Assembly (NCBI GenBank): GCA_036345935.2 | Contig: JADWOT020000001.1 | Span: 29,579,062 to 29,643,061 of the forward strand | Direction: 5' to 3' | Source: Taenia hydatigena | Taxonomy: Eukaryota; Platyhelminthes; Cestoda; Cyclophyllidea; Taeniidae | Length of the DNA stretch: 64,000 bases | Shown: positions 1 through 64,000 of the stretch, one piece after another | Numbering within the stretch: position 1 is the first letter of the stretch | How the letters are laid out: each line of letters begins with the position of its first letter | Made by a program: the position numbers and the translations under genes | The notes under the pieces: generated by a model | What the model was told of the DNA's origin: nothing | Seen by the model: only the letters and a program-made list of their open reading frames with translations | Databases searched by the model: none

Positions 1-3000
1 TGCTCATTGTTGTTTATGCTAGGAATCGAACATCGGATTTCTTGTTTCATGTACTACTTCAACAAGTTGCTGTGTCAGGATCGAACTATTCCTCACTCTT
101 TCAATTTGGTATCGTCGCTTTGCGGAGCTGACGTTCCCATTTTACTACCTAAGCCGAAAAGAATACTCATACCGCACTAGACTGGTGGAAGATTTGGGAC
201 GGCAGACAATGTCCAAATGAAAAGTATCTTTCCCACCTAATGTCATAGGAGTCCCAACAGAAGACATTAATAGAACCCGGTTGATAAGTATGAATGTTAC
301 TTTATAGGTTCTACCGATCCGTCGCAGCATTCGAAGCATTTGCCCTTGTGGTAAAAATTAATGATAAAATTTCTTGTTGACAAACATGCAAATGCTAGCT
401 GCTCCCTCCATCACAGAACGGTTATGTTGGCATTGCTGAAACAAGTAGACAGTGGGTGTAAGGTAAGGACATTTTTGTTTCCGTTCCCAGGTATACGTTT
501 TCGGTAAATAGTAGACGGCGACCTGTTACCGCGAATGGGTTAGCAAAATGATGTGGCTGGAAATGCTACATGCCAGCTCGGAAACAAATGGACAGCGAAT
601 GCGGCTACAAATGGGTCTTATTTGGCTGCAGTTCTTTTATGCGTCATTAAACCTGAAAAAAGCTGGCCTGACCACCACGTGGGGTAGAAGTTGGTTGGAT
701 TAGCATCATCGAGAGGTTTCATGGAATGCACGCATTCTTATTTGGTAATTGTATCGGTTTCAAATAGCAAGTGATTTAACTTTGTGATTGATGGTCGCAT
801 CTGCCAACGATGGTCTCAACTACGACGAAGACAACCGACTGATGGAGTGGCTTCAAAGTATCCTGTGACGAGGAGTTAAGGAGGTGGTGCATGGTGGCGA
901 ACGGGGTAAATGTGTGCCAGATCGCAGGGCAAAGTGCCTCATTCCCCAAGCCGACGTGCGTGTGGTTGTACATGCATACCCCAACCACCGCTGCTCTATC
1001 GCTGTGACGTGTCATTGTGTCCTCACGGTAGGCACTCGTGCGTGTGAAATTACCCACATCGAGAATGGGTGTTGGAGATGTTAACGTAAGGGAGGAAATG
1101 ACCAATCGCGTCGTCCGGTCTATGAGCAAGGCGAGTGTTATCAGAAGTGTGAAGGAGAATAGGCATGGACAATTGGCACAATTGTTCTTTCTGGTATGAA
1201 CAACCTGCAGTCTGGGATGAGAGATGCTTGTCGCTCCACCCGCCAGTCACAACCGAACACCATATCGAACACGTGTTCTCGAAGTTCCATTTCTCCCGCC
1301 TACCCGTCCATTATCGTGGCACTTATTCACTCACCCATTTATAAGAAAAATAAAAGGCTTGGCACTAATCCCTCCTAGTTTTTCTTTCTACAATCGTTGC
1401 TGTCGCTTAAGCCTTTTGACCCGAGACGAGGCACACGCACATCTGGTATTTGGACTCGAAGCCATTAAATGCGCACAACTAAACTTGTGATTTTGACTTC
1501 TTCTACTACTTCAGCCCCAACCGGCCAAGTAAACTCTCACCTATTTCATTGCCAACAGAATGCATTGATTCTATTTGAACCTTGCGCACTCCATCCTTCC
1601 CACTCACTCACACGGCACAAGTTTCTCATTGTTGGAGAATGCAGGTGAAGGCGCTCGGCTTGCAAATGGGAGCAGACACGGAGAGACGAATTCACGCAGC
1701 TTCAAGTAGGCAAATGAACAGTTGATGACAGAGATAGAGCCGAGAAGATGAGAGAAAGAAGGACAGTGTGGACTGGAGCAATGATTAAATAAAAAACTGA
1801 CAGCGTTTCGCATTGAAGTGTAGAGTGGGGAGGGATGATCAGGGGAATGAGGCGGAAAATAAAGGAAAGCCAACACTGACCTCAATCAAAAGGGATCCTT
1901 TAAAGAGACCAGACGCCCAGTAGCTATTCCAAAGTCAAATTCGGTGGAGAAAATTAATTCAACTTAATCGGATATGGCAAAGGTAACGAATGTAGATGCC
2001 ACACGAGTTCGGGTTCCACAAGTGCAGAAATAAGAGATGCTCCCTCCAGTAGAGAAAGACTCAGCATTGATCAGCCAGGTCGACATTGACTGCTGACCAT
2101 TTAACTCGAAAACGCAATTGTGCGACTTGTACAAAATAGCTCAATGACTAGGCTGGTGAGTTCATGTGCTTTTGCGCGCACACTTCCTCCTTCACTTCAA
2201 AATCCATTGCCTTTAGCAGCCAATGACAAGTGCTGTACACGCACACACACACGCACAAACGCACACACACGGCTGCGTCGGTGAACGTTGTAGTAGGTGA
2301 AGTGTGCTTGTAAAGCCACACACGTGGACTTGACCCGCCCTGCGATTTGACACTTTTGCCCCCTCCCCCCCAACCCAACTTTCCTCATCACACCACCCGT
2401 CTCTCACCACTTCACCATTAGGTGTTGCGCCAACCTCTTCTCGCACCACACACCAAATCCACTCCATCACTGCTTCGTCTTTGCGCTCATGGCAGCCATC
2501 GACATCCATGATATGTCTCTCGATCAGATCATATCGATGTGTAGACCATTTGAGATTTCAACCTGGTACAATTGAACCGTCTCAATGATGCCGATTCAGC
2601 CACATGTCACTCCATGAGGTGGCCATTGCAACTGGTTGCGGGTTCGTTCGATTCTGCACTCGGTCCAGCTTAGTCGTGTTGAATTACATTCAGTGCCAGT
2701 GTTATGCGGCAGTCAAAGTGGAATTGCAGTTGAAATTGCAATCGTACCGCCTACGCCTTTACGCACCATGCCTCCTGCTACAACACCTCGTTGCATGGAT
2801 TACTTGTTACTGAAAAGTAAGCATTCGCCAGGGCTAATTTAACCAGCAATTATTGCTAACATAGGTGCGCCGATGCTAAGAACAAAAGCGTCTGCTGACC
2901 AAATGCTTGCTGCAAACCGAACTTGTTGCTGACACGCTAAATGAAAGACCGCAATCAATGCAACTCACTGTGTTGCTAAGTGAGGCGATCTTCCAACGTG

Positions 3001-5060
3001 GCTAAAGAGAGAGGTGGCTATGCCCTCCAAATTGATGGCGGCTAGAATGAGAAGTCACACTATGCTCGGCACGGAAAGGCGGCAAACGAGTTGTGAATTT
3101 ACAAGTCAGAATTGTAGCATGCGGTTGTCGAACTGGCAATGGATTGAGATGATTGGCCAATGTGACATCGCACTGAGAGATCCTCTCGAAGCAGTCATAC
3201 TGCATATCATAGTAAGTAGGATGTCCATACATCAAGCTCAGGTCATGCACCTGCACCCACATCCATTCATCACTTCACCACCTATCACCTACTACTCCCT
3301 TTGTTCCACCTTCAGCCAGTGATATGATTTAGGCTCGAGCGTATGCGCAGTTGAGCGGTGGCAACTCCTTCCCGTCTACTTCCACACACCTCATTCTCGA
3401 TGATCAATCAAGTCCCCATTCTCCCACCTCTGAATTCATCTACTCTATGTCAGAAGAGTGTGGTGCGAACAACACGTGACTGCGAATGGCAGGGTCGGAT
3501 ATGGCACTCGAGTCGAGGATGGTCTAACAAAGTTAATGACGATTGACTTTCTGGTTTTTCGCTTTGCCTTGATTTTTTAAATTTTACTGAAAGTAATGAA
3601 AGCAACCCATTTCTGATGATTCGCAACACTCGGTGCGAAATGCTCTTTGCACTCGGTGCTCATAGAATGCAAATTAATCGTGCGCATACTGTGCCATACC
3701 GAATACGGACAGTGATTCTATCAGCACATCGAACCAGTCTCGTTCTCCAAATCACTGTTCGCATTCACAAATGTGGACGCTGTGAGATAAAAACGAGTGG
3801 CAACAGGAGGTTGATCACCCTCGAAGATTTATGACGCGCTAATCTGATTATCTTACTGATCTAATGCCAGGATGCCGAGCGCGTTAACGTCTAGAAGATG
3901 AAGCAAGTGGTATGAATTCCTAAATTGTAGAGTGTGTTTTTTTGTGTAGAACAATTAAATATCCGTTAGGCAGATCAGACTGATAGTGACGGTGAACGAT
4001 TTATTTGGTACTTGGAGGTGGCTTAATTAAGGAGTGGGCGAAGTAAATGCTTCCACCTTGTCAGCATGCGGGGCAGTCAGAAGTACTCAGTGGTGTGACC
4101 ATGTGATTATGATTCTGTCGCAGACTGGATAGTCGTGAGACGTGAAAATGTGGCTTGCTTCTGCTCACTTGCAGCATAGTTGAAAGCAAGAGCATGTGGC
4201 ATCAAGATAGCGAAGTGTAAGTTTCAATGCGCTTGCTCTCCCTTCACCAACCCGCTCACTCCCTCCCTCACTCACTCACACACCCGTCCACTCATCCACA
4301 CTCACCCACGTTAGGCTGCAATTTGGAAGTCCCTTTTTGACAATCAGTTCAATTACTTCTCGCATACCACTCGTTTCTTTTCAGTAACAACCAATTGTGG
4401 TGGGAATTATGCGGTAGGAGGTGCGACGTGCGACTGGTGCCATGTGGTGTGATGTGGTACAGGAGAGTCTCGGCAACAGTGGTTGCCACAACACGTGGAA
4501 GTAGACTTGTGTCCGAAGAGGAGTGCCAAGGGGTAAGACATTGCAGCCACCTGGATATAAGGCGGGCAATTCTCATTTTTAGCCAAACTCTGCATTAAGT
4601 AGGATTTGGACCAGTATGGAGCCCTTCCCTCTGTCTATATGTGAAATCCCATATCAGCAGTCACGTACGCCGATGACCCCGCTTTAGGCCAAAGTGTCCG
4701 ACGCAATGGTGGTGGTCTTGGTAAGGGGCGTAGGTTAATGGTGGATTCGGTTGACATCTTTACATCAATCACCATGCTTTCCCACAGGACGGCCTACGAC
4801 CATTTCACAGCAAAGTACTTCGACAAACTGAAAGCTTCTATTCCAACACGCTTGTCAGACAAGTCGTGCCAACTAAGTGATGCATACGGAAAAAAAGCAT
4901 TTTGAAACACGAAATTGGGTGAGACGATTTCAAACGATAATAAATACACTTTGCTAAGCTATCGGTAAGAGCGCCATATGGAGTGAACTACTTATCGCTA
5001 GTTTCTTTTCGAACACTAGAACCTGTGTAAAATGGAAATAGCAGTGGCTCCTGTCTACAA
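1..5060. other. Unassigned, no supported gene
   Basis: No open frame here has matching splice sites, a relative elsewhere in the window, or a recognisable domain. Frames of 60-117 codons occur on both strands at the same places (for example 776-1250, 3002-3322 and 4349-4598), which is what non-coding DNA of moderate GC gives. The stretch holds a CA-rich tract near 2238-2272 and a pyrimidine-rich CTCACTC tract near 4240-4310. I see no repeat shared with the rest of the window. Confidence 0.6.
2238..2272. repeat. CA/CG-rich microsatellite
   Basis: An imperfect dinucleotide tract made of ACAC runs interrupted by ACG and AAACG. It gives Val/Cys-rich artefact frames on the minus strand, which should not be read as protein. 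Confidence 0.8.
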
Positions 5061-5121
5061 ATCAAAGCTAGTGACATGACGCCAAATTGAGCTCGTTCAT
5101 TGAAGCTGCATTTGAAGTAAT

Positions 5122-5252
5122 GTGACGCCAGAGCGGTGATGCTTCATTACTTGCAATGTGTTCGCTCTTACTCATCGGCTCTTGTTTATATAGCTTATGG
5201 TCTTCATCCTGCTGGTGTGCCCTTCCCTCCAATTCACCTTGCATGTGGACAC
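5122..5252 (+). repeat. SINE body fragment, 5'-truncated
   Basis: About 130 bases align directly with 6677-6807, both starting at TGACGCCAGAGCGGTGA and ending in a CATGTGGAC stretch, with roughly one difference per ten bases. This copy lacks the tRNA-like head found upstream of the other. That suggests a 5'-truncated or recombined copy of the same short interspersed element. Confidence 0.65.
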
Positions 5253-6575
5253 AAGTGAAGGAGGAGGCGGTTTGGGTGATTACGGGGATATAATGGTTAC
5301 CAAGACAGTGTGGCTGGGATCCAAGCGGGCCGTCGCGAGGAGGTTGATGCATCCAATCACAGCATTACTTATGAGCCTAAGGCTACCCGACTGAGTAAGA
5401 CTGGTTAGCACACACATTGTTCCTTTACCATTGTAGAGGTTTCTGAAGTGATCGTCGCGATGCATTGCATTAAATCGTTCTAACCCAAGCAATGAGTCGA
5501 GTTAGTATTGTTGTCAGCGATTGCGTGCAAGACTTGATATGATATCTCTGCGAGAGAATCCTTCCGAACACTGGTACTTTCAAGTTTTGGCACGAAATTA
5601 GATAAAAAAGGGAAATTCAAAGTGTAGTGGTGGGGCAAAGACAAGTCAACCACGTAATTAGCAAAACGACACATTAAAGTTGAAAAAAGTGGTTGGGGTA
5701 GGCGGCAACAATGTAAAAACTAGAAAATAACGACTTTCTGTTCGCAAATTATACGTTATTCTTAAACCCGAGGTAGTATCCATACCTATGTAATAACATG
5801 GTGTGCAATGAACTGATTGAAAGCCAACTATATCGCATTCTGTAAGAATTAATAGTCATGAGAAAAGTTATGGAATATTGATTAGAACTGTGGCAAAGGG
5901 GGAAACAATGAAAGCAGAGTAGTATGGATTGTAAAGGCAACTCATGCAAGCGTGGATTGGCGCCTCACTTCTGGCATGAGTATGACGTCACCTAGAGGTG
6001 GCTCATTTTGTATCTGCTGCCACAAATCTGCTGGCTTGCTAGCATTGCGTGCGCATGTGCTTTCATTCACGCTGCAGATCGCAGGCTACCGGTCGCGGTG
6101 TTGGCGAATGAACACCAATGATTCGGTGGGCATGTAGCAATGGAAGAAGGCAAATGGATCGGTCGGTTGATGAGTGGACCGCTTGTCGGGCATTGAAGAG
6201 TGGGTGGATGAGTAAGTGGAAAAGGTGGATGGTGGTTAAGAGGGTATGAATGCGAGTGCATCTGTTGGGGAGGTGGAGGGGATGGTGCATTTGGTGTGAG
6301 TGGTGTTAGCGTGGGAAGGCAGAAAAGGGTGGCGCGGACGCGTGGCACGTGGAGGGCAGAGATGGATGGTGGTAGAATAGAAAGGGAGAAGGTGATTGCA
6401 TTGGACGGCGTAGCGTTGAGTTGGGCTGGGCTCCAAGGCGATGGATGGTTGGCTGGCTGGGTGAGTGAGTGTCTGGTTGAGTGTGTGGAGGAGTGGAGGG
6501 AGGTAGTGAGATGAAGAAACAACAAGGGGAGAGGGAATGAGTAGAGGGCAGGAGAAGGTGTAGGAGGGGGGAGAG
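5253..6575. other. Unassigned; G-rich stretch 6130-6575
   Basis: No supported gene. From about 6130 to 6575 the plus strand is strongly G/T-rich with GGTGG, GAGTG and GGATGG motifs. This opens a 152-codon frame on the minus strand (6067-6525) of His/Pro/Ser/Thr composition. The composition follows from the base bias, so I do not call it a gene. Confidence 0.6.
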
Positions 6576-6579
6576 GACC

Positions 6580-6830
6580 AGCCTGGTGGTCTACGGGTAT
6601 GATACTCGCTTAGGAAGCAGGGTTCAAATCCCGGCTATTCTTTCTCTCGGTCCGCCACCGCTGCGTGGTCTGGCTCTGACGCCAGAGCGGTGACGCTTCA
6701 TTACTTGCAATGTGTTCGTTCTTACTCATCGGCTCTCGTTTATGTAGCTTATGCTCTTCATACTGCTGGTGCGTCCTTCCCTCCATTTCACCTTGCATGT
6801 GGACGCGTTTGTGCGGCAACTCCAAATATG
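6580..6830 (+). mobile_element. tRNA-Pro-derived SINE
   Basis: Positions 6580-6636 read as a shortened tRNA-Pro(AGG). They have an A-box-like TGGTCTACGGGTA at 6587, then ATGATACTCGCTTAGG around the AGG anticodon, then a B-box GGTTCAAATCC at 6621-6631. The 3' side of the anticodon arm and the variable region are missing, so it cannot be a working tRNA. It is followed by a non-tRNA body (6641 to about 6807-6830) that is repeated without the head at 5122-5252. A tRNA-like head with internal Pol III promoter boxes plus an unrelated repeated body is the standard SINE layout. The 3' boundary, tail and target-site duplication were not resolved. Confidence 0.7.
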
Positions 6831-8910
6831 CGTAGGTCATTGTCGCCCTCTGATTCCTTCTTTAGCAATGCTCGGTGAGAGAGGAACCTGAGCTGAAATA
6901 GAAGTGCTGGCTGGGCCATGGGAAGCTAAACAGTATGTAGTGTTACTTATTCTTGAGTATAAAGGCAATAAGTGGAAAATAGATAACTGAAGACTGTACT
7001 CTGGTGGGATTTTCGTCTCTCCGTCATCGACGTGCACATGGGGCTTGACTTGTTACAGTAACAGTTCGTCAAACAAGGAACCGAGTACTCGAGAATCCCA
7101 TGTATGCCAACGAGATGCACTGCTGTTAGCTCATCCTTCTTCCTTGGCCAAAATGTAATGTGTACTTATGCTTATTCTTGTACCATAGTTCATTTTAGTC
7201 CACATAATTGCTTGTGGTAACTTATTGAAAAGAAGACTGGCAGATTAGCCCTTCCAACCTTCCACAATTCTGACCACTTACAGTTTATGTCACCTAAGCT
7301 GTAAGCCTCCACGCTACTAATCGCTATGTGGCGTCTTCAAAGGTGACTCAAGTCCAAGCTTAGCCAAAGATGAACAAGTTTTAACCAGTTCATGTCCTGT
7401 TCGGGCAGAGTAACTCATAAGAAATGTGATGAATTTAGCCTTGGGTGAAATGCATTCCGAGGCATCTTCTCATACCCTCTAAACGACTTTTTCGGATTTA
7501 GGTGCATTTTAGATAGCCTAAATGTTTCACGAGGAGCTTTGCTTAGCTCACATGCCTCCGGTCCTACATTTAAGGCCACTCCGTTAATAATCCATCACCG
7601 GTGATTTCGTTTATTATGCAGGGATAAGGATAAGGATGGGTAGTTATCTGGTAGGTGGACCAGTCACTATTTCAAACCTGACTATTTCTTGCTTGATTAC
7701 ATAAGTAAATAGCTATCACCTCATTGCTGCATGCTAATGTTGACGGTTGTCGGGCTGCTTCGGTATGATAGTGTGCTTGAATTAGATGTAGTTGGCTGAA
7801 TCCTACTAGTTGGAGACAAACGCCTAATGAACGTGCTTTCCCATACCATTTTGCATCTATTTGTCTCTAAGAGAGAGACGGACTCACTTGAACGAGCGTA
7901 ACTCTCTTCACCCTACTGCGTTCGTTATTTTATCAATGTCCATTGCCACCTACACGCTCCCACTCCTTTCGTTCCATGGAACTGGAGAGCAAGGAGGGAG
8001 AGGCGAGAGCTTCACCTACTGCACCTCTTTTCAAATGTGTTTGTAAACTACTGCGGTTAAATTTCGCGATTGCACGCGAAAGAGCAGCTTCGCCGTCTTG
8101 ATGTCGTCCTTCCGCCAATGTAGATCACGACCGCTCAGAAGCGGCTTCGGCAGAGTATTTTGTTGCTACGCATAGCTCACGTCGCACCGGTTGATTACCT
8201 CAGTGTTTTGGGTTGAAACTAAGTCGTCATCCCTCCCTGCCATATAATTACTTCTCCAAAACTTCATTACTTGGTCCGATACTTGTAAGATCACTTGAAT
8301 GTACTAATTTTATCGTAAGGATTTCCCTGGAGATGACGAAACAGAACTGTTGTAACTATAAATCGTTTCCTAATCTTAAAAGCTTTGAATCAGCAAACGA
8401 GGTCGGCTGACTTCCACGAAGCTACTCATCAGGCCCTCAAGCCCTCTGAAAGTGAGTTACCACCTTAGCAGTGATAGGAAGCTTCTCTGTGTTTAAGGTG
8501 AAGGAGGAGTGAAGAGCTGACTTAACAATTCCACTGATCACTTCCTGACCGGTAGTCGAAGTCAACAGCAAACACCTACGAAAGGCTGTTTTGCGCATAA
8601 ACAGGTCAACTTTATTTATTCTTTGCTTAATTATGATGATTGTCATAATGTGTACAAATGCTAGAGATGAAGTTGAACTTGTCAAGCTCAAGGTGACTGC
8701 ATTGTAGTATTTCAGCAATGCAACGTCCACAAAGGCGGCTAAAAATGTTGTGCAAAGCAATTCCCCAGCCGATGATAGCATCGCGTCTCTAAAATGCAAG
8801 GGTTGCGTTGTAACTGACTCATCGTTCTTGAGAGCTGGTGCTAGAGCTTTTATGCGACACCTGCAGTATGAGTTGGCAAGGAGAGAGAGAATGAAGACAT
8901 TGAGACTTAC
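6831..8910. other. Unassigned
   Basis: No supported gene or repeat. The minus-strand frame at 8437-8799 (120 codons) has a mixed hydrophobic composition but no relative in the window and no clear splice sites, so it is left uncalled. Confidence 0.55.
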
Positions 8911-9034
8911 CCAAGTCGGTGCCGAGGCGCACGACCCCAGTGGTCACTACAATCTCCTCGACAGGTGGCAGTGGTACCGCGCGTCCGCTAGCGTCAGAGT
9001 CTACTGGGGCTGAGGATAGTGATAGTGGAGACAT
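8911..9034 (-). CDS. Exon related to exon 2 of the 38.8-kb gene
   Basis: A minus-strand open exon starts at ATG (9034) and ends in a consensus donor (GTAAGT immediately after 8911), giving 41 codons plus one base. It reads MSPLSLSSAPVDSD and, near its end, VEEIVV followed by GVVRLGTDL. This aligns without gaps with the C-terminal half of exon 2 of the plus-strand gene at 38.8-39.6 kb (DEEVAP then GAVCPGTDP). The donor phase is the same (phase 1) and the first intron bases match (GTAAGTCTCA). Base identity is moderate, with both synonymous and replacement changes, so the two are diverged paralogues rather than a recent copy. I found no partner exon with compatible phase downstream on the minus strand, so this may be an isolated or decayed exon. 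Function unknown. Confidence 0.5.
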
Positions 9035-9414
9035 TGCCTTACTGCTCGTAAGTGCTGCTTCTTCGGTTCAGCTTCCCTAATTTTTCGTCCCCACCTTAGC
9101 TTTCCGTTGCTAAACTACTACCATGCAGTCAATCTTGGCTTGGCAGGTTCAGTTCAATCTTCACAAATTAAACACGCTAACAGGTGTATGACATGTTCCC
9201 AAACAAGCAAGTTGTGCGACTATTGCTTCTTTCTTGACTGAGCCATCGTCATGTGGACGCTACACGCTTGCGGTCATGGTCAGGAATGGCAGAGAAATAG
9301 CCTCCAGACAGCGCTGACTGCTCTTCTGACTGCAATGTCAGCACCGTTGTTTCGACCTATCCTCAAAGGCCTGCAATAGATTTGGCATTCATCCCTTCCT
9401 ACCTGGTTGTCATT

Positions 9415-9770
9415 TTCTTGGAATGAGTAGCTTGAATACAGGTAGACGGCGTCCCCCATTACTAGTCGTGTGGGTAGCGAGGTGGCTTGATGATGTTGAA
9501 GAAAGTTAGGAGAAGGTTCAGTGCTGTTTCTGCATCGCCACTGTTCCCTTGATTGATACTGCTGCAAGGAGGCATAGACGCATGCACACGCTCTGCTCTG
9601 CTGATCGGAATGGTTTGGATTAACCATCATCAACTAATGGATACCGATCATCAGTGCTCGATCACGTCAACACGTTTGCTGCATATATACGCTGGTCTAA
9701 GTAGTCCTCAGTGTTAGATAAGAAGCGCTCATTGAATACGCTTCTCCATATGGAACTGTCATCATATTCC
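9415..9770 (-). repeat. T-M dispersed repeat unit (minus)
   Basis: One copy of the 0.3-kb T-M unit. The T part (9650-9770, read on minus) carries the frame signature DDSSIWRSVF then RFLSNTEDYLD and a TATATATG stretch. The M part (9430-9640) reads HQATSLPTRLVM then AVYLYSSYSF. Both peptides align in frame with the copies at 32.0 and 61.0 kb. The M frame stays open here for 117 codons (9280-9633), the longest intact stretch of this segment in the window. No start codon context, splice site or known domain could be assigned. Confidence 0.6.
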
Positions 9771-11265
9771 TTCGAAAATAAGTGGACTCTCTGCCTCGTT
9801 TATCATGTCACCTGTAAAAGTGTCCGCTGCCTGCTCTCACTCTACTCGTTTTGAGGGGAAGAACATCGAGTCTGGCACGCATTGCAAGTATTCGCTTAGG
9901 GACGAGAGTAAACAAAGAACGACAATCCAGCTACTCCATTTGCGAGCAGCGCACACCTTACTGCCCATGCAATTCAGCAAGGGAGGACATTTGTGTGATA
10001 GGCTGAGCATAGAGCATACTGAAATCCACCAAAGTAGTGGAGACTATCGTACTGCACAGATCCTAATGTCGAATCAGCTTATGCTTCCGGCTGCAAAATG
10101 TATTTTGATAGGTGCCATAGGGCAAGAAATTGCAAACAGCTTTGTTGTAGGCTTTTGGTTTATAGATACTGATGCAGCTGATCCACGTGCTATCTCTTGA
10201 AATTCCTGACAATGTAGGGGCACCAAAACGGATCCCGGAAAGGAACTCGACACATGCTACTTACAGTTCTTCTTCTGTTACAGCCGCGAGTGGTTTTGGT
10301 CTACATCGGAACATCTCTAATGGCTTCGTTGGTTGTGTTAGGACTGCACTTGTGTGGATGGTGTGGCACAACATTGCGGGGGCGGTAAAAGCTGCACCGA
10401 CGCCTCACTTCGATAAGTTCGAGGAAATCAGGTAGAAGGTTAGAAGAGCAAGGCCCAGCATGGGTTAATGCGTGCTGCGATTGATGAAGCACAGATTATG
10501 ATAATCCCATTAATTATATGCTAGTATAAAGGAGATTACACTAGACGACGCAGCAGCTCCATACACCCGACTTTGTGAACACAGACCTGCACGCTCTCCC
10601 CATAGGGCACTGGATCGGCATTGCTGATTAACAATTTGATGGATTCGCATGAGCATAGTGACGATGTGATGGTGTGAAGACATCACGGGAAGTTGTCGAT
10701 TGCCTGCTTCCTTCACATCCACTCACTTGCCCACCCGAATCACCAATGCTTGTGTTATTGCATTCTACCCGGTCCTGCCTAAATGATTGGTGAGAAGGAG
10801 GTATTGACGCGATAAAATTGTGTTGGAATCAGGCAATCATGCTGCAGGGTGTAACAAAGGGTTAGTTGAAAAGGGCAAAGAGACCAAAGAAGGAGATCGT
10901 CTCCCAACCACAGAAACAGCGTTGTGATTTCACATACCCCAACTTTATAATTTTGCGAATTCTTTGCAATTCAATGTGCTTAACATCAGCCCAGATAGTT
11001 AGACATCTACTGCAGTTGCCGTAGAGTGAGGCTTTAGAAGAAAAAAGGATCTTTGTGGATCTTTTTAAATGTTAGTGCGATGATGGGAGTGATGGAACAA
11101 GAAAGTCAAAGATGCGCGATGGGATGATGCGAACATTAGCACACGGTGTTGGTTTGGAAGTAGGATTATGAAGAGGAGAGGGATGGGGACCTGCATTGAC
11201 ATGCACACAAGTGTGGTAACGTACAGGTGCAATTCGTGGTTATAGTAGAGCTTGGGGCTCAGTGA
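9771..11265. other. Unassigned
   Basis: The first 60 bases continue a dispersed repeat flank (compare 27270-27330 and 30380-30430). The plus frame at 9805-10200 (131 codons) starts inside that flank, and its frame is not kept in the related copies, so it is not called. Nothing else supported. Confidence 0.5.
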
Positions 11266-11269
11266 TTAC

Positions 11270-11560
11270 CTTTCACAGTCTCTTAAGCCTTTTCATGTCG
11301 CCTGATGGGAGGAATAGAAGACCAAGTTATCTTCACGACACTCCATGCCATTCAAGGGGGAAAAGGCCTCGTTGCGGTATTTGAAAGCCAGAATGCTGTA
11401 GGGTCGTATTAGGCTAGCTTAGCAGAACAATGTGCACAGCATTAAAAAGATGGGTTTTCTTGTTCTTCAAAGGAAATAAGGAGCACGAGTGGACCCTCGT
11501 GCTCTGTAACACATCCACTACGACTCAATGACAATGGCAACTGTTAAACTCCAGGTATCA
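11270..11560 (-). repeat. Repeat in inverted orientation to 31.43-31.58 kb
   Basis: The reverse complement of about 11300-11540 aligns with 31430-31580, sharing GTTACAG, the hairpin at 11481-11504, and a TATTCCTCC-ATCAGG segment further on. Alignment is patchy, with one long insertion. No coding signal is conserved. Confidence 0.55.
11481..11504. other. 9-bp perfect stem-loop
   Basis: GAGCACGAG and CTCGTGCTC flank a six-base loop TGGACC. The diverged copy at 31455-31478 keeps the same hairpin with one mismatch in the left arm. Conservation of the fold between diverged copies suggests a structural role inside the repeat, but two copies are few. Confidence 0.6.
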
Positions 11561-12089
11561 TGGGCAATCAGGACAACATTTTCTTTGGAGACTTAATACA
11601 CTTTTACAAGTTTTTTTTTTTCATTTCTATCTAAATAAACTATAATGGAACTCTCATCACATAAGTTATTTTACAAGGGGAAAGATGTGCCGCAAACTCT
11701 TAGTTTTACGTAAAGCAAGGCACAAGTTGCATTACTGCTCTGCTAATGCATCCATGTAAAATTGACGGAAGAAATTTTGATTTTAAAATAATGCAGTTTT
11801 AAAATGAACTTCTACAGTCATTCAACTCATCTCCGAATGATTAATCATTTTCAATTGTCGTTCGCATGGCCAAAACTGACGGACCGTGAGGTGATGGACT
11901 TTGTCAAAAGGGTCGGTCACGTTTACGGAGGCAAGTGTGTGTATTTCCTCTTGTTCACGATAAAGCTGAACCTGCCAAGCCCAAAAAGCATTGCAATCAG
12001 TGTACCGGGTGGCTTTCAACTTCTCAGGACAAGCGCACCCAACTCGCTCTCAACGAGCCTGCAGGCATTTGTGTCATCCGGTATTCGCG

Positions 12090-12310
12090 ATCTGGCTGTC
12101 TCCTCGCCACCCTGTTGTGTGCATGAAATATGGTTTTAAGGTGGTCAGCATTGCCAATCCTGATGTAAGGACATCGAGATTATTCATTTGTACTTCTGAG
12201 CAGGTGGTACCACATCCCTCGACGACTAGCAGACCAGCCATCCAAAGGGATGGCCATGGCTCCGACAAAATAACTATTGGGTGTGACTGTGGCTAAAAAT
12301 TGACCAATTG
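12090..12310 (-). repeat. Module shared with 28.2, 34.5 and 59.9 kb
   Basis: On the minus strand this segment matches 28220-28340 and 59860-59980 (TGTCCTCA with GAGGTTG, a GACTAGTGGACC-like stretch, then GTGGC). Its edge around 12100-12180 matches the reverse complement of 34520-34600 (GGTGGTCAGC then TTGCCAATC). It is a mosaic piece of the dispersed family. Three overlapping plus frames are all open here (11804-12296), so none is called as a gene. Confidence 0.5.
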
Positions 12311-14855
12311 GCTCCCAACCACTTGCCGTTTCCTTTCTATACCCAATTAATTTTCCATCATCTACAAATTGTAAGGGTTGGTTTAGCCTCCTTTTTTGTC
12401 TATTGTCACGGACACAGTTGATTGACAGGAAGTGCATTTTTGCGACTGATTCGAGATGGTTAAAATAGAGGTGATTAATGTGACTCCTCAAATTCTCCTA
12501 ATGTAAAACAGTCGTGAGTAGGTGCAACACTTAATCAACTGGACTTGTTATTCAATTTTCCCTGTCTCCTCTACCAACTAATGTTTGCTTTGCCTCCATG
12601 CTTCTCTGCACCAAATGGCTGACTTTTTAACAGCTCTTTTACGCGGCATCAGCACAAACATTACAACACAACAAGGCGCTAGCGATATGCATGAAATGCA
12701 AAGCTGCAGTGTCAGTTCACGCGTTTCCGTTTCCAGTATTCTAGGTAAGATGGACTCATTGGCTGGAAATATTCAGATTTCCCACAGGGGGAACTCCATT
12801 AAATCCAGCCGGTGTGTTGACTATTGCACAATGTCATTCAGACAGCGTGGATGCCAGAGCCTAGAGGAAGATTAGGTGAGCCGTCATTTTATCGCCACGA
12901 GCTAGAGTTAGTGAGTCCTCTTCGCCCTCCTGCACAGGTCGACTGTACTTGCTTTAGTATCGCAGGCGCTGACACTCCTCTATGGTTACCCAGGCAGGTG
13001 TCTCAGGGCTGAAGAGAAGCAGAGTAGATATTTGGCCTCTCATTTCATCCTGCAGCAAGAGGTAATGCATTACCCAACGAAGAGATGCTTAAAGGTAGCA
13101 TAGGTGGACATTACCCCTCAGTAGGTTTACTAGGGTTGTCAGACATTGATACTTCCTCTCTTATGGTGGCATGTCTTCTTCGCTGCAACAGTCGATGAGT
13201 AAACCACATGGCGCTTTTGACGTTGCAGTGACCTAATGCCAATGCCTAACAGCAAATTATTTTGCGTGACGTCTTTCTGTGCCTGCTAGTCATTCAATTA
13301 GCTTATCAGGCAAAGGTACTTGCTTGAGCAGCTAGATTGTGGTCCTTCACTCAAGCCACTTCTCCAACCGATCCACTGCAAGGTGTCACAGATTCCTCGC
13401 TAATTTTCTTTTCCTTGGCTCTTATCTTTTTCCCAAGAGTGGGGTGAAAACAGGTACGGAGCACTCCCCATTGGTGAGTGTGATGATGGTTATGCTGGTT
13501 CAGTGAGTGCTTTACTCTCTCGACGGAAGATGATGATGACTGTTCCGTAGCCAGAGGCGTGTTCGTCAACCGCCTCTCACCTAGCACGGACAACTTTTGT
13601 TCTCTTATCGCTACCTTGCTCTGTGCTGCACTAACCTCAAGAATTTCTAAGGCCACGTGAAGGTGCTTGGTCCTCATTGAGACAGCAATAACCAGGATCC
13701 AAATGCAGCGTTGGATAGGCGCTCGAGACGTAGCTGAGTGCATCGAAGTGTAAAAAAGAGGCCGTTGGATGCCGTGATGGGGTTAAAAAGAAAGAATCCT
13801 TAGTAAGCTGTGTCCACCTAAACAAAAAAATGCTGTGAGCGGCAGAAAGCTTTTAAATGTGTTTGGATGGTATTTCGAAATGGAGTCGGTATGGACCGTT
13901 AGTCGGAAAGACGTCAGTGAGTTTGCCATTTCGGTTTCTCATTACTACTTTCCAAACCAATGAAATGCCAAGTCGGCACGGTTAAGGCGTTAGTTCTGTT
14001 CTGCTCCTTAAACAAATTTCCATACCAAAACGCTAAATAATGTAACATGTTTTCCACATTTCTCATGAAGGTTGGTTCATGTTGTGTTAGAGACAAAGAG
14101 GACACAGTCATCAGCCTGCATTCGTCTCTTCTACCCAATATCAGTCACACCTTTGAAGAGAATAAAGTGGATTGTTAATACCATTTATTTTGCGTTTTCG
14201 TAATGAAACTTCGCCCTCCCAAAGCAACCGCAGTTTGGATCCGTGCTTTACCACCCGACAACAATTACGCCGATGTTGCGTGACTGAGGGCAGAAGTGAC
14301 TGTGGAGCGATGTGGCATTACCTGCTTCTGGCTTCCGCCTTTTCAGGATGCGCTATCTTTCAGTTTTCCTTTTTTAATGGCATTTTCGATAAAACGGAAC
14401 GAATAAACTGATGTCGGAGGACAGCAGTATACGTACTGGTTTTTATGCTGGAAATTTGTGCATTGGTGGTTTGGTAGGCAGTGGGACATTTTAGTTTGGC
14501 AAGATTAAGGCTAGTTAGACCTTACTTGTTTAGAAAGAATTAAGAAGAATGATATTCCTTTACGCTCTATGCGATGAGAATGGAGGGCGAATTTGCACTT
14601 TACACAAAATTAGAACTTTATAATAGTCACCCTCTCAAGATGGATGATGGTGATAGGCGCTACCACAACGTCATCACAGGCAAATTAAAAAGTCATCAAC
14701 ATCTATCAATGTCTACGGTGGCAGCCGCAAGGAAGGAAGGCGAAATTGTCGCGGTTCCACGCATCAACGATCTATCCGAAGAGGTGCTTTTATGACGCAC
14801 ACTCGCGGGAGTGTTGCAGTGCCAAACATCCTGCTAGTTAACCATTCAACATCCC
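12311..14855. other. Unassigned; small repeat fragment near 13.54 kb
   Basis: At about 13525-13590 a short fragment of the T module is present (in-frame DDDDCSVARGVFVNRL, compare 27.2 and 30.3 kb). Around 13680-13710 a CCAGGATCCAAATGC-like stretch resembles 28.59 and 60.25 kb. The rest has no supported gene. Confidence 0.5.
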
Positions 14856-14861
14856 ACAGCT

Positions 14862-15150
14862 CCGCATAAGCAGCGCCGTTGGCAAAGCACCCAGAGATCC
14901 TCCTTGCAGCAGCGATTCCAATCACTGCGACAACGACTATGCAGCAGTCGCAACGACGACGCAAGTTGTCGCCTCTTTTGTGACGATTACGATCCAGACA
15001 GGGGTGCGACCTCTCCACCCAGTGTCCACTACCATTGTAGTAGAAACACTCGAGTCCGCGCTTTTCTTAGCCAGAGACGCCAACAATGTTTTATGTGCTT
15101 GTGGCTATGCCTACATCAACGGCCTGCGAAACCATGTGCACAGATTTTAA
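14862..15150 (+). repeat. Direct repeat with 63.70-63.98 kb
   Basis: About 280 bases align directly with 63705-63985 (shared AAAGCACCC, GATCCTCC, CGACAACGAC, CGATCCAGACAGGG and GAAACCATGTGC-like motifs). In the first half the same plus frame is open in both copies and keeps KAP-DPP-SS and then IQTG; in the second half the frames diverge. A minus frame also reads through here with a hydrophobic VVVAVIGIAAARR stretch, but the corresponding frame is broken in the 63.7-kb copy. This is probably a decayed coding repeat; function unknown. Confidence 0.55.
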
Positions 15151-16190
15151 ACATTCTCATGCGTAGAACCTGTTTCACAAAATTAAGTGCTTAGAGTTGT
15201 AATTCGTGAGTTCAACATTATCTCCGGGTTAATGGTCTTAAGACCTGGTGTTGTGGGAGGAGAAGTGGTGACATTTAAATGCATAGTTGGATGCTCTCGT
15301 CTCACGATGCATCGCATAACATTTGTCCCTTTGATGGTAAGAACTAAAAGTCGCCCCAAGAGATTAGTCACTTGTCGAGTTTGTGTAAGTAATTGATGTT
15401 CAAGTTCCAATCCAGCTGTCTGACTGAGTAGTAGGTTGTTGAGAGCCGAATAAACCCACTAAACATGACCGGCTTATCAGACTACGCACCTTAGGTGACG
15501 CTGACAAATTATTGTGCAAAGGAAAAGCTCCATTAGTAAGTTAATCGAGCAAATGATTTAGCTATGTCGAGTCAGTTTGGGTGAGGCAGCATACCATAGT
15601 AGAGCAATGGCCAGGATGCACTGCATCTCGCAGACAACACTACGAAGGAGTGGTTGCTCGGACCCTGCAGCACATCTGCCTTTGCTGATAGGTGAATGCA
15701 AACAGGTCTGATGATTGATGAATGAACTCGTTCACAAAACTTGGGTTTGTAGCATTCCTCTGCTATCATCAGATGAAATGCAAAGAAGGACGCAGTAGCA
15801 TTCCAATGAATAATATCGTCTTGTTGGATGGCTGGATGCTCTCCCTTTGCTGTGCACTGCGCAGAGAGATAAGCGACTCGCTTTTGACTAAAGGAAGGTG
15901 AGTATCGTTTTCTACCTTCGAAAAGTTGTGAAGTTGCCTTGGAAAAGTCTCGTCTCAGCCAGTTCTGCTAAAAAATAAAGTAAGGAATGTACCTCATGTC
16001 AAATGTTCTGGGAACCCACCGCAAATCTCCAGACATGGAAGCATAATCTTCCCCCTTATTAATCAATGTCATAGTGTGCTGATAGAGCCTGTAAAACATT
16101 AAAGACTCACTGGATATGCCTTTCTGCTAATTTATTTTGCGCAGTCACGTCGTCCCTTGAAAAGCTAAAATACGTGTCACAAGTAGCAAT
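15151..16190. other. Unassigned
   Basis: No supported gene or shared repeat. Plus and minus frames over 15183-15410 are complementary artefacts. Confidence 0.5.
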
Positions 16191-16194
16191 TATT

Positions 16195-16625
16195 GCCAAC
16201 TTTCGTGCGTGCATCACTAATGTCAATTAGTCATTTCCCACTTTGCTCATCGCCTGCCCCTATTGGCTATCCAGTATACTTGTCATGCTCTCAACATGCT
16301 TCCAGCCAACCAGCAAGCCACGCAGACAATCAATTGAGAAAGGAAGCAACTTTTAAGTTACCTATTGCACAAATTGACTGACTGACTGACTGACTAGTCC
16401 ATCAACTAATCAAATGACCATTCAACTGACCAACAGCCAAAACGAGACTTATTCCTTGGCATAGATTGATGATTATAACGATTCCAATGGCAAGTGACAT
16501 CTAAGATGGGCAATGCTCTCTGCCGGGGTTCGTTAGGTTTTCATACAGCCTGCCATTTAGTCTCGCATATTGTTGAATGCGTGACTGGCCGAACCGGCAA
16601 ACCAAATGAGCATCCACCTGATCAA
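16195..16625 (+). repeat. Inverted partner of 23.29-23.85 kb
   Basis: Aligns with the reverse complement of 23290-23850: CGTGCGTG-ATCACTAATGTCAAT, ATGCTCTCAACA, CTGACTAGTCCATCAA, and GCTCTCTGCC with GGGTTCGTT all recur in order on the opposite strand. The two copies point at each other across about 6.7 kb. A TGAC run sits at 16376-16396. No conserved reading frame was found. Confidence 0.65.
16376..16396. repeat. (TGAC)n microsatellite
   Basis: Five tandem TGAC units. The opposite-strand copy near 23495-23505 has only two to three units, so the run expanded after the larger duplication. Confidence 0.8.
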
Positions 16626-16739
16626 CAGCCAGCAATTGTGTTTCTGTGTCGACATCCTCTGTAGTACGTCGGCACCACCGTTAAAAATTGGGAACTCAAG
16701 ATGTGCTTCCTGAATAGACAATGAAAATTAGCACTTGGT

Positions 16740-18075
16740 GTGACCAAAACTTCATTTGAACCATACTACTATGCCGGAGTGAAAGGTGGCAGAAGGTAAG
16801 GAACACGAGCATCCAAGCAGTGGAAGGAGCAAACAGTATCATAGTTAATGTAAATTGACAGTGGCCCATATACTGCCACTAATCTACCAAATAGACTGCA
16901 TTGCGGTAGCAATTCACCGGTGGCAAGACTGGGTACGTGCTGAAGAAGACAGCGCAGACCATATCATCCTCCGACAGTGTCTTCGCCAAGTCACCGAAGC
17001 ATAAACTTTGCGACGATGTGGCTGCCTTATCTGTCATCAATGAGAAGACGATCATGTACTCCAACTCTGCCCTTTGCAAAGGTGTAGAGGTCAAGGAGGT
17101 GAGACAAAATCCGCATTCCTAATGCACTTTGCGATTCGCTCTTGCAATAAATGCTCTTATCTTATTAATTGGAGAATCCTCTTTCAAGTGATTTGGTTTA
17201 TGCCACCTAAGACGTTGTTAAAACTGACACCACACAGGATTCTTACAGGCGAAAGCTCGAGAGCTCTTTACTGACGAGCAGTGCGACAGGAAAGATTCCA
17301 TTATGCTTCTTCTCTTCTGTCTATTCTGTGTTTGATAGATCCCTAAGGCTGCGAAGATTACGAGGACTCGCTTGGGTCGAAAGGACACCTCCGACAATGT
17401 CACTCATGCATGAAGTATACTCATAGATATGAGACGGTAAAAATCACTAGATGATTGTAGGGACGAAGTTTATCGAGTCTCAAATTTCTTGATGTAGCAA
17501 TCCGCTCTTGAACCAAGGAGACAATGGATGATTTTTGAATCTCTCCCACCTCGCAAAGGAAACGTTAGCAGTCGAGACAACTCGGATTATCAAAATCGAG
17601 CGACTTAAGTAGCCGGTAACACACCTGCATGTCCAAGTAGGCAAGTTGTGAGGACATCGTTTGTCCAGTAATAGGGCCATCAATGGATGCAAAAACGGTC
17701 CCGATCCACATTGACTGAGCGGTGACTTCAACGACAGATGAGGCTATTACAATGTCAGCAGCTGTGTGTCGACACATCCATAAAGGTGTGTAACAGAATG
17801 GAATTCGTCTTTCCTTACTTGACCCTCATTTACTCGCAACGAGTAGATTGAATGCAGGTGCGTATCACCATCCATCACTGGTGACATGAGTAACGAGGTG
17901 GGGTGATGAGGATAAGGCGCGTGTGGAGGAGGACTAGTGCTCATGCTCTACCATCACCATTTCTGTGATTGGTGTCGCTGGGAGACTTTGCCTGATTCTA
18001 CGGCGAGACAGACAGCAGCATCAGGTCGACACGTTTGAATTATATATGCCTGACTAATTTGTATTCAAAGTTGGA
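16740..18075 (-). repeat. Long form of the T-M family, copy B
   Basis: About 1.33 kb, read on the minus strand from the T end (18.07 kb) to 16.74 kb. The order is: T fragment with TATATAATTC; M segment reading SPVMDGDTHLHSIYSL; a stretch reading SIDGPIT then SQLAYLDMQVCYRLLKSLDF (17620-17590); then RNLRSLRD; and finally CFGDLAKTLSEDDMVCAVFF (17010-16950) ending NAVYLVD. The last two peptides recur in frame in the copies at 33.0-34.5 (+) and 18.9-20.4 kb (-). The frame is interrupted by stops, so this copy is not a working gene. No known domain recognised. Confidence 0.6.
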
Positions 18076-18114
18076 CGATGACGTTTTTAAAATTTGACAG
18101 AATACGAGAAAATC

Positions 18115-18690
18115 GGTCATTTAAAGCTGCTATCAACCCAACAAAATCGAGGGTAGTAAGAGGCATCAATGTTGTGTTTCCTTACTAGGCATAGCTTCAT
18201 TATCGGATTAAGGTCCAGCGGCAGCACGGCAACCTCCATTCACCTCACTTTTGTGGCGGCTAATTCTTGCCTAGAGCAAATTCGAGCAGGAGGTATTGAC
18301 CGCTGACAAAAGTTATGTACTAATAATTTGCTTAAAATAGGCCCGTCTCTCGACTCGGGTGGCGCAGGAGACGGTACGAAATGTTATGTCTCCAGCCACC
18401 AATTTAGCTAATATAATGACGGTGGCGATTCGTTCCTTCTGCTTGGTCATCGTTTCCTTACACGCTTTGCGTGCTGATGCTCATATTCACTCTGGGCGAG
18501 AATCGACAGCCACAAAACGTTGAGTGCGTCCATTCGGCTTGACCCAAATTCTGCGGGTTTCCGTTAGACATATCTACACCTCGTGCCGTCGGTGGGTTTT
18601 AACCCAACTAAAAGGCTGTGCCTAGTAAGGAAAAACGAAATTGATGTTCCTCATAGCGCCTTGAGTTTGTTTGATTAGTAGAACGAGTGG
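18115..18690. repeat. Foldback unit 1 (inverted arms)
   Basis: The left arm, about 18115-18300 (+), aligns with the reverse complement of about 18460-18690, leaving a spacer of about 160 bases. The arms share TTCCTTACTAGGCA, a GGCAGCACG-like stretch, and then an in-frame LIL-A-S-FEQ / SILAQSEYEHQ peptide. The same arrangement occurs at 32.34-33.00 and 61.40-62.37 kb. Foldback elements are known as mobile elements with long inverted arms, but I can neither show mobility here nor assign a known family. Confidence 0.55.
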
Positions 18691-18900
18691 CTTGAATGCA
18701 GGTAGGCAGCATTCTCCATTACTAGTTGCATGATTAGCGAGGTAACTTAATGAGGATAAAGGACGTTAAGAGAAGGCTCGACGATGTCATTGCTTCGTTG
18801 CTGCCTCCGTGATAGGTGCTGCTGCTAGGATGCCGGGGTGCATGCACACGCGCAGCTCTGCTGATCAGAACGGGTCAGATCAGCAACCACCACAGCCACT
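18660..18900 (-). repeat. M segment of T-M unit, T end truncated
   Basis: On the minus strand this reads YADVTKWLWW at its start (18.89 kb), then SCACAC, QQHL, EPSLNVL and LVMENAAYLHSSHS. It matches 61.11-61.34 kb and 32.08-32.30 kb closely (about one difference per eight bases). The T core is cut off just before the TATA stretch, where long copy C begins. Confidence 0.6.
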
Positions 18901-18904
18901 TCGT

Positions 18905-20350
18905 CACGTCAGCATACCACCATGCCAGAGTAAAAGAGGCTTGAAGGTAAGGAGCATGAGCAACCAAGCATCAGAAAAAGGAAAGGAAAAACAGTGTCGA
19001 GGTCAATTTGAATTGTCAGTAGTACCTATGCTGTCAAAATGGACCCAGTTTTACTGCATTGAGACAGCAGTCAACCAATGCAAACCTCCAGTACGTGCAG
19101 AATAAGGCTTCGCAGACTGACTCGTCCTTCAACAGCGCTATCACCGTGTCACCAAAGCATGAAACTTGCAGCAATGTGGCTGCCTAATTCATCGTCGACG
19201 AGAAGACAAGGATTTGAGATTGAATCACGAGTGTTCTGGAGGCGAGTAAATAAATAATATGAGATTTTGCGGTCTATTTAATCCCACTTTACTTGTTTCA
19301 AGGGTGTGAAGGTCAAGAAGGAGAGATAAACGCCAAACTGACCACGCGCTTTGCGATCCCTTCTTGCCACGACCCGAGCAGATACCAACCAGAGAGTCTT
19401 CAGTGCTTTTTTATGGTGTTCTCTTTCAAGTGCTGCGATTGGTGCCATTTGTTGAAACGGGCGCCACACGGGATTCTCAACAGACAAAAGACCGAAAGAT
19501 TCCGGCGTACTTGTTCTTTTCCGTCTATCCTACCCCTGGTTGACCCCTAAGACCATGACGGTTGCAAGGACTCACTTGGGTCGAAGAACCATCTCTGTAG
19601 TAATCACTCATGCGAGAAGTGAATGCAGGGACATGAGTCGTTAAATTTCACTAGATAGTTGCAAGGGCGAATTTGAGCCAAGCCTGAAAGTTCCCGAGGC
19701 TGCAAGCTACTTTTGAACCAAGGAGAACAAAGTGGATGAAAGACGAATCGCTCCCACATTGCAGAAAAACGTTAGCAGTCCAGACAAATTGACGAGTCCA
19801 AGTCAAATGGCTTTGTTAGCGAGCAACACACGCCTGTCTGCCAAAGTAGGCAAGTTGTGCAAGCGTCACTTGTTTAGCGATTGGATCACCATTTGGTGCT
19901 AAAATGGCAAGAGGTCCACCACGATCGTAGATGCTACTTGCAAACAGTCTCAATCTGCATTGGCTGAGAGGTGGCTCCCACGAAGTTTGATGCTGCTGCA
20001 ATGTCAGCAGCGATGCACCGCCATAATTGTGAAGGCGCGTAACAGGGCGGGCATCAATTTCCATCACTGGGGACATTGATGATGAGTTGGGATGAGGAGG
20101 ATTAAGCACGTTCGGGAATGGACAGGTTCTGTTGCTGAACCACCACAGTCGCTGTAATTAGTGCTGCTGCGAGGAAGAAGAGACGCAGGCACACGCGATT
20201 TCAACGGCCAGATTAGCCACCACATAATTCAATAACGTTGACATTTCTGAATCGGCTTCATCACGTCGCCATACCTGTATTATTCATGCTTGACTACGAA
20301 GCGTTCAAAGAACACGTCTCTGGCTTCGGAACCGTCGTCTTTAGCCTTCA
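18905..20350 (-). repeat. Long form of the T-M family, copy C
   Basis: About 1.45 kb on the minus strand, starting at a T module (20245-20345: DDGSEARDVFFERF). It continues through an M segment (SPVMEIDAR), LTLQQHQTSWEPPLSQC, TLAQLAYFGRQACVAR (19860-19810), a T-P-L segment (SFLTFTPLKQ near 19310-19290), and CFGDTVIALLKDESVCEALF (19150-19095). Stops and shifts break it. Compared with copies A and B the order is the same and the replacements are often conservative. Confidence 0.55.
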
Positions 20351-20514
20351 CATCAATTAAGAGTACTTCCTGGCGGATCGTACTCTACTCTTTCTAAGGG
20401 AATAAAAGCTATGCAAAAATGAGGGAAAGAGGATGCACAGACCCAATTACAGAAAACAACAACCCAACGAAATGTGTCGCAGACTCAGAAAGCACTTTTC
20501 TCTCTCAAACGTAA

Positions 20515-20600
20515 ATGATGACGGTTCTGCAGCAAGAATGGTGTTCGCCGAACACTTCTCGTTCACCATTGAGGACTACTAAGTCAAGCCTATATGAAGC
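20515..20600 (+). repeat. Isolated T module
   Basis: Reads NDDGSAARMVFAEHF then TIEDY on the plus strand, followed by a stop. It carries the palindrome GTTCGCCGAAC and a CTATATG stretch in the positions seen in other copies. No M segment follows. Confidence 0.55.
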
Positions 20601-21779
20601 GCATAAGCCGTAATTATTTCAGTCGTTCGGTCTAGCAGATGGACGCGAGTGCTTATGACTATGACCGTAGCAGATAGAGATGCCAATGATGCCTGAGCTG
20701 GCGTGCATAACTGTGCTTCTCTTCACATCTCAGTGGTTAGTGCTGCCTTGACCTAAGGGAACTCCACAACCACGTAAAGGGGTTGTGTTATAGCAGCCTT
20801 AGTCAGAGTGTGAATGCAGCATCACCACCTGTTCGGGGTATATGGCTGAGGTGATGTGGTGGAGCTATTTCTCGAAAAAACCTTAGCATCGACTCCTTAC
20901 TCTCCTCCCTCTACTTTACGCATACACTGAGGCCACTTATCGGTGCTGAGGAGACGTCAGGCTTTTAACCACCAATGTGAGGTGGTGAGACTTCAAGCGT
21001 ATTGTGTCCCACAGCTGCTCTAGGCCTTCCGGTCCAGCCTTTGTTCTTTCCACGCTGATGCATTTGATCCTCGCTTGAATGCCATTGTCTGTCAAACCCA
21101 AGTGGAATCTTGCACAATTCACAAAGAGTAATGCGAATTCCCTGCCTGTGGCCGCGATCAAAGGACATTGGGAGGCTGCTGTGGCCCAAAGCACACACCT
21201 TCTCACTGAACTCAGGGTGGCATCCTAGTCAGCTCAAGTGACGCCCAATTCTCCTTCTTTTTCCTTACTCCTTCAGCAAGTCAACTGTTGTAGGTGTGCA
21301 AGAATGCGCACTTGAATGAAATAAGATGTCATTTGTGCAAGGTTTAGTTGCATCGGCGTGGAAAGAGAAAAGGCTTAGAAAAAGTGGAAACATTAGGAAG
21401 ATAATGTCTGATTCGCATAAAGATGGTGTGCGGTATCTTCCCTTACGTCACCTTGAGTATGTGACGATCATTTTGCCCATGTTCTTCTTGGACGGCTAGT
21501 TAATCAGTGGAGTGTAAATCAATTTTAAATGGAGTAAACGTATGCAACTGCTTCTGAGGTTCTTAATTTTGGTGGTATTGTCTACGTTGGTAGCATGGTT
21601 ACTGATCTATTGATTAGTTGACAACCAGAGCCATGACCATTTGGCATCTGACTTTCTCCTATTATAACCTACGCACTTGATTGCCAAATGAGAGAAACTG
21701 GTAAAATGGATCACCCACAGCTACAGCCACGCCCAACAGATGGTTCGTTACAGACATAACTAACGAACGGCAACTTGAG
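20601..21779. other. Unassigned
   Basis: No supported gene. Two minus frames at 20937-21206 overlap each other in different phases and have no relative in the window. Confidence 0.5.
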
Positions 21780-22560
21780 CGATCGCTAAATGAGGTCTGA
21801 CATCGACGACATCACTTGAAAGCCAATTCTCCAAGTAATCAAATGAAAGCATTAATTAAAAGAGCGCATTGCGAAGCGTCCAAAGGCTGTGAGATTCGTC
21901 ACCCCTCTTTGACCTTCTCACCCTTGGAACAAGCAGAGTGTGAGCAGTCAGTACACAAAGCCTCATGGAATCCAATTGCTCGCGTCCGGCACGCTCGGAT
22001 GATTGGGTGCTGCTGCTCACGCAGTTCAGTTTCAAATCCTCGTCAACTCGTCGACGGCAGACGAGGCAGTCACATCGCCGCAATGCTCATGCTTTGGTGA
22101 GTTTATGAAGATGCCATCGGAGGATGAAATAGTCTGCGTAGCCTTCTTCTGCACATACCGAGGCTGCGCATTGGTGAACTGCTGCTACCTGGCAACATAA
22201 TGTCACTAGAGGTGTTGCTGTCAATTTAAAATAACTTCGATACTGGTTTTCTTGCCTAATTTTGACGTTTGGTTACTCGTGTTTCCTACCTATTATCCTC
22301 TTTCACTCTGGCATAGTAGTAGGATTAATATAAAGTTTTGCCCACTTAAAGTGCTAATTTTCACTACCCATCTTGGGAAGTATCGGGTAAAGAGAATGAG
22401 ATAACCAACAGTGCAATACGTGGATAGGTGAATAGGTGTGAGGGACGCGATGGTCATCTGTAGGAGGTGGTCAGGATTAATCAAATAAGTGGGAAAAGGA
22501 AGCAGCAATTGATGCGGATAATTCATTAGAATCACTAAAATGCGCAACAGTTGTCTTTCT
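21780..22560 (+). repeat. Long-form 3' half, copy D
   Basis: The plus strand aligns with the second half of copy A (33.85-34.45 kb). The frame reads HHLKANSPSNQ, SLTFSPLEQAE, then CFGEFMKMPSEDEIVCVAFF (22078-22137) and CTYRGCALVNCC before a stop. The 3' flank (CTTTCACTCTGGCATAG, then GTGAGGGACGCGATGGTCA) also matches copy A at 34.23-34.40 kb. The T-M half is missing. Confidence 0.6.
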
Positions 22561-23289
22561 CAAGCTCACTTTACTTCTGTCTCCTACTAGTTAAATGTCC
22601 TTGCATTCAGTGACTTCGGACCTCGCATGGAATGGTCGGAATGACGTCTGTGATAAGCCAGACAAAGGTGGATGCCCAGCCAGCATAAGCATAGACATAG
22701 ACACAGAGAGGTGATTACCTCAGGTTGAATGAATTCTCCGGCCGTTTCTCAATCCACCAACAAACTCTGAAGGATTTCACCTTTACATTTCAATAGTTGT
22801 TGAGGTAGTGCCTGATCGTATTATTTGCAGCACTCGAGCTCTCAGCAATCCGGCTACCCACAGTCAATTCAGCGCTAAACTCTCGGATGTGGACAAGGTG
22901 AATGGTATTTTCGCATTACTGGAAGCTGGTCAGAAAATGCAGCACTGATAACTCTATCCCAAAAGCATTTAGTCTTCACTGGAAAAGACTTGCCTAACAG
23001 AGGGTATCAAGTAAGTAGGACGAACGCCTCGAGACAAGAAGAGGAGACAAGAGATTACATTGAGTTCGTCTCTATGCCAAGTCATTCCTTGGACTACAAT
23101 AGGCCACAATTGTGTTGGACGTATAAGTCGGGTTGAGGAAATTCACGGTGTGCAACTTCGTCACCACCGGGTGGTAGGATGAGCAAATCTCCAGTTCTCA
23201 AATTTCACTGATGGTATCGACGCACTCCGGAGGACACTGACAAAGCAGCACAATCGCTAGCTGTTAGTCAGGCGGATTTTTAGTTGGTT

Positions 23290-23970
23290 TGCTGCTTTGG
23301 CCAGTCAAGCACTCAACAACTTGCGCGACAGAATGGCAGGTTGTGCGAAAACCCAACGAACTCTGGCAGAGAGCGTTGTCCATCTAAGTTGTCAATTGCC
23401 ATTTAATCGTCATAATAATCAGCCCACGCCAAGGGATTAGTCTCTTTGGAACTATTTGTCAGTTGATTGATAATTTGGTTATTTGATGGACTAGTCAGTC
23501 AGTCAACAATTTATGCAGTAGCTAATTTAAAAATTCGCTTCCTTTCTCACTTGGTTGTCTGCGTGCCTAGCTGGTTGGTTGGAAGCTTGTTGAGAGCATG
23601 GCAAGTTAGCTGAATAGGCAAAAGAAGCAGGTAGTGAACTGTCAGTAAATTAAGGTGCTGAGTATCTGCTGTTTAACCTGGAGCCACAGTCACGCCCTAC
23701 AGTCAGTTTGTTATCGACTCGACCAGCGAATCGAACCACAGATCTGCAAGTCAATGGAGGGATGCCGAATGGTACAGTAATAAGTGAATACAAGCAAAGT
23801 GGGAAACGTCCAATTGACATTAGTGATACACGCACGAAAGTTGGCAGCAGTGATTTCTTCAAGACTGTAACTGAACTCAATAAGGGTGGACGTGGGATGA
23901 ATACGTGACTGCGTAAAATGAGTTGGCAGAAAGGCATATCGTGGGAGTCTCTGACGTCCCACTGGTTCAT
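23290..23970 (-). repeat. Inverted partner of 16.2 kb
   Basis: Reverse-complement match to 16195-16625 over about 23290-23850 (see that entry). The remainder to 23970 has no partner in the window. Opposing frames at 23650-23970 and 23708-23908 are complementary artefacts. Confidence 0.6.
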
Positions 23971-25925
23971 ATCGCTACATTATGACATTGGTTAACAAAG
24001 GGAGGAGATTCTGCTCCATGTCATTGTTCGGATGTGCTAATAACATTCACTTCCTCTCACTTGCCGAGATTTCAAGATGGATTTTGCGGATGTTTGACAA
24101 TAGATTCCACTTCCCACTTTAGTCTTCTGTAAAACTAGCTGAGAATACAAGGACTTTAGGGGTGTTTAGTAAATTGAGGGGGCCACACCTCCTCCTTTAG
24201 TCCGAAGCATATGCCAGAGTCTCAGATGATGGAAGCTGAGTGCTCTTTTCATTGTGGCGAGGTGTGATTAACGAGTGATCTTTAACCTCCTGTGCGGGTT
24301 GACTGCAATCCCACTCCTCTATAGGGAGCTGAGTACGCCTCTCAAGTGGGGCGAGTAAGGAAGGCGAACATTTAGGCTTGTAGTTCACCTTGGGACAGAA
24401 TCAGACGTACCAGCATATGGTGTAATATGTAAAGCTGGCGTAGATGTGTACAACCTTTCCGAAGGTTAGTTAGAGTTGTCTGAAATCAACAATTTCTCTG
24501 CGACAGAGTCATGTCATCTTCGCCTGGGTGATCGATGTGCCAGCCATGTAGCCACATGTATATGTGGGACAACGAATTCGTCTGTCCATCAGTCAGCTCG
24601 CTAGTTTACTTGCACGGAAGGACAGGTGTGTATGCGGCTCGTGCCTGAAGTGATTAGACTGTGGAAAGGAGACTGCACCAAGGCTGGAATGTTCCTTGCT
24701 GAGTGCGGTGCGTTTTATGTGGCACACGTAGTTTTCCGTCTTTAGTAAAAGAGGAAAGATAGGCAGATGCATAGAAGTTGCTTCACATTCTACAGCTTCT
24801 TTTAAATCAAAGCCCATTTTCTTAGCTCTCATTTGAGCATTCAACAGCATTTACATTCAGGGCACTCATACTGCTCATCTTCATCTCTTCTAATTATCCA
24901 CTGCTTATTTATCTTCTAACCCGTTAGAGTAAACCAGCTATCACGTTAATCAACTATCACAAGCAGTGCCAAAACTGGCAGATCTACTTGACAGATGGAA
25001 GCGTGTCTGTACTCATCAACTCTCTATCAGTTGCAGCAGTCTCAGCGACGGTGACGATGAACACAGGAGCCTGACATCTTACTAGCGCTTGTTCCTCAAC
25101 AAGCCTCAATTACCTCCACGGTGGCCATCATCGTGGTAGTGGCCACCATTATCAGAGAGTTTGCCAATTTTCCGAGATGTGGCTTCGAAGATTTGACACC
25201 AGATGCTGTTCGGTGCTAATTTTACGGGTGTAGGTTAAATTAAAAGCATGGCATTACGTGCTTATTCAGTCCAAAGCTTAGCTTTAGCAAAAGAAGTGTT
25301 GTTAGATGACAGAAATTTGGTTCAATCAAATCTTAGCACTGAAGCAGATGACAAAGACTCAATCAAACTCGAGAAGTCGTCAGCAAGATAACGATTTGTA
25401 GAGTAGCACTAAATCTTGTGGCCATCCATTTAGTGAATGTAATAATCCCATGCATTTAAATCTACGCGTCATCCCATTTTCTCTCATGTCTCTTCTTTGA
25501 CCATTTGCTCTCCTCATCCCAGCCTATCGCTCGCTCTCACAACATGACCACCAAATACATCTTAAATTTAACAAAGAGTTGAAAGGAGGCTTTTATTAAG
25601 CATAGCATCATTAGCTGGATTCGTTACATTCGATCCATGCTCGCAACAGCGGCTCACATCGCCTTCCTGACCACTCGCTGCCAAGCAATGAGCCAACCAC
25701 ATCGCTATTCTCACGTTTCGGTGAAGTGAGGACATTGTCAAAAGGATGTTGCTTTGCGTTTTGTCCTCCCTAAGTGGACGTCGCACTGTTTAAACGATAC
25801 AATGCATTCAAGTTCGGTTTATCAGGTCCATTCTCTTTTTCGCAATCTGAGCTCATTGTCGAATACCATCAATTTTGCCGTAAAACAGCAACATGAACGC
25901 AAGCGCAAGTTTCAAAAATCTGATA
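23971..25925. other. Unassigned
   Basis: No supported gene or repeat. Short frames on both strands lack splice signals and relatives. Confidence 0.5.
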
Positions 25926-26012
25926 TAAAATTCTTACCTACCTTCTACTTTGATTATCTTTACAACTTTTTACCATGAAGATAATCAAAGTAGAAGGATA
26001 GGAAGAATTTTA
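25926..26012. other. Long near-perfect hairpin
   Basis: Two 35-base arms (25926-25960 and 25978-26012) are reverse complements with 33 of 35 positions paired, separated by a 17-base loop. The stem contains CTTCTACTTTGATTATCTT on one side. The 87-nt length and the loop would fit a small-RNA precursor, or a recent inverted duplication. Nothing else in the window shares the arm sequence. Confidence 0.85.
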
Positions 26013-26910
26013 CCTCAGATCTTGAGACTATCATCTGCGTTTGTGTTGATGTTTAGCTACAATATCTCCTAGTTCTTCGGATATACTCATCCATCAATTC
26101 TAAGCCACCAAGGCCTAGAGGGGTGACATCAACGCCTCCAGAGAACGTAGACACTGTAATGGGGTAAGCAGCGATAGGAACTAATCAGTTGAGCAGTTGG
26201 TAGGTCAGGTAGATGGTCTGGTCAAACGAGAATAAAGGAACTCATCGGATGGTGGCCTGAAGACAGAGGCACTGTTACCCACATAACGAATGAGTCAAGG
26301 TGCAACTAGGTGAATAAGAGCTGCCAAGGAAACCGGACAGCGGCTAAGGCGCCTACATATGAGTTCATGTTTTGGGCGGTTTCTACTGAGCGTATTGATG
26401 GCTACCGATTGCTCTTGACCTGTGAGCAATTGTCGGAAGACTTAGAGTTCGCTAGGATTCCAAGAACCCATAACACCTTGCCTTCCTGAATCCAATCAAT
26501 GCTGTTGCTTCCCTTATTCCGGTAGGTATATTCTTGATAATATGGATGCCAATGAGCCACCAAGAGTAAAAGTAACAGAGAAAAACCTAAAGGCTTTTTC
26601 GGTGGACGTCTTCTCGCATGCCAATGAAGAGCACGTGGAGGCTACTGTAACTCACGACGGTTTCACTGATGTTTAGAGACTGTCTCGGTTCTCAGTTCTT
26701 ATTTGTCAAGAGTCCTGTGTTTCGTCTGTGAGATCCTTTAAGCGATATCCAGCCTCCCACAGCATATTGTTGTGAACAACAATTGACACGCTTCCCAAAT
26801 TGCTTCATGCTAGTGTTGCAGCCAGCGGGAGGATTGACTAGGAAGCGAGCTTGATAAATAGCTGACCAACCAGCATTCATGATTGGTTCCTGGTTTCACT
26901 TTACTCCTCC
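26013..26910. other. Unassigned
   Basis: No supported gene. The minus frame at 26692-26880 is not shared with related copies. Confidence 0.5.
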
Positions 26911-26914
26911 AAAA

Positions 26915-27230
26915 CCAGTAGTTTGAGTGCAGGCAGAGCACATTCTACATTACTGATGACATGAACGAGGTTGAGTGGTGAGAATAATGCACGCTCACAG
27001 AAGGACAAATGCTATCGCGCAGTGGAAGATTCGCTGACACGCACGCTTCTCCGCCGATTTTAACCTGATTGACTGCTGCGTCACTTGGCAAAAGAGAGTT
27101 CGTCAGCCGCTTCATTACATCGGTGCATCCGCGATATATATACTTGAGTAAGCAGTCCTCAATGTTAGACGAGAAGTGTTCGACGAACACGCTTCATGCT
27201 ACGGAACCGTCGTCATCTGCCTTCGATAGA
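26915..27230 (-). repeat. T-M unit (minus) with intact T frame
   Basis: The T part reads SVFVEHF-SSNIEDCLLKYI then GCTDVMKRL on the minus strand. It contains GTTCGTCGAAC and TATATATA in the usual positions. The M part reads HSTSFMSSVM. The frame from 27190 to 26945 is open for 81 codons but starts inside the T core, so it is a repeat remnant and not an independent gene. Confidence 0.6.
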
Positions 27231-28637
27231 GAAGAGTACTTATCAAATCAGCGCAACTCTCGTCGCTCTGCTCTGTTTATTGTGCCACCAATAAAGAGCG
27301 CTTGCTTCTTGCTCTCAGTCCACTTGTAACAAGGAAAGCAAGGCGGTCCTAATCCTCCTACAATCATTCACCCTCACGAGAACCTAGTTCGTTCTGAGTC
27401 GTCATTATTGGGATGTGGTACCACTGAGTACCACCTCTGTCACAATTGATGACTGCCTAGTCACGAAACACGAGGCGCTTGCATACCTGCATTCCTCTCA
27501 CGTGGTGACCGCAGTAGTTTGGGTCCGATCTAGTGCATGACCAACTTTTCCTTTTGAGTGTTTGCCTAAAGTTAACATCTTGACATATGTGCTTCATGTC
27601 TGTGAAAATAGCATTGAAAGGCAAAAAACTGTCTGGATTCTTTTGTGTGACGATAATCGGTCTATCAAGCTGCGTCAGTACAAATAATGTCTGCTCGTTG
27701 CCCGATTTCACTCTACCCTTTCTAAGGGAGTGAAGGTCGAGTCTGTCACACATTTCTATGGATTTGCTTGTTTGTTCACGCCTTCATGCCCATACCCAAA
27801 GATTGCCGACCACAAAGGACCATTCCTCCATCCTTCCTCGTTGCAGCTTTTGTTTACCTAAAACGAGTGAATTTAGAGCAGACAGCTTCTCGTCCAACAT
27901 TAAGGACTACTTCGTCAAGCACATTTAGTGCAAATGTGCCGGTGTGCCGAAAAGGCTTCCGATTTGTCAACGTTAGTAAATGGTTCGGTGACAAAGTGCC
28001 AACTCAGAGCTAAAAGGAGTGGTGGAAAGCTTTGATAAATCCACCTTTCCTTCACCCCATTCCCTTGCATTTTGGCACGATAGTTTGATTTAAATATAGC
28101 TTTTTGCTACATCCAGTTCTCACTTTTGCCACCCACTTGAGCAGAATCGGGTGAAAGGTATTGACGCCAACACTGGTGGTTCCCATAATCACCAGTGAGT
28201 GAGAGGTGAGGCATGGTGGCAGTACCTGTAGCCACAATCACGAACTACTGGTCCACTAGTCAACGAGGGCGATGTAGTATCAACTGATTGCAGGTACAAA
28301 TGTCTGTGGTGATGTCCTCATGCCGAGGTTGACAATGATGACACAAAATGCGGGTCAACACGCCAAATGAGTTACCCTCGCTGTTGGAGGCCTGACATAG
28401 GTTAGGTCACGGGTTGATCACTAATGCGTCAAGTGGGAGAGGTGATGGCTAGTGGAGTGTGCGATCGTCTCCAGCATTCAAGGCATTCATGAAATCAGAT
28501 AGCGACAAAAATTGCAGCACTGCTAACCCCTGACCGCATTTTGTCCAACCACATGAAGAGGGTTTGTTCCCCTCCTAGTGACGATTACCAGGACTCAAAT
28601 GCGGCATCGCACAGAAACTAAAGTCTGAATCTATAAA

Positions 28638-28854
28638 TTGAGGATTGAGTGCATTGACATGAGAGGACTGATAGATGGGGAGACGACGATACAAATGGTG
28701 CCAAATAAAGGGTCTTTAGGCACAAGCAACCTCTCGACAAAGAAGATAAATCGTACAAAATTTAAAGATGTTCGCAGTTTAAGCGATCTGCTTTGGCTGT
28801 CCTCGCTCCAAGCGAGTGAAGGACAACGAGCGTGAGATAAACTTTGGCTTTCAT
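28638..28854 (-). pseudogene. Broken copy of secreted-protein-like start
   Basis: On the minus strand an ATG at 28854 opens MKAKVYLTLVVLHSLG followed by ARTAKA, a textbook signal-peptide pattern (basic start, hydrophobic core, small residues before a predicted cut). It reaches a stop at codon 31. The copy at 60276-60515 reads MNAKVYLALIVLYSLG and stays open for 79 codons. Between the two the changes are mostly conservative (T/A, V/I, H/Y, K/R) or silent. On the plus strand the same DNA is also open here (66 codons, with SNLSTKK) but broken in the 60-kb copy. Which strand, if either, was coding is unresolved. Confidence 0.4.
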
Positions 28855-28966
28855 CTCCCCTCACTTGACTACCCTTTCCTTAAAGCGCGTATGGTGCGTG
28901 CATTTTAATGACTTTCTCTGTCTTTGGTGGCGTGATGAACGAGGTAGCGTGAAGGGACTAGGCACG

Positions 28967-28986
28967 TTGCTGCTGCTGCTGCTGCA
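28967..28986. repeat. (TGC)n microsatellite
   Basis: Six to seven TGC units. The aligned site at about 60630-60645 has no such run, so the expansion is specific to this copy. Confidence 0.8.
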
Positions 28987-29110
28987 AGGCAGGGGGAGGC
29001 GCCCACGCCACTCAGTTGGCCTCACAGGCCATATTTACGGGTGAACCATTTTCTGACGTTACGACACTATCAGCTAATAGGCGAAAATATGGAGGGGCTA
29101 CTGAGATTGG

Positions 29111-30119
29111 ATCAGGTTCTTAAAGAGGAAACTTGTCCTCCAGGACGAGCTGACAAGAGACACACGTTTGACTGACAGCAAGATCAAATCACCACATGCA
29201 TTAACTGAGGGCAAGAATCTGCTTTCACGTTGGGAATCACTTGGATTGTTCCTTGTCGTGTGAGAGATAATTGGATCTACTTCCATCCCACCTGCCGAGT
29301 TGCCGAATTTATTTTGGGCCAGTTGGCATTAAATTCCACTTCTCTCTACTTTAATAGTAGTTAAGTCGTTTGCATAGCCTTTTGGCTTCATGTTGACACT
29401 TAGCCTAGGGATGATGCCCGATCAAAGCTGTTGGTTAGTTGATGGGCCATTCAGTCGTTCTACAGCTTGGACAATAACTATTCAAGTTCAATTCTAGCTG
29501 ACTCATTAGGTAGCAGAGTGTGGAGGGTCGAAGGTACCTAGTAAGTAGCCAACTGAGGTGTGTAATGAGCTTTTCATTAACCAGACCGCTAAGTAGTCGA
29601 TTAACTGGGAGCCACAGTGGCATCAAATTGTCGCATCTTAAACATGACCAACCTTTCGGTTTGATGGTCTTTTCACTGATCCCAGAATCAAAGACACGAT
29701 GCCATGGTTGTTGACACGTTAACGTACCAAGGGGTTCATCCCATTAGGGATTTCGGGTTGTTGTATAGCAGCTTGGTCAGTAAATGAGTCAGATGGCAAG
29801 TCATTCACTACCACTGAATTTGGTCGAAAACATAGGTTTTCGTTACAAAACACCTTTGCAAACACAAACAAAAGTTTCGAAATTTCTGGTTAGGTTCTGA
29901 CCCACGCTTGATTACCTTTATAAATCCCAATTGCAAACATACCGCTTTTTCGGTCCTCTGGCTTACACATCCACCAAATCTGAGCCATTCAGCTACAAGG
30001 ATTCGCCTCATTATTAGGATCTTCGTTATCTTCATTACGCTGTCACATTCATCGTGTTATTAGCGACAGGGAATGACTCCTACAAACCTATTCACCCACT
30101 ATGACGTCATTTCCTTAAA
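29111..30119. other. Unassigned
   Basis: No supported gene. Frames at 29435-29714 on the two strands are complements of each other. Confidence 0.5.
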
Positions 30120-30345
30120 AGAAGTAGATTAATGCATGTAAGTGTCATCCACTTTCATTGGTAACATCATGAGTGGAGAAGGATGATGAGGATTAACCCT
30201 TTCGTCATTTTATCACTTGAGATGGTTCTCCGGCCACTTCGTCATATCGACACACTTACTATACACCAAAACTAGGCAAGAGGCGTTCGGCGAAAACGCA
30301 TCTCGCTACGGAACCGTTGTCATCTACCCTCGGGGGAGAAGGCTA
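30120..30345 (-). repeat. T-M unit (minus), diverged
   Basis: On the minus strand it reads VDDNGSVARCVFAERLL, then stops appear. It keeps CGTTTTCGCCGAACG but the TATA stretch has become GTATAGTAAG. The M part is reduced to CATCACTCATGATG-like remnants. The most decayed of the T-M units listed. Confidence 0.5.
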
Positions 30346-30439
30346 CTCACTAATCCAGCATAACCCTCATCACTCTGCTCCATTCATTGCAACACCTATG
30401 AAGAGCGCTCGCTGCCTGCACTCACTGAATGATTCAGGT

Positions 30440-31315
30440 TGCTTGGTAGCTAGAGATCTGGCCATTAAGTAGGTTGTGGACAGAAGCAATTTGCAGCGTA
30501 GAGGATAGCATTGCTAAAATTGCTGTGGGGGACAGCCTCTCTTTCGACTGCAATCCGATTCCATGAAGGCTTTGAATGCTGGAGGCAATCGCATGCTCCA
30601 CTCGGCATTACTTCCTCTACTTGGTGGATTGCTGGCTAACTTGAAACGTAGCCTCTCTTACCCTCACCAACAATCGTGACCCATTTGACATGTCAAATGG
30701 ATGTGCCATAGTCATAGCTGCTGCAGTAGAGATGGCAGTTCTGTCAAAATTAGTCGACCTAACCTAAGTTTTAAGGAATTCAGTGTCATAGTAACACAGA
30801 CGCCTGGCGGTTAATGTGGCCAAATGAGTGTCAGGCAGCAGATGACACACCTCTCAGACTGCTTGATGCTGGTATTGTAGCTAGAGAGGGAATCAATTGT
30901 GTTCGTTTTGGATAAGTTGCAAGGCAGTCAGTACAGGTGCAGATTCGTCATGAGCAAAAGAAAATACACACACACACTCGTCTTTGAACACTTGGTTGCC
31001 CGCTTTACCAAAGCCAACCACCGCACGAAACGGTGCTGAGGCAGCAGAAATGTCAATCAGACAAGCAATCGGGCGTCTTGGAAAGGAGCGCCATTTCGGT
31101 CATGCATACGCTGAATGAAAGTTAAAAGTCACTGATAGATTAATCTAATGACTTTAGTAGAACAATCAGAAACTGCAATTACTTTAGTCTTAAAAGTTAT
31201 TCTGTTAAATTTTACATGGACACTTTCCATTTTTAAATTAACTTTCGTGATAAGTGTTACAAAATTTGCCATTTAAATGCAAATAAACAGGAAATAGTAG
31301 AACTGTATTAGGTCC
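30440..31315. other. Unassigned
   Basis: No supported gene. The part after 31130 is AT-rich with TTTAAATTAA-like runs. Confidence 0.5.
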
Positions 31316-31319
31316 CTGA

Positions 31320-32300
31320 AGGGAAACGTTATCGTCATTGTCCGTGGTACCCGTGGCTAGAGAGCTGTCACTGAAATGAACCAAGTGTGGAGCGTTTAAG
31401 ATCTAGGTTAACCACCAATTATCTTTGTTATTGAGACGTGGCAGATGTGTTACAGTGCACGAGGGTCCACTCGTGCTCCTCAGTGCATCCGAAGAAAAAA
31501 CCCAAATGCTAAAATTTGATCCATCCATTTGGCCTTTTATTCCTCCTATCAGGAGGAGGAGGAGACTACAAAACTGAGAGGAGGGGTAATGAGTTGCAGA
31601 TTATATTAAAACTAGGAATTACGGACCTACAATTCCCACTCTATGAGTGTGCGACTGTAGACTCTGACCTCTCTCCCCTTTCTCATAATTCTGCCTCTAG
31701 ACCAACACCTTGTACATTCGAGTGGATCATCTCATCGCACCTCTTTGGCCATTACATTCCTTCTCTGCCCTGGTCGCATTATTCTTGGACATGCTGATCT
31801 ACACGGGCAGTAAGGCTTGCTCTACTTGCAAATGAATTAGCCAAATTTTTGTCCTTTGTTAAATCCTGTCCTCTAACAAATGCATTGAAGTGTGTGGCAT
31901 TCTCAGCTTTCTTCGTCCCAAAACGAGTGAGTGAGAGGGCAGAGAGAGTCTGCTTCTTAATCGAAGGCAGGTGAAGACAGTTCCACATTAAGATGCCTGT
32001 TCGTCGAACGCTTCTCGGCTAGCATTGAGAACTACTTAGTCCAGCGCATATATATAGCAAATGTGCAGATGTAAAAAAGCGGCTGTGAAGGTTGTTAATC
32101 TGGCCCTTTAGATCAGCGGAGCTGGACATGTGCATGAATCTCGGCATCCACGTAGCAGCACTTATCACAGAGGCAGCAACGAAGCAGTGACATCGCCGAG
32201 CCTTCTCTTAGCGTCCTTCATCCTCATCAAGCTACCTCGTTACTCACTCAACTAGTAATGGAGAATGTCGCCTACCTATGCTCGATCTGCTGGTTCTGAA
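31320..32300 (+). repeat. Family module with T-M unit (plus)
   Basis: The part 31320-31380 and then 31795-32300 follow 60780-61343 in order (GGCTAGAGAG, then CAGTAAGGCTTGC, CAAATGAA, CATTGAA-TGTGTG, then T-M). The T core at 31995-32090 reads LFVERFSASIENYLVQRIYI and includes GTTCGTCGAAC and CGCATATATATAG. The M segment reads AEPSLSVLHPHQATSLLTQL followed by VMENVAYL. About 0.4 kb at 31380-31795 is absent from the 61-kb locus and holds the hairpin copy at 31455-31478. Confidence 0.6.
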
Positions 32301-32344
32301 AAAGCGACGGCTAAGTGGAACATGATGAACGCCGAATTTATTGC

Positions 32345-33000
32345 AACATGTCAACCAAACAAACTCAAGGCGCAATCAAAGCATCAATTTTGTCTTCCCT
32401 TACCACGATTAGCCTCCTGTTAAGGTTGGCCTTAACCGACAGCACGAAGAGTGGAATGGCCTAACGGAAATCCACATTCCACATGCCTATTCACCACAGA
32501 ATTTGAGGCTAACAAAATGGACGCACTCAACTTCTAGCTGCAGCTGTTTCTCAGTCAAAGCCAATTTGAGCATCTGCGCGCAGACGATGTCGAGAAAAGT
32601 GACCAAGCAGAAAAAACAATGCGCCACCTTCATTTTGCCGAACAGATCAATGACCAAGGAAAATAATTCTCGTACCCTCTCCTGCGTTGCTTGAATCGAG
32701 AGGCTGACCTATTCTAATAAATTATTGCATAACCTTTTACAGCAGTCAGTACATCCTGCTCGAATTCGCTCTGGGTGAGAAATGGCTGCAACAAAACTTG
32801 AGCCTTGCCGATTAGCCAGCCTGAATTTTGTGGCGAATGGACGTGCGCAATGTGGATTGAGGTTGACCTTTCTGCCCTCTGTGCTGCTGTAGACATCAAC
32901 CTGCTGATGAGGATATGCCTGGTAAGAAAGCACGAACTTAATGCTTTTATTACGCCTTGAATTAGTTGGATCGGTAGTAGCTTTAGGTGGTCGACTTGTA
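32345..33000. repeat. Foldback unit 2 (inverted arms)
   Basis: About 32345-32600 (+) aligns with the reverse complement of about 32740-33000, with a spacer of about 140 bases. Both arms share a CAAGGCG-AAT leader, TTACCA, CAGCACGAAG/CAGCACAGAG, AATCCACATT and the in-frame FLSQSQFEHLRAD / PFLTQSEFEQDVLTA peptide. It is flanked on both sides by T-M units, as is unit 1 at 18.1-18.7 kb. Confidence 0.65.
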
Positions 33001-33009
33001 TACACCTTA

Positions 33010-34470
33010 TTCAACGACAGTTCGGCAGCCGGAGACGTGTTCGACAAACGCTTCTCGTCTAATTTCCAGGACTAATTAGTCAGGCATTCATAATGCAAAC
33101 GCGTCGACCTGACGAAGCGGCTAGATATTCGTCCCCATAAATGACGCTGTGATCGCTCTGGTCATGGAATTCGGCGGAGTGTTGCAGCAGCGTTGTTCAG
33201 AGATAGCGGTGGAGCAACAGCACCGGTCCCCAGCACCCCACCTCATTACTCATATGACCAATGATAAAAATACTGATACCCACCTGCATTCAATCTACTC
33301 TTTTCGTTCTACGGCACACCTTTGCGAATGTATCGACACACAGCTGCTGACATTGCAACAGCCTCATATTTCGTGGGAGCCATCTCTCAGTCGATGTGGA
33401 TCGAGAACGTTCACATGTGACGTCTGCAGTCATGGTGTGTCTCCTTCCTTTCTGCATCCATTGGTGGTCCCATCACTAAACGAGTGATGTCTGCATAACT
33501 TGCCTACTTGGACAGGCAGGTGCGTTTTACCCTTTGCCCGTTACCGCTAAGGTTTCCTTTGTGGTTCCTTGGTTCCAGGGCGGATTGCGGCTTTGAGAAG
33601 TTTTAGAACTCTATGAACTTCGTCCTTGCAATTATCTAGCGAGTTTCACCGTTCCATGTCAATGCGTACACTTCATGCATTGGTGGTATAATCGGACGTG
33701 TCCTTTCAACCCAAGCGAGTTCTCGTAGACTTCGCAGTCTTAAGGATCCACCAGACCCAGAAGAGACAGAGGAGAGCAAGTATAATAAAAGCTTTTCCAC
33801 CCCACTACTCGCCAATAAAGAAAGTCCGAGCTTTCGTCTGCAAGATTTCTGTACGTTGTGTATTTTGACAATGCCCTAAGTAGCATCAACCGCAGCTTTC
33901 GTCTCTCCTTGTTGACCTCCACACCCTTGTAATGAGCGGAGTTGGAGCATATAGCCCACAATTTCTTACACGTTCCATGTGTTTGGGTCCAACACACTTG
34001 GTTGATTGCTTCGGTGACTTGGCGATGACTCTGCTGGGGGATGAATTAGTCTGCGCAGCTTTCTTCTGCACCTACTTGGTCTTTGCACTGGTAAATTGAT
34101 GCTGCAATGCAGTCTACGTGGGGACATGGTGACAGTATGCCAATGCCAATTTACAGTCTTGGATAATGTATTTTGCTCCTTTTTCTGCTGTGTGGTTGCT
34201 CGTGCTCCTTACCTTCTATCCTCCTTCACTCTGGCATAGCCGTATGATTCAAATAAAGTGTAGGACACATCAAGTGCTCACTTTTATTACTCGCTTTGAG
34301 AAGCATCGTGTAGAAGGGATTGAAAATTAGCAGTGGTGCTTTGGAGGTGAGTAGATGAGTAGGTGTGAGGGACGCGATAGTCACCTGTAGGAGGTGGTGG
34401 TCAGGATTTATCGAATAAGCAAGAAGAGGAACACTAAGCGGTTTGCAAAGTCAACTAGAATTGCCATTCT
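33010..34470 (+). repeat. Long form of the T-M family, copy A
   Basis: About 1.46 kb on the plus strand. The T module (33010-33115) reads DSSAAGDVFDKRFSSNFQD. The M segment reads DTHLHSIYSF. Then come CIDTQLLTLQQP, SIGGPITKRVMSA, LAYLDRQVRF, and RRLRSLKD with EETEESKYNKSF (33725-33790). The CFGDLAMTLLGDELVCAAFF segment (34009-34068) is followed by CTYLVFALVN and a stop. The 3' end carries CTTCACTCTGGCATAG and GTGAGGGACGCGATAGTCA as in copy D. Stops break the frame in several places. Confidence 0.6.
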
Positions 34471-34499
34471 GCACACGAGACGTCTCCTCTTAAGTCAAC

Positions 34500-34610
34500 T
34501 TAACTTCTTAGCATCGAACCTTGATGTCCTCACATCAAGATTGGCAACGCTGACCACCTTGAGATCACGTTTTATTCACACAACAGGGAGGTACTCCGAA
34601 TTCCAATGCT
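34500..34610 (-). repeat. Fragment shared with 12.1 kb
   Basis: The reverse complement reads CCCTGTTGTGTG, then AAGGTGGTCAGC, TTGCCAATC and GATGT-AGGACATC, matching 12108-12176. It is part of the mosaic family. Confidence 0.55.
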
Positions 34611-35193
34611 GCAATGATCTGGATTCCACTTTGACTTGTGTGGTGTATCTAAAAGAGAAACCTTCAAAGTGCTCTAACTTTCGACTGCTTTAGCCCTTGA
34701 ATAAGGTCACAGAAATGATGTCAATGGTGAGCTAAGCTATGGCGATTAACCAGGCATCAAACCTGCATGAGTGTTAAAAAAGAGTTGAACGAGGATAAAG
34801 TCATTCAGCACTGCCGTCAGTTGTTGCATTTTTCACCTAAAAGCAACTTGGATGGCTCACTTACATCTAATGTTGCGCTTGCTGCTCGAAACCAGTAAAT
34901 GGATGTGCAGTTTGCGCTCTCCGTGTGACTTGGAGTAAACTTGCTGACACAGCGATGGGGCTTCCTGCAGTAGCGATCATTTTGACTGGGAGTGGTACTG
35001 ACGAGAACGACATCCTTTGATTGCTGGCAGCCAAACTTCCAATGCAGCATAGAGAAATTCACCCTAAAACGCTTTATTCTTACTGTAAACGGCTTGTCTA
35101 AATGTGAGAAAAGGAGACTATGGCGCAAACTGGATCTGTCTTTTAATGAAGCCGTTTCCACGTCAGGATTGGAGCTGTTGTTTTGATGGATAA

Positions 35194-35400
35194 TTTGCTG
35201 ATTGCCTCTCTGAGGATCTGGAAAAAGTTTTACCCGAAAGCGCCTTTACAGTGGAAGAAGACGTAATAGTTACCTCACTGACTGTTGCCAAAGACGTGTT
35301 GTATGAGAGTGATTTGGAGCTCATTCGCGAATGGGTCGATTTTGTCAGGACCATGGGGAACATGCGCACCGTTTGCAGAAACTGGATTGGTATGCTTTAG
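35194..35400 (+). pseudogene. Coding remnant related to 62.5-kb frame
   Basis: The plus frame reads LSEDLEKVLPESAFTVEEDV, then IVTSLTVAKDVLYESDLELI and ends at a stop (35398-35400). It aligns residue by residue with the 62505-62804 frame (SEGYIAVEGDAMVTALAVAK then EVLFEKDLD). Many differences fall at third codon positions, which is good evidence that this segment once coded for protein. Upstream alignment continues in a different frame (MDNLLIASL against ENGLPFCEA), indicating a one-base shift. Either this is a decayed copy or an exon whose neighbours are lost. A possible donor (GTATGC) follows at about 35390. Function unknown. Confidence 0.5.
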
Positions 35401-37300
35401 CATTATGGTTATGCTTTTCATGTGTAATGCCAACGCCTTGTCATGTTGTAATGTTGATGCTGATGCTATATGAAAGAGTTGTTAAAAAGTATGCTATTTA
35501 GTACAGGGAAGCGTGGAGGTCACTTGGGCATTGGTTATTGGTAGAAGGGAAGGTGGTCAGCAGGTACATTTAATCAAGGTACGTCTATTTCACCCTTTTC
35601 GAGTGGGTTGCTTGATGCTCTCCTGCCGGTACTGCCAAATACTTCCAAGTGTCGACCGCACTTGCTTATGTTGATCTGGAAGATAGAATGATCGCCTCAT
35701 CTTTTCGAGGGCTATCAAAAAGAGGCTGGAGACTGTCTGGTTGACTGTCCGTTGCGTGACCTTGGGTGTGGAGAACGCTATTTCCGTTCCCTATCGGTGC
35801 CCATGCCGACACGTAGAATCAAATGACTGGTGGTAGGTTAGATTGGCATGTCTCAGGAGTCTGGTGTAACGTGTTGGACAAATTTAAGTACAACCGATAG
35901 CCGTGTTGACGTTTACATCAACTGTGCAAGAGGTAGGTAGGTAGGTAGGTAGAGTGGAGATGGTGCGCTAGAGTAGGTACAAGAAGAATGAAAAGGCAGT
36001 TAAGTGGGGGAGGGGGAAAGAAGGAATGAAAAGAGCGAGTCACCAACTGGTACTGCTTCCATTCAGCAAACGCCTCTCATTTGGTGTCACGATTCGGCCA
36101 TGTGGTCAGTAAGACATCAAGCACCCTCGAGGCTTGAGTGTATCATGAGCACTCAGTTAATCAAAGCTGCCATCATCGCTTGGAAACCTCTACTGAAAGC
36201 TATTATCGTTGGCCCATGGAATTCGAACAAATAGTTCACCTGAGGTACCTTGGAAGAACGCCTAAAAGCACAAGTGAGTTATGCATTAGATCCGACCAGA
36301 AATATGACAAGGGTAGGAGAGAATAGAGAAATGCGGTTTTGCCGGCATCAAGTGGTATATCATGACGACGCACTCTACTGAAGTCGCGTTGAAGCGGTGT
36401 CCATTCACATTGGCGCGAGCCGCTACCATGAAGGATGGAACTGTTCCACGGTATACCATGCCCGTCTGCAATGCCAGCAGGTTACCAACATGTCTGTAGA
36501 AGTGTGGCCTTAGCTACCTTGAAACGAGTAGTGTGAGACGTGGAGAATGAACTTCGTGCTGACGTAATCAGCACTGGTTTCAGCGAGAGCGACGATGGAG
36601 ATCTGAACGCTTTCCTCAAAACGTCACCACCTTGGTGGTAGCTACCGTCGTCTCAACTCCAGAATGTGGCTTTACTAAACTCAAGGAACGCCAAAGCCAC
36701 GTGAAGGGATGGTGTCCTCATTGCGGCAACGATTGCTGAGATGCGAACACAGGGTAGGACAGGGACTACCAGCCTCATCACCGAATCGGGGGTTGGGTGA
36801 GTTAACTTTAGGGAACTGGTGTTTGGGAGGACTGAAGCGGAGCTGGTGAAAGGAATTCTCTGGAGTGATAGAAGTGTCTACGCAAGTAAACCTCCTCGAG
36901 CAAGCTCCATCTTTGGTCAACACCTTTTTAAGGACGATGTCGACGGAGATGTAACCTCATGTCTGTATACGCCGCTCTAGTGTCGCCGCCACCAACATCG
37001 TTCAGTCAGAGACTCTAATGGTTGTCGAATTGGCGTGGACAACTATTGCTCCTGTGCTCGGTGCTAACCTAACTTCGATCGCCTCCTAAACTACATGAAT
37101 AGATGTTGTTCCTTTAGTGGCGCCGTACAGACACCACCGACGATAACACTTAATGAGGAATTGAGTGTGCAGACACGTGACTAGGAATGGCTGAGAAAAC
37201 GATGTCAAATGGAAGCTACGCGTTTGTACTGCCGTTGAAATGCATAGCGTGTAGGGATTTCCTCATAGAAAGTCTAGTCGCCTGCCATCAGATTCGTTGT
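35401..37300. other. Unassigned; (GGTA)n at 35932-35953
   Basis: No supported gene. A short GGTA microsatellite lies at about 35932-35953. Around 36680-36740 a GCCACGTGAAGG stretch resembles 13650 and 20775, another small dispersed fragment. Confidence 0.5.
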
Positions 37301-37303
37301 AGC

Positions 37304-37492
37304 GTCCCGAGACTCCCTCGAAGGCAAAAGAAGGCAGGATACTAAAATAGAATACATATATATTTAACGGGCAGGGGGGAATATACTGCTGGCATGGCTT
37401 GGAGGCCAGCTCACGCAGCCAGGATAACATGGCCACCTCCGTGACCCTGACTGAAAACAGTAGTCCTACCAGGCAAAGTATTACATTGCCCC
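37304..37492 (+). repeat. LTR-like direct repeat, left
   Basis: Starts TGTAGCGTCCCGAG and contains CTC-GAAGGCAAAAGAAGGCA, a TATA-like ACATATATATTTAAC, AGGCCAGCTCACGCAGC and AAAGTATTACATT. It aligns with 37949-38106 over most of its length in direct orientation (about 75-80 percent by eye). A partial relative of the first 45 bases is at 47044-47088. The TG start and an internal TATA box fit a long terminal repeat, but no primer-binding site or target duplication was identified. Confidence 0.45.
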
Positions 37493-37948
37493 TCTCCTCT
37501 TTCGAGCGACGTCCCCGGCGCACCCCATGGTACACCTCCCGCGTCAGCCATCACAACATACTCAGTGCTGCGAGAAGCACCCACGAGCTAACCATGCCAG
37601 CCGCCAACAGTTGACACGATTGAGGCGATGCTTGACACTAACGACTTCGAATTTCGGCTGGGTTGGGAACAGACTTCAGAATAAGTGGTTCTGCCGACCA
37701 TCAGTATATCCGTAGGCTGGCGTTAGCACGCCGATCTCTTTCCAGGTGGCCCATGGCTGGTGTCGCTTCAGTTGTTGATAGCTTACTTGTAGAACACGGA
37801 GATGGGGTAGATGCTGGAGGCGGACGTCGCTCTTGGCCCATCCGTAGCACATGCACTTCTTTCGCACCGCTGCAACATGGCACAGACGGTAGAGATTGGG
37901 GTGAAAACACTATAGAGGTGGGTTTGCTTTCACCTGCCAACAATATGG

Positions 37949-38106
37949 TGTCTCGAGGCTTCCGCGAAGGCAGAGTACTAGAGTGGAACATATACATTTA
38001 ACGAGCAGAGGGAAATGAGCTGCTGACCAGAGGCCAGCTTACGCAGCTAGGAAAATATGGCCACCTCTGTGACCCGATAGTTCAAGCAAGTAAAGTATTA
38101 CATTCG
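37949..38106 (+). repeat. LTR-like direct repeat, right
   Basis: Partner of 37304-37492. It has GTCTCGAGGCTTCCGCGAAGGCA, ACATATACATTTAACG, AGGCCAGCTTACGCAGC and AAAGTATTACATT. The about 455 bases between the repeats contain no recognisable gag or pol. The pair could therefore be a small non-autonomous (TRIM-like) element, or just a local duplication. Confidence 0.45.
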
Positions 38107-38768
38107 TTGCATTTGTCATCAGACCATGACAGATAGGTTTGTGTGGTCAGAGAGACCACTCCTGCAAATCGTTGTGCCGCTACGCTGGCTGATCTTGCCC
38201 AACTCGTCAATTTCTCGACCTAAAATTCTACAAGGAGCTTTATTCTACTTTGAGTTGTATGGCATATTGCAAAGTGAGAACACCAAAGGGCACAAAAATT
38301 GTGTTCTCTAAAATGCGATATCGTTCTTTCCTTCTCACTTTCAAACAAGAGGCATTAGATGACGGCTAAAACACAGAACCTTGTAACTTACAAATCACAG
38401 ATTAACGCAAATTCACAATCTTTATTCCAATGCAAAGAATTTTACAATCAGCGACTCAGTAACTTCAGCTATCCAATCTTACGAACATGTGAGAACACAC
38501 TCCTCTCTTCATTCTATGCCTGCTTACAAACTGTCACATCAGTTTTACTTAAATGTTGCTCAGAAAGGCAATTTAGACATTTGACTAGGAGCCACTGAAT
38601 TCAATTTAATTCGTCCATCCTCACTGTAGCCATTTGGTTCTCAAGCCTCCCTTTGCCAAGATCGCCCACAAAGCCTCACATCTCCCAGTCACTCGCGCTC
38701 AGTCTGCTCCACTCATTGCATGCTGTCACGTGCAGTTCAAATTGTCGTCTTCGATCCAACTGCTCAAT

Positions 38769-39641
38769 ATGAGCAGTGCGCTGAACCTACTCACATGGTC
38801 CTACATGTGGGCAATTGTTGGAATCGCTGGAACCCTTGTCGACTGTAAGTGTGTCCATTTTGCTAATAAATCTGCTGCCTTGTAGATGTGACAAGAAGGA
38901 AAGGCGAGGCGGGAGAGCGCTACCAGCGCTCAGTTGGTGTTGAGGCTAGACCCTGTGTGCGCCACCACCGAAGGCTGCCACCGGCCTCAGTGGACCGGGA
39001 CACAACCAGTTTCGCCATCTCTTTCCTTCGTGACGAGGAGGTTGCACCGGCCATTGGGGCCGTGTGTCCAGGCACCGACCCAAGTAAGTCTCACTCCCTT
39101 CTTTCCCTCCTCCTCCTGTTCATACTGGTCAAGTCACTTTGTAGGAGTTACATAGCGACTCTGGATCAAGACATACTTCATGCTTTTGTGCTCAATCACT
39201 TGGTCCATAATTACTTGCAGACTCAGCATACGTCATTCAGCTGACTTGCTTTCAATGTTTGGGCAGCTAGCAGTAGCATTAGCGTTGCTTTCACTTTAGA
39301 CCACCTAATTTACAGGCATTAGCCACATCGGCATGGTTTTGTTCCATCTTATAGCTGAGCGCTGGTGGCGAGAGTGGAATGCTCAGCACCCCCGTAAGCT
39401 CTCCATACTCATACGCTCTCCTCCTCGTCCTCCTCCTCCTCATTTCTCATCCTCACTTTTCTCTTTTTCACTTAATCTTTTAGGGCCATCGGAGGGCTAT
39501 CAACCCCACCTCCCATGCCGCCCCTGTTTCCTCCTTCCTTCCTTCTCTCCTTCCTCCCCTCCCCCCCTCTTAACCACTTGCCAAGGGGAGGCGTACTTCA
39601 CGCCACCACCTCCACCCAGTCACTTGCACACCGGCACATAG
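38769..39641 (+). CDS. Four-exon gene, putative small membrane protein
   Basis: Exons at 38769-38844, 38886-39083, 39316-39393 and 39484-39641 join into one 510-base frame (169 residues). Introns of 41, 232 and 90 nt have GT-AG ends, three strong donors (GTAAGT, GTAAGT, GTAAGC) and pyrimidine-rich acceptors, and all four exons agree in phase. The protein starts MSSALNLLTWSYMWAIVGIA, a hydrophobic stretch that could be a signal anchor. Arg-rich residues follow, then an HLIAERWWREW motif and a Pro/Ser-rich tail ending in a TAG. The reading frame is open upstream of the ATG to about 38634, so an earlier exon is possible. Exon 1 also resembles a dispersed sequence (47085-47180), so its coding status is weaker than that of exons 2-4. 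Exon 2 has a diverged relative at 8911-9034 (-). I do not recognise the family. Confidence 0.6.
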
Positions 39642-39666
39642 AGACCACGAATAAGGAAGGGCTTAT

Positions 39667-39690
39667 AATAATAATAATAACAATAGTAAT
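39667..39690. repeat. (ATA)n microsatellite
   Basis: A short ATA/ATAACA run directly 3' of the preceding gene's stop codon, probably in its 3' flank. Confidence 0.7.
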
Positions 39691-39854
39691 AACAGCACTG
39701 AAATATATACAAAATGGGGATGAAACAGTAGAACGAAGATGGGTAGGAAACATCACACCTCTTGCTTTTGCGTTTGCTGGTGGTGATGTTGGCGCCGTCG
39801 CTGGTGCTCTCAAATGGTTAAGAGAAGTAGTTCACAGGCATTCAGCGGATTGAC

Positions 39855-41600
39855 CTGCGGTCTTGATGGCAAACGTTCCAAATTCAGCCCCAATCGAACA
39901 GAGGACAGAAAAAAGAAGAAGGCAGTAGTGGGCAAGAGAAAGAAAACGGTTGAATGAGAAATCATTTTCATAAAAGCCATTGATTACGCAGAACGCTCTG
40001 CAGTTCCTCAAATGCAGCATCACCCTCCCCTTAAAAGTCATAGTGAAGGAACCAACTTCAACAGTTCCAAGATCTCCGCCTAACCCACATTGTTCACTCT
40101 GCCACCGCCTTGGCTCTAACTCAACTTTCCTACCCTCACAAGCAACATCATCCTCCACCACAGTAGAAACTCTCGCATTCCAACTCCTCCAATCGACCCA
40201 TTTCAACGTCATGCGTGCGCATGCACAACCCATTGGAGAAGTGAACTGCTGAATGCAAAACTATCGGAAGAAATCGAGAATCCTACCACCGTCTTAAAGG
40301 GAAAGGTCACATTCTTACTAGTTATCGCCCCTCAAACCCTACGTCCACCATCAGTTGATTCATTCAGCAAATCCCCTCCAACCTCGTATTTGACACGCCT
40401 GACTTATTGCCAAAGAATACCGCCCCACAACCACCTCACTACTCCCAGTAGCATCCCGAGCGCACGCGTTTCTGCTCCATTCATCAACTAATCCACCTTA
40501 CATTCCGCATCCATCTACCCAACCCCACCACAACTCACATCCATTTCGGTCAAAGGGTTCGTGATTAAGGCTGGAATCACGCACCAGAATGAAACTTTCC
40601 AGATACGAATTCAGATTAAATTAACTTGTGAAGTGTCGCCAAGTACAATGTCTCTTCCAGAATTGTCGGGTCAAACGACAGCCTAATCGAATGCGTGGAT
40701 CTAAAATGTTGAAGTAGTAAGAAAAAGAGGACATCTGCGCGACGAGTCGACGCAGTAGGCCTATTCTACACTAATGTGGTTGATGACGCCACAGAAGGAG
40801 TCCCAACCTCGATCTCACTGGCGGACGGGAAAGCGCAGTAGACCAAAGACATTGGACAAGGGAGAAAAAACTCCCCACTATACTCACACAATCAGGGAAC
40901 ACGACAATGTGGGACGGCAGTACCTCACAGAGGATGTCCACAAGGGCCGACGATTTACTTTGAAATAACCATCAAAAAACCTATTTGACCAAACAACCAC
41001 ATTCTTGCTCAGGGTGAGTCCAAAACGCCAACTACTTATAAGCACATAAGTAGAAAGGTGCAGTTGATAACTTACACCAGACGCAGACCATCTCATAAGT
41101 CCACGGACATCAAGCAATTTGGACATCACAGAGATCTGCGCTGAAGAACGTTCTTCCGCGAGTCAAATTTGTCTTCGAGAGAAATAGACGCGACCGAGAC
41201 TTCGCCACACTTCCACTGAAGACTGCAATGTGCGTAAATGCCTCCTACTGCCATCGGGTCCAATTAGAGTCATGTGCAGACCCAAGATCGTGCGAGTAAA
41301 CAGCATTCAAGGTGCCAGTGACTGTGAAATGTCCAGTATTTTGAGATGGTGTACGTATGCACATGCTATTCGGTAGATGATGTTCGGAAGTAAACAAGCG
41401 GTGCGCCTCTCAGTCACCTGCGTGTGGGCGTTTGAGCCAGCGGTGCTAATGCATTGAATGCTGTAGTGTGGAAGCATGCATCGTCATCCAGTAGAACCAG
41501 TCAGAGCAATGCATCTACTTTGCACTCCTGTCAATGACTACGTGGATGATAAAAAAATAGTCTTCTGTACAAGTAGCAATAGAGATCCGCGTGGTTCCAG
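39855..41600. other. Unassigned; competing frames at 39.83-40.25 kb
   Basis: Between 39832 and 40252 both strands are open: 133 codons on minus, 90 on plus with a CSLCHR motif. Neither has splice partners or a relative in the window, so I cannot choose. The remainder holds nothing I can support. Confidence 0.45.
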
Positions 41601-41973
41601 CAAAACACACAAGGTAAATGCTCGAAGTTGAGGTCAACGCGGCACTGACAGTCCTCATTCCTCCACAGGTTTTTAATAAACTTTACAGTATTCAATGGCG
41701 GCGTGGTATCTCTACCCCACTCCTCAATATCCAACACATCCTGCATATGCAAAAGGGAAGGAAGGAAGGAAGGAGGGCGCCTTTACTGGTTTCAACGGTA
41801 GCAATATTTTAGCTTTATCAATGGTAGCAGCAATAGTAATAACTAAAGTATTCGCATTACCATAAGGAGGAGCAGTAGCAGTGTTGACGGCAGAGGAGAG
41901 AGGAAGACAGGAGGGCAGGGAAGGGAAGAGAACGGGAGGGGAGGGAAACAAATTCACGTGGTTTTCTGCACAG

Positions 41974-42341
41974 ACAGGAGGGTGCTTTCAACCCCCTCTT
42001 CCAAACATCCTATGCCCTCCACGACATCAAGAAGAGCATGGCCTGGCGGATGAGTGAGTCGGTAAACAGCGCATCAGGACTGCTCATTGAAGCCATAGAT
42101 CATTGAGGGAGGATCCATTCCCGGCACCACCGCCACCACCACCACCATTGACACCGCCGGCCGATGCGGGCCCAAAATTGGTTCCAGCATTCATCTCAAT
42201 GTGTCCACGAGGTCACTCCGTGACACATTCATGCCGATTGGCTCGCTACAAGTGCAAAAGACGCCATTTCTATCACTTCACACACATCACTACTTTCCCA
42301 TCCTCTTCCACTCTCTCATCCGCCCAACACCCAAAAAGTAG
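41974..42341 (+). CDS. Candidate two-exon gene end
   Basis: Weak candidate. The exon 41974-42061 follows an acceptor (TTTTCTGCACAG) and reads EGAFNPLFQTSYALHDIKKS then MAWRMSES. A 37-nt intron (42062-42098, GTAAAC...TAG) joins in phase 0 to 42099-42341. That exon reads IIEGGSIPG, a Thr run, DTAGRCGPKIGSSIHLN and FMPIGS before a stop TAG (42339-42341). The donor is not consensus and the first exon can also be read through to a stop at 42105, so the model is uncertain. It lies just outside the left end of the inverted duplication. Possible further exons upstream around 41540-41760 were not resolved. Confidence 0.3.
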
Positions 42342-45300
42342 GCTGATTACAACCAAATCTACGTCCCCACCACTACCCTTTGTAAGTCCGCATAAACGAG
42401 CACAAAATATTATTTCATGACTAACATTTCCGTCTTCCTACCTTTACATTATTCCAACCACTTTTTCAACAAGAAATCCAATTTAGAAAATCGAGGCTAA
42501 AGCATTACTTAAACGCTGACTGTAATCAGAGCCACCCTGATCACACACTCGGGTGGAGCCAAATCAGACACTATTTCACATTTCTCCTAGATAATTTGTT
42601 TCCTTCGGTGTCATAGTCACAACTTTCTCGAATGCACCAGACCAGTCCCTGAAACAGTCTCCATCAGCGACTATGAAATATGCACATTTCAAAGCATCGT
42701 CCCTTACTACTGCGAAGGACCTATTCAATCGCTGTGAACAGCACCTAATCGCCACACTTCCTCGTCCAACGACTTTTAAAGTGAAGACGACTGTCTCTCA
42801 AAAGTAATTACCGATCCGCCCTTTCTAGTGCCAAGTTAGGCTTTCGCAATAGTTAGGAACCAGCATTCTCTCCCTGATTACAGTCGGTAAGATTAACATT
42901 TACAACCTTAGATGCATTTAAACCTTTCCAACGATTAGTTCCACCGCAAATACTGACTACTGCTAGTAATTTAAGGCTGCAAAATACATTCCCATCTTTT
43001 CTTCCAACATTTTCTACCTTTCAAGATACAAGAAACCTGACAACTTCAAAAACAACACCGTACCAGCCGTGATTTTTCGCAGAAAAACCCGTATTTTGCA
43101 TAAACATTGATATAACCTGATACAAGCACATCACCTTTGGTTTGGTTTTGGTTACCTGCATAAGTCGAGGCAGTGCTTGCATTTCAGTGAGCAAGTTAAC
43201 TGCATAGAGACTTTGCATAAACCCAAGAAAGACACGAAACTTGATATGAATGATTCACTTGTACACCCAGACAAAACACATTATCCGCAGTGAGTCTGTA
43301 ATAACTTGAACCTCTTGTGTCGCCACGTGTTGCAGAAAGGCGAGACGCCATTAATAACACCTAATGAATGCAAAGGACTTACGAAACTCTTGTTGTAATA
43401 GGAATCGTTGGATGAAGGAACGAATGTCCTCACCGGTGATGTTCACGCATACGCAACAACAGCAGTGGCACCAGCGGCATTAGCGGAAGCAGGACACAGC
43501 GGAGGAGGCAAAGCACAGAAAGGCTGAGTCGCCCCTTAAGTCGATCGAACCGCGTCCACCAACCGTCGATGTGCCGTGGAGTACCCACCATATCCCCATC
43601 CTCCAGGTAGGCCGGGAGAACTGTACCTGAAACACTGAAATATAGCTCAAAAATAAATCTTCTCCTAAGAGCAAAACGTAGATCGGCAAGGGCACACCCA
43701 ATCCTCATGCCAACACGAGAGACCACCACTAATCCACCCAAGCGCCATGCCACAGCGTACAAACCACCATCCCACCCCAACCCCGATAGTAATTAGTCCA
43801 GGTGAGGCCAGAAACCGCCTCAGCTTTCTGCCTTAGATGTTCTCCACGCCACCTCTCCCACTCCCTCCTTTTTAACTCCTTTTCCATCCGTTCTCACTCT
43901 TAAGGCTAGGTCGCATTAGCAGTGGGAGTAGCACAACACCCGCCCCACGCTTTCCTCAATAGTTCGCGCCCAACACACTCAACAGTGGAGACCTATTCAC
44001 TTACTTACCGCCTCTGAACTGATACACCACTACTCATCACTTATACAGTCAGCAACAAATTAACCTCCACCCTCCCACAGCAATAATATTTCCGCACCTC
44101 TGGGAACAAAATATGCCGCGGTTGCCACCAGTGGGCTCTAAACCATTGCGCTTCCATTCGTCGTCGTCATCGTCGTCGTAAGAGAACGTCTCCTTCACTC
44201 TTTCCCACACCCACGGCAGAGCTCTTCCAGCCTTTCCCCACTTACTCACCCAGCCACCCATGCCCGCGAAGACAAGCATACGGAGGCATAGTAGCAGCAG
44301 TAGACCCTGTCGCCCATGCCAACAGTCGCATCGCACAACCCAGACGGAGACGCCCCCGTCGCCACCGCGAATTACCCCAACATCTTGCATTGCCTACCAT
44401 TCCACCCACTCATCACATGTTACTTCACCATCACAACCACCAAGGTAAGTTTGTAGCATCAGAAAAGGAATAAAAAGACCAAACAATGGAAAGACCCATG
44501 TGTGAGGCTCTAATGCACTGCAAAGCTAACATTCACAAACATAACTACTAATGGGAAAAAAAGAAACAGACAACTCAACAACCAAACACTTAAAACTGCT
44601 ACGAAGTACAGTCTGCGTAGTGATGCCAAAGCTTCCCACTAGCCACTCCTTCTTCCTCCGCTCCTATCCCTACCGCAGCTACCTCACTCAGAGACACAAA
44701 CTCATGCCGTCAAAGTTGAACAACCTACCATCAAGCCATCACCGAGGCCCTCTACACAACATGTTTCACACCAAGGATCGCATCAACACAACAAGCAACC
44801 CCGGCCCTGTCCCCACTCCTTCGCCATCCATATGTGCGCCAACAACACGCATATCATAGGGATGAGAATAGCGCAGGTAAAGCAGGTAAAAGAGAACAGC
44901 ACTTTCCCATCCAACATATGGACGCACATTGATTTCATCGCTGCCCACACGAAAAAGGACAACAACAACTCATTTAGCACAATCCAATCTTACCTGAGAA
45001 ATGTGTAAAGTGATAACAAAGACGAGATTTGCACTCATTACTGCTGCAGCTTCTTCTTCTTCAGTTTCTATTCTAGCACGAAAACGAGACAAAAAATGTA
45101 CAATACCATTTATAAATATGGTGAATACTTATTAGCAAAAAAAAAAACAACAATGCTTGGTTACCATGCCCTTAGCAACGTTAGAACTCCTCCCAACAAA
45201 ATCTATCGACATCAGAAAGCAAACAAATTACAAATTGCCAGAACAATCTTAACACTCGAGGTGTCATACAGCGAAAAGTGTACGTGAGTAGGCATCGTAG

Positions 45301-45794
45301 TTGGAAGATTAAACGTCCTAACAGCCACATTATGAGACTTTTGCGTTTACTTTACCAAACTTACAAGTCCCTTCATCAAATTGGACCTCATTCATCAAAA
45401 CTCATTCTTACTAAAGTAACAAACCGCTTAAAAACAGCCAAAGCAATCGTACTTAATCCAAAAAAGTGTTTTGCAGTAAAAAACTCAACGCAATCAGGCA
45501 GTGCAAATGGAAAACAAAAAGTTGTGACAGCAACTGCACCTATTCCTGAAACGGTCGGTCTAACAACTGACAAATAAAGTAAAAGCATACACCTACACAC
45601 ATTCATAAAGTGGGTGTTTAATCGCAAGAAACCACCAAGCAAGTAAGTGCCAAACACATCGTAGGGTTTTAGCACCTCTCCACAAAATTACGCCTCATTA
45701 CTCAAATTCAAATGTCATTAAAAAACAAACAACCCCACAATCTGCTGCAACAGTCGCAATTTATCTCTACACACCGAAAAATGCACATGAGGAG

Positions 45795-46560
45795 ACCTTG
45801 CAGTTGAAAAGTGGCCGTCAACATTCACATTAAGAGGCATTTGCTTCTACCCCAACAAGTATGTGTATAAAAGAAGAAAGTTGACATTTAAAGTACCTCA
45901 CAACAACTGACTAACTTAAAATACTCTAAAGGTACTCAATACCTACCAGGCTCTCAACTTTTGGCAGCGGATAAAGGCGCATTACTCCACAAAATAATGT
46001 CTCCAAAAACGCGCACCACTTACGCAAGTCGCGCGCAAATCCGATTAATCAGTTCGTAGTTCGTCCGATAAAACAAACGAACTTTAAATATTTATGCATT
46101 TACGATAAGATTATAATTACGACAAATACTTAAAGTTTTGACTTTCGTGCATAATTTGGTTGAGAAACATGCTAATGACAATTTACAAAGTGAGCAATAC
46201 GAGAAAGCTGTTAATATTTGTATATCAGTAACATAAATGCATAATAGTGATACTGTTAGGTTTGCCAACAAATCGTGAAAGTGGTTCAAACTACAGCGAG
46301 CAATGTCGTTTTGTCAATTAGCTGTACACTTCAATTTGCTTCAAGCATGTGTTTTGTAGCAAAGTTCACATTCAAAGCGAATGGGCGGGTTGCTCAATTA
46401 GCGCAATGGACTGACCCTACCCACATGGTCTTGCATGTGTCAATCACCTTTACAAAAGATACGCATTTCTATGAAATCCTGTTGAAAGTCTTTTTGGCTG
46501 GTGGGGTGTAAGCTACGTTTTGAGTTGGCAATTTGCGGTTGCGATGCCTGCACATCTCAC
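45795..46560 (+). repeat. R repeat, copy 3
   Basis: About 0.75 kb, matched in reverse orientation at 53005-53735 and 55545-56285. It has a TATA-like GTATGTGTATAAAAG near its 5' side (about 45862), an AT-rich centre, and near its 3' end a plus frame reading SSMCFVAKF then RVAQLAQWTDPTHMVLHV and ending LAGGV. The same frame is kept in the two other copies with conservative changes, but the 55.6-kb copy has a stop in it. Family unknown. Confidence 0.65.
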
Positions 46561-47043
46561 TAAACGTAGACGAGGTGACACAGTAGCCAACTTCTTAATT
46601 ACTTCCTGATTCAAGCATCAACTTCGTAATTGCTTCCTCATTTGAGCATCAGTCTTATTGGCAGTTGTTCCATTCAGTGGAGTGCTACCTGACCTTCTAC
46701 CTCGTGTGGTAGCTGTCATGACATGACTTGTAATTGTCTGAACTTACCTGATCTGCCAATAACCCGAATGCAGTTGTGAAAACTAATTCGATTTTGCTAA
46801 GATAGTTGTGTGAGTTTATCTAAACTTTTTGATCCCCTCTGTGAGGAGACATGAGAAGGCTGAGAGAGTATGAGACATGTTTACTGAGCCACAAATAATG
46901 TTAGAGCTAATAATCGCATCCATAATCTTCCACACTTGTGAGTTTGTCATTGCGGTCCCTTCCCCTTTTCCTCCTCCTTTTCCTTTTTCTCCACTGCCTC
47001 ATAATCCCACTTCCGTGTCAGCTCCCTATTGTGGGGTTCGAAG

Positions 47044-47180
47044 GCTCCCTTGATGGCAAACGAAGGCAAAATATCAGGGTAGAATGCTCAATTGGAGCAG
47101 TGCGCTGAACCTACTCACATGGTCCTACATGTGGGCAATTGTTAAAACTGCTGGAACCCTTGTCGACTGTAAGTGTGACC
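47044..47180 (+). repeat. Mosaic of LTR-like piece and gene exon-1-like piece
   Basis: The first 45 bases resemble the start of the LTR-like repeats at 37.3 kb (CTCCCT-GA-GGCAAACGAAGGCA). The next 95 bases match 38761-38855 almost exactly, including the donor GTAAGTGTG. The downstream exon is not present here. Confidence 0.6.
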
Positions 47181-47896
47181 TTCACTGCTGTCACTGTTGG
47201 TCACTGGGTTCACCTAGCAGATGCGATAAAAGCATATCAGATTTAAAAGATTCAAAACCAAATACTACTCATGACTCATTGCTGTGAATCTTGAGGCAAA
47301 TAAATGGATGTCGTATCACATTTATTTACAAGGTCAGTGGAAGGTATTGAGCAAAGTGGAAGAGAAAAAGCGCCATCATTTCATTAAACGAGGAATGCAA
47401 AGGTCTGCAAGTTATCTAAAATTTGTGTGAAGACCGATAGAGGCTGATGCTTTTTCGCGAATTCGCCACTTATGTTACTCACTAATGGCACGTTATTCCT
47501 AACTCTGACGAACAAGTCATCCACCTTGATCCACCAAGTTCACCCATTCATCAACTTGAATGTCGTCTTGGTTAGTCACTTGTGGATCCACTCATGAGCT
47601 CACCACCTCTACGTCCACTCATTAATTTAGCAATTATCCAACCAGACAATCAAGTGTCCACCGCATCGACACTCTTCCATCAGTTCATCCCTCCTCCTCC
47701 TCCTCCTAACCCGTCCAAGGGTGTCAGCGATCACCCCTACTCCCACACTTAATTCGCCTCTTCATATGTCGACATCTATGTGCCCAGTTCCACAGTTCAT
47801 CAATTCACAACCCTCACTTCTGTGCAGCTCACACTTCACTACTCTCCACTTCTTCCTCTCACCTATACCTTCACAAATCCAAGTCTTTATCATTCC

Positions 47897-47944
47897 TTCC
47901 TTCCTTCCTTCCTTCCTTCCTTCCTTCCTTCCTTCCTTCCCTCC
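47897..47944. repeat. (TTCC)n microsatellite
   Basis: About eleven TTCC units followed by CTCC and ATCC units. The inverted partner near 55040-55083 has a shorter and more interrupted GGAA run. Confidence 0.9.
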
Positions 47945-48117
47945 ATCCATCTACCTATCTGTCTAATTTGATCGCGCGTCACACATCCCTCAACACCGAG
48001 CTTCCTATGAGCATACACATCTCCATTAATACTTCTTCTTCTTCTCCGTCTTAGAAGAGGAAGGAGGCTCTTCAGATTCTCCACTCTCCTCCCACAGCCA
48101 ACTAACAACGACTCTTC

Positions 48118-48363
48118 ATGATCGCAGCCCAAACGCATACAACACATACACAAACACAGTACGAAACACAAGCACTGCAGCATACTTACAACCTATCACA
48201 CGCAGCCACTACCCACCCGCAACACAAACAAATCACCCAACCAGTCAGTTCTCTCCTCCAAAAAATAATGACAAGGAAAATTAGTTGTCCTTCATCACCT
48301 TTATCACTTTCAACGCAAACAATCCTATCGCTAGGCAGCACATCCCATGCCCATGTGGCCTAA
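48118..48363 (+). other. Conserved 81-codon frame upstream of gene copy A
   Basis: ATG to TAA, reading MIAAQTHTTHTQTQYETQAL and ending TSHAHVA. The reverse-strand partner 54621-54866 is the same length, with only a handful of residue changes and about 96 percent base identity. In each arm the frame ends about 25 bases before the start codon of a family gene copy. It could be a short upstream frame, part of a 5' exon, or simply sequence homogenised between the arms. Composition (His, Thr, Gln) gives no function. Confidence 0.35.
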
Positions 48364-48388
48364 GTAAGAACATCGAGAACTTTCAATC

Positions 48389-48755
48389 ATGTTACTCTTG
48401 CGGCAAATCAAAGTCATCATGCGCGTGGTAGACATTGAAGGAGCCGAAGAGGGCTTCCTCATGAGCATCCTCTTCTGCATGTGTGTATACGCACATGCAG
48501 ATGAGTCGAGCCAGTCAATGTCGCCCGTCGATGATGCTGCCCATGTGCGGCGCCCAGTCTTCACACTGCTGCTAGCCAAGTGTCCACTTAAGCAGCCCAG
48601 GCATCACCACCAGTAATGTGCATTTCAGAGGAGCGCCAGCAGGATGCAAAATGAGCAGTTGGAGACAGTACCACCACCATCGTCAACGTCTCAACCATCG
48701 CTGGCCTCACTCCCCTTGCTGCAGTACTCCCCACCTCAGTCGTCCATATCCGCCA
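48389..48755 (+). pseudogene. Gene family copy A, frame-broken
   Basis: The first exon opens at ATG 48389 and reads MLLLRQIKVIMRVVDIEGAE then SILFC, matching copy C. Where copy B has a donor (CTGGTAAGT) copy A has CTAGCCAAGT, so the splice site is lost and the frame runs on to 48616. A second exon-like segment (48629-48755) has a good acceptor (GCATTTCAG) and a donor GTGGGT, and ends PQSSIS like copy B. It lacks the acidic run and is out of phase with its own start. I read it as a decayed paralogue. A third exon could begin after the CTCTAG acceptor near 48966 but is not alignable. Confidence 0.5.
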
Positions 48756-51211
48756 GTGGGTTGAATGCACATTGCCTATCTTATTCCACCTCTCCCATGC
48801 CCACTCCCTCCTGCCACCACCACCACCATCTTCTTCTTTTCCTCCGCCTCCTCCTCCTCACTCACCTCCTTTCCACCTTCCCAAGAAGGAGGAACACACG
48901 TAATTCTTGGTGCCCACCAACTACTGCGGCACGTCGTCTGCACTACATTTCTTCACTTTCTCTAGGTCTCCGTGCCTACGTCCGACGTCGACGGTGTGGA
49001 ATGAAGGAGCACCAAGGCTTCGCACTATGAAGTGTGCACCCAACTAGCAGGATTAGATGGCGACACTACGACCACCATCACTGTCGGCACCAACGCTGAC
49101 CTGGCTCCACCCATTTCGTCGTCCACACTCGAACTCTACGCAGAGTAGAAATACAAACAGGAAAATATCATCACTACCCTCGAATCAGAGATGGATAAAG
49201 CGATAGGAGAAATAATCACCCACTTTACATCCTGCCCACGCTAACGATGCCGCAGCTTTGAGACAAAGTTTGCCATTCATCGCATCTCCCCGTCTTCCTT
49301 TCTCCTTCCTCCTCTTCTTCGGGGCGAACATAGAATGATGATACGTAAGTTGTACCAACCGCACAATTCTGCCATCACAGTGACACGTCGTAGCACAAGT
49401 CTTCTCCCAGCCGCCTTCCTCCTCTTCCTCCTCCTCCTTCTCCTTCTCCTCCTTCTCCTTTGCTCTCCATCACACCAAACAGCCGCCAAATACGTCTACG
49501 AAACCATTCACTGCAAATACCAAATCAGTGACTTAGTACTGTGGTGCCAACAATGCACGAGAAAGAGAGAGAAGAATAAGGAAAGCAAGAAATAGGGTAA
49601 AGAGATAAAGAATATGAAAAAAGAAGTAGGCATAGAACAGGTGGGGTACGATTTGAAATAGCCATCCAACATACATGCAGACATCGGCAAAGCAGACAAC
49701 AGGTCACCGCCGATGGAAGTGGCGACGAAGACAGTTCACCTCCATTGCTACGATAATCTTTCTAGACAGTTGTCAATGCGCCACCCTTTGACCAATCCAG
49801 ACACTGACAAGACAGACTCATTGCTCTTGCAGTGGGATTGCATGACATGATTGCAGTGCTCGTCAGACCAAAGCCATAAAAGCGAGGTCATGAAGAAGAA
49901 GCTCCACATGTGTGGAAGCCATCCATGCAAATTCTTGCAGAAAACCAGACACCCTATCTCCCCGCCACCATTGCCGTAACGAAGCAAAACACAATGCAAT
50001 GGGTTCAAAATCGCCGACCTTGTCAACAGCAGTAGTTTCGCATCCGTACGAACAAGTGCACGATTACCTTTCATAACATCAACTTAAACAACACCCCAGC
50101 CATAGTACTGCATCAGTAGCGACAATTCTGCACACAACGAACAAGGTTATGCACAGTGACGAATGCAGCATACAATTAAGCTAACATCAGAAAGAATTAA
50201 GGCTGCTCATATTCTCACCTAATAAACAGCTTGAATTTGTTCGAAATTGTCAACATTCACGCCTTCAACTGCAGCACTACATTCGGCATTACTAAAGCTC
50301 AGTGTGACACGGGGAGTTGTGGCATTAATGCATGGCCTTATGATGCAAAACGGATCGTCAGGCATCCAAGGCGTCGTGTAGGGGTAAAGGTGATGGTCTC
50401 ATTCAGGTTTCCTTCCCTTGCAGCATAATGAGGTCAGTGTGTCCGTGGAGTAAATGAGTCACTGGCTAGAAGGCATCGGGTACACTACTGTTGGTGAATT
50501 GAACTGGGAGGCAACAGCATCGCCGAAGTGTGTAGACAGGCATGGTGATGCACACTGAATAATGCATGACTTGCAGTCGTAAGTAGGAGCCAGTGAGCAT
50601 GTGGACGACTGGCATGGCAAGCGCTTGAACCTACCAAGCAAAGTGAATGGCGTTTTGCAGAGGACACCATCTCCCCACCACAATGTGGCTCACAGCAGAT
50701 GAGTTTAATCACGCACGTACACCTGTGGTGAGTTGGTGGAGCAGTTGAGTTGTGACAAGTGCGCCCTACACTACATTGCGTTGTTTGCAGATCACTCATG
50801 CCCTGCCTAACTCTATGCTCACTTCCATTTTCATTTCACATAGGCCCATATGGAGGCAGGAGGTCAAATTGAAGGTGGTGTTGTCGTTCTCAACACTGTC
50901 GCATATCCACTGAAAATGGACGACTCTCGACATGGAGGCACAAGTGGCTATCTACCAACTACTCATGCGTTTGCATCCAAACCTGCCCGCCCTTCCTCCT
51001 GTTTGTCTGTTTACCTGTCTGTCTGCTGTCTTTTGTCTGCCTACCTACCAACCTGCATGTCTCGCTGTCTGTCGGCAATAAATCAATTAATCAATCAATC
51101 AAACAACCAACCAATCGACATGTCGCATTTGAATGTCACTTGCACTATCACGTACACACGCTGAGGTAGGTTCGCTGCAGCCACTTCATGCCAGTCTTCT
51201 GTTAATAGAAA
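48756..51211. other. Left-arm-specific segment between copies A and B
   Basis: This about 2.4-kb segment has no partner in the right arm. It contains a polypyrimidine CTC/CTT tract (49405-49465) that creates a poly-Leu artefact frame, and mixed short frames with no splice support. The flanking copies A and B share about 80 bases in direct orientation at its borders (48421-48502 and 51222-51300). Confidence 0.5.
49405..49465. repeat. Polypyrimidine (CTC/CTT)n tract
   Basis: Tandem CTC, CTT and CTTCTC units on the plus strand. Frames across it read as Leu/Phe or Arg/Lys runs and are not evidence of a gene. Confidence 0.85.
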
Positions 51212-52824
51212 ATGAGCAATTACGTAGTTGATATTGCGAGAGCCGAGAAAGACTTCCTCCTGAGCATCCTCTTCTGCGTGTACAGGTACATGCAGATGAG
51301 CGAAGCTAGTCGGAGATGTCTGTGTGCAGCTCCGAGTGTTCAATCTGCTGGTAAGTGTGCGATTGAGTGGCGTCAGCGTCACTAATAACACTGTGTGTTT
51401 CAGAGGAGGGCGAGCTGGTCGTGATTGAGGAGGCGGAGCCAGCACAGCCAACGCAGCCGTCGGAGTCAACGGAGCCGGAGGAGCTCGCGGAGGAGCAGGA
51501 GGAGGAGGAGGAGGAGATGCTAATGCCATCATCGCCGTCTCAAGCATCGCTGGCCTCACCCATCCTGTCCCAGTCCTCCCCATCTCAGTCCTCTATATCC
51601 TCCAGTACGTTGCTTGAACATGGTCTATCTCATCCTTCGTTTCTCATGTCTACTCCCTCCACGCTTTCATACTGCCTGCTCCTTCCCTCATTCTGTGTCT
51701 CCCATTTCTTTCAGGCATCCATGCATTCATTTTATGCATTCATTCATCCATTCATTGATGAGACTCACTCTTGAACCAATTCGGTGTGGTGAACCACTTC
51801 GCCGTCTACTTCTCCTCCTCCTCCACCTTCTTTCCCATTCCCTTCACGTAGGCTTAGAGGTGAACTACGAAGTGGAGGACTGGCTCATTCCTCACCAGGA
51901 CCGTGAGGGGCAGGCGCAGGGAGAAGGGTCAGCTATGTCACCCACCACCAGTGGCACGCCCACCTCCCACTACCTCAGCGCCTCCTCACCCAACCACGTG
52001 GTTGGTGTCTCTTGGGGAGGTGGCGACAATGATGCGGTGCAGCCAATGAGAGTGCCAATTACACATGAATCGTCATCATCGCTCGTCCGTCTCGAGGGTA
52101 GGCAGGAGTCGGTGGAGGCCAACACTCCCCCACCTATCCGCTCATCCACTCACGAAATCGTTAGTCCAGACAGCACGTCGGGTGAGTGAATACCACCTAC
52201 CACCCACCTCTCTCCACTCTCCACCTACCCATCCATCATCCATCGTCCATCGTCGTCGGAGTCGTCATCATCATCGATTTTTCTATCATTTTACGGTTGA
52301 ATCGGAGGCTCGTCAACAGTCCCTTCGCCTTTCAGTAAGTGCGCCTTCTTCTACCTATAATACTACTACCACCANCCACCTCTCTCTACTCTCCACCTAC
52401 CCATCCATCATCCATCATCCATCGTCGTCGGCGTCGTCATCATCATCGATTTTTCTCTCATTTGACAGTTGGATCGGAGGCTCGTCAACAGTCCCTTCGC
52501 CTTTCAGTAAGTGCGCCTTCTTCTACCTATACTACTACTACCACCACTACTAATACTACCACTACGACTGCTTCGGCTGTTGATGCTGCTATCTACTTTA
52601 TTCTTGCCTCATTATCTCGTGCAATTTTGATGACACATACATGTGCGTAGCAAACGCGACTGCAGTTCCTTTACACTCTCCTCTCTTTCCTCCCTTCTCC
52701 CCCTTCCCCCACCCACCCCTTTTTTTCTCCCTCATTACGCCTTTTGCCTTTACAGTGGAGAAGACGCCTTCGTAACAACATCCGACGCGTGCTGCGCTCA
52801 CTTTCTTCTTGCTGTCGCCGTTGA
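51212..52824 (+). CDS. Gene family copy B, five exons, acidic/Ser-rich protein
   Basis: Exons at 51212-51350, 51404-51604, 51852-52181, 52469-52506 and 52756-52824 join in phase into 777 bases (258 residues plus TGA). Introns are 53, 247, 287 and 249 nt, all GT-AG (GTAAGT, GTACGT, GTGAGT, GTAAGT). The start ATG at 51212 has A at -3. In order the product has a short hydrophobic patch (FLLSILFCVY, residues 15-24), an acidic and Gln/Pro tract with EEQEEEEEE, a Pro/Ser tract, a 110-residue exon-3 region starting LEVNYEVEDWLIPHQDR, a 38-nt micro-exon (VGSEARQQSLRLS), and a basic C-terminus WRRRLRNNIRRVLRSL. No known domain recognised and no polyadenylation signal seen nearby. The micro-exon lies in a tandem duplication, of which only the second unit has an AG acceptor. 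Confidence 0.65.
52203..52548 (+). repeat. Tandem duplication containing the micro-exon
   Basis: Two units of about 173 bases (52203-52375 and 52376-52548) are nearly identical: CCATCCATCATCCAT, GTCGTC, ATCATCATCGATTTTTCT, the micro-exon, then GTAAGTGCGCCTTCTTC. Unit 1 has TTTTACGG where unit 2 has TTTGACAG, so unit 1 lacks a 3' splice site. The single N (52375) marks the junction and may reflect an assembly ambiguity in copy number. Confidence 0.85.
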
Positions 52825-53004
52825 TGCTGTAGTTGCTGCTGTTGCCGTTATCGTTTCGGGTTCAGTGACCCGTAAATGCAATGCTTTTTTACATGCTTGA
52901 TTGAAACAGATGGTGCCTTATTAGCGCCACCAACACAGCGTCCAAACCATGGGAGAGTGGGTAGACGGACGCTCCTCATCGCCAAAGGCCGACGTCATGT
53001 TTGC

Positions 53005-53735
53005 TGTCATCTGAAAACGCAGCTTACACCCCACCAACCAACAAGATGTTAGGCGGGATATGGTACAAGTGCTCATCTTTTGTGAAGGTGATCGACACTT
53101 GCAAGTCAATGTAGGTAAGGTCAGTCCATTGCTCCAATTGAGCAACGCGTCTATTCGTTTTGAATATGAACTTTGCTACAAAACACATGCTTGAAGTAAA
53201 TAGACGTGCACGACTAATTGACAAAATGACATTCCTCACTGTCGTTTAAACCACTTTTACGACTTGTTGGCAAACCTTACAGCATCACTATTATGCATTT
53301 ACATTACTGATATACAAATATTAAAAACTTTCTCATTTAGCGCGCTTTGTAAATTGCCATTAGTACGTTCGCTACTCAAATTATACGCAAAAGTCTAAAA
53401 TGTTGGTATTTGTCGTAATTATGATTCCATCAAAAATACATAGAAATTCAAAGTCTGTTTGTTTTACCGGACGAACTTTGAACTGATTAGCCAGATTTGT
53501 GCACGGCTTGCGTAAGTGGTGCGCGCTTTTGGGGGTAAATTTTGTGGAATAATGCGCCTTTATCCGCTGCCAAAAGTTGGGAGCTTGGTAAGCACTGAGT
53601 ATCTTTTGGTTACTTTTACTTAGTCAGTTGCTGTGAGGTAGTTTAAATGTCGATTTGTTCCCTTTATACACACTTGTTAGAGTAGACGCAAATACCTCTT
53701 AATGTGGCTGTTGACGGTTACTTTTCAACTGCAGG
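53005..53735 (-). repeat. R repeat, copy 1
   Basis: Direct-orientation relative of copy 2 (55545-56285, about 83 percent by eye) and inverted relative of copy 3. On the minus strand it reads SSMCFVAKFIFKTNRRVAQL, then EQWTDLTYIDLQVSITFTKD and LLVGGV, open for 71 codons (53024-53239). Its edge at 53735 joins the intron that follows exon 3 of gene copy C, replacing that gene's last two exons. Confidence 0.65.
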
Positions 53736-53758
53736 GTTGGTAGGTGGTGGTCACTCAC

Positions 53759-54595
53759 CCGTCGTGCTGTCTGGACTAACGACTTCGTGAGTGGATGAGC
53801 GGATTGGTGGGGGAGTGTTGGCCTCCACCGACTCCTGCCTACCCTCGAGACGGACGAGCGATGATGACGATCCATGTGTAATTGGCACTCTCATTGGCTG
53901 CACCGCATCATTGTCGCCACCTCCCCACGAGGCACCAACCACGTGGTTGGGTGAGGAGGCGCTGAGGTAGTGGGAGGTGGGCGTGCCACTGGTGGTGGGT
54001 GACATAGCTGACCCTTCTCCCTGCGCCTGCGCCTGCCCCTCACGGTCCTGGTGAGGAATGAGCAAGTCCTGCACTTCGTAGTTCACCTCTAAGCCTACGT
54101 GAAGGGAAGGAGGAGAAGTGGTTCACCACACCGAATTGGTTAGAGAGTGAGTCTCATCAATGAATGAGTGAATGAAGGCATAAAACGAAAGCGTGGAGGG
54201 AGTAGACATGAAAAACGAGGACTGGGACAGGGTGGTTGAGGACAGCGATGCTTGAGACGGCGATGATGGCATTAGCGTCTCCTCCTCCTCCGCGACCTCC
54301 TCCAGCTCCGTTGATTCCGACGGCTGCAATGGCTGCGTTGGCTGTGCTGGCTCCACCTCCTCAATCACGACCAGCTCGCCCTCCTCTGAAACACACAGTA
54401 ACGCTGACGCTGCTCAATCGCACAACGCTTACCAGCAGATTGAACACTCGTCACCGCACACAGACATCTCCGACGAGCTTCGCTCATCTGCATGTAGCTG
54501 TACACGCAGAAGAGAATGCTCAGGGGGAAGTCCTCCTCGGCTCCTTCAATGTCTACTACGTGCATGATGACTTTGAATTGCCGCAAGACTAACAT
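53759..54595 (-). pseudogene. Gene family copy C, truncated and donor-less
   Basis: On the minus strand exon 1 (54595-54433) reads MLVLRQFKVIMHVVDIEGAE and ends in GTAAGC. After a 47-nt intron, exon 2 starts at 54385 with EEGELVVIEEVEP. A deletion then removes the end of exon 2, its donor and the first intron bases, so the frame reads FFMSTPS and runs on to 54123. Exon 3 (54094-53759) is intact with its acceptor and GTGAGT donor. It is 336 bases against 330 in copy B (two extra residues, AQ) with about 8 substitutions. Exons 4 and 5 are absent because R copy 1 begins right after exon 3. Translation of the full protein seems impossible. Confidence 0.6.
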
Positions 54596-54620
54596 GATTG
54601 ATCGTTCTCTATGTTCTTAC

Positions 54621-54866
54621 TTAGGCCACATGGGCATGGGATGTGCTGCCTAGCGATAGGATTGTTTGCGTTGAAATTAATAAAGGCGATGAAGGACAAC
54701 TAATTTTCCTTGTCATTATTATTTGGAGGAGAGAACTGACTGGTTGGGTGATTTGATTATGTTGCGCGTGGGTAGTGGCTGCATGTGATAGGTTGTAAGT
54801 ATGCTGCAGTGCTTGTGTTTCGTACTGTGTTTGTGTGTGTGTTGTATGCGTTTGGGCTGCGATCAT
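54621..54866 (-). other. Partner of the 48.12-kb frame
   Basis: 81 codons on the minus strand, MIAAQTHTTHTQTQYETQAL to TSHAHVA, with about 96 percent base identity to 48118-48363. It sits the same distance upstream of gene copy C as its partner does of copy A. Confidence 0.35.
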
Positions 54867-55544
54867 GAAGAGTCGTTGTTAGTTGGCTGTGGGAGGAGAG
54901 TGGAGAATCTGAAGAGCCTCCTTCCTCTTCTAAGACGGAGAAGAAGAAGAAGTATTAATGGAGATGTGTATGCTCATAGGAAGCTCGGTGTTGAGGGATG
55001 TGTGGCGCGCGATCAAATTAGACAGATAGATAGATGGATGGAAGGAAGGGCGGAAGGAAGAAAGGAAGGAAGGAAGGAGGGAGGGATGAAGACTTGGATT
55101 TGTGAAGGTGTAGGCGAGAGGAAGAAGTGGGGAGTAGTGAAGTTGTGAGCTGCACAGAAGCGAGAGTTGTGAATTGATGAACCGTGGAGATGGGGTAGGG
55201 TAGCTGTCGTGTCTCTTGACAGAGGGAATCAAAAAGTTCAGATCATTCCACACAAAAGTAATCCTGTTAAATTGTCGAGCGCTCCTACCTCTATCATGAT
55301 CAACTATCCCAGTAGAATCGAGCCTGTTTTCACAATTGCATTCTGGTTACTGGCAGATCAGGTAAGTTTAGACAATTAGCAGTCATGTCATGACAGCTAC
55401 CACAAGAGGTAGAAGGTCAGGTGGCACTCTACTGAATGGAACAACTGCCAATGTGATTGATGCTCAAATCAGGAAGTACTTACGAAGTTGGCCACTGTAC
55501 CACTGCGTCTACGTATAGTGAGATGTGCAGGCATCGCAACCGAA

Positions 55545-56285
55545 AAATTGTCATCTGAAAACGTAGCTTACTCCCCACCAGCCAACAAGATGTTAGGCGG
55601 GATTTGGTACAAGTGCTCATCTTTTGTGAAGATGATCGACACTTGCAAGTCAATGTGAGTAAGGTCAGTTTATTGCTCCAATTGAGCAACGCGTCTATTT
55701 ATTTTGAATATGAACTTTGCTACAAAACACATGCTAAAAGTAAATTGAAGTGAACAACCAATTGACGAAATGACGTTACTCATTGTTTTTGAACTGCCTT
55801 TACGATTTGCTGACGGACCTCGCAATATCACTATTATGCATTTATATTACTAATATGTAAATATTAACAGTGTTCTCATTTTGTGCACTTTGTAAACTGT
55901 CATTCGTATGCTTGCTGCCCAAATTATACCAAAAGTCGAAACTGTTGGTATTCGTCGTAATTATGGTTCCATCAAAAATACATAAAAATTTAAAGCTTAT
56001 TTGTTTCATCGGACGAACTTTGAACTGATTAGACAGATTTGTGCGCGGCTTGCGTAGTTTGCACGTGTTTTCGGGGTTAGTTTTTCTGAGTTAATGCGCC
56101 TTCATCTGCTGCCAAAAGTTGGGAAGCCAGTAAGTATTAAGTATCCTTTTATTATTTTTAGTTAGCTAGTTGTTGTGAGGTACTTTATATGTCGATTTGT
56201 TTCCTTTATACACATACTTGTTAGAGTAGACGCAAATGCCTCTTAATGTGGCTGCTGACGGTTTCTTTTTATCTGCAAGGTCTTC
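55545..56285 (-). repeat. R repeat, copy 2
   Basis: Syntenic partner of R copy 3 within the inverted duplication, and in direct orientation to R copy 1. The minus-strand frame reads SMCFVAKFIFK then RVAQLEQ and meets a stop, after which TDLTHIDLQVSIIFTKDEHL follows. It carries GTGTATAAAGG, the TATA-like segment, near its 5' side. Confidence 0.65.
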
Positions 56286-59164
56286 TCACGTGCATTCTTT
56301 CCTGTATAGATATAAATTTCGACTGTTTTTGCGGTTTGTGAGGTTATTTGTTTTTACTGACGTTTGAATTTGAGCATTGGGGCGTGATTTTGTGGAGAGG
56401 TGCTAAAACATTACGAAGTCTTTGGAAATTACGTGCTTGGTGCTTTCTTGAAAATAAGCACCAATTTTACGAGTGTGTCGATGTATGCTTTTGCCTTTAC
56501 CAGTTTATTTGTTAGACCAACCTTTTCAGAAACAGCCGCAGTTGCTTTCATAACTTTGTGATTTCCATTTGCACTGCCTGATCGCGTTGAAGTTGTTAAT
56601 GCAAAACACTACTTTGGATTGAGTGCGATTGATTTAACTGTTTTTAAGCGGTTCCTTACTTTAGTAAGAATGAGTTTTGATGAATGAGGTCCAATTTGAT
56701 AAAGGGACTTGCAACTTTGGTAAAGTGAACGCAAAAGTCTCATATTATGGCTGTTAGGACGTTTTGTTTTCCAACTACGATGCCTACTCACGTACACTTT
56801 TCGCTGTATGACACCTCGAGTGATAAGTTAAGATTGTTTTGGCAATTTGTAATTTGTTTGCTTTCTCACTACGAAGTGTTAACCATATTTATAAATCTTA
56901 TTATGCATTATTTAGCTCGTTTTCGTGCTAGAATGGACACTGAAGAAGAAGAAGCTGCATCAGTAATGAGCGCGAATCTCGTCTTTGTTATCACTTTACA
57001 CATTTCTCAGGTAAGATTGGATTGTGCTTAATGAGTTGTTGTTGTCCTTTTTCGTGTGGGCAGCGATGGAATTAGTGTTCGTCCATATGTTGGTTGGAAA
57101 AGTGCTGTTCTCCTTTACCTGCTTCACCTGCGCGATTTCCATTACTATGATATGCGTGTTGTTGGCGCACATATGGATGGCGGAGGAGTGGGTGCAGGAC
57201 GAGGGTTGTTTGTTGTGTCGATATGATCCCTGCTTTGAAACATGTTGTGTAGAGGGCCTAAGTGATGGCTTAATGGTAGGTTGCTCGGCTTTGACGGCAT
57301 GAGTTGGTGTCTCTGAGTGTGGTGGACGCAGCAGGGTTAGGAGCGGAGGAAGAAGGAGTGGCTAGTGTGAAGCTTGGGCATCACCACACAGACTGTACTT
57401 TGTAGCAGTCCTAAGTGTTTGTTTGTTGAGGTGCCTGTTTCTTTTTCTCCTATTAGTAGTTATGTTTGTGTATGTTAGCTTTGCAGCGCTTTGGACCCCC
57501 GCACATTGGTCTTTCCATTGTTTGTTTTTTTCCTTTTTAGATGCCACAAACTTACCTTGGTGGTTGTGATGGTGAAGTAACGTGATGAGTGTGTGGAATG
57601 GTAGGCAATGCAAGATGTTGGCGTGATTCGCGGTGGCGTCTCCGTCTGGATTGTGCGATGCGACTGTTGGCATGGACGACAGGGTCTACTACTGCTATTA
57701 TGCCTCCGTATGTTTGTCTTCGCGGGCATGGGTGGCTGGGTGATTAATTGGATGGGTGGCGGCGAAGGAGGGGAAAGGCTAGGGAGCTCTGCCGTGGGTG
57801 TGTGAAAGAGTGAAGGAGACGTTTACTTATGACGACGACAACGACAACGAATGGAAGCGCTATGGGCCAGAGTTCGATGGTGGCAACTGCGGTATGTTTT
57901 GTTTCCGCAGGTACGGAAATGTATTTGCGGTGGGAGGGTGGAAGTTAATTTGTTGTTGACTGTAAAGGTGATGAATGGTGGTGCATCATCTTAGAGGAGG
58001 TAAGTAAGTGGGTAGGTCTCCACTGTTGGATGTGTTGGGCGCGAACTATCGAGAGGAGGTGGGGGCGACTGTCGTGCTTCTCCTACTACTATTGCGACTT
58101 GGCCTTAGGAGTGAGAATGGATGGAAAAGGAGGGGATGGGAGGGACCGTGTAGGGAGTATCTGGGGTAGGAAGCTGGGGTGGTTTCCGACCTCATCTGGA
58201 CTAGTTACTATCGGGGTTGGGGTTGGGGCTGAGGTTGGGATGGGATGTGGTTTGTGCGCTGTGGCGTGTCACTTGGGTGGATTCGTGGTGGTCCCTCGTG
58301 TCGGCATGGGGATTGGGTGTTGTTTTTGAAGTTGTCAGTTTCCGTGTATTCTGAAAAGGTAGAAAGTGTTGGAGGAAAAGATGGAAATGTATTTTGCAGC
58401 CTTAAAGCACTAGCAGTAGTCAGTATTTGCGGTTGAACTAATTGGTGAAAAGGGTTAAACGCATTAAAGTGTGTGAATTTTAATACTACTAAATGTATTT
58501 ACTGATGCAAAAGCCTAAGTTGACATTAGGGAAGGCGGATCGGTGGTCACTTTTGAAAGACTGTCTCCTTCTCTTCAAAAGTCGTTGAAAGAAGAAGTGT
58601 GGCGATTAGGTGTTGTTCAAAGCGATTGAGTGGGTCCTTCGCAGTAGTAAGGGACGATGCTTTAAAATGTGCATATTTCATAGTCGTTGATGAAGACTGT
58701 TTCAGCGAGTGGTCTGGTGCATTCGAGGAAGCTGTGACTATGGCAGTGAAGGAAACAAATTATCTAGCAGAAATGTGAAAGTGTGTCTGATTTGGCTCCA
58801 CCCGAGTGCGTGACGAAGGTGGCTCTGATTGCAACCAGTGCTTAGGTAATGCTGTAGCCTCGATTTTCTAAATTGGATTTCTTGTAGAAGACCTTACTCC
58901 CATCAGTCATCGCGGTAATCCAGCAAACTTTTGAAGTGAGGTGGAGAATAGCGTCACCAGGGTATAGACAGAAAGCGGTGTGCAAGGGGGATAAGGCTGG
59001 GCTTAAGGTGATCGTTGCCTCGTACCGGCACGAAGCTATCTCAGGAGAAGCGATGCCTTAGGACAAACAGTGGGAAACAAGAGGAAACGAATACGATTCG
59101 AGGTTGTTTGCCGCATAAGGAGCATAAGCCCTAGGTGCATGCGTTCATTCCGCATGATTGTTTT

Positions 59165-60790
59165 AGTATGTTGGGTCGGATCTAATGCGTAACCAACTTT
59201 TCTTTTGAGTGTTTGCCTAAAGTTAACATCCTGACTTATGTGTCATATGTCTGTGAAAATGGCATTGAAGGATAAATAAAACTGTCCGGATTCTTTTGTG
59301 TGACAATAATCGGTCTATCAAGCTGCGTCAGTACAGATGAAGTCTGCTTTTTGGCTGTTCTCACTCTACCCTATCTAAGGGAGTGAAGGTCGAGTCTGTC
59401 ACACATTTCGATGGATTTGCTTGTTTGCTTACGCCTTCATGCCCGTACCCATAGGTATCCGACCACAATGGACCATTCCTCCATCACTTTACTTTAGAGC
59501 TTTTTTTCCCCAAACAAATGGATTTAGAGCAGGCAGCTTCTCTTCTAACATGAAGGACTACTTTGTCAAGCACATGTAGTGCAAATGTGCCGATGCACCG
59601 AAATGGTTTCCGATTTGTCAACATTAGCAAATGGTTCGGTGGCCAAATGCCAACTCAGAGTTAAAAGGAGTGGTAGAGGGCTTTTCCTTTATTCCAATTC
59701 CCTTGCAATATGGCAAAATAGTTTGATTTAAGCAAAGCCTTTTGTCATATCAGGTCCTAATTTGTGCTAACCACTTGAGCAACATCGGACAAAAGGTAAT
59801 GATGTAAGCATTTGTGGTTCGCAAACTTATCAGTGAGTGAGATGTGACACATAATAGTAGTACCTGCGGCCAAAATGACGAAAACTGGTCCGCTAGTCAA
59901 CGAGGGAGCTGCAGTATCAACCGATTGCAAATACAAATGTCTGCAGTGATGTCCTCACGTCGAGGTTGGCAATGATGACACAGAGTGCGGACCAACACGT
60001 CAAATGAATCGAGCTCGCTGTTCGAGGTAAGACATAGGTTAGGTCACGGGTTGACCACTAATGTGTCAAGTCGAAGAGGTAATGGCAAGTGGAGTACGGC
60101 ATTGCCCTTAGCATTTAAGGCATAAATGAAATCCGATAGCGATGGAAGTTCCAGCACTACTAAGCTCCGACCGCGTTGAGTCAGACTGGGAGGAATATCC
60201 ACTCAAACACATGAAGAGAATTTGGCCTTTTCGTAGCGACGATTGCTAGAACCCAAATGCCGTGTCGCACAGAAACTAAGGACTGAATCTATAAGCTGAG
60301 GATTGAGTGCATCGACATGAGAGGATTGGTAAATGAGGAGACGGCGATGCAAACGGTGTCTGCAAAAGGGTCTTTAAGCACAAGCAACCTCTCGACCAAA
60401 AAAAAGAAAAATTGTACCAAATTTGAGGATGCCCGCAGCTTCGGCAATATGCCCTAGCTGTCCTCGCTCCAAGCGAGTAAAGAACAATGAGCGCGAGATA
60501 AACTTTGGCGTTCATCTCCCCCCACTTGACTATCCTTTCCTTAAAGCGCGTGGATTGTGTGCATGCAAATGACTGTCTCCGTCTTTGGTGGCGTGATGGA
60601 CAAGGTAGAGTGAAGGAGACTAGGCACAGTGTTTCTGCTGTATCACCGCTATCTCTGTCTGTTGCACACGTCACTCGGTTGTCTTGATCAGCCAGTTCAC
60701 CGGCGCATCATTTTCTAACGTCACGTCACTATCAGCTAATAAGCGAGAATAAGCAGGGACTACTAAGACTGTATTTGGCCCCTGAGGAGA
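59165..60790 (+). repeat. 1.6-kb module, direct copy of 27.5-29.1 kb
   Basis: See the 27500-29110 entry. The shortened T module here (59545-59610) reads SFSSNMKDYFVKHM and has the same internal deletion as its partner, so both derive from one already-deleted ancestor. It continues directly into the T-M unit at 61.0 kb. Confidence 0.7.
60276..60515 (-). CDS. Possible secreted small protein, unproven
   Basis: A minus-strand ATG at 60515 opens 79 residues. The first 22 (MNAKVYLALIVLYSLG, then ARTARA) look like a cleavable signal peptide. The rest is rich in Cys, Ser and aromatic residues (YCRSCG, SRGCLCLK, LSCRCTQSS) and ends at TAG near 60276. The copy at 28854 keeps the signal-like part with conservative and silent changes but stops at codon 31. 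No intron or promoter is evident, and the opposite strand of the other copy is also open, so this may be chance. It sits wholly inside a repeat module. Confidence 0.3.
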   Translation of the reverse strand: MNAKVYLALIVLYSLGARTARAYCRSCGHPQIWYNFSFFWSRGCLCLKTLLQTPFASPSPHLPILSCRCTQSSAYRFSP

Positions 60791-61014
60791 AACCTTACCC
60801 AAATTCTCCACAGTACCTGTGGCTAGAGAGTTGTCACCAAAATGCATTAAGTGTAAAGCAGTAAGGCTTGCGCTGCTTGCAAATGAAGCAGCTAAATTGT
60901 GGTCTTTTGTTTGTTCTCGTCCTCTAACAGGTGCATTGAAATGTGTGACTGACTGGACTCTCTTCCTTTCAAAACGGAAGAGTGAGAGCAGGCAGAGCGA
61001 GTCCTTTTTTCCTT

Positions 61015-61343
61015 GAAAACAGATGACGACAGCTCCATATGGAGAAGCGTGTTCGCCAAAGGCTCCTCGTCTAACATTGAGAACTACTTAGTCCAGCATA
61101 TACATGGTGAATGTGCCGATGTGGCGAAGTGGCTGTGGTGGCGGTAAATCAGGCCTTTCTGATCAGCGAATCGGCAACTGTGCATGCATCTCTGCCTTCT
61201 TACAGCAGCACCTACCATAGAGGCGACAGCGAAGCAGTGATGTGGCCAGGCCTTCTCTCAGCGTCCTTCATCCTCACCAAGCCACCTCGTTGCTTATGCA
61301 ACTAGTAATGGAGAATGCCGCCTACCTGTATTCAAGCTACTAG
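61015..61343 (+). repeat. T-M unit (plus), best-preserved T frame
   Basis: Reads KTDDDSSIWRSVFAK, SSSNIENYLVQHI, then CADVAKWLWW. After a stop and in another frame it reads SDQRIGNCACISAFLQQHL, HPHQATSLLMQLVM and ENAAYLYSSY. It has a CATATACATG stretch about 45 bases after GTTCGCCAAAG. The M part is nearly identical in layout to the copies at 18.7 and 32.2 kb. Confidence 0.6.
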
Positions 61344-61399
61344 TCCTGAAATGGCTAAGTAGGAAGAGGTTATGTCAAATTCGTTGCGACGTTTTTTGA

Positions 61400-62370
61400 A
61401 AGGCAACCAATTAAAGCTTGTACGAATCAAAGAAACTCAAGGCGTAATAAAAAACACCAATTTTGTTTTTCCTTACTAAGCACAGCTTCCTCGCCCGGTT
61501 GAAATCCACTGACAATACGGAGAGCAGAAAGGTCTAACCGCCATCAATTTCCGCGGAAGCCAGCTCCTGCCCAGAGTAAATATCAGCATCTGAACCCGTT
61601 TATCTTGGCTGATTTCATGCACTGACAAAGCGTTCCTATCGCTCACAAAGTATGTATTCCTCCACTGGCTCATCCATCCATCCATCCATTCGCATGTTAC
61701 TCGCATGATCAAATATCATTGCGTTTTTCTCTCTTCTACCTGATCCTATCAAATCAAACTGCTCCAACAACCATCTCACCCAGTGGTCCATTCAACCATC
61801 CGCTCTGATTGCAATCCTCGTTGTACTTTGGGTTCAACAATCTATGTTCCGTTCTCTACCCAACAGGATTAATAGAAAGAACAAATAGAGACGATTCTCT
61901 GCCTGTCGAATTCAGTGGACGCGGCAACAAACACGAACGAGATTGCTGTCCATGCCAAAGGCAAGATGGAATTGCAAAAGTTGAAGACGCCTTTGAGGAT
62001 GTACCTGAAAATCGACATCGATGTCCAAGGTCGGTGCTAGGAGGTACTGACTGACTGCGACCACTGATCCGTTTGGTGAATGGACAACGGCGCTTCGTTC
62101 CTGCCGCTTCGTCACCTTACCCGACAATCTCAGTGTGCAGATGTTTATTTTTACTCAAGGCGAGGGCTGACTTCCGCAGAAGATGAATGTGGCTATCCAG
62201 CTGGACCGACTTTCTGCGGTGGACGGGAGTGCACGTTATGGATGGAGGTTGACATTTCTGCCATTCGTGCTATCGGCGGGCCTCAAATTGACGAAGAGGC
62301 TATGTCTTGAGTCTGTTGGGCTTGTAGCAGCTTCAATTAGTCAATTTTTAACATGATGTCGAATTTTATA
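61400..62370. repeat. Foldback unit 3 (inverted arms, long spacer)
   Basis: 61400-61620 (+) carries CTCAAGGCGTAATAAAAA, TTTCCTTACTAAGCACAG, GGTCTAACCGCC and an in-frame AQSKYQHL. The reverse complement of 62150-62370 carries GACTCAAGACATAGC, AGCACGAATGGCAGAAATGTCAACC and a CCGCAGAAAG segment that align to the same arm. The spacer is about 530 bases, against about 150 in the other two units. A short minus frame in the spacer reads MSGKVTKRQERSAVV, matching MSRKVTKQKKQCATF at 32588-32632. Confidence 0.5.
61671..61690. repeat. (CATC)n microsatellite
   Basis: Five CATC units inside the spacer of foldback unit 3, absent from units 1 and 2. Confidence 0.8.
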
Positions 62371-62504
62371 AACCTTACTTGGACCTGTATCCGGGATCGT
62401 GCGGTTCGATCTAGGGATAGCATATGCTACTAAGGAGTCATTTAAGTAGCAGGTGAAGATGGTAACTAAGAACATATGTTTTGATTTTAAAGAACTGAGT
62501 AACT

Positions 62505-62804
62505 ATGAAGGCAAATGAATTAGTAGGAATTTTTGGGGCACTACGAGATCAGGAGAATGGGCTGCCATTCTGCGAGGCTGTGGCATTCGCGTTGTCTGAA
62601 GGATATATTGCAGTGGAAGGCGACGCAATGGTCACCGCACTGGCTGTCGCTAAAGAGGTCTTGTTCGAGAAGGATCTGGACCAGCCAAAGAAGCAGTCTC
62701 GTGATTTATACTGGAAACGTGTGATTTGCGGCTGTAGCTTTGCTTCTTACGTGTATTGTCATCGCCTTTTCACAATGCTGATGCCACACGGAAATGTTGT
62801 TTAA
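62505..62804 (+). CDS. Open frame related to 35.2-kb remnant
   Basis: ATG to TAA, 99 residues, starting MKANELVGIFGALRDQENGL. The segment SEGYIAVEGDAMVTALAVAK followed by EVLFEKDLD aligns with 35194-35400, with many third-position changes. That supports this frame as once or still coding. The rest (SRDLYWKRVICGCSFASYVY) has no partner. No splice acceptor is needed for an intact frame, and the ATG has C at -3, so it is a weak initiation context. It follows foldback unit 3 by about 140 bases, as the 35.2-kb copy follows the long copy A. Family not recognised; it may be one exon of a longer gene or an element protein. Confidence 0.4.
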   Translation: MKANELVGIFGALRDQENGLPFCEAVAFALSEGYIAVEGDAMVTALAVAKEVLFEKDLDQPKKQSRDLYWKRVICGCSFASYVYCHRLFTMLMPHGNVV

Positions 62805-63700
62805 AGGTTTGGCATCAGTTAGTGGAGAAAGGAGGAAGGTGATTAACAAAATGTGTAGCTGATAGGAATTGATCAAATTGGTATAATGATACAACAGATG
62901 GGTGTGAATACAGCCTTGCAAGTTTTTTCTCACAAGGACAACATCAGCATCTCAGGATCTGTTAATCGTGGTGAGTTTTGTTTCTCAGATCCTTGCGAGG
63001 CCTTGTGAAGTGCCGCAATTATAACAAATTAATAACGCGGAGTTAGTAAGATTTTTAAATGAGTGAGCGGTCAAAGGTGTGTGCGTAAAGAACATAGGAA
63101 GCCTACGGTGCCCTGGAAAATGTGGAAAACTTTGCAGCGTTAGTGACAGTGATGGGGAGGTAGAAAGGCGTCTCACTTCTCGACTGCTGACATTCCCGTG
63201 TTGTGTCTGCATGCTTAAACAATGTCCAAACGAGCACCGTTCACACGTCAGAAATGAAAGCCTTTGTGTAACAAATTAGACGGTTTGCTCTGAACAACAG
63301 GTGACGTCCCTCTCTGACTAGTTGGTGTTTGAGCAACATCTAGAGAGTGATTTTGCAATGCGTGAGATGACTAGGATGCGAGCTAGGCAGCTGACTGGCC
63401 CGCTACTATGTGGATTGTTAGTTTGACACCCTGAGGTTGAGAGTGGCTGTCTATTGACCCTCTAGAATCGCCTTTCATACTTACCAAGTAACTGAATGAT
63501 CTGGACTGCCTCATGGTCAGTGGTCAATTCCACTGCATGGCCTATGTCTTGCTGCAATCAGCAAGCGTAGCATACTTCCTCACATGCCAACTGACATCTT
63601 TTCCATTGTCGTATTAATACGCCGAATTCGCTTCAGTGGCTGTTTTTTACTAATAGCGAAATTAGGCTAGTTAGTTTCCCAAACTGTCTTCTTGCCAAAC
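62805..63700. other. Unassigned
   Basis: No supported gene. A plus frame at 63079-63279 is Cys-rich (CPGKCGKLC) and of mixed composition, but it has no splice sites or relatives. Confidence 0.45.
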
Positions 63701-63704
63701 AGCC

Positions 63705-63985
63705 CTGATTGGGCGACGCTATTGACAAAGCACCCACAGATCCTCCTCGCAGCAGCACTACTAATCACCGCGACAACGACGCTGTAGTAGGCGCAACAAC
63801 AACGCTACTCGGCGCCTCATTCGTGAGGATTCCGATCCAGACAGGGATGCACCCTCGCCGACCCAGTATCCACAACCACCATTACCTTCACTACCATTGT
63901 TGCCGGAGACACTAATGATGCTTCTGTGCTTATGGCTACGCCAACCTCAAAGACCTACAAAACCATGTGCGCGGATTTTGTCTCC
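63705..63985 (+). repeat. Direct repeat with 14.86-15.15 kb
   Basis: See the 14862-15150 entry. The plus frame reads DKAPTDPPRSSTTNHRDND and then IQTGMHPRR, in the same frame as its partner (GKAPRDPP then IQTGVRP). Later parts are shifted. The repeat runs to the window edge and may continue beyond it. Confidence 0.5.
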
Positions 63986-64000
63986 TCAGTAGCCTTGAAG

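Follow-up and report, generated by a model that had tools for sequence, protein, structure and literature searches.

An amplified inverted module with a constrained, unrecognised gene in the tapeworm Taenia hydatigena

How does a tapeworm chromosome come to hold three unequal copies of one gene between two arms that repeat the same blocks in opposite orientation, at an identity that differs from block to block? This question is raised by a 64,000-nucleotide stretch of Taenia hydatigena DNA, here called the window, which occupies positions 29,579,062 to 29,643,061 of contig C1 (36.9 Mb). The assembly analyzed comprises 306.03 Mb in 1,354 contigs, compared to 308.54 Mb for the published genome as given in PMC8384839, for which a Hi-C version 2.1 exists. 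A first-pass annotation, made from the letters of the window, described a large imperfect inverted duplication at 42480..58880 and attributed the uneven identity of its arms to repeated gene conversion between them.

Self-BLAST of the window confirmed the inverted duplication, aligning 42,465-48,676 in inverted orientation with 58,889-54,339, the long inverted block pair characteristic of an ampliconic palindromic segmental duplication (Table 1). Three distal pairs, 42465-43059 with 58889-58316, 43694-45150 with 58320-56854, and 45214-46808 with 56866-55301, were 82.9%, 83.4%, and 80.8% identical, respectively, and a fourth inverted pair (47783-48505 with 55194-54483) was 92.4% identical. The structure is not a single clean palindrome. 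Toward its inner end, the right arm aligns to A in the region upstream of the gene and to B within the gene itself. The inverted B-C pair (51186-52205 with 54597-53735) was 76.2% identical overall and 88.7% identical over 51718-52205, and A and B formed a direct pair (48387-48811 with 51186-51660) in two pieces of 70-76%. A 730-bp block was present three times, with the central copy 82.2% identical to the left copy and 84.5% identical to the right copy. Other interspersed families, at 65-80% identity, were also found in the window.

Table 1. Features of the inverted module, in window coordinates
Feature	Position	Strand	Remark
Left arm, distal part (blocks 42465-43059, 43694-45150, 45214-46808)	42465..46808	+	80.8-83.4% to right arm, inverted
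730-bp block, left-arm copy	45795..46530	-	self-BLAST
A upstream segment	47783..48420	+	92-94% to C upstream
Gene copy A	48424..48811	+	similarity confined to parts of B exons 1 and 2
1.6-kb stretch	48966..50590	+	in some modules; compact A-B form (L029-L032) lacks it
Gene copy B, intact	51212..52823	+	exons 51212-51350, 51404-51604, 51852-52181, 52469-52506, 52756-52823
172-bp tandem copy with micro-exon 4	52191..52547	+	window's only N at 52375
730-bp block, central copy between B and C	53005..53737	+	edge 53737 is the inverted junction
Inverted junction, block end and 3' edge of inverted exon 3	53725..53745	.	near-constant in 8 junctions
Gene copy C	53735..54561	-	exon 1 start A-like, remainder of exons 1-3 B-like; exon-2 donor deleted, lacks exons 4-5
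C upstream segment (A-type)	54564..55194	-	
Right arm, distal part	55301..58889	-	self-BLAST
730-bp block, right-arm copy	55549..56281	+	self-BLAST

Identity between the arms was not uniform across blocks. In a self-alignment scored over 100-column windows, values were 67-96% for the distal arms and 90-100% for the part upstream of A and C. When three arm pairs were pooled, leaving out the B-C pair, the variance among 100-column windows and the identical run of 167 columns were reached in 0 of 2,000 shuffles. In the largest arm block by itself, 0 of 2,000 shuffles reached the variance and 16 of 2,000 reached the longest run (65). Block identity is uneven beyond chance, and a palindrome from one event was rejected as the main reading because the blocks differ in identity.

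The arms hold three copies of one spliced gene, located by self-comparison in the states that the first-pass annotation had given them: B complete, A broken, and C without a donor and its last two exons. B has an open frame through five exons with GT-AG introns and encodes 258 amino acids, the sequence of which reads as a short N-terminal part followed by a stretch rich in glutamate, a middle part rich in serine, and a basic tail. A is degenerate, and exon 3 was seen in no A copy among the loci mapped for A, B, and C exons. In C, exon 2 has lost its end, donor included, to a deletion, and the copy ends after exon 3, the donor of which is kept. Comparison of exon 3 in the window's B and C copies gave more replacement changes (6) than silent ones (2). 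The switch of C from A-like to B-like inside exon 1 is the expected product of a deletion between A and B, and C reads as an A/B hybrid that, cut off at the inverted junction, is probably a pseudogene. Hybrid genes of the Lepore type arise from unequal recombination between tandem paralogues. C matches this type in its A-type start and B-type body, as such a deletion gives, and differs in also being cut off at the inverted junction.

Gene B had no match in Pfam at an E value of 1, its best match in the PDB reached only an E value of 0.45, and 0 of 1,141 candidates from a protein collection matched it at an E value of 10. The control for the protein search, an open reading frame from locus L014, gave 0 of 116 at an E value of 0.001 and was a weak one, not being clearly recognised by Pfam, so the apparent lack of relatives says little about the age of B.

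More can be learned from the copies of B themselves. Of 23 B-type copies, consisting of 21 aligned copies (L037, which has no B, was set aside) plus the truncated L031 and L028_B0, 16 keep the five-exon frame, four are frame-shifted, and three are truncated. Copies counted as not intact include L035, which lost one base in exon 3, and L038, in which exon 3 is joined to the 730-bp block. These copies come from the best-scoring list and are a nonrandom sample that includes the near-identical pair L039 and L040; pieces truncated where a fetched locus stops, such as L007, fall outside the count. Net changes in exon length were multiples of three in 22 of 26 cases (L037 and L038 left out), with in-frame indels often located in triplet or hexamer repeats, where slippage alone favors multiples of three. 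Among the 16 open copies, pN/pS was 0.36 (0.30-0.44 by bootstrap over copies), compared to 0.90 and 1.43 in the shifted frames, and values for the 15 pairs among the first six copies ranged from 0.18 to 0.64. Because mean divergence in introns (0.021) was close to that in exons (0.0225), the low ratio depends on the high value of pS (0.043). Judged from these codon comparisons, constraint on B appears clear in sign but not in strength, and B is best regarded as a real, constrained gene without a known domain.

To place the window in its genomic setting, a 2-kb piece around A was searched against the same assembly. Forty places were scored among 214 candidates, with 38 on C1 at 26.76-35.83 Mb and one each on C231 and C1048. 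Several module copies lie in one chromosome region, subject to scaffold order, as Hi-C scaffolding with ambiguously mapped reads may have exaggerated the clustering of repeats or produced it falsely. When window elements were mapped on loci fetched from the assembly, the full module order was present in L017_18, 215 kb from the window, and, reversed, in L021_20; L023 and L022 showed it in part. Other loci revealed derived forms. For example, L029 to L032 have the compact A-B form, L022 (the same place as L004) contains a deletion, and L006, L008, and L026 contain other joins. In L028, the spacer is inverted and exon 3 is joined to the inverted block and spacer, the expected product of an inversion between B and C. 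With the module recurring elsewhere on C1, the duplication is not the local event that the first-pass annotation had taken it to be.

The inverted junction between the block and exon 3 was found eight times in the fetched loci, from 26.77 to 32.03 Mb. The near-identity of these eight junctions across 5 Mb makes a single origin, followed by copying, probable. C with the same exon 2 deletion was present in four modules (the window, L017_18, L021_20, and L022). In L038, the junction is present, exons 1 and 2 are B-type, and the exon-2 donor is present. This locus may represent the state before C, which suggests that the junction is older than the A/B hybrid, or L038 could instead be a recombinant.

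Trees were used to ask which copies are most closely related. One clade (100/100) comprised right arms from the window, L017_18, L021_20, and L022; it lay apart from the left arms, which were represented by the window and its near-identical counterpart L017_18 only. The C upstream parts of four modules likewise formed one clade (99/97), and C exon 3 of the window, L017_18, L021_20, L022, and L023 formed one group (support 90/92). The L028 copy in the C position grouped with the L028 B copies, away from other Cs. The three trees left 4, 5, and 1 inner branches open. Because the sampled right arms and C copies mostly group across modules, much of the arm unevenness appears to be older than the spread of the module. 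The first-pass interpretation is partly supported: its claim that uneven identity reflects more than one event stands, but conversion between the window's two arms is probably not the main cause.

Conversion itself left recognizable traces. Divergence between the window and L017_18 was 0.64% in the left flank (57 of ~8,907), 2.75% at 52.5-58.5 kb (164 of 5,963), and 0.56% beyond 58.5 kb (28 of 4,999), with a Fisher p of 9e-32. In L028, the three exon-3 copies, one of which occupies the C position, show 1-5 mismatches to one another over ~350 bases, compared to 23-34 against the other 12 rows. This stretch of ~6 kb between less divergent flanks, together with the exon-3 likeness in L028, indicates that conversion is real and can be local, and exchange appears to go on both between and within modules.

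These patterns allow other explanations of the window to be weighed. A local inverted duplication, made uneven mainly by repeated gene conversion between its own two arms, would account for identity that varies along the arms, and the L028 copies, nearly identical within their locus and far from other modules, behave as it predicts. Exon 3 of the window C also shows 17 mismatches to the corresponding C in L017_18, compared to 11 to the B of its own module. However, the same exon has fewer mismatches to B of L023 (7) and to C of L022 (9) than to that B. The grouping of most right arms and C copies across modules and the presence of the module elsewhere in the assembly likewise make this explanation unlikely. 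That the module is a transposable element carrying or mimicking a gene is hardly credible. Its copies are many and other interspersed families do occur in the window, but 38 of the 40 scored places lie in one chromosome part, a six-frame scan of 43701-58700 gave 0 Pfam matches at an E value of 0.1, and neither the 1.6-kb stretch nor the 730-bp block showed a recognizable target-site duplication or terminal inverted repeat at its edges. The mapped modules are nested, truncated, and inverted and do not look like a unit with fixed ends. A transposable element was rejected as the main reading on the basis of this clustering, the edges of these two elements, and the lack of a Pfam match to a transposition protein in the scanned part of the module.

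An assembly artefact, in which near-identical repeats were misjoined and the window axis is a false join at the N, is very improbable. The only N of the window does fall where the second 172-bp copy begins, a copy absent from the counterpart 215 kb away, and divergence from L017_18 rises at that point. In addition, C231 and C1048 are exactly 295,000 and 326,000 bases long, which looks like scaffolder cutting. A single misjoin leaves unexplained why divergence drops back to 0.56% beyond ~58.5 kb, and the B-block-C order occurs without the tandem copy in L017_18, L021_20, and, over the fetched part, L023. The divergence profile against L017_18 and the junction common to eight sequences, all from the same assembly, led to rejection of a simple false join as the main reading, although the join near 52,375, beside the tandem copy that the counterpart lacks, is doubtful.

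The duplication in the window is probably one copy of an inverted module, consisting of arm, A, B, and block followed across the junction by C and arm, in an array of segmental duplications. The sequence itself shows this layout, the common junction, the open frames, the constraint, and, for the copies sampled, their grouping. We infer the following order of events and kinds of crossover. The starting point would have been a unit in which A was degenerate and B functional. One rearrangement would then have brought the end of the 730-bp block up against the exon 3 3' edge of an inverted A-B unit, creating the head-to-head junction. The hybrid C could have arisen in one lineage by a deletion running from the exon 1 stretch of A to the similar stretch of B, and its exon-2 donor was also lost. 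Segmental duplication would have spread both modules and compact A-B units over the distal region of one chromosome, and ongoing nonallelic recombination between copies would generate the conversion tracts, deletions, and inverted spacer. Selection may keep many B copies coding, which, if they are expressed, could provide a high dose of one small protein.

The amplified inverted module with its constrained, unrecognised gene is real and belongs to a kind already known, the ampliconic segmental duplication; what is notable is its tapeworm host. To our knowledge, taeniids are hermaphrodites without sex chromosomes. The palindromic ampliconic regions of sex chromosomes, as described for the human Y and for willow (PMC3723533, PMC7023750), share with this module inverted units carrying multicopy genes, conversion and inversion between copies, and clustering in one chromosome part. 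Arms of human Y palindromes are described as >99.9% alike (PMC3723533), whereas those of the window are 81-92% alike. With this lower identity, and with right arms and C copies mostly grouping across modules (L028 excepted), the tapeworm arms are not kept near-identical by arm-to-arm conversion. Nothing in the sequence points to sex linkage.

If the clustering is real, inverted modules that keep many copies of one unrecognised, constrained gene are found over much of one chromosome. Sex chromosomes are the best-known setting of ampliconic architecture, and its presence in a hermaphrodite would separate architecture from sex linkage and make other factors favoring it testable. The module would also give concrete structure to the unclassified repeats said to inflate the T. 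hydatigena genome. As given in PMC8384839, 63.42% of that genome is repetitive, with unclassified repeats (46.68%) said to account for the larger share of the expansion, and local segmental duplications that span at least five genes represent 0.63%; the words "palindrom-" and "inverted" are absent from its main text. A much broader proposal, which we regard as distinctly unlikely, is that a ~9-Mb region of this hermaphrodite tapeworm is ampliconic in the manner of a sex chromosome, with dozens of working copies of a lineage-specific gene that raise the dose of a reproductive or developmental protein or spread selfishly, e.g., by meiotic drive, and that help explain the unusual genome size.

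Searches for other features gave no Rfam match in the window, no ARAGORN match in the window or in 8 loci, and no COX1 match in the assembly; of 6 pattern matches for viral contigs, 0 were confirmed. GC content was 41-47% in eight 10-kb loci from elsewhere in the assembly (L009 to L016), and PMC8384839 gives 43.02% for the published genome. Among nine open reading frames scanned, fn3 matches occurred in frames from L009 and L014.

Gene copy A, the degenerate member of the three in the inverted module, may be more than a mere remnant, because 7 of the 13 A copies scanned retain open frames that resemble one another and run to about 80 codons. In the intact gene B, a stretch holding micro-exon 4 is tandemly duplicated, with the acceptor altered in the first copy and the sole N of the window lying at the start of the second. 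Comparison with the window showed that the near-identical counterpart module 215 kb away lacks this tandem copy.

Features in the window (L numbers, other fetched loci of the same assembly)
Feature	Window position	Remarks
172-bp tandem copy	52191-52547	micro-exon 4 present twice
Direct 1.6-kb repeat	27513-29112; 59165-60774	79%; self-comparison
96-bp direct repeat	38761-38856; 47085-47180	93%
A-copy open frame	48380-48620	also A copies in L017, L021, L022, L029-L031

The second 1.6-kb repeat copy sits immediately outside the right arm, and self-comparison revealed additional interspersed families (65-80%) at 9-35 kb and 59-62 kb. Homology to the compact A-B units starts (47179) at the end of the second 96-bp copy. 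Elsewhere in the assembly, an arm fragment in locus L027 adjoins a short GAG-rich repeat run (L027:7536-7746). Locus L009 (JADWOT020000001.1:1000001-1010000) holds similar fibronectin III ORFs in a row, including a near-repeat at a spacing of about 4 kb, which look like a tandem family.
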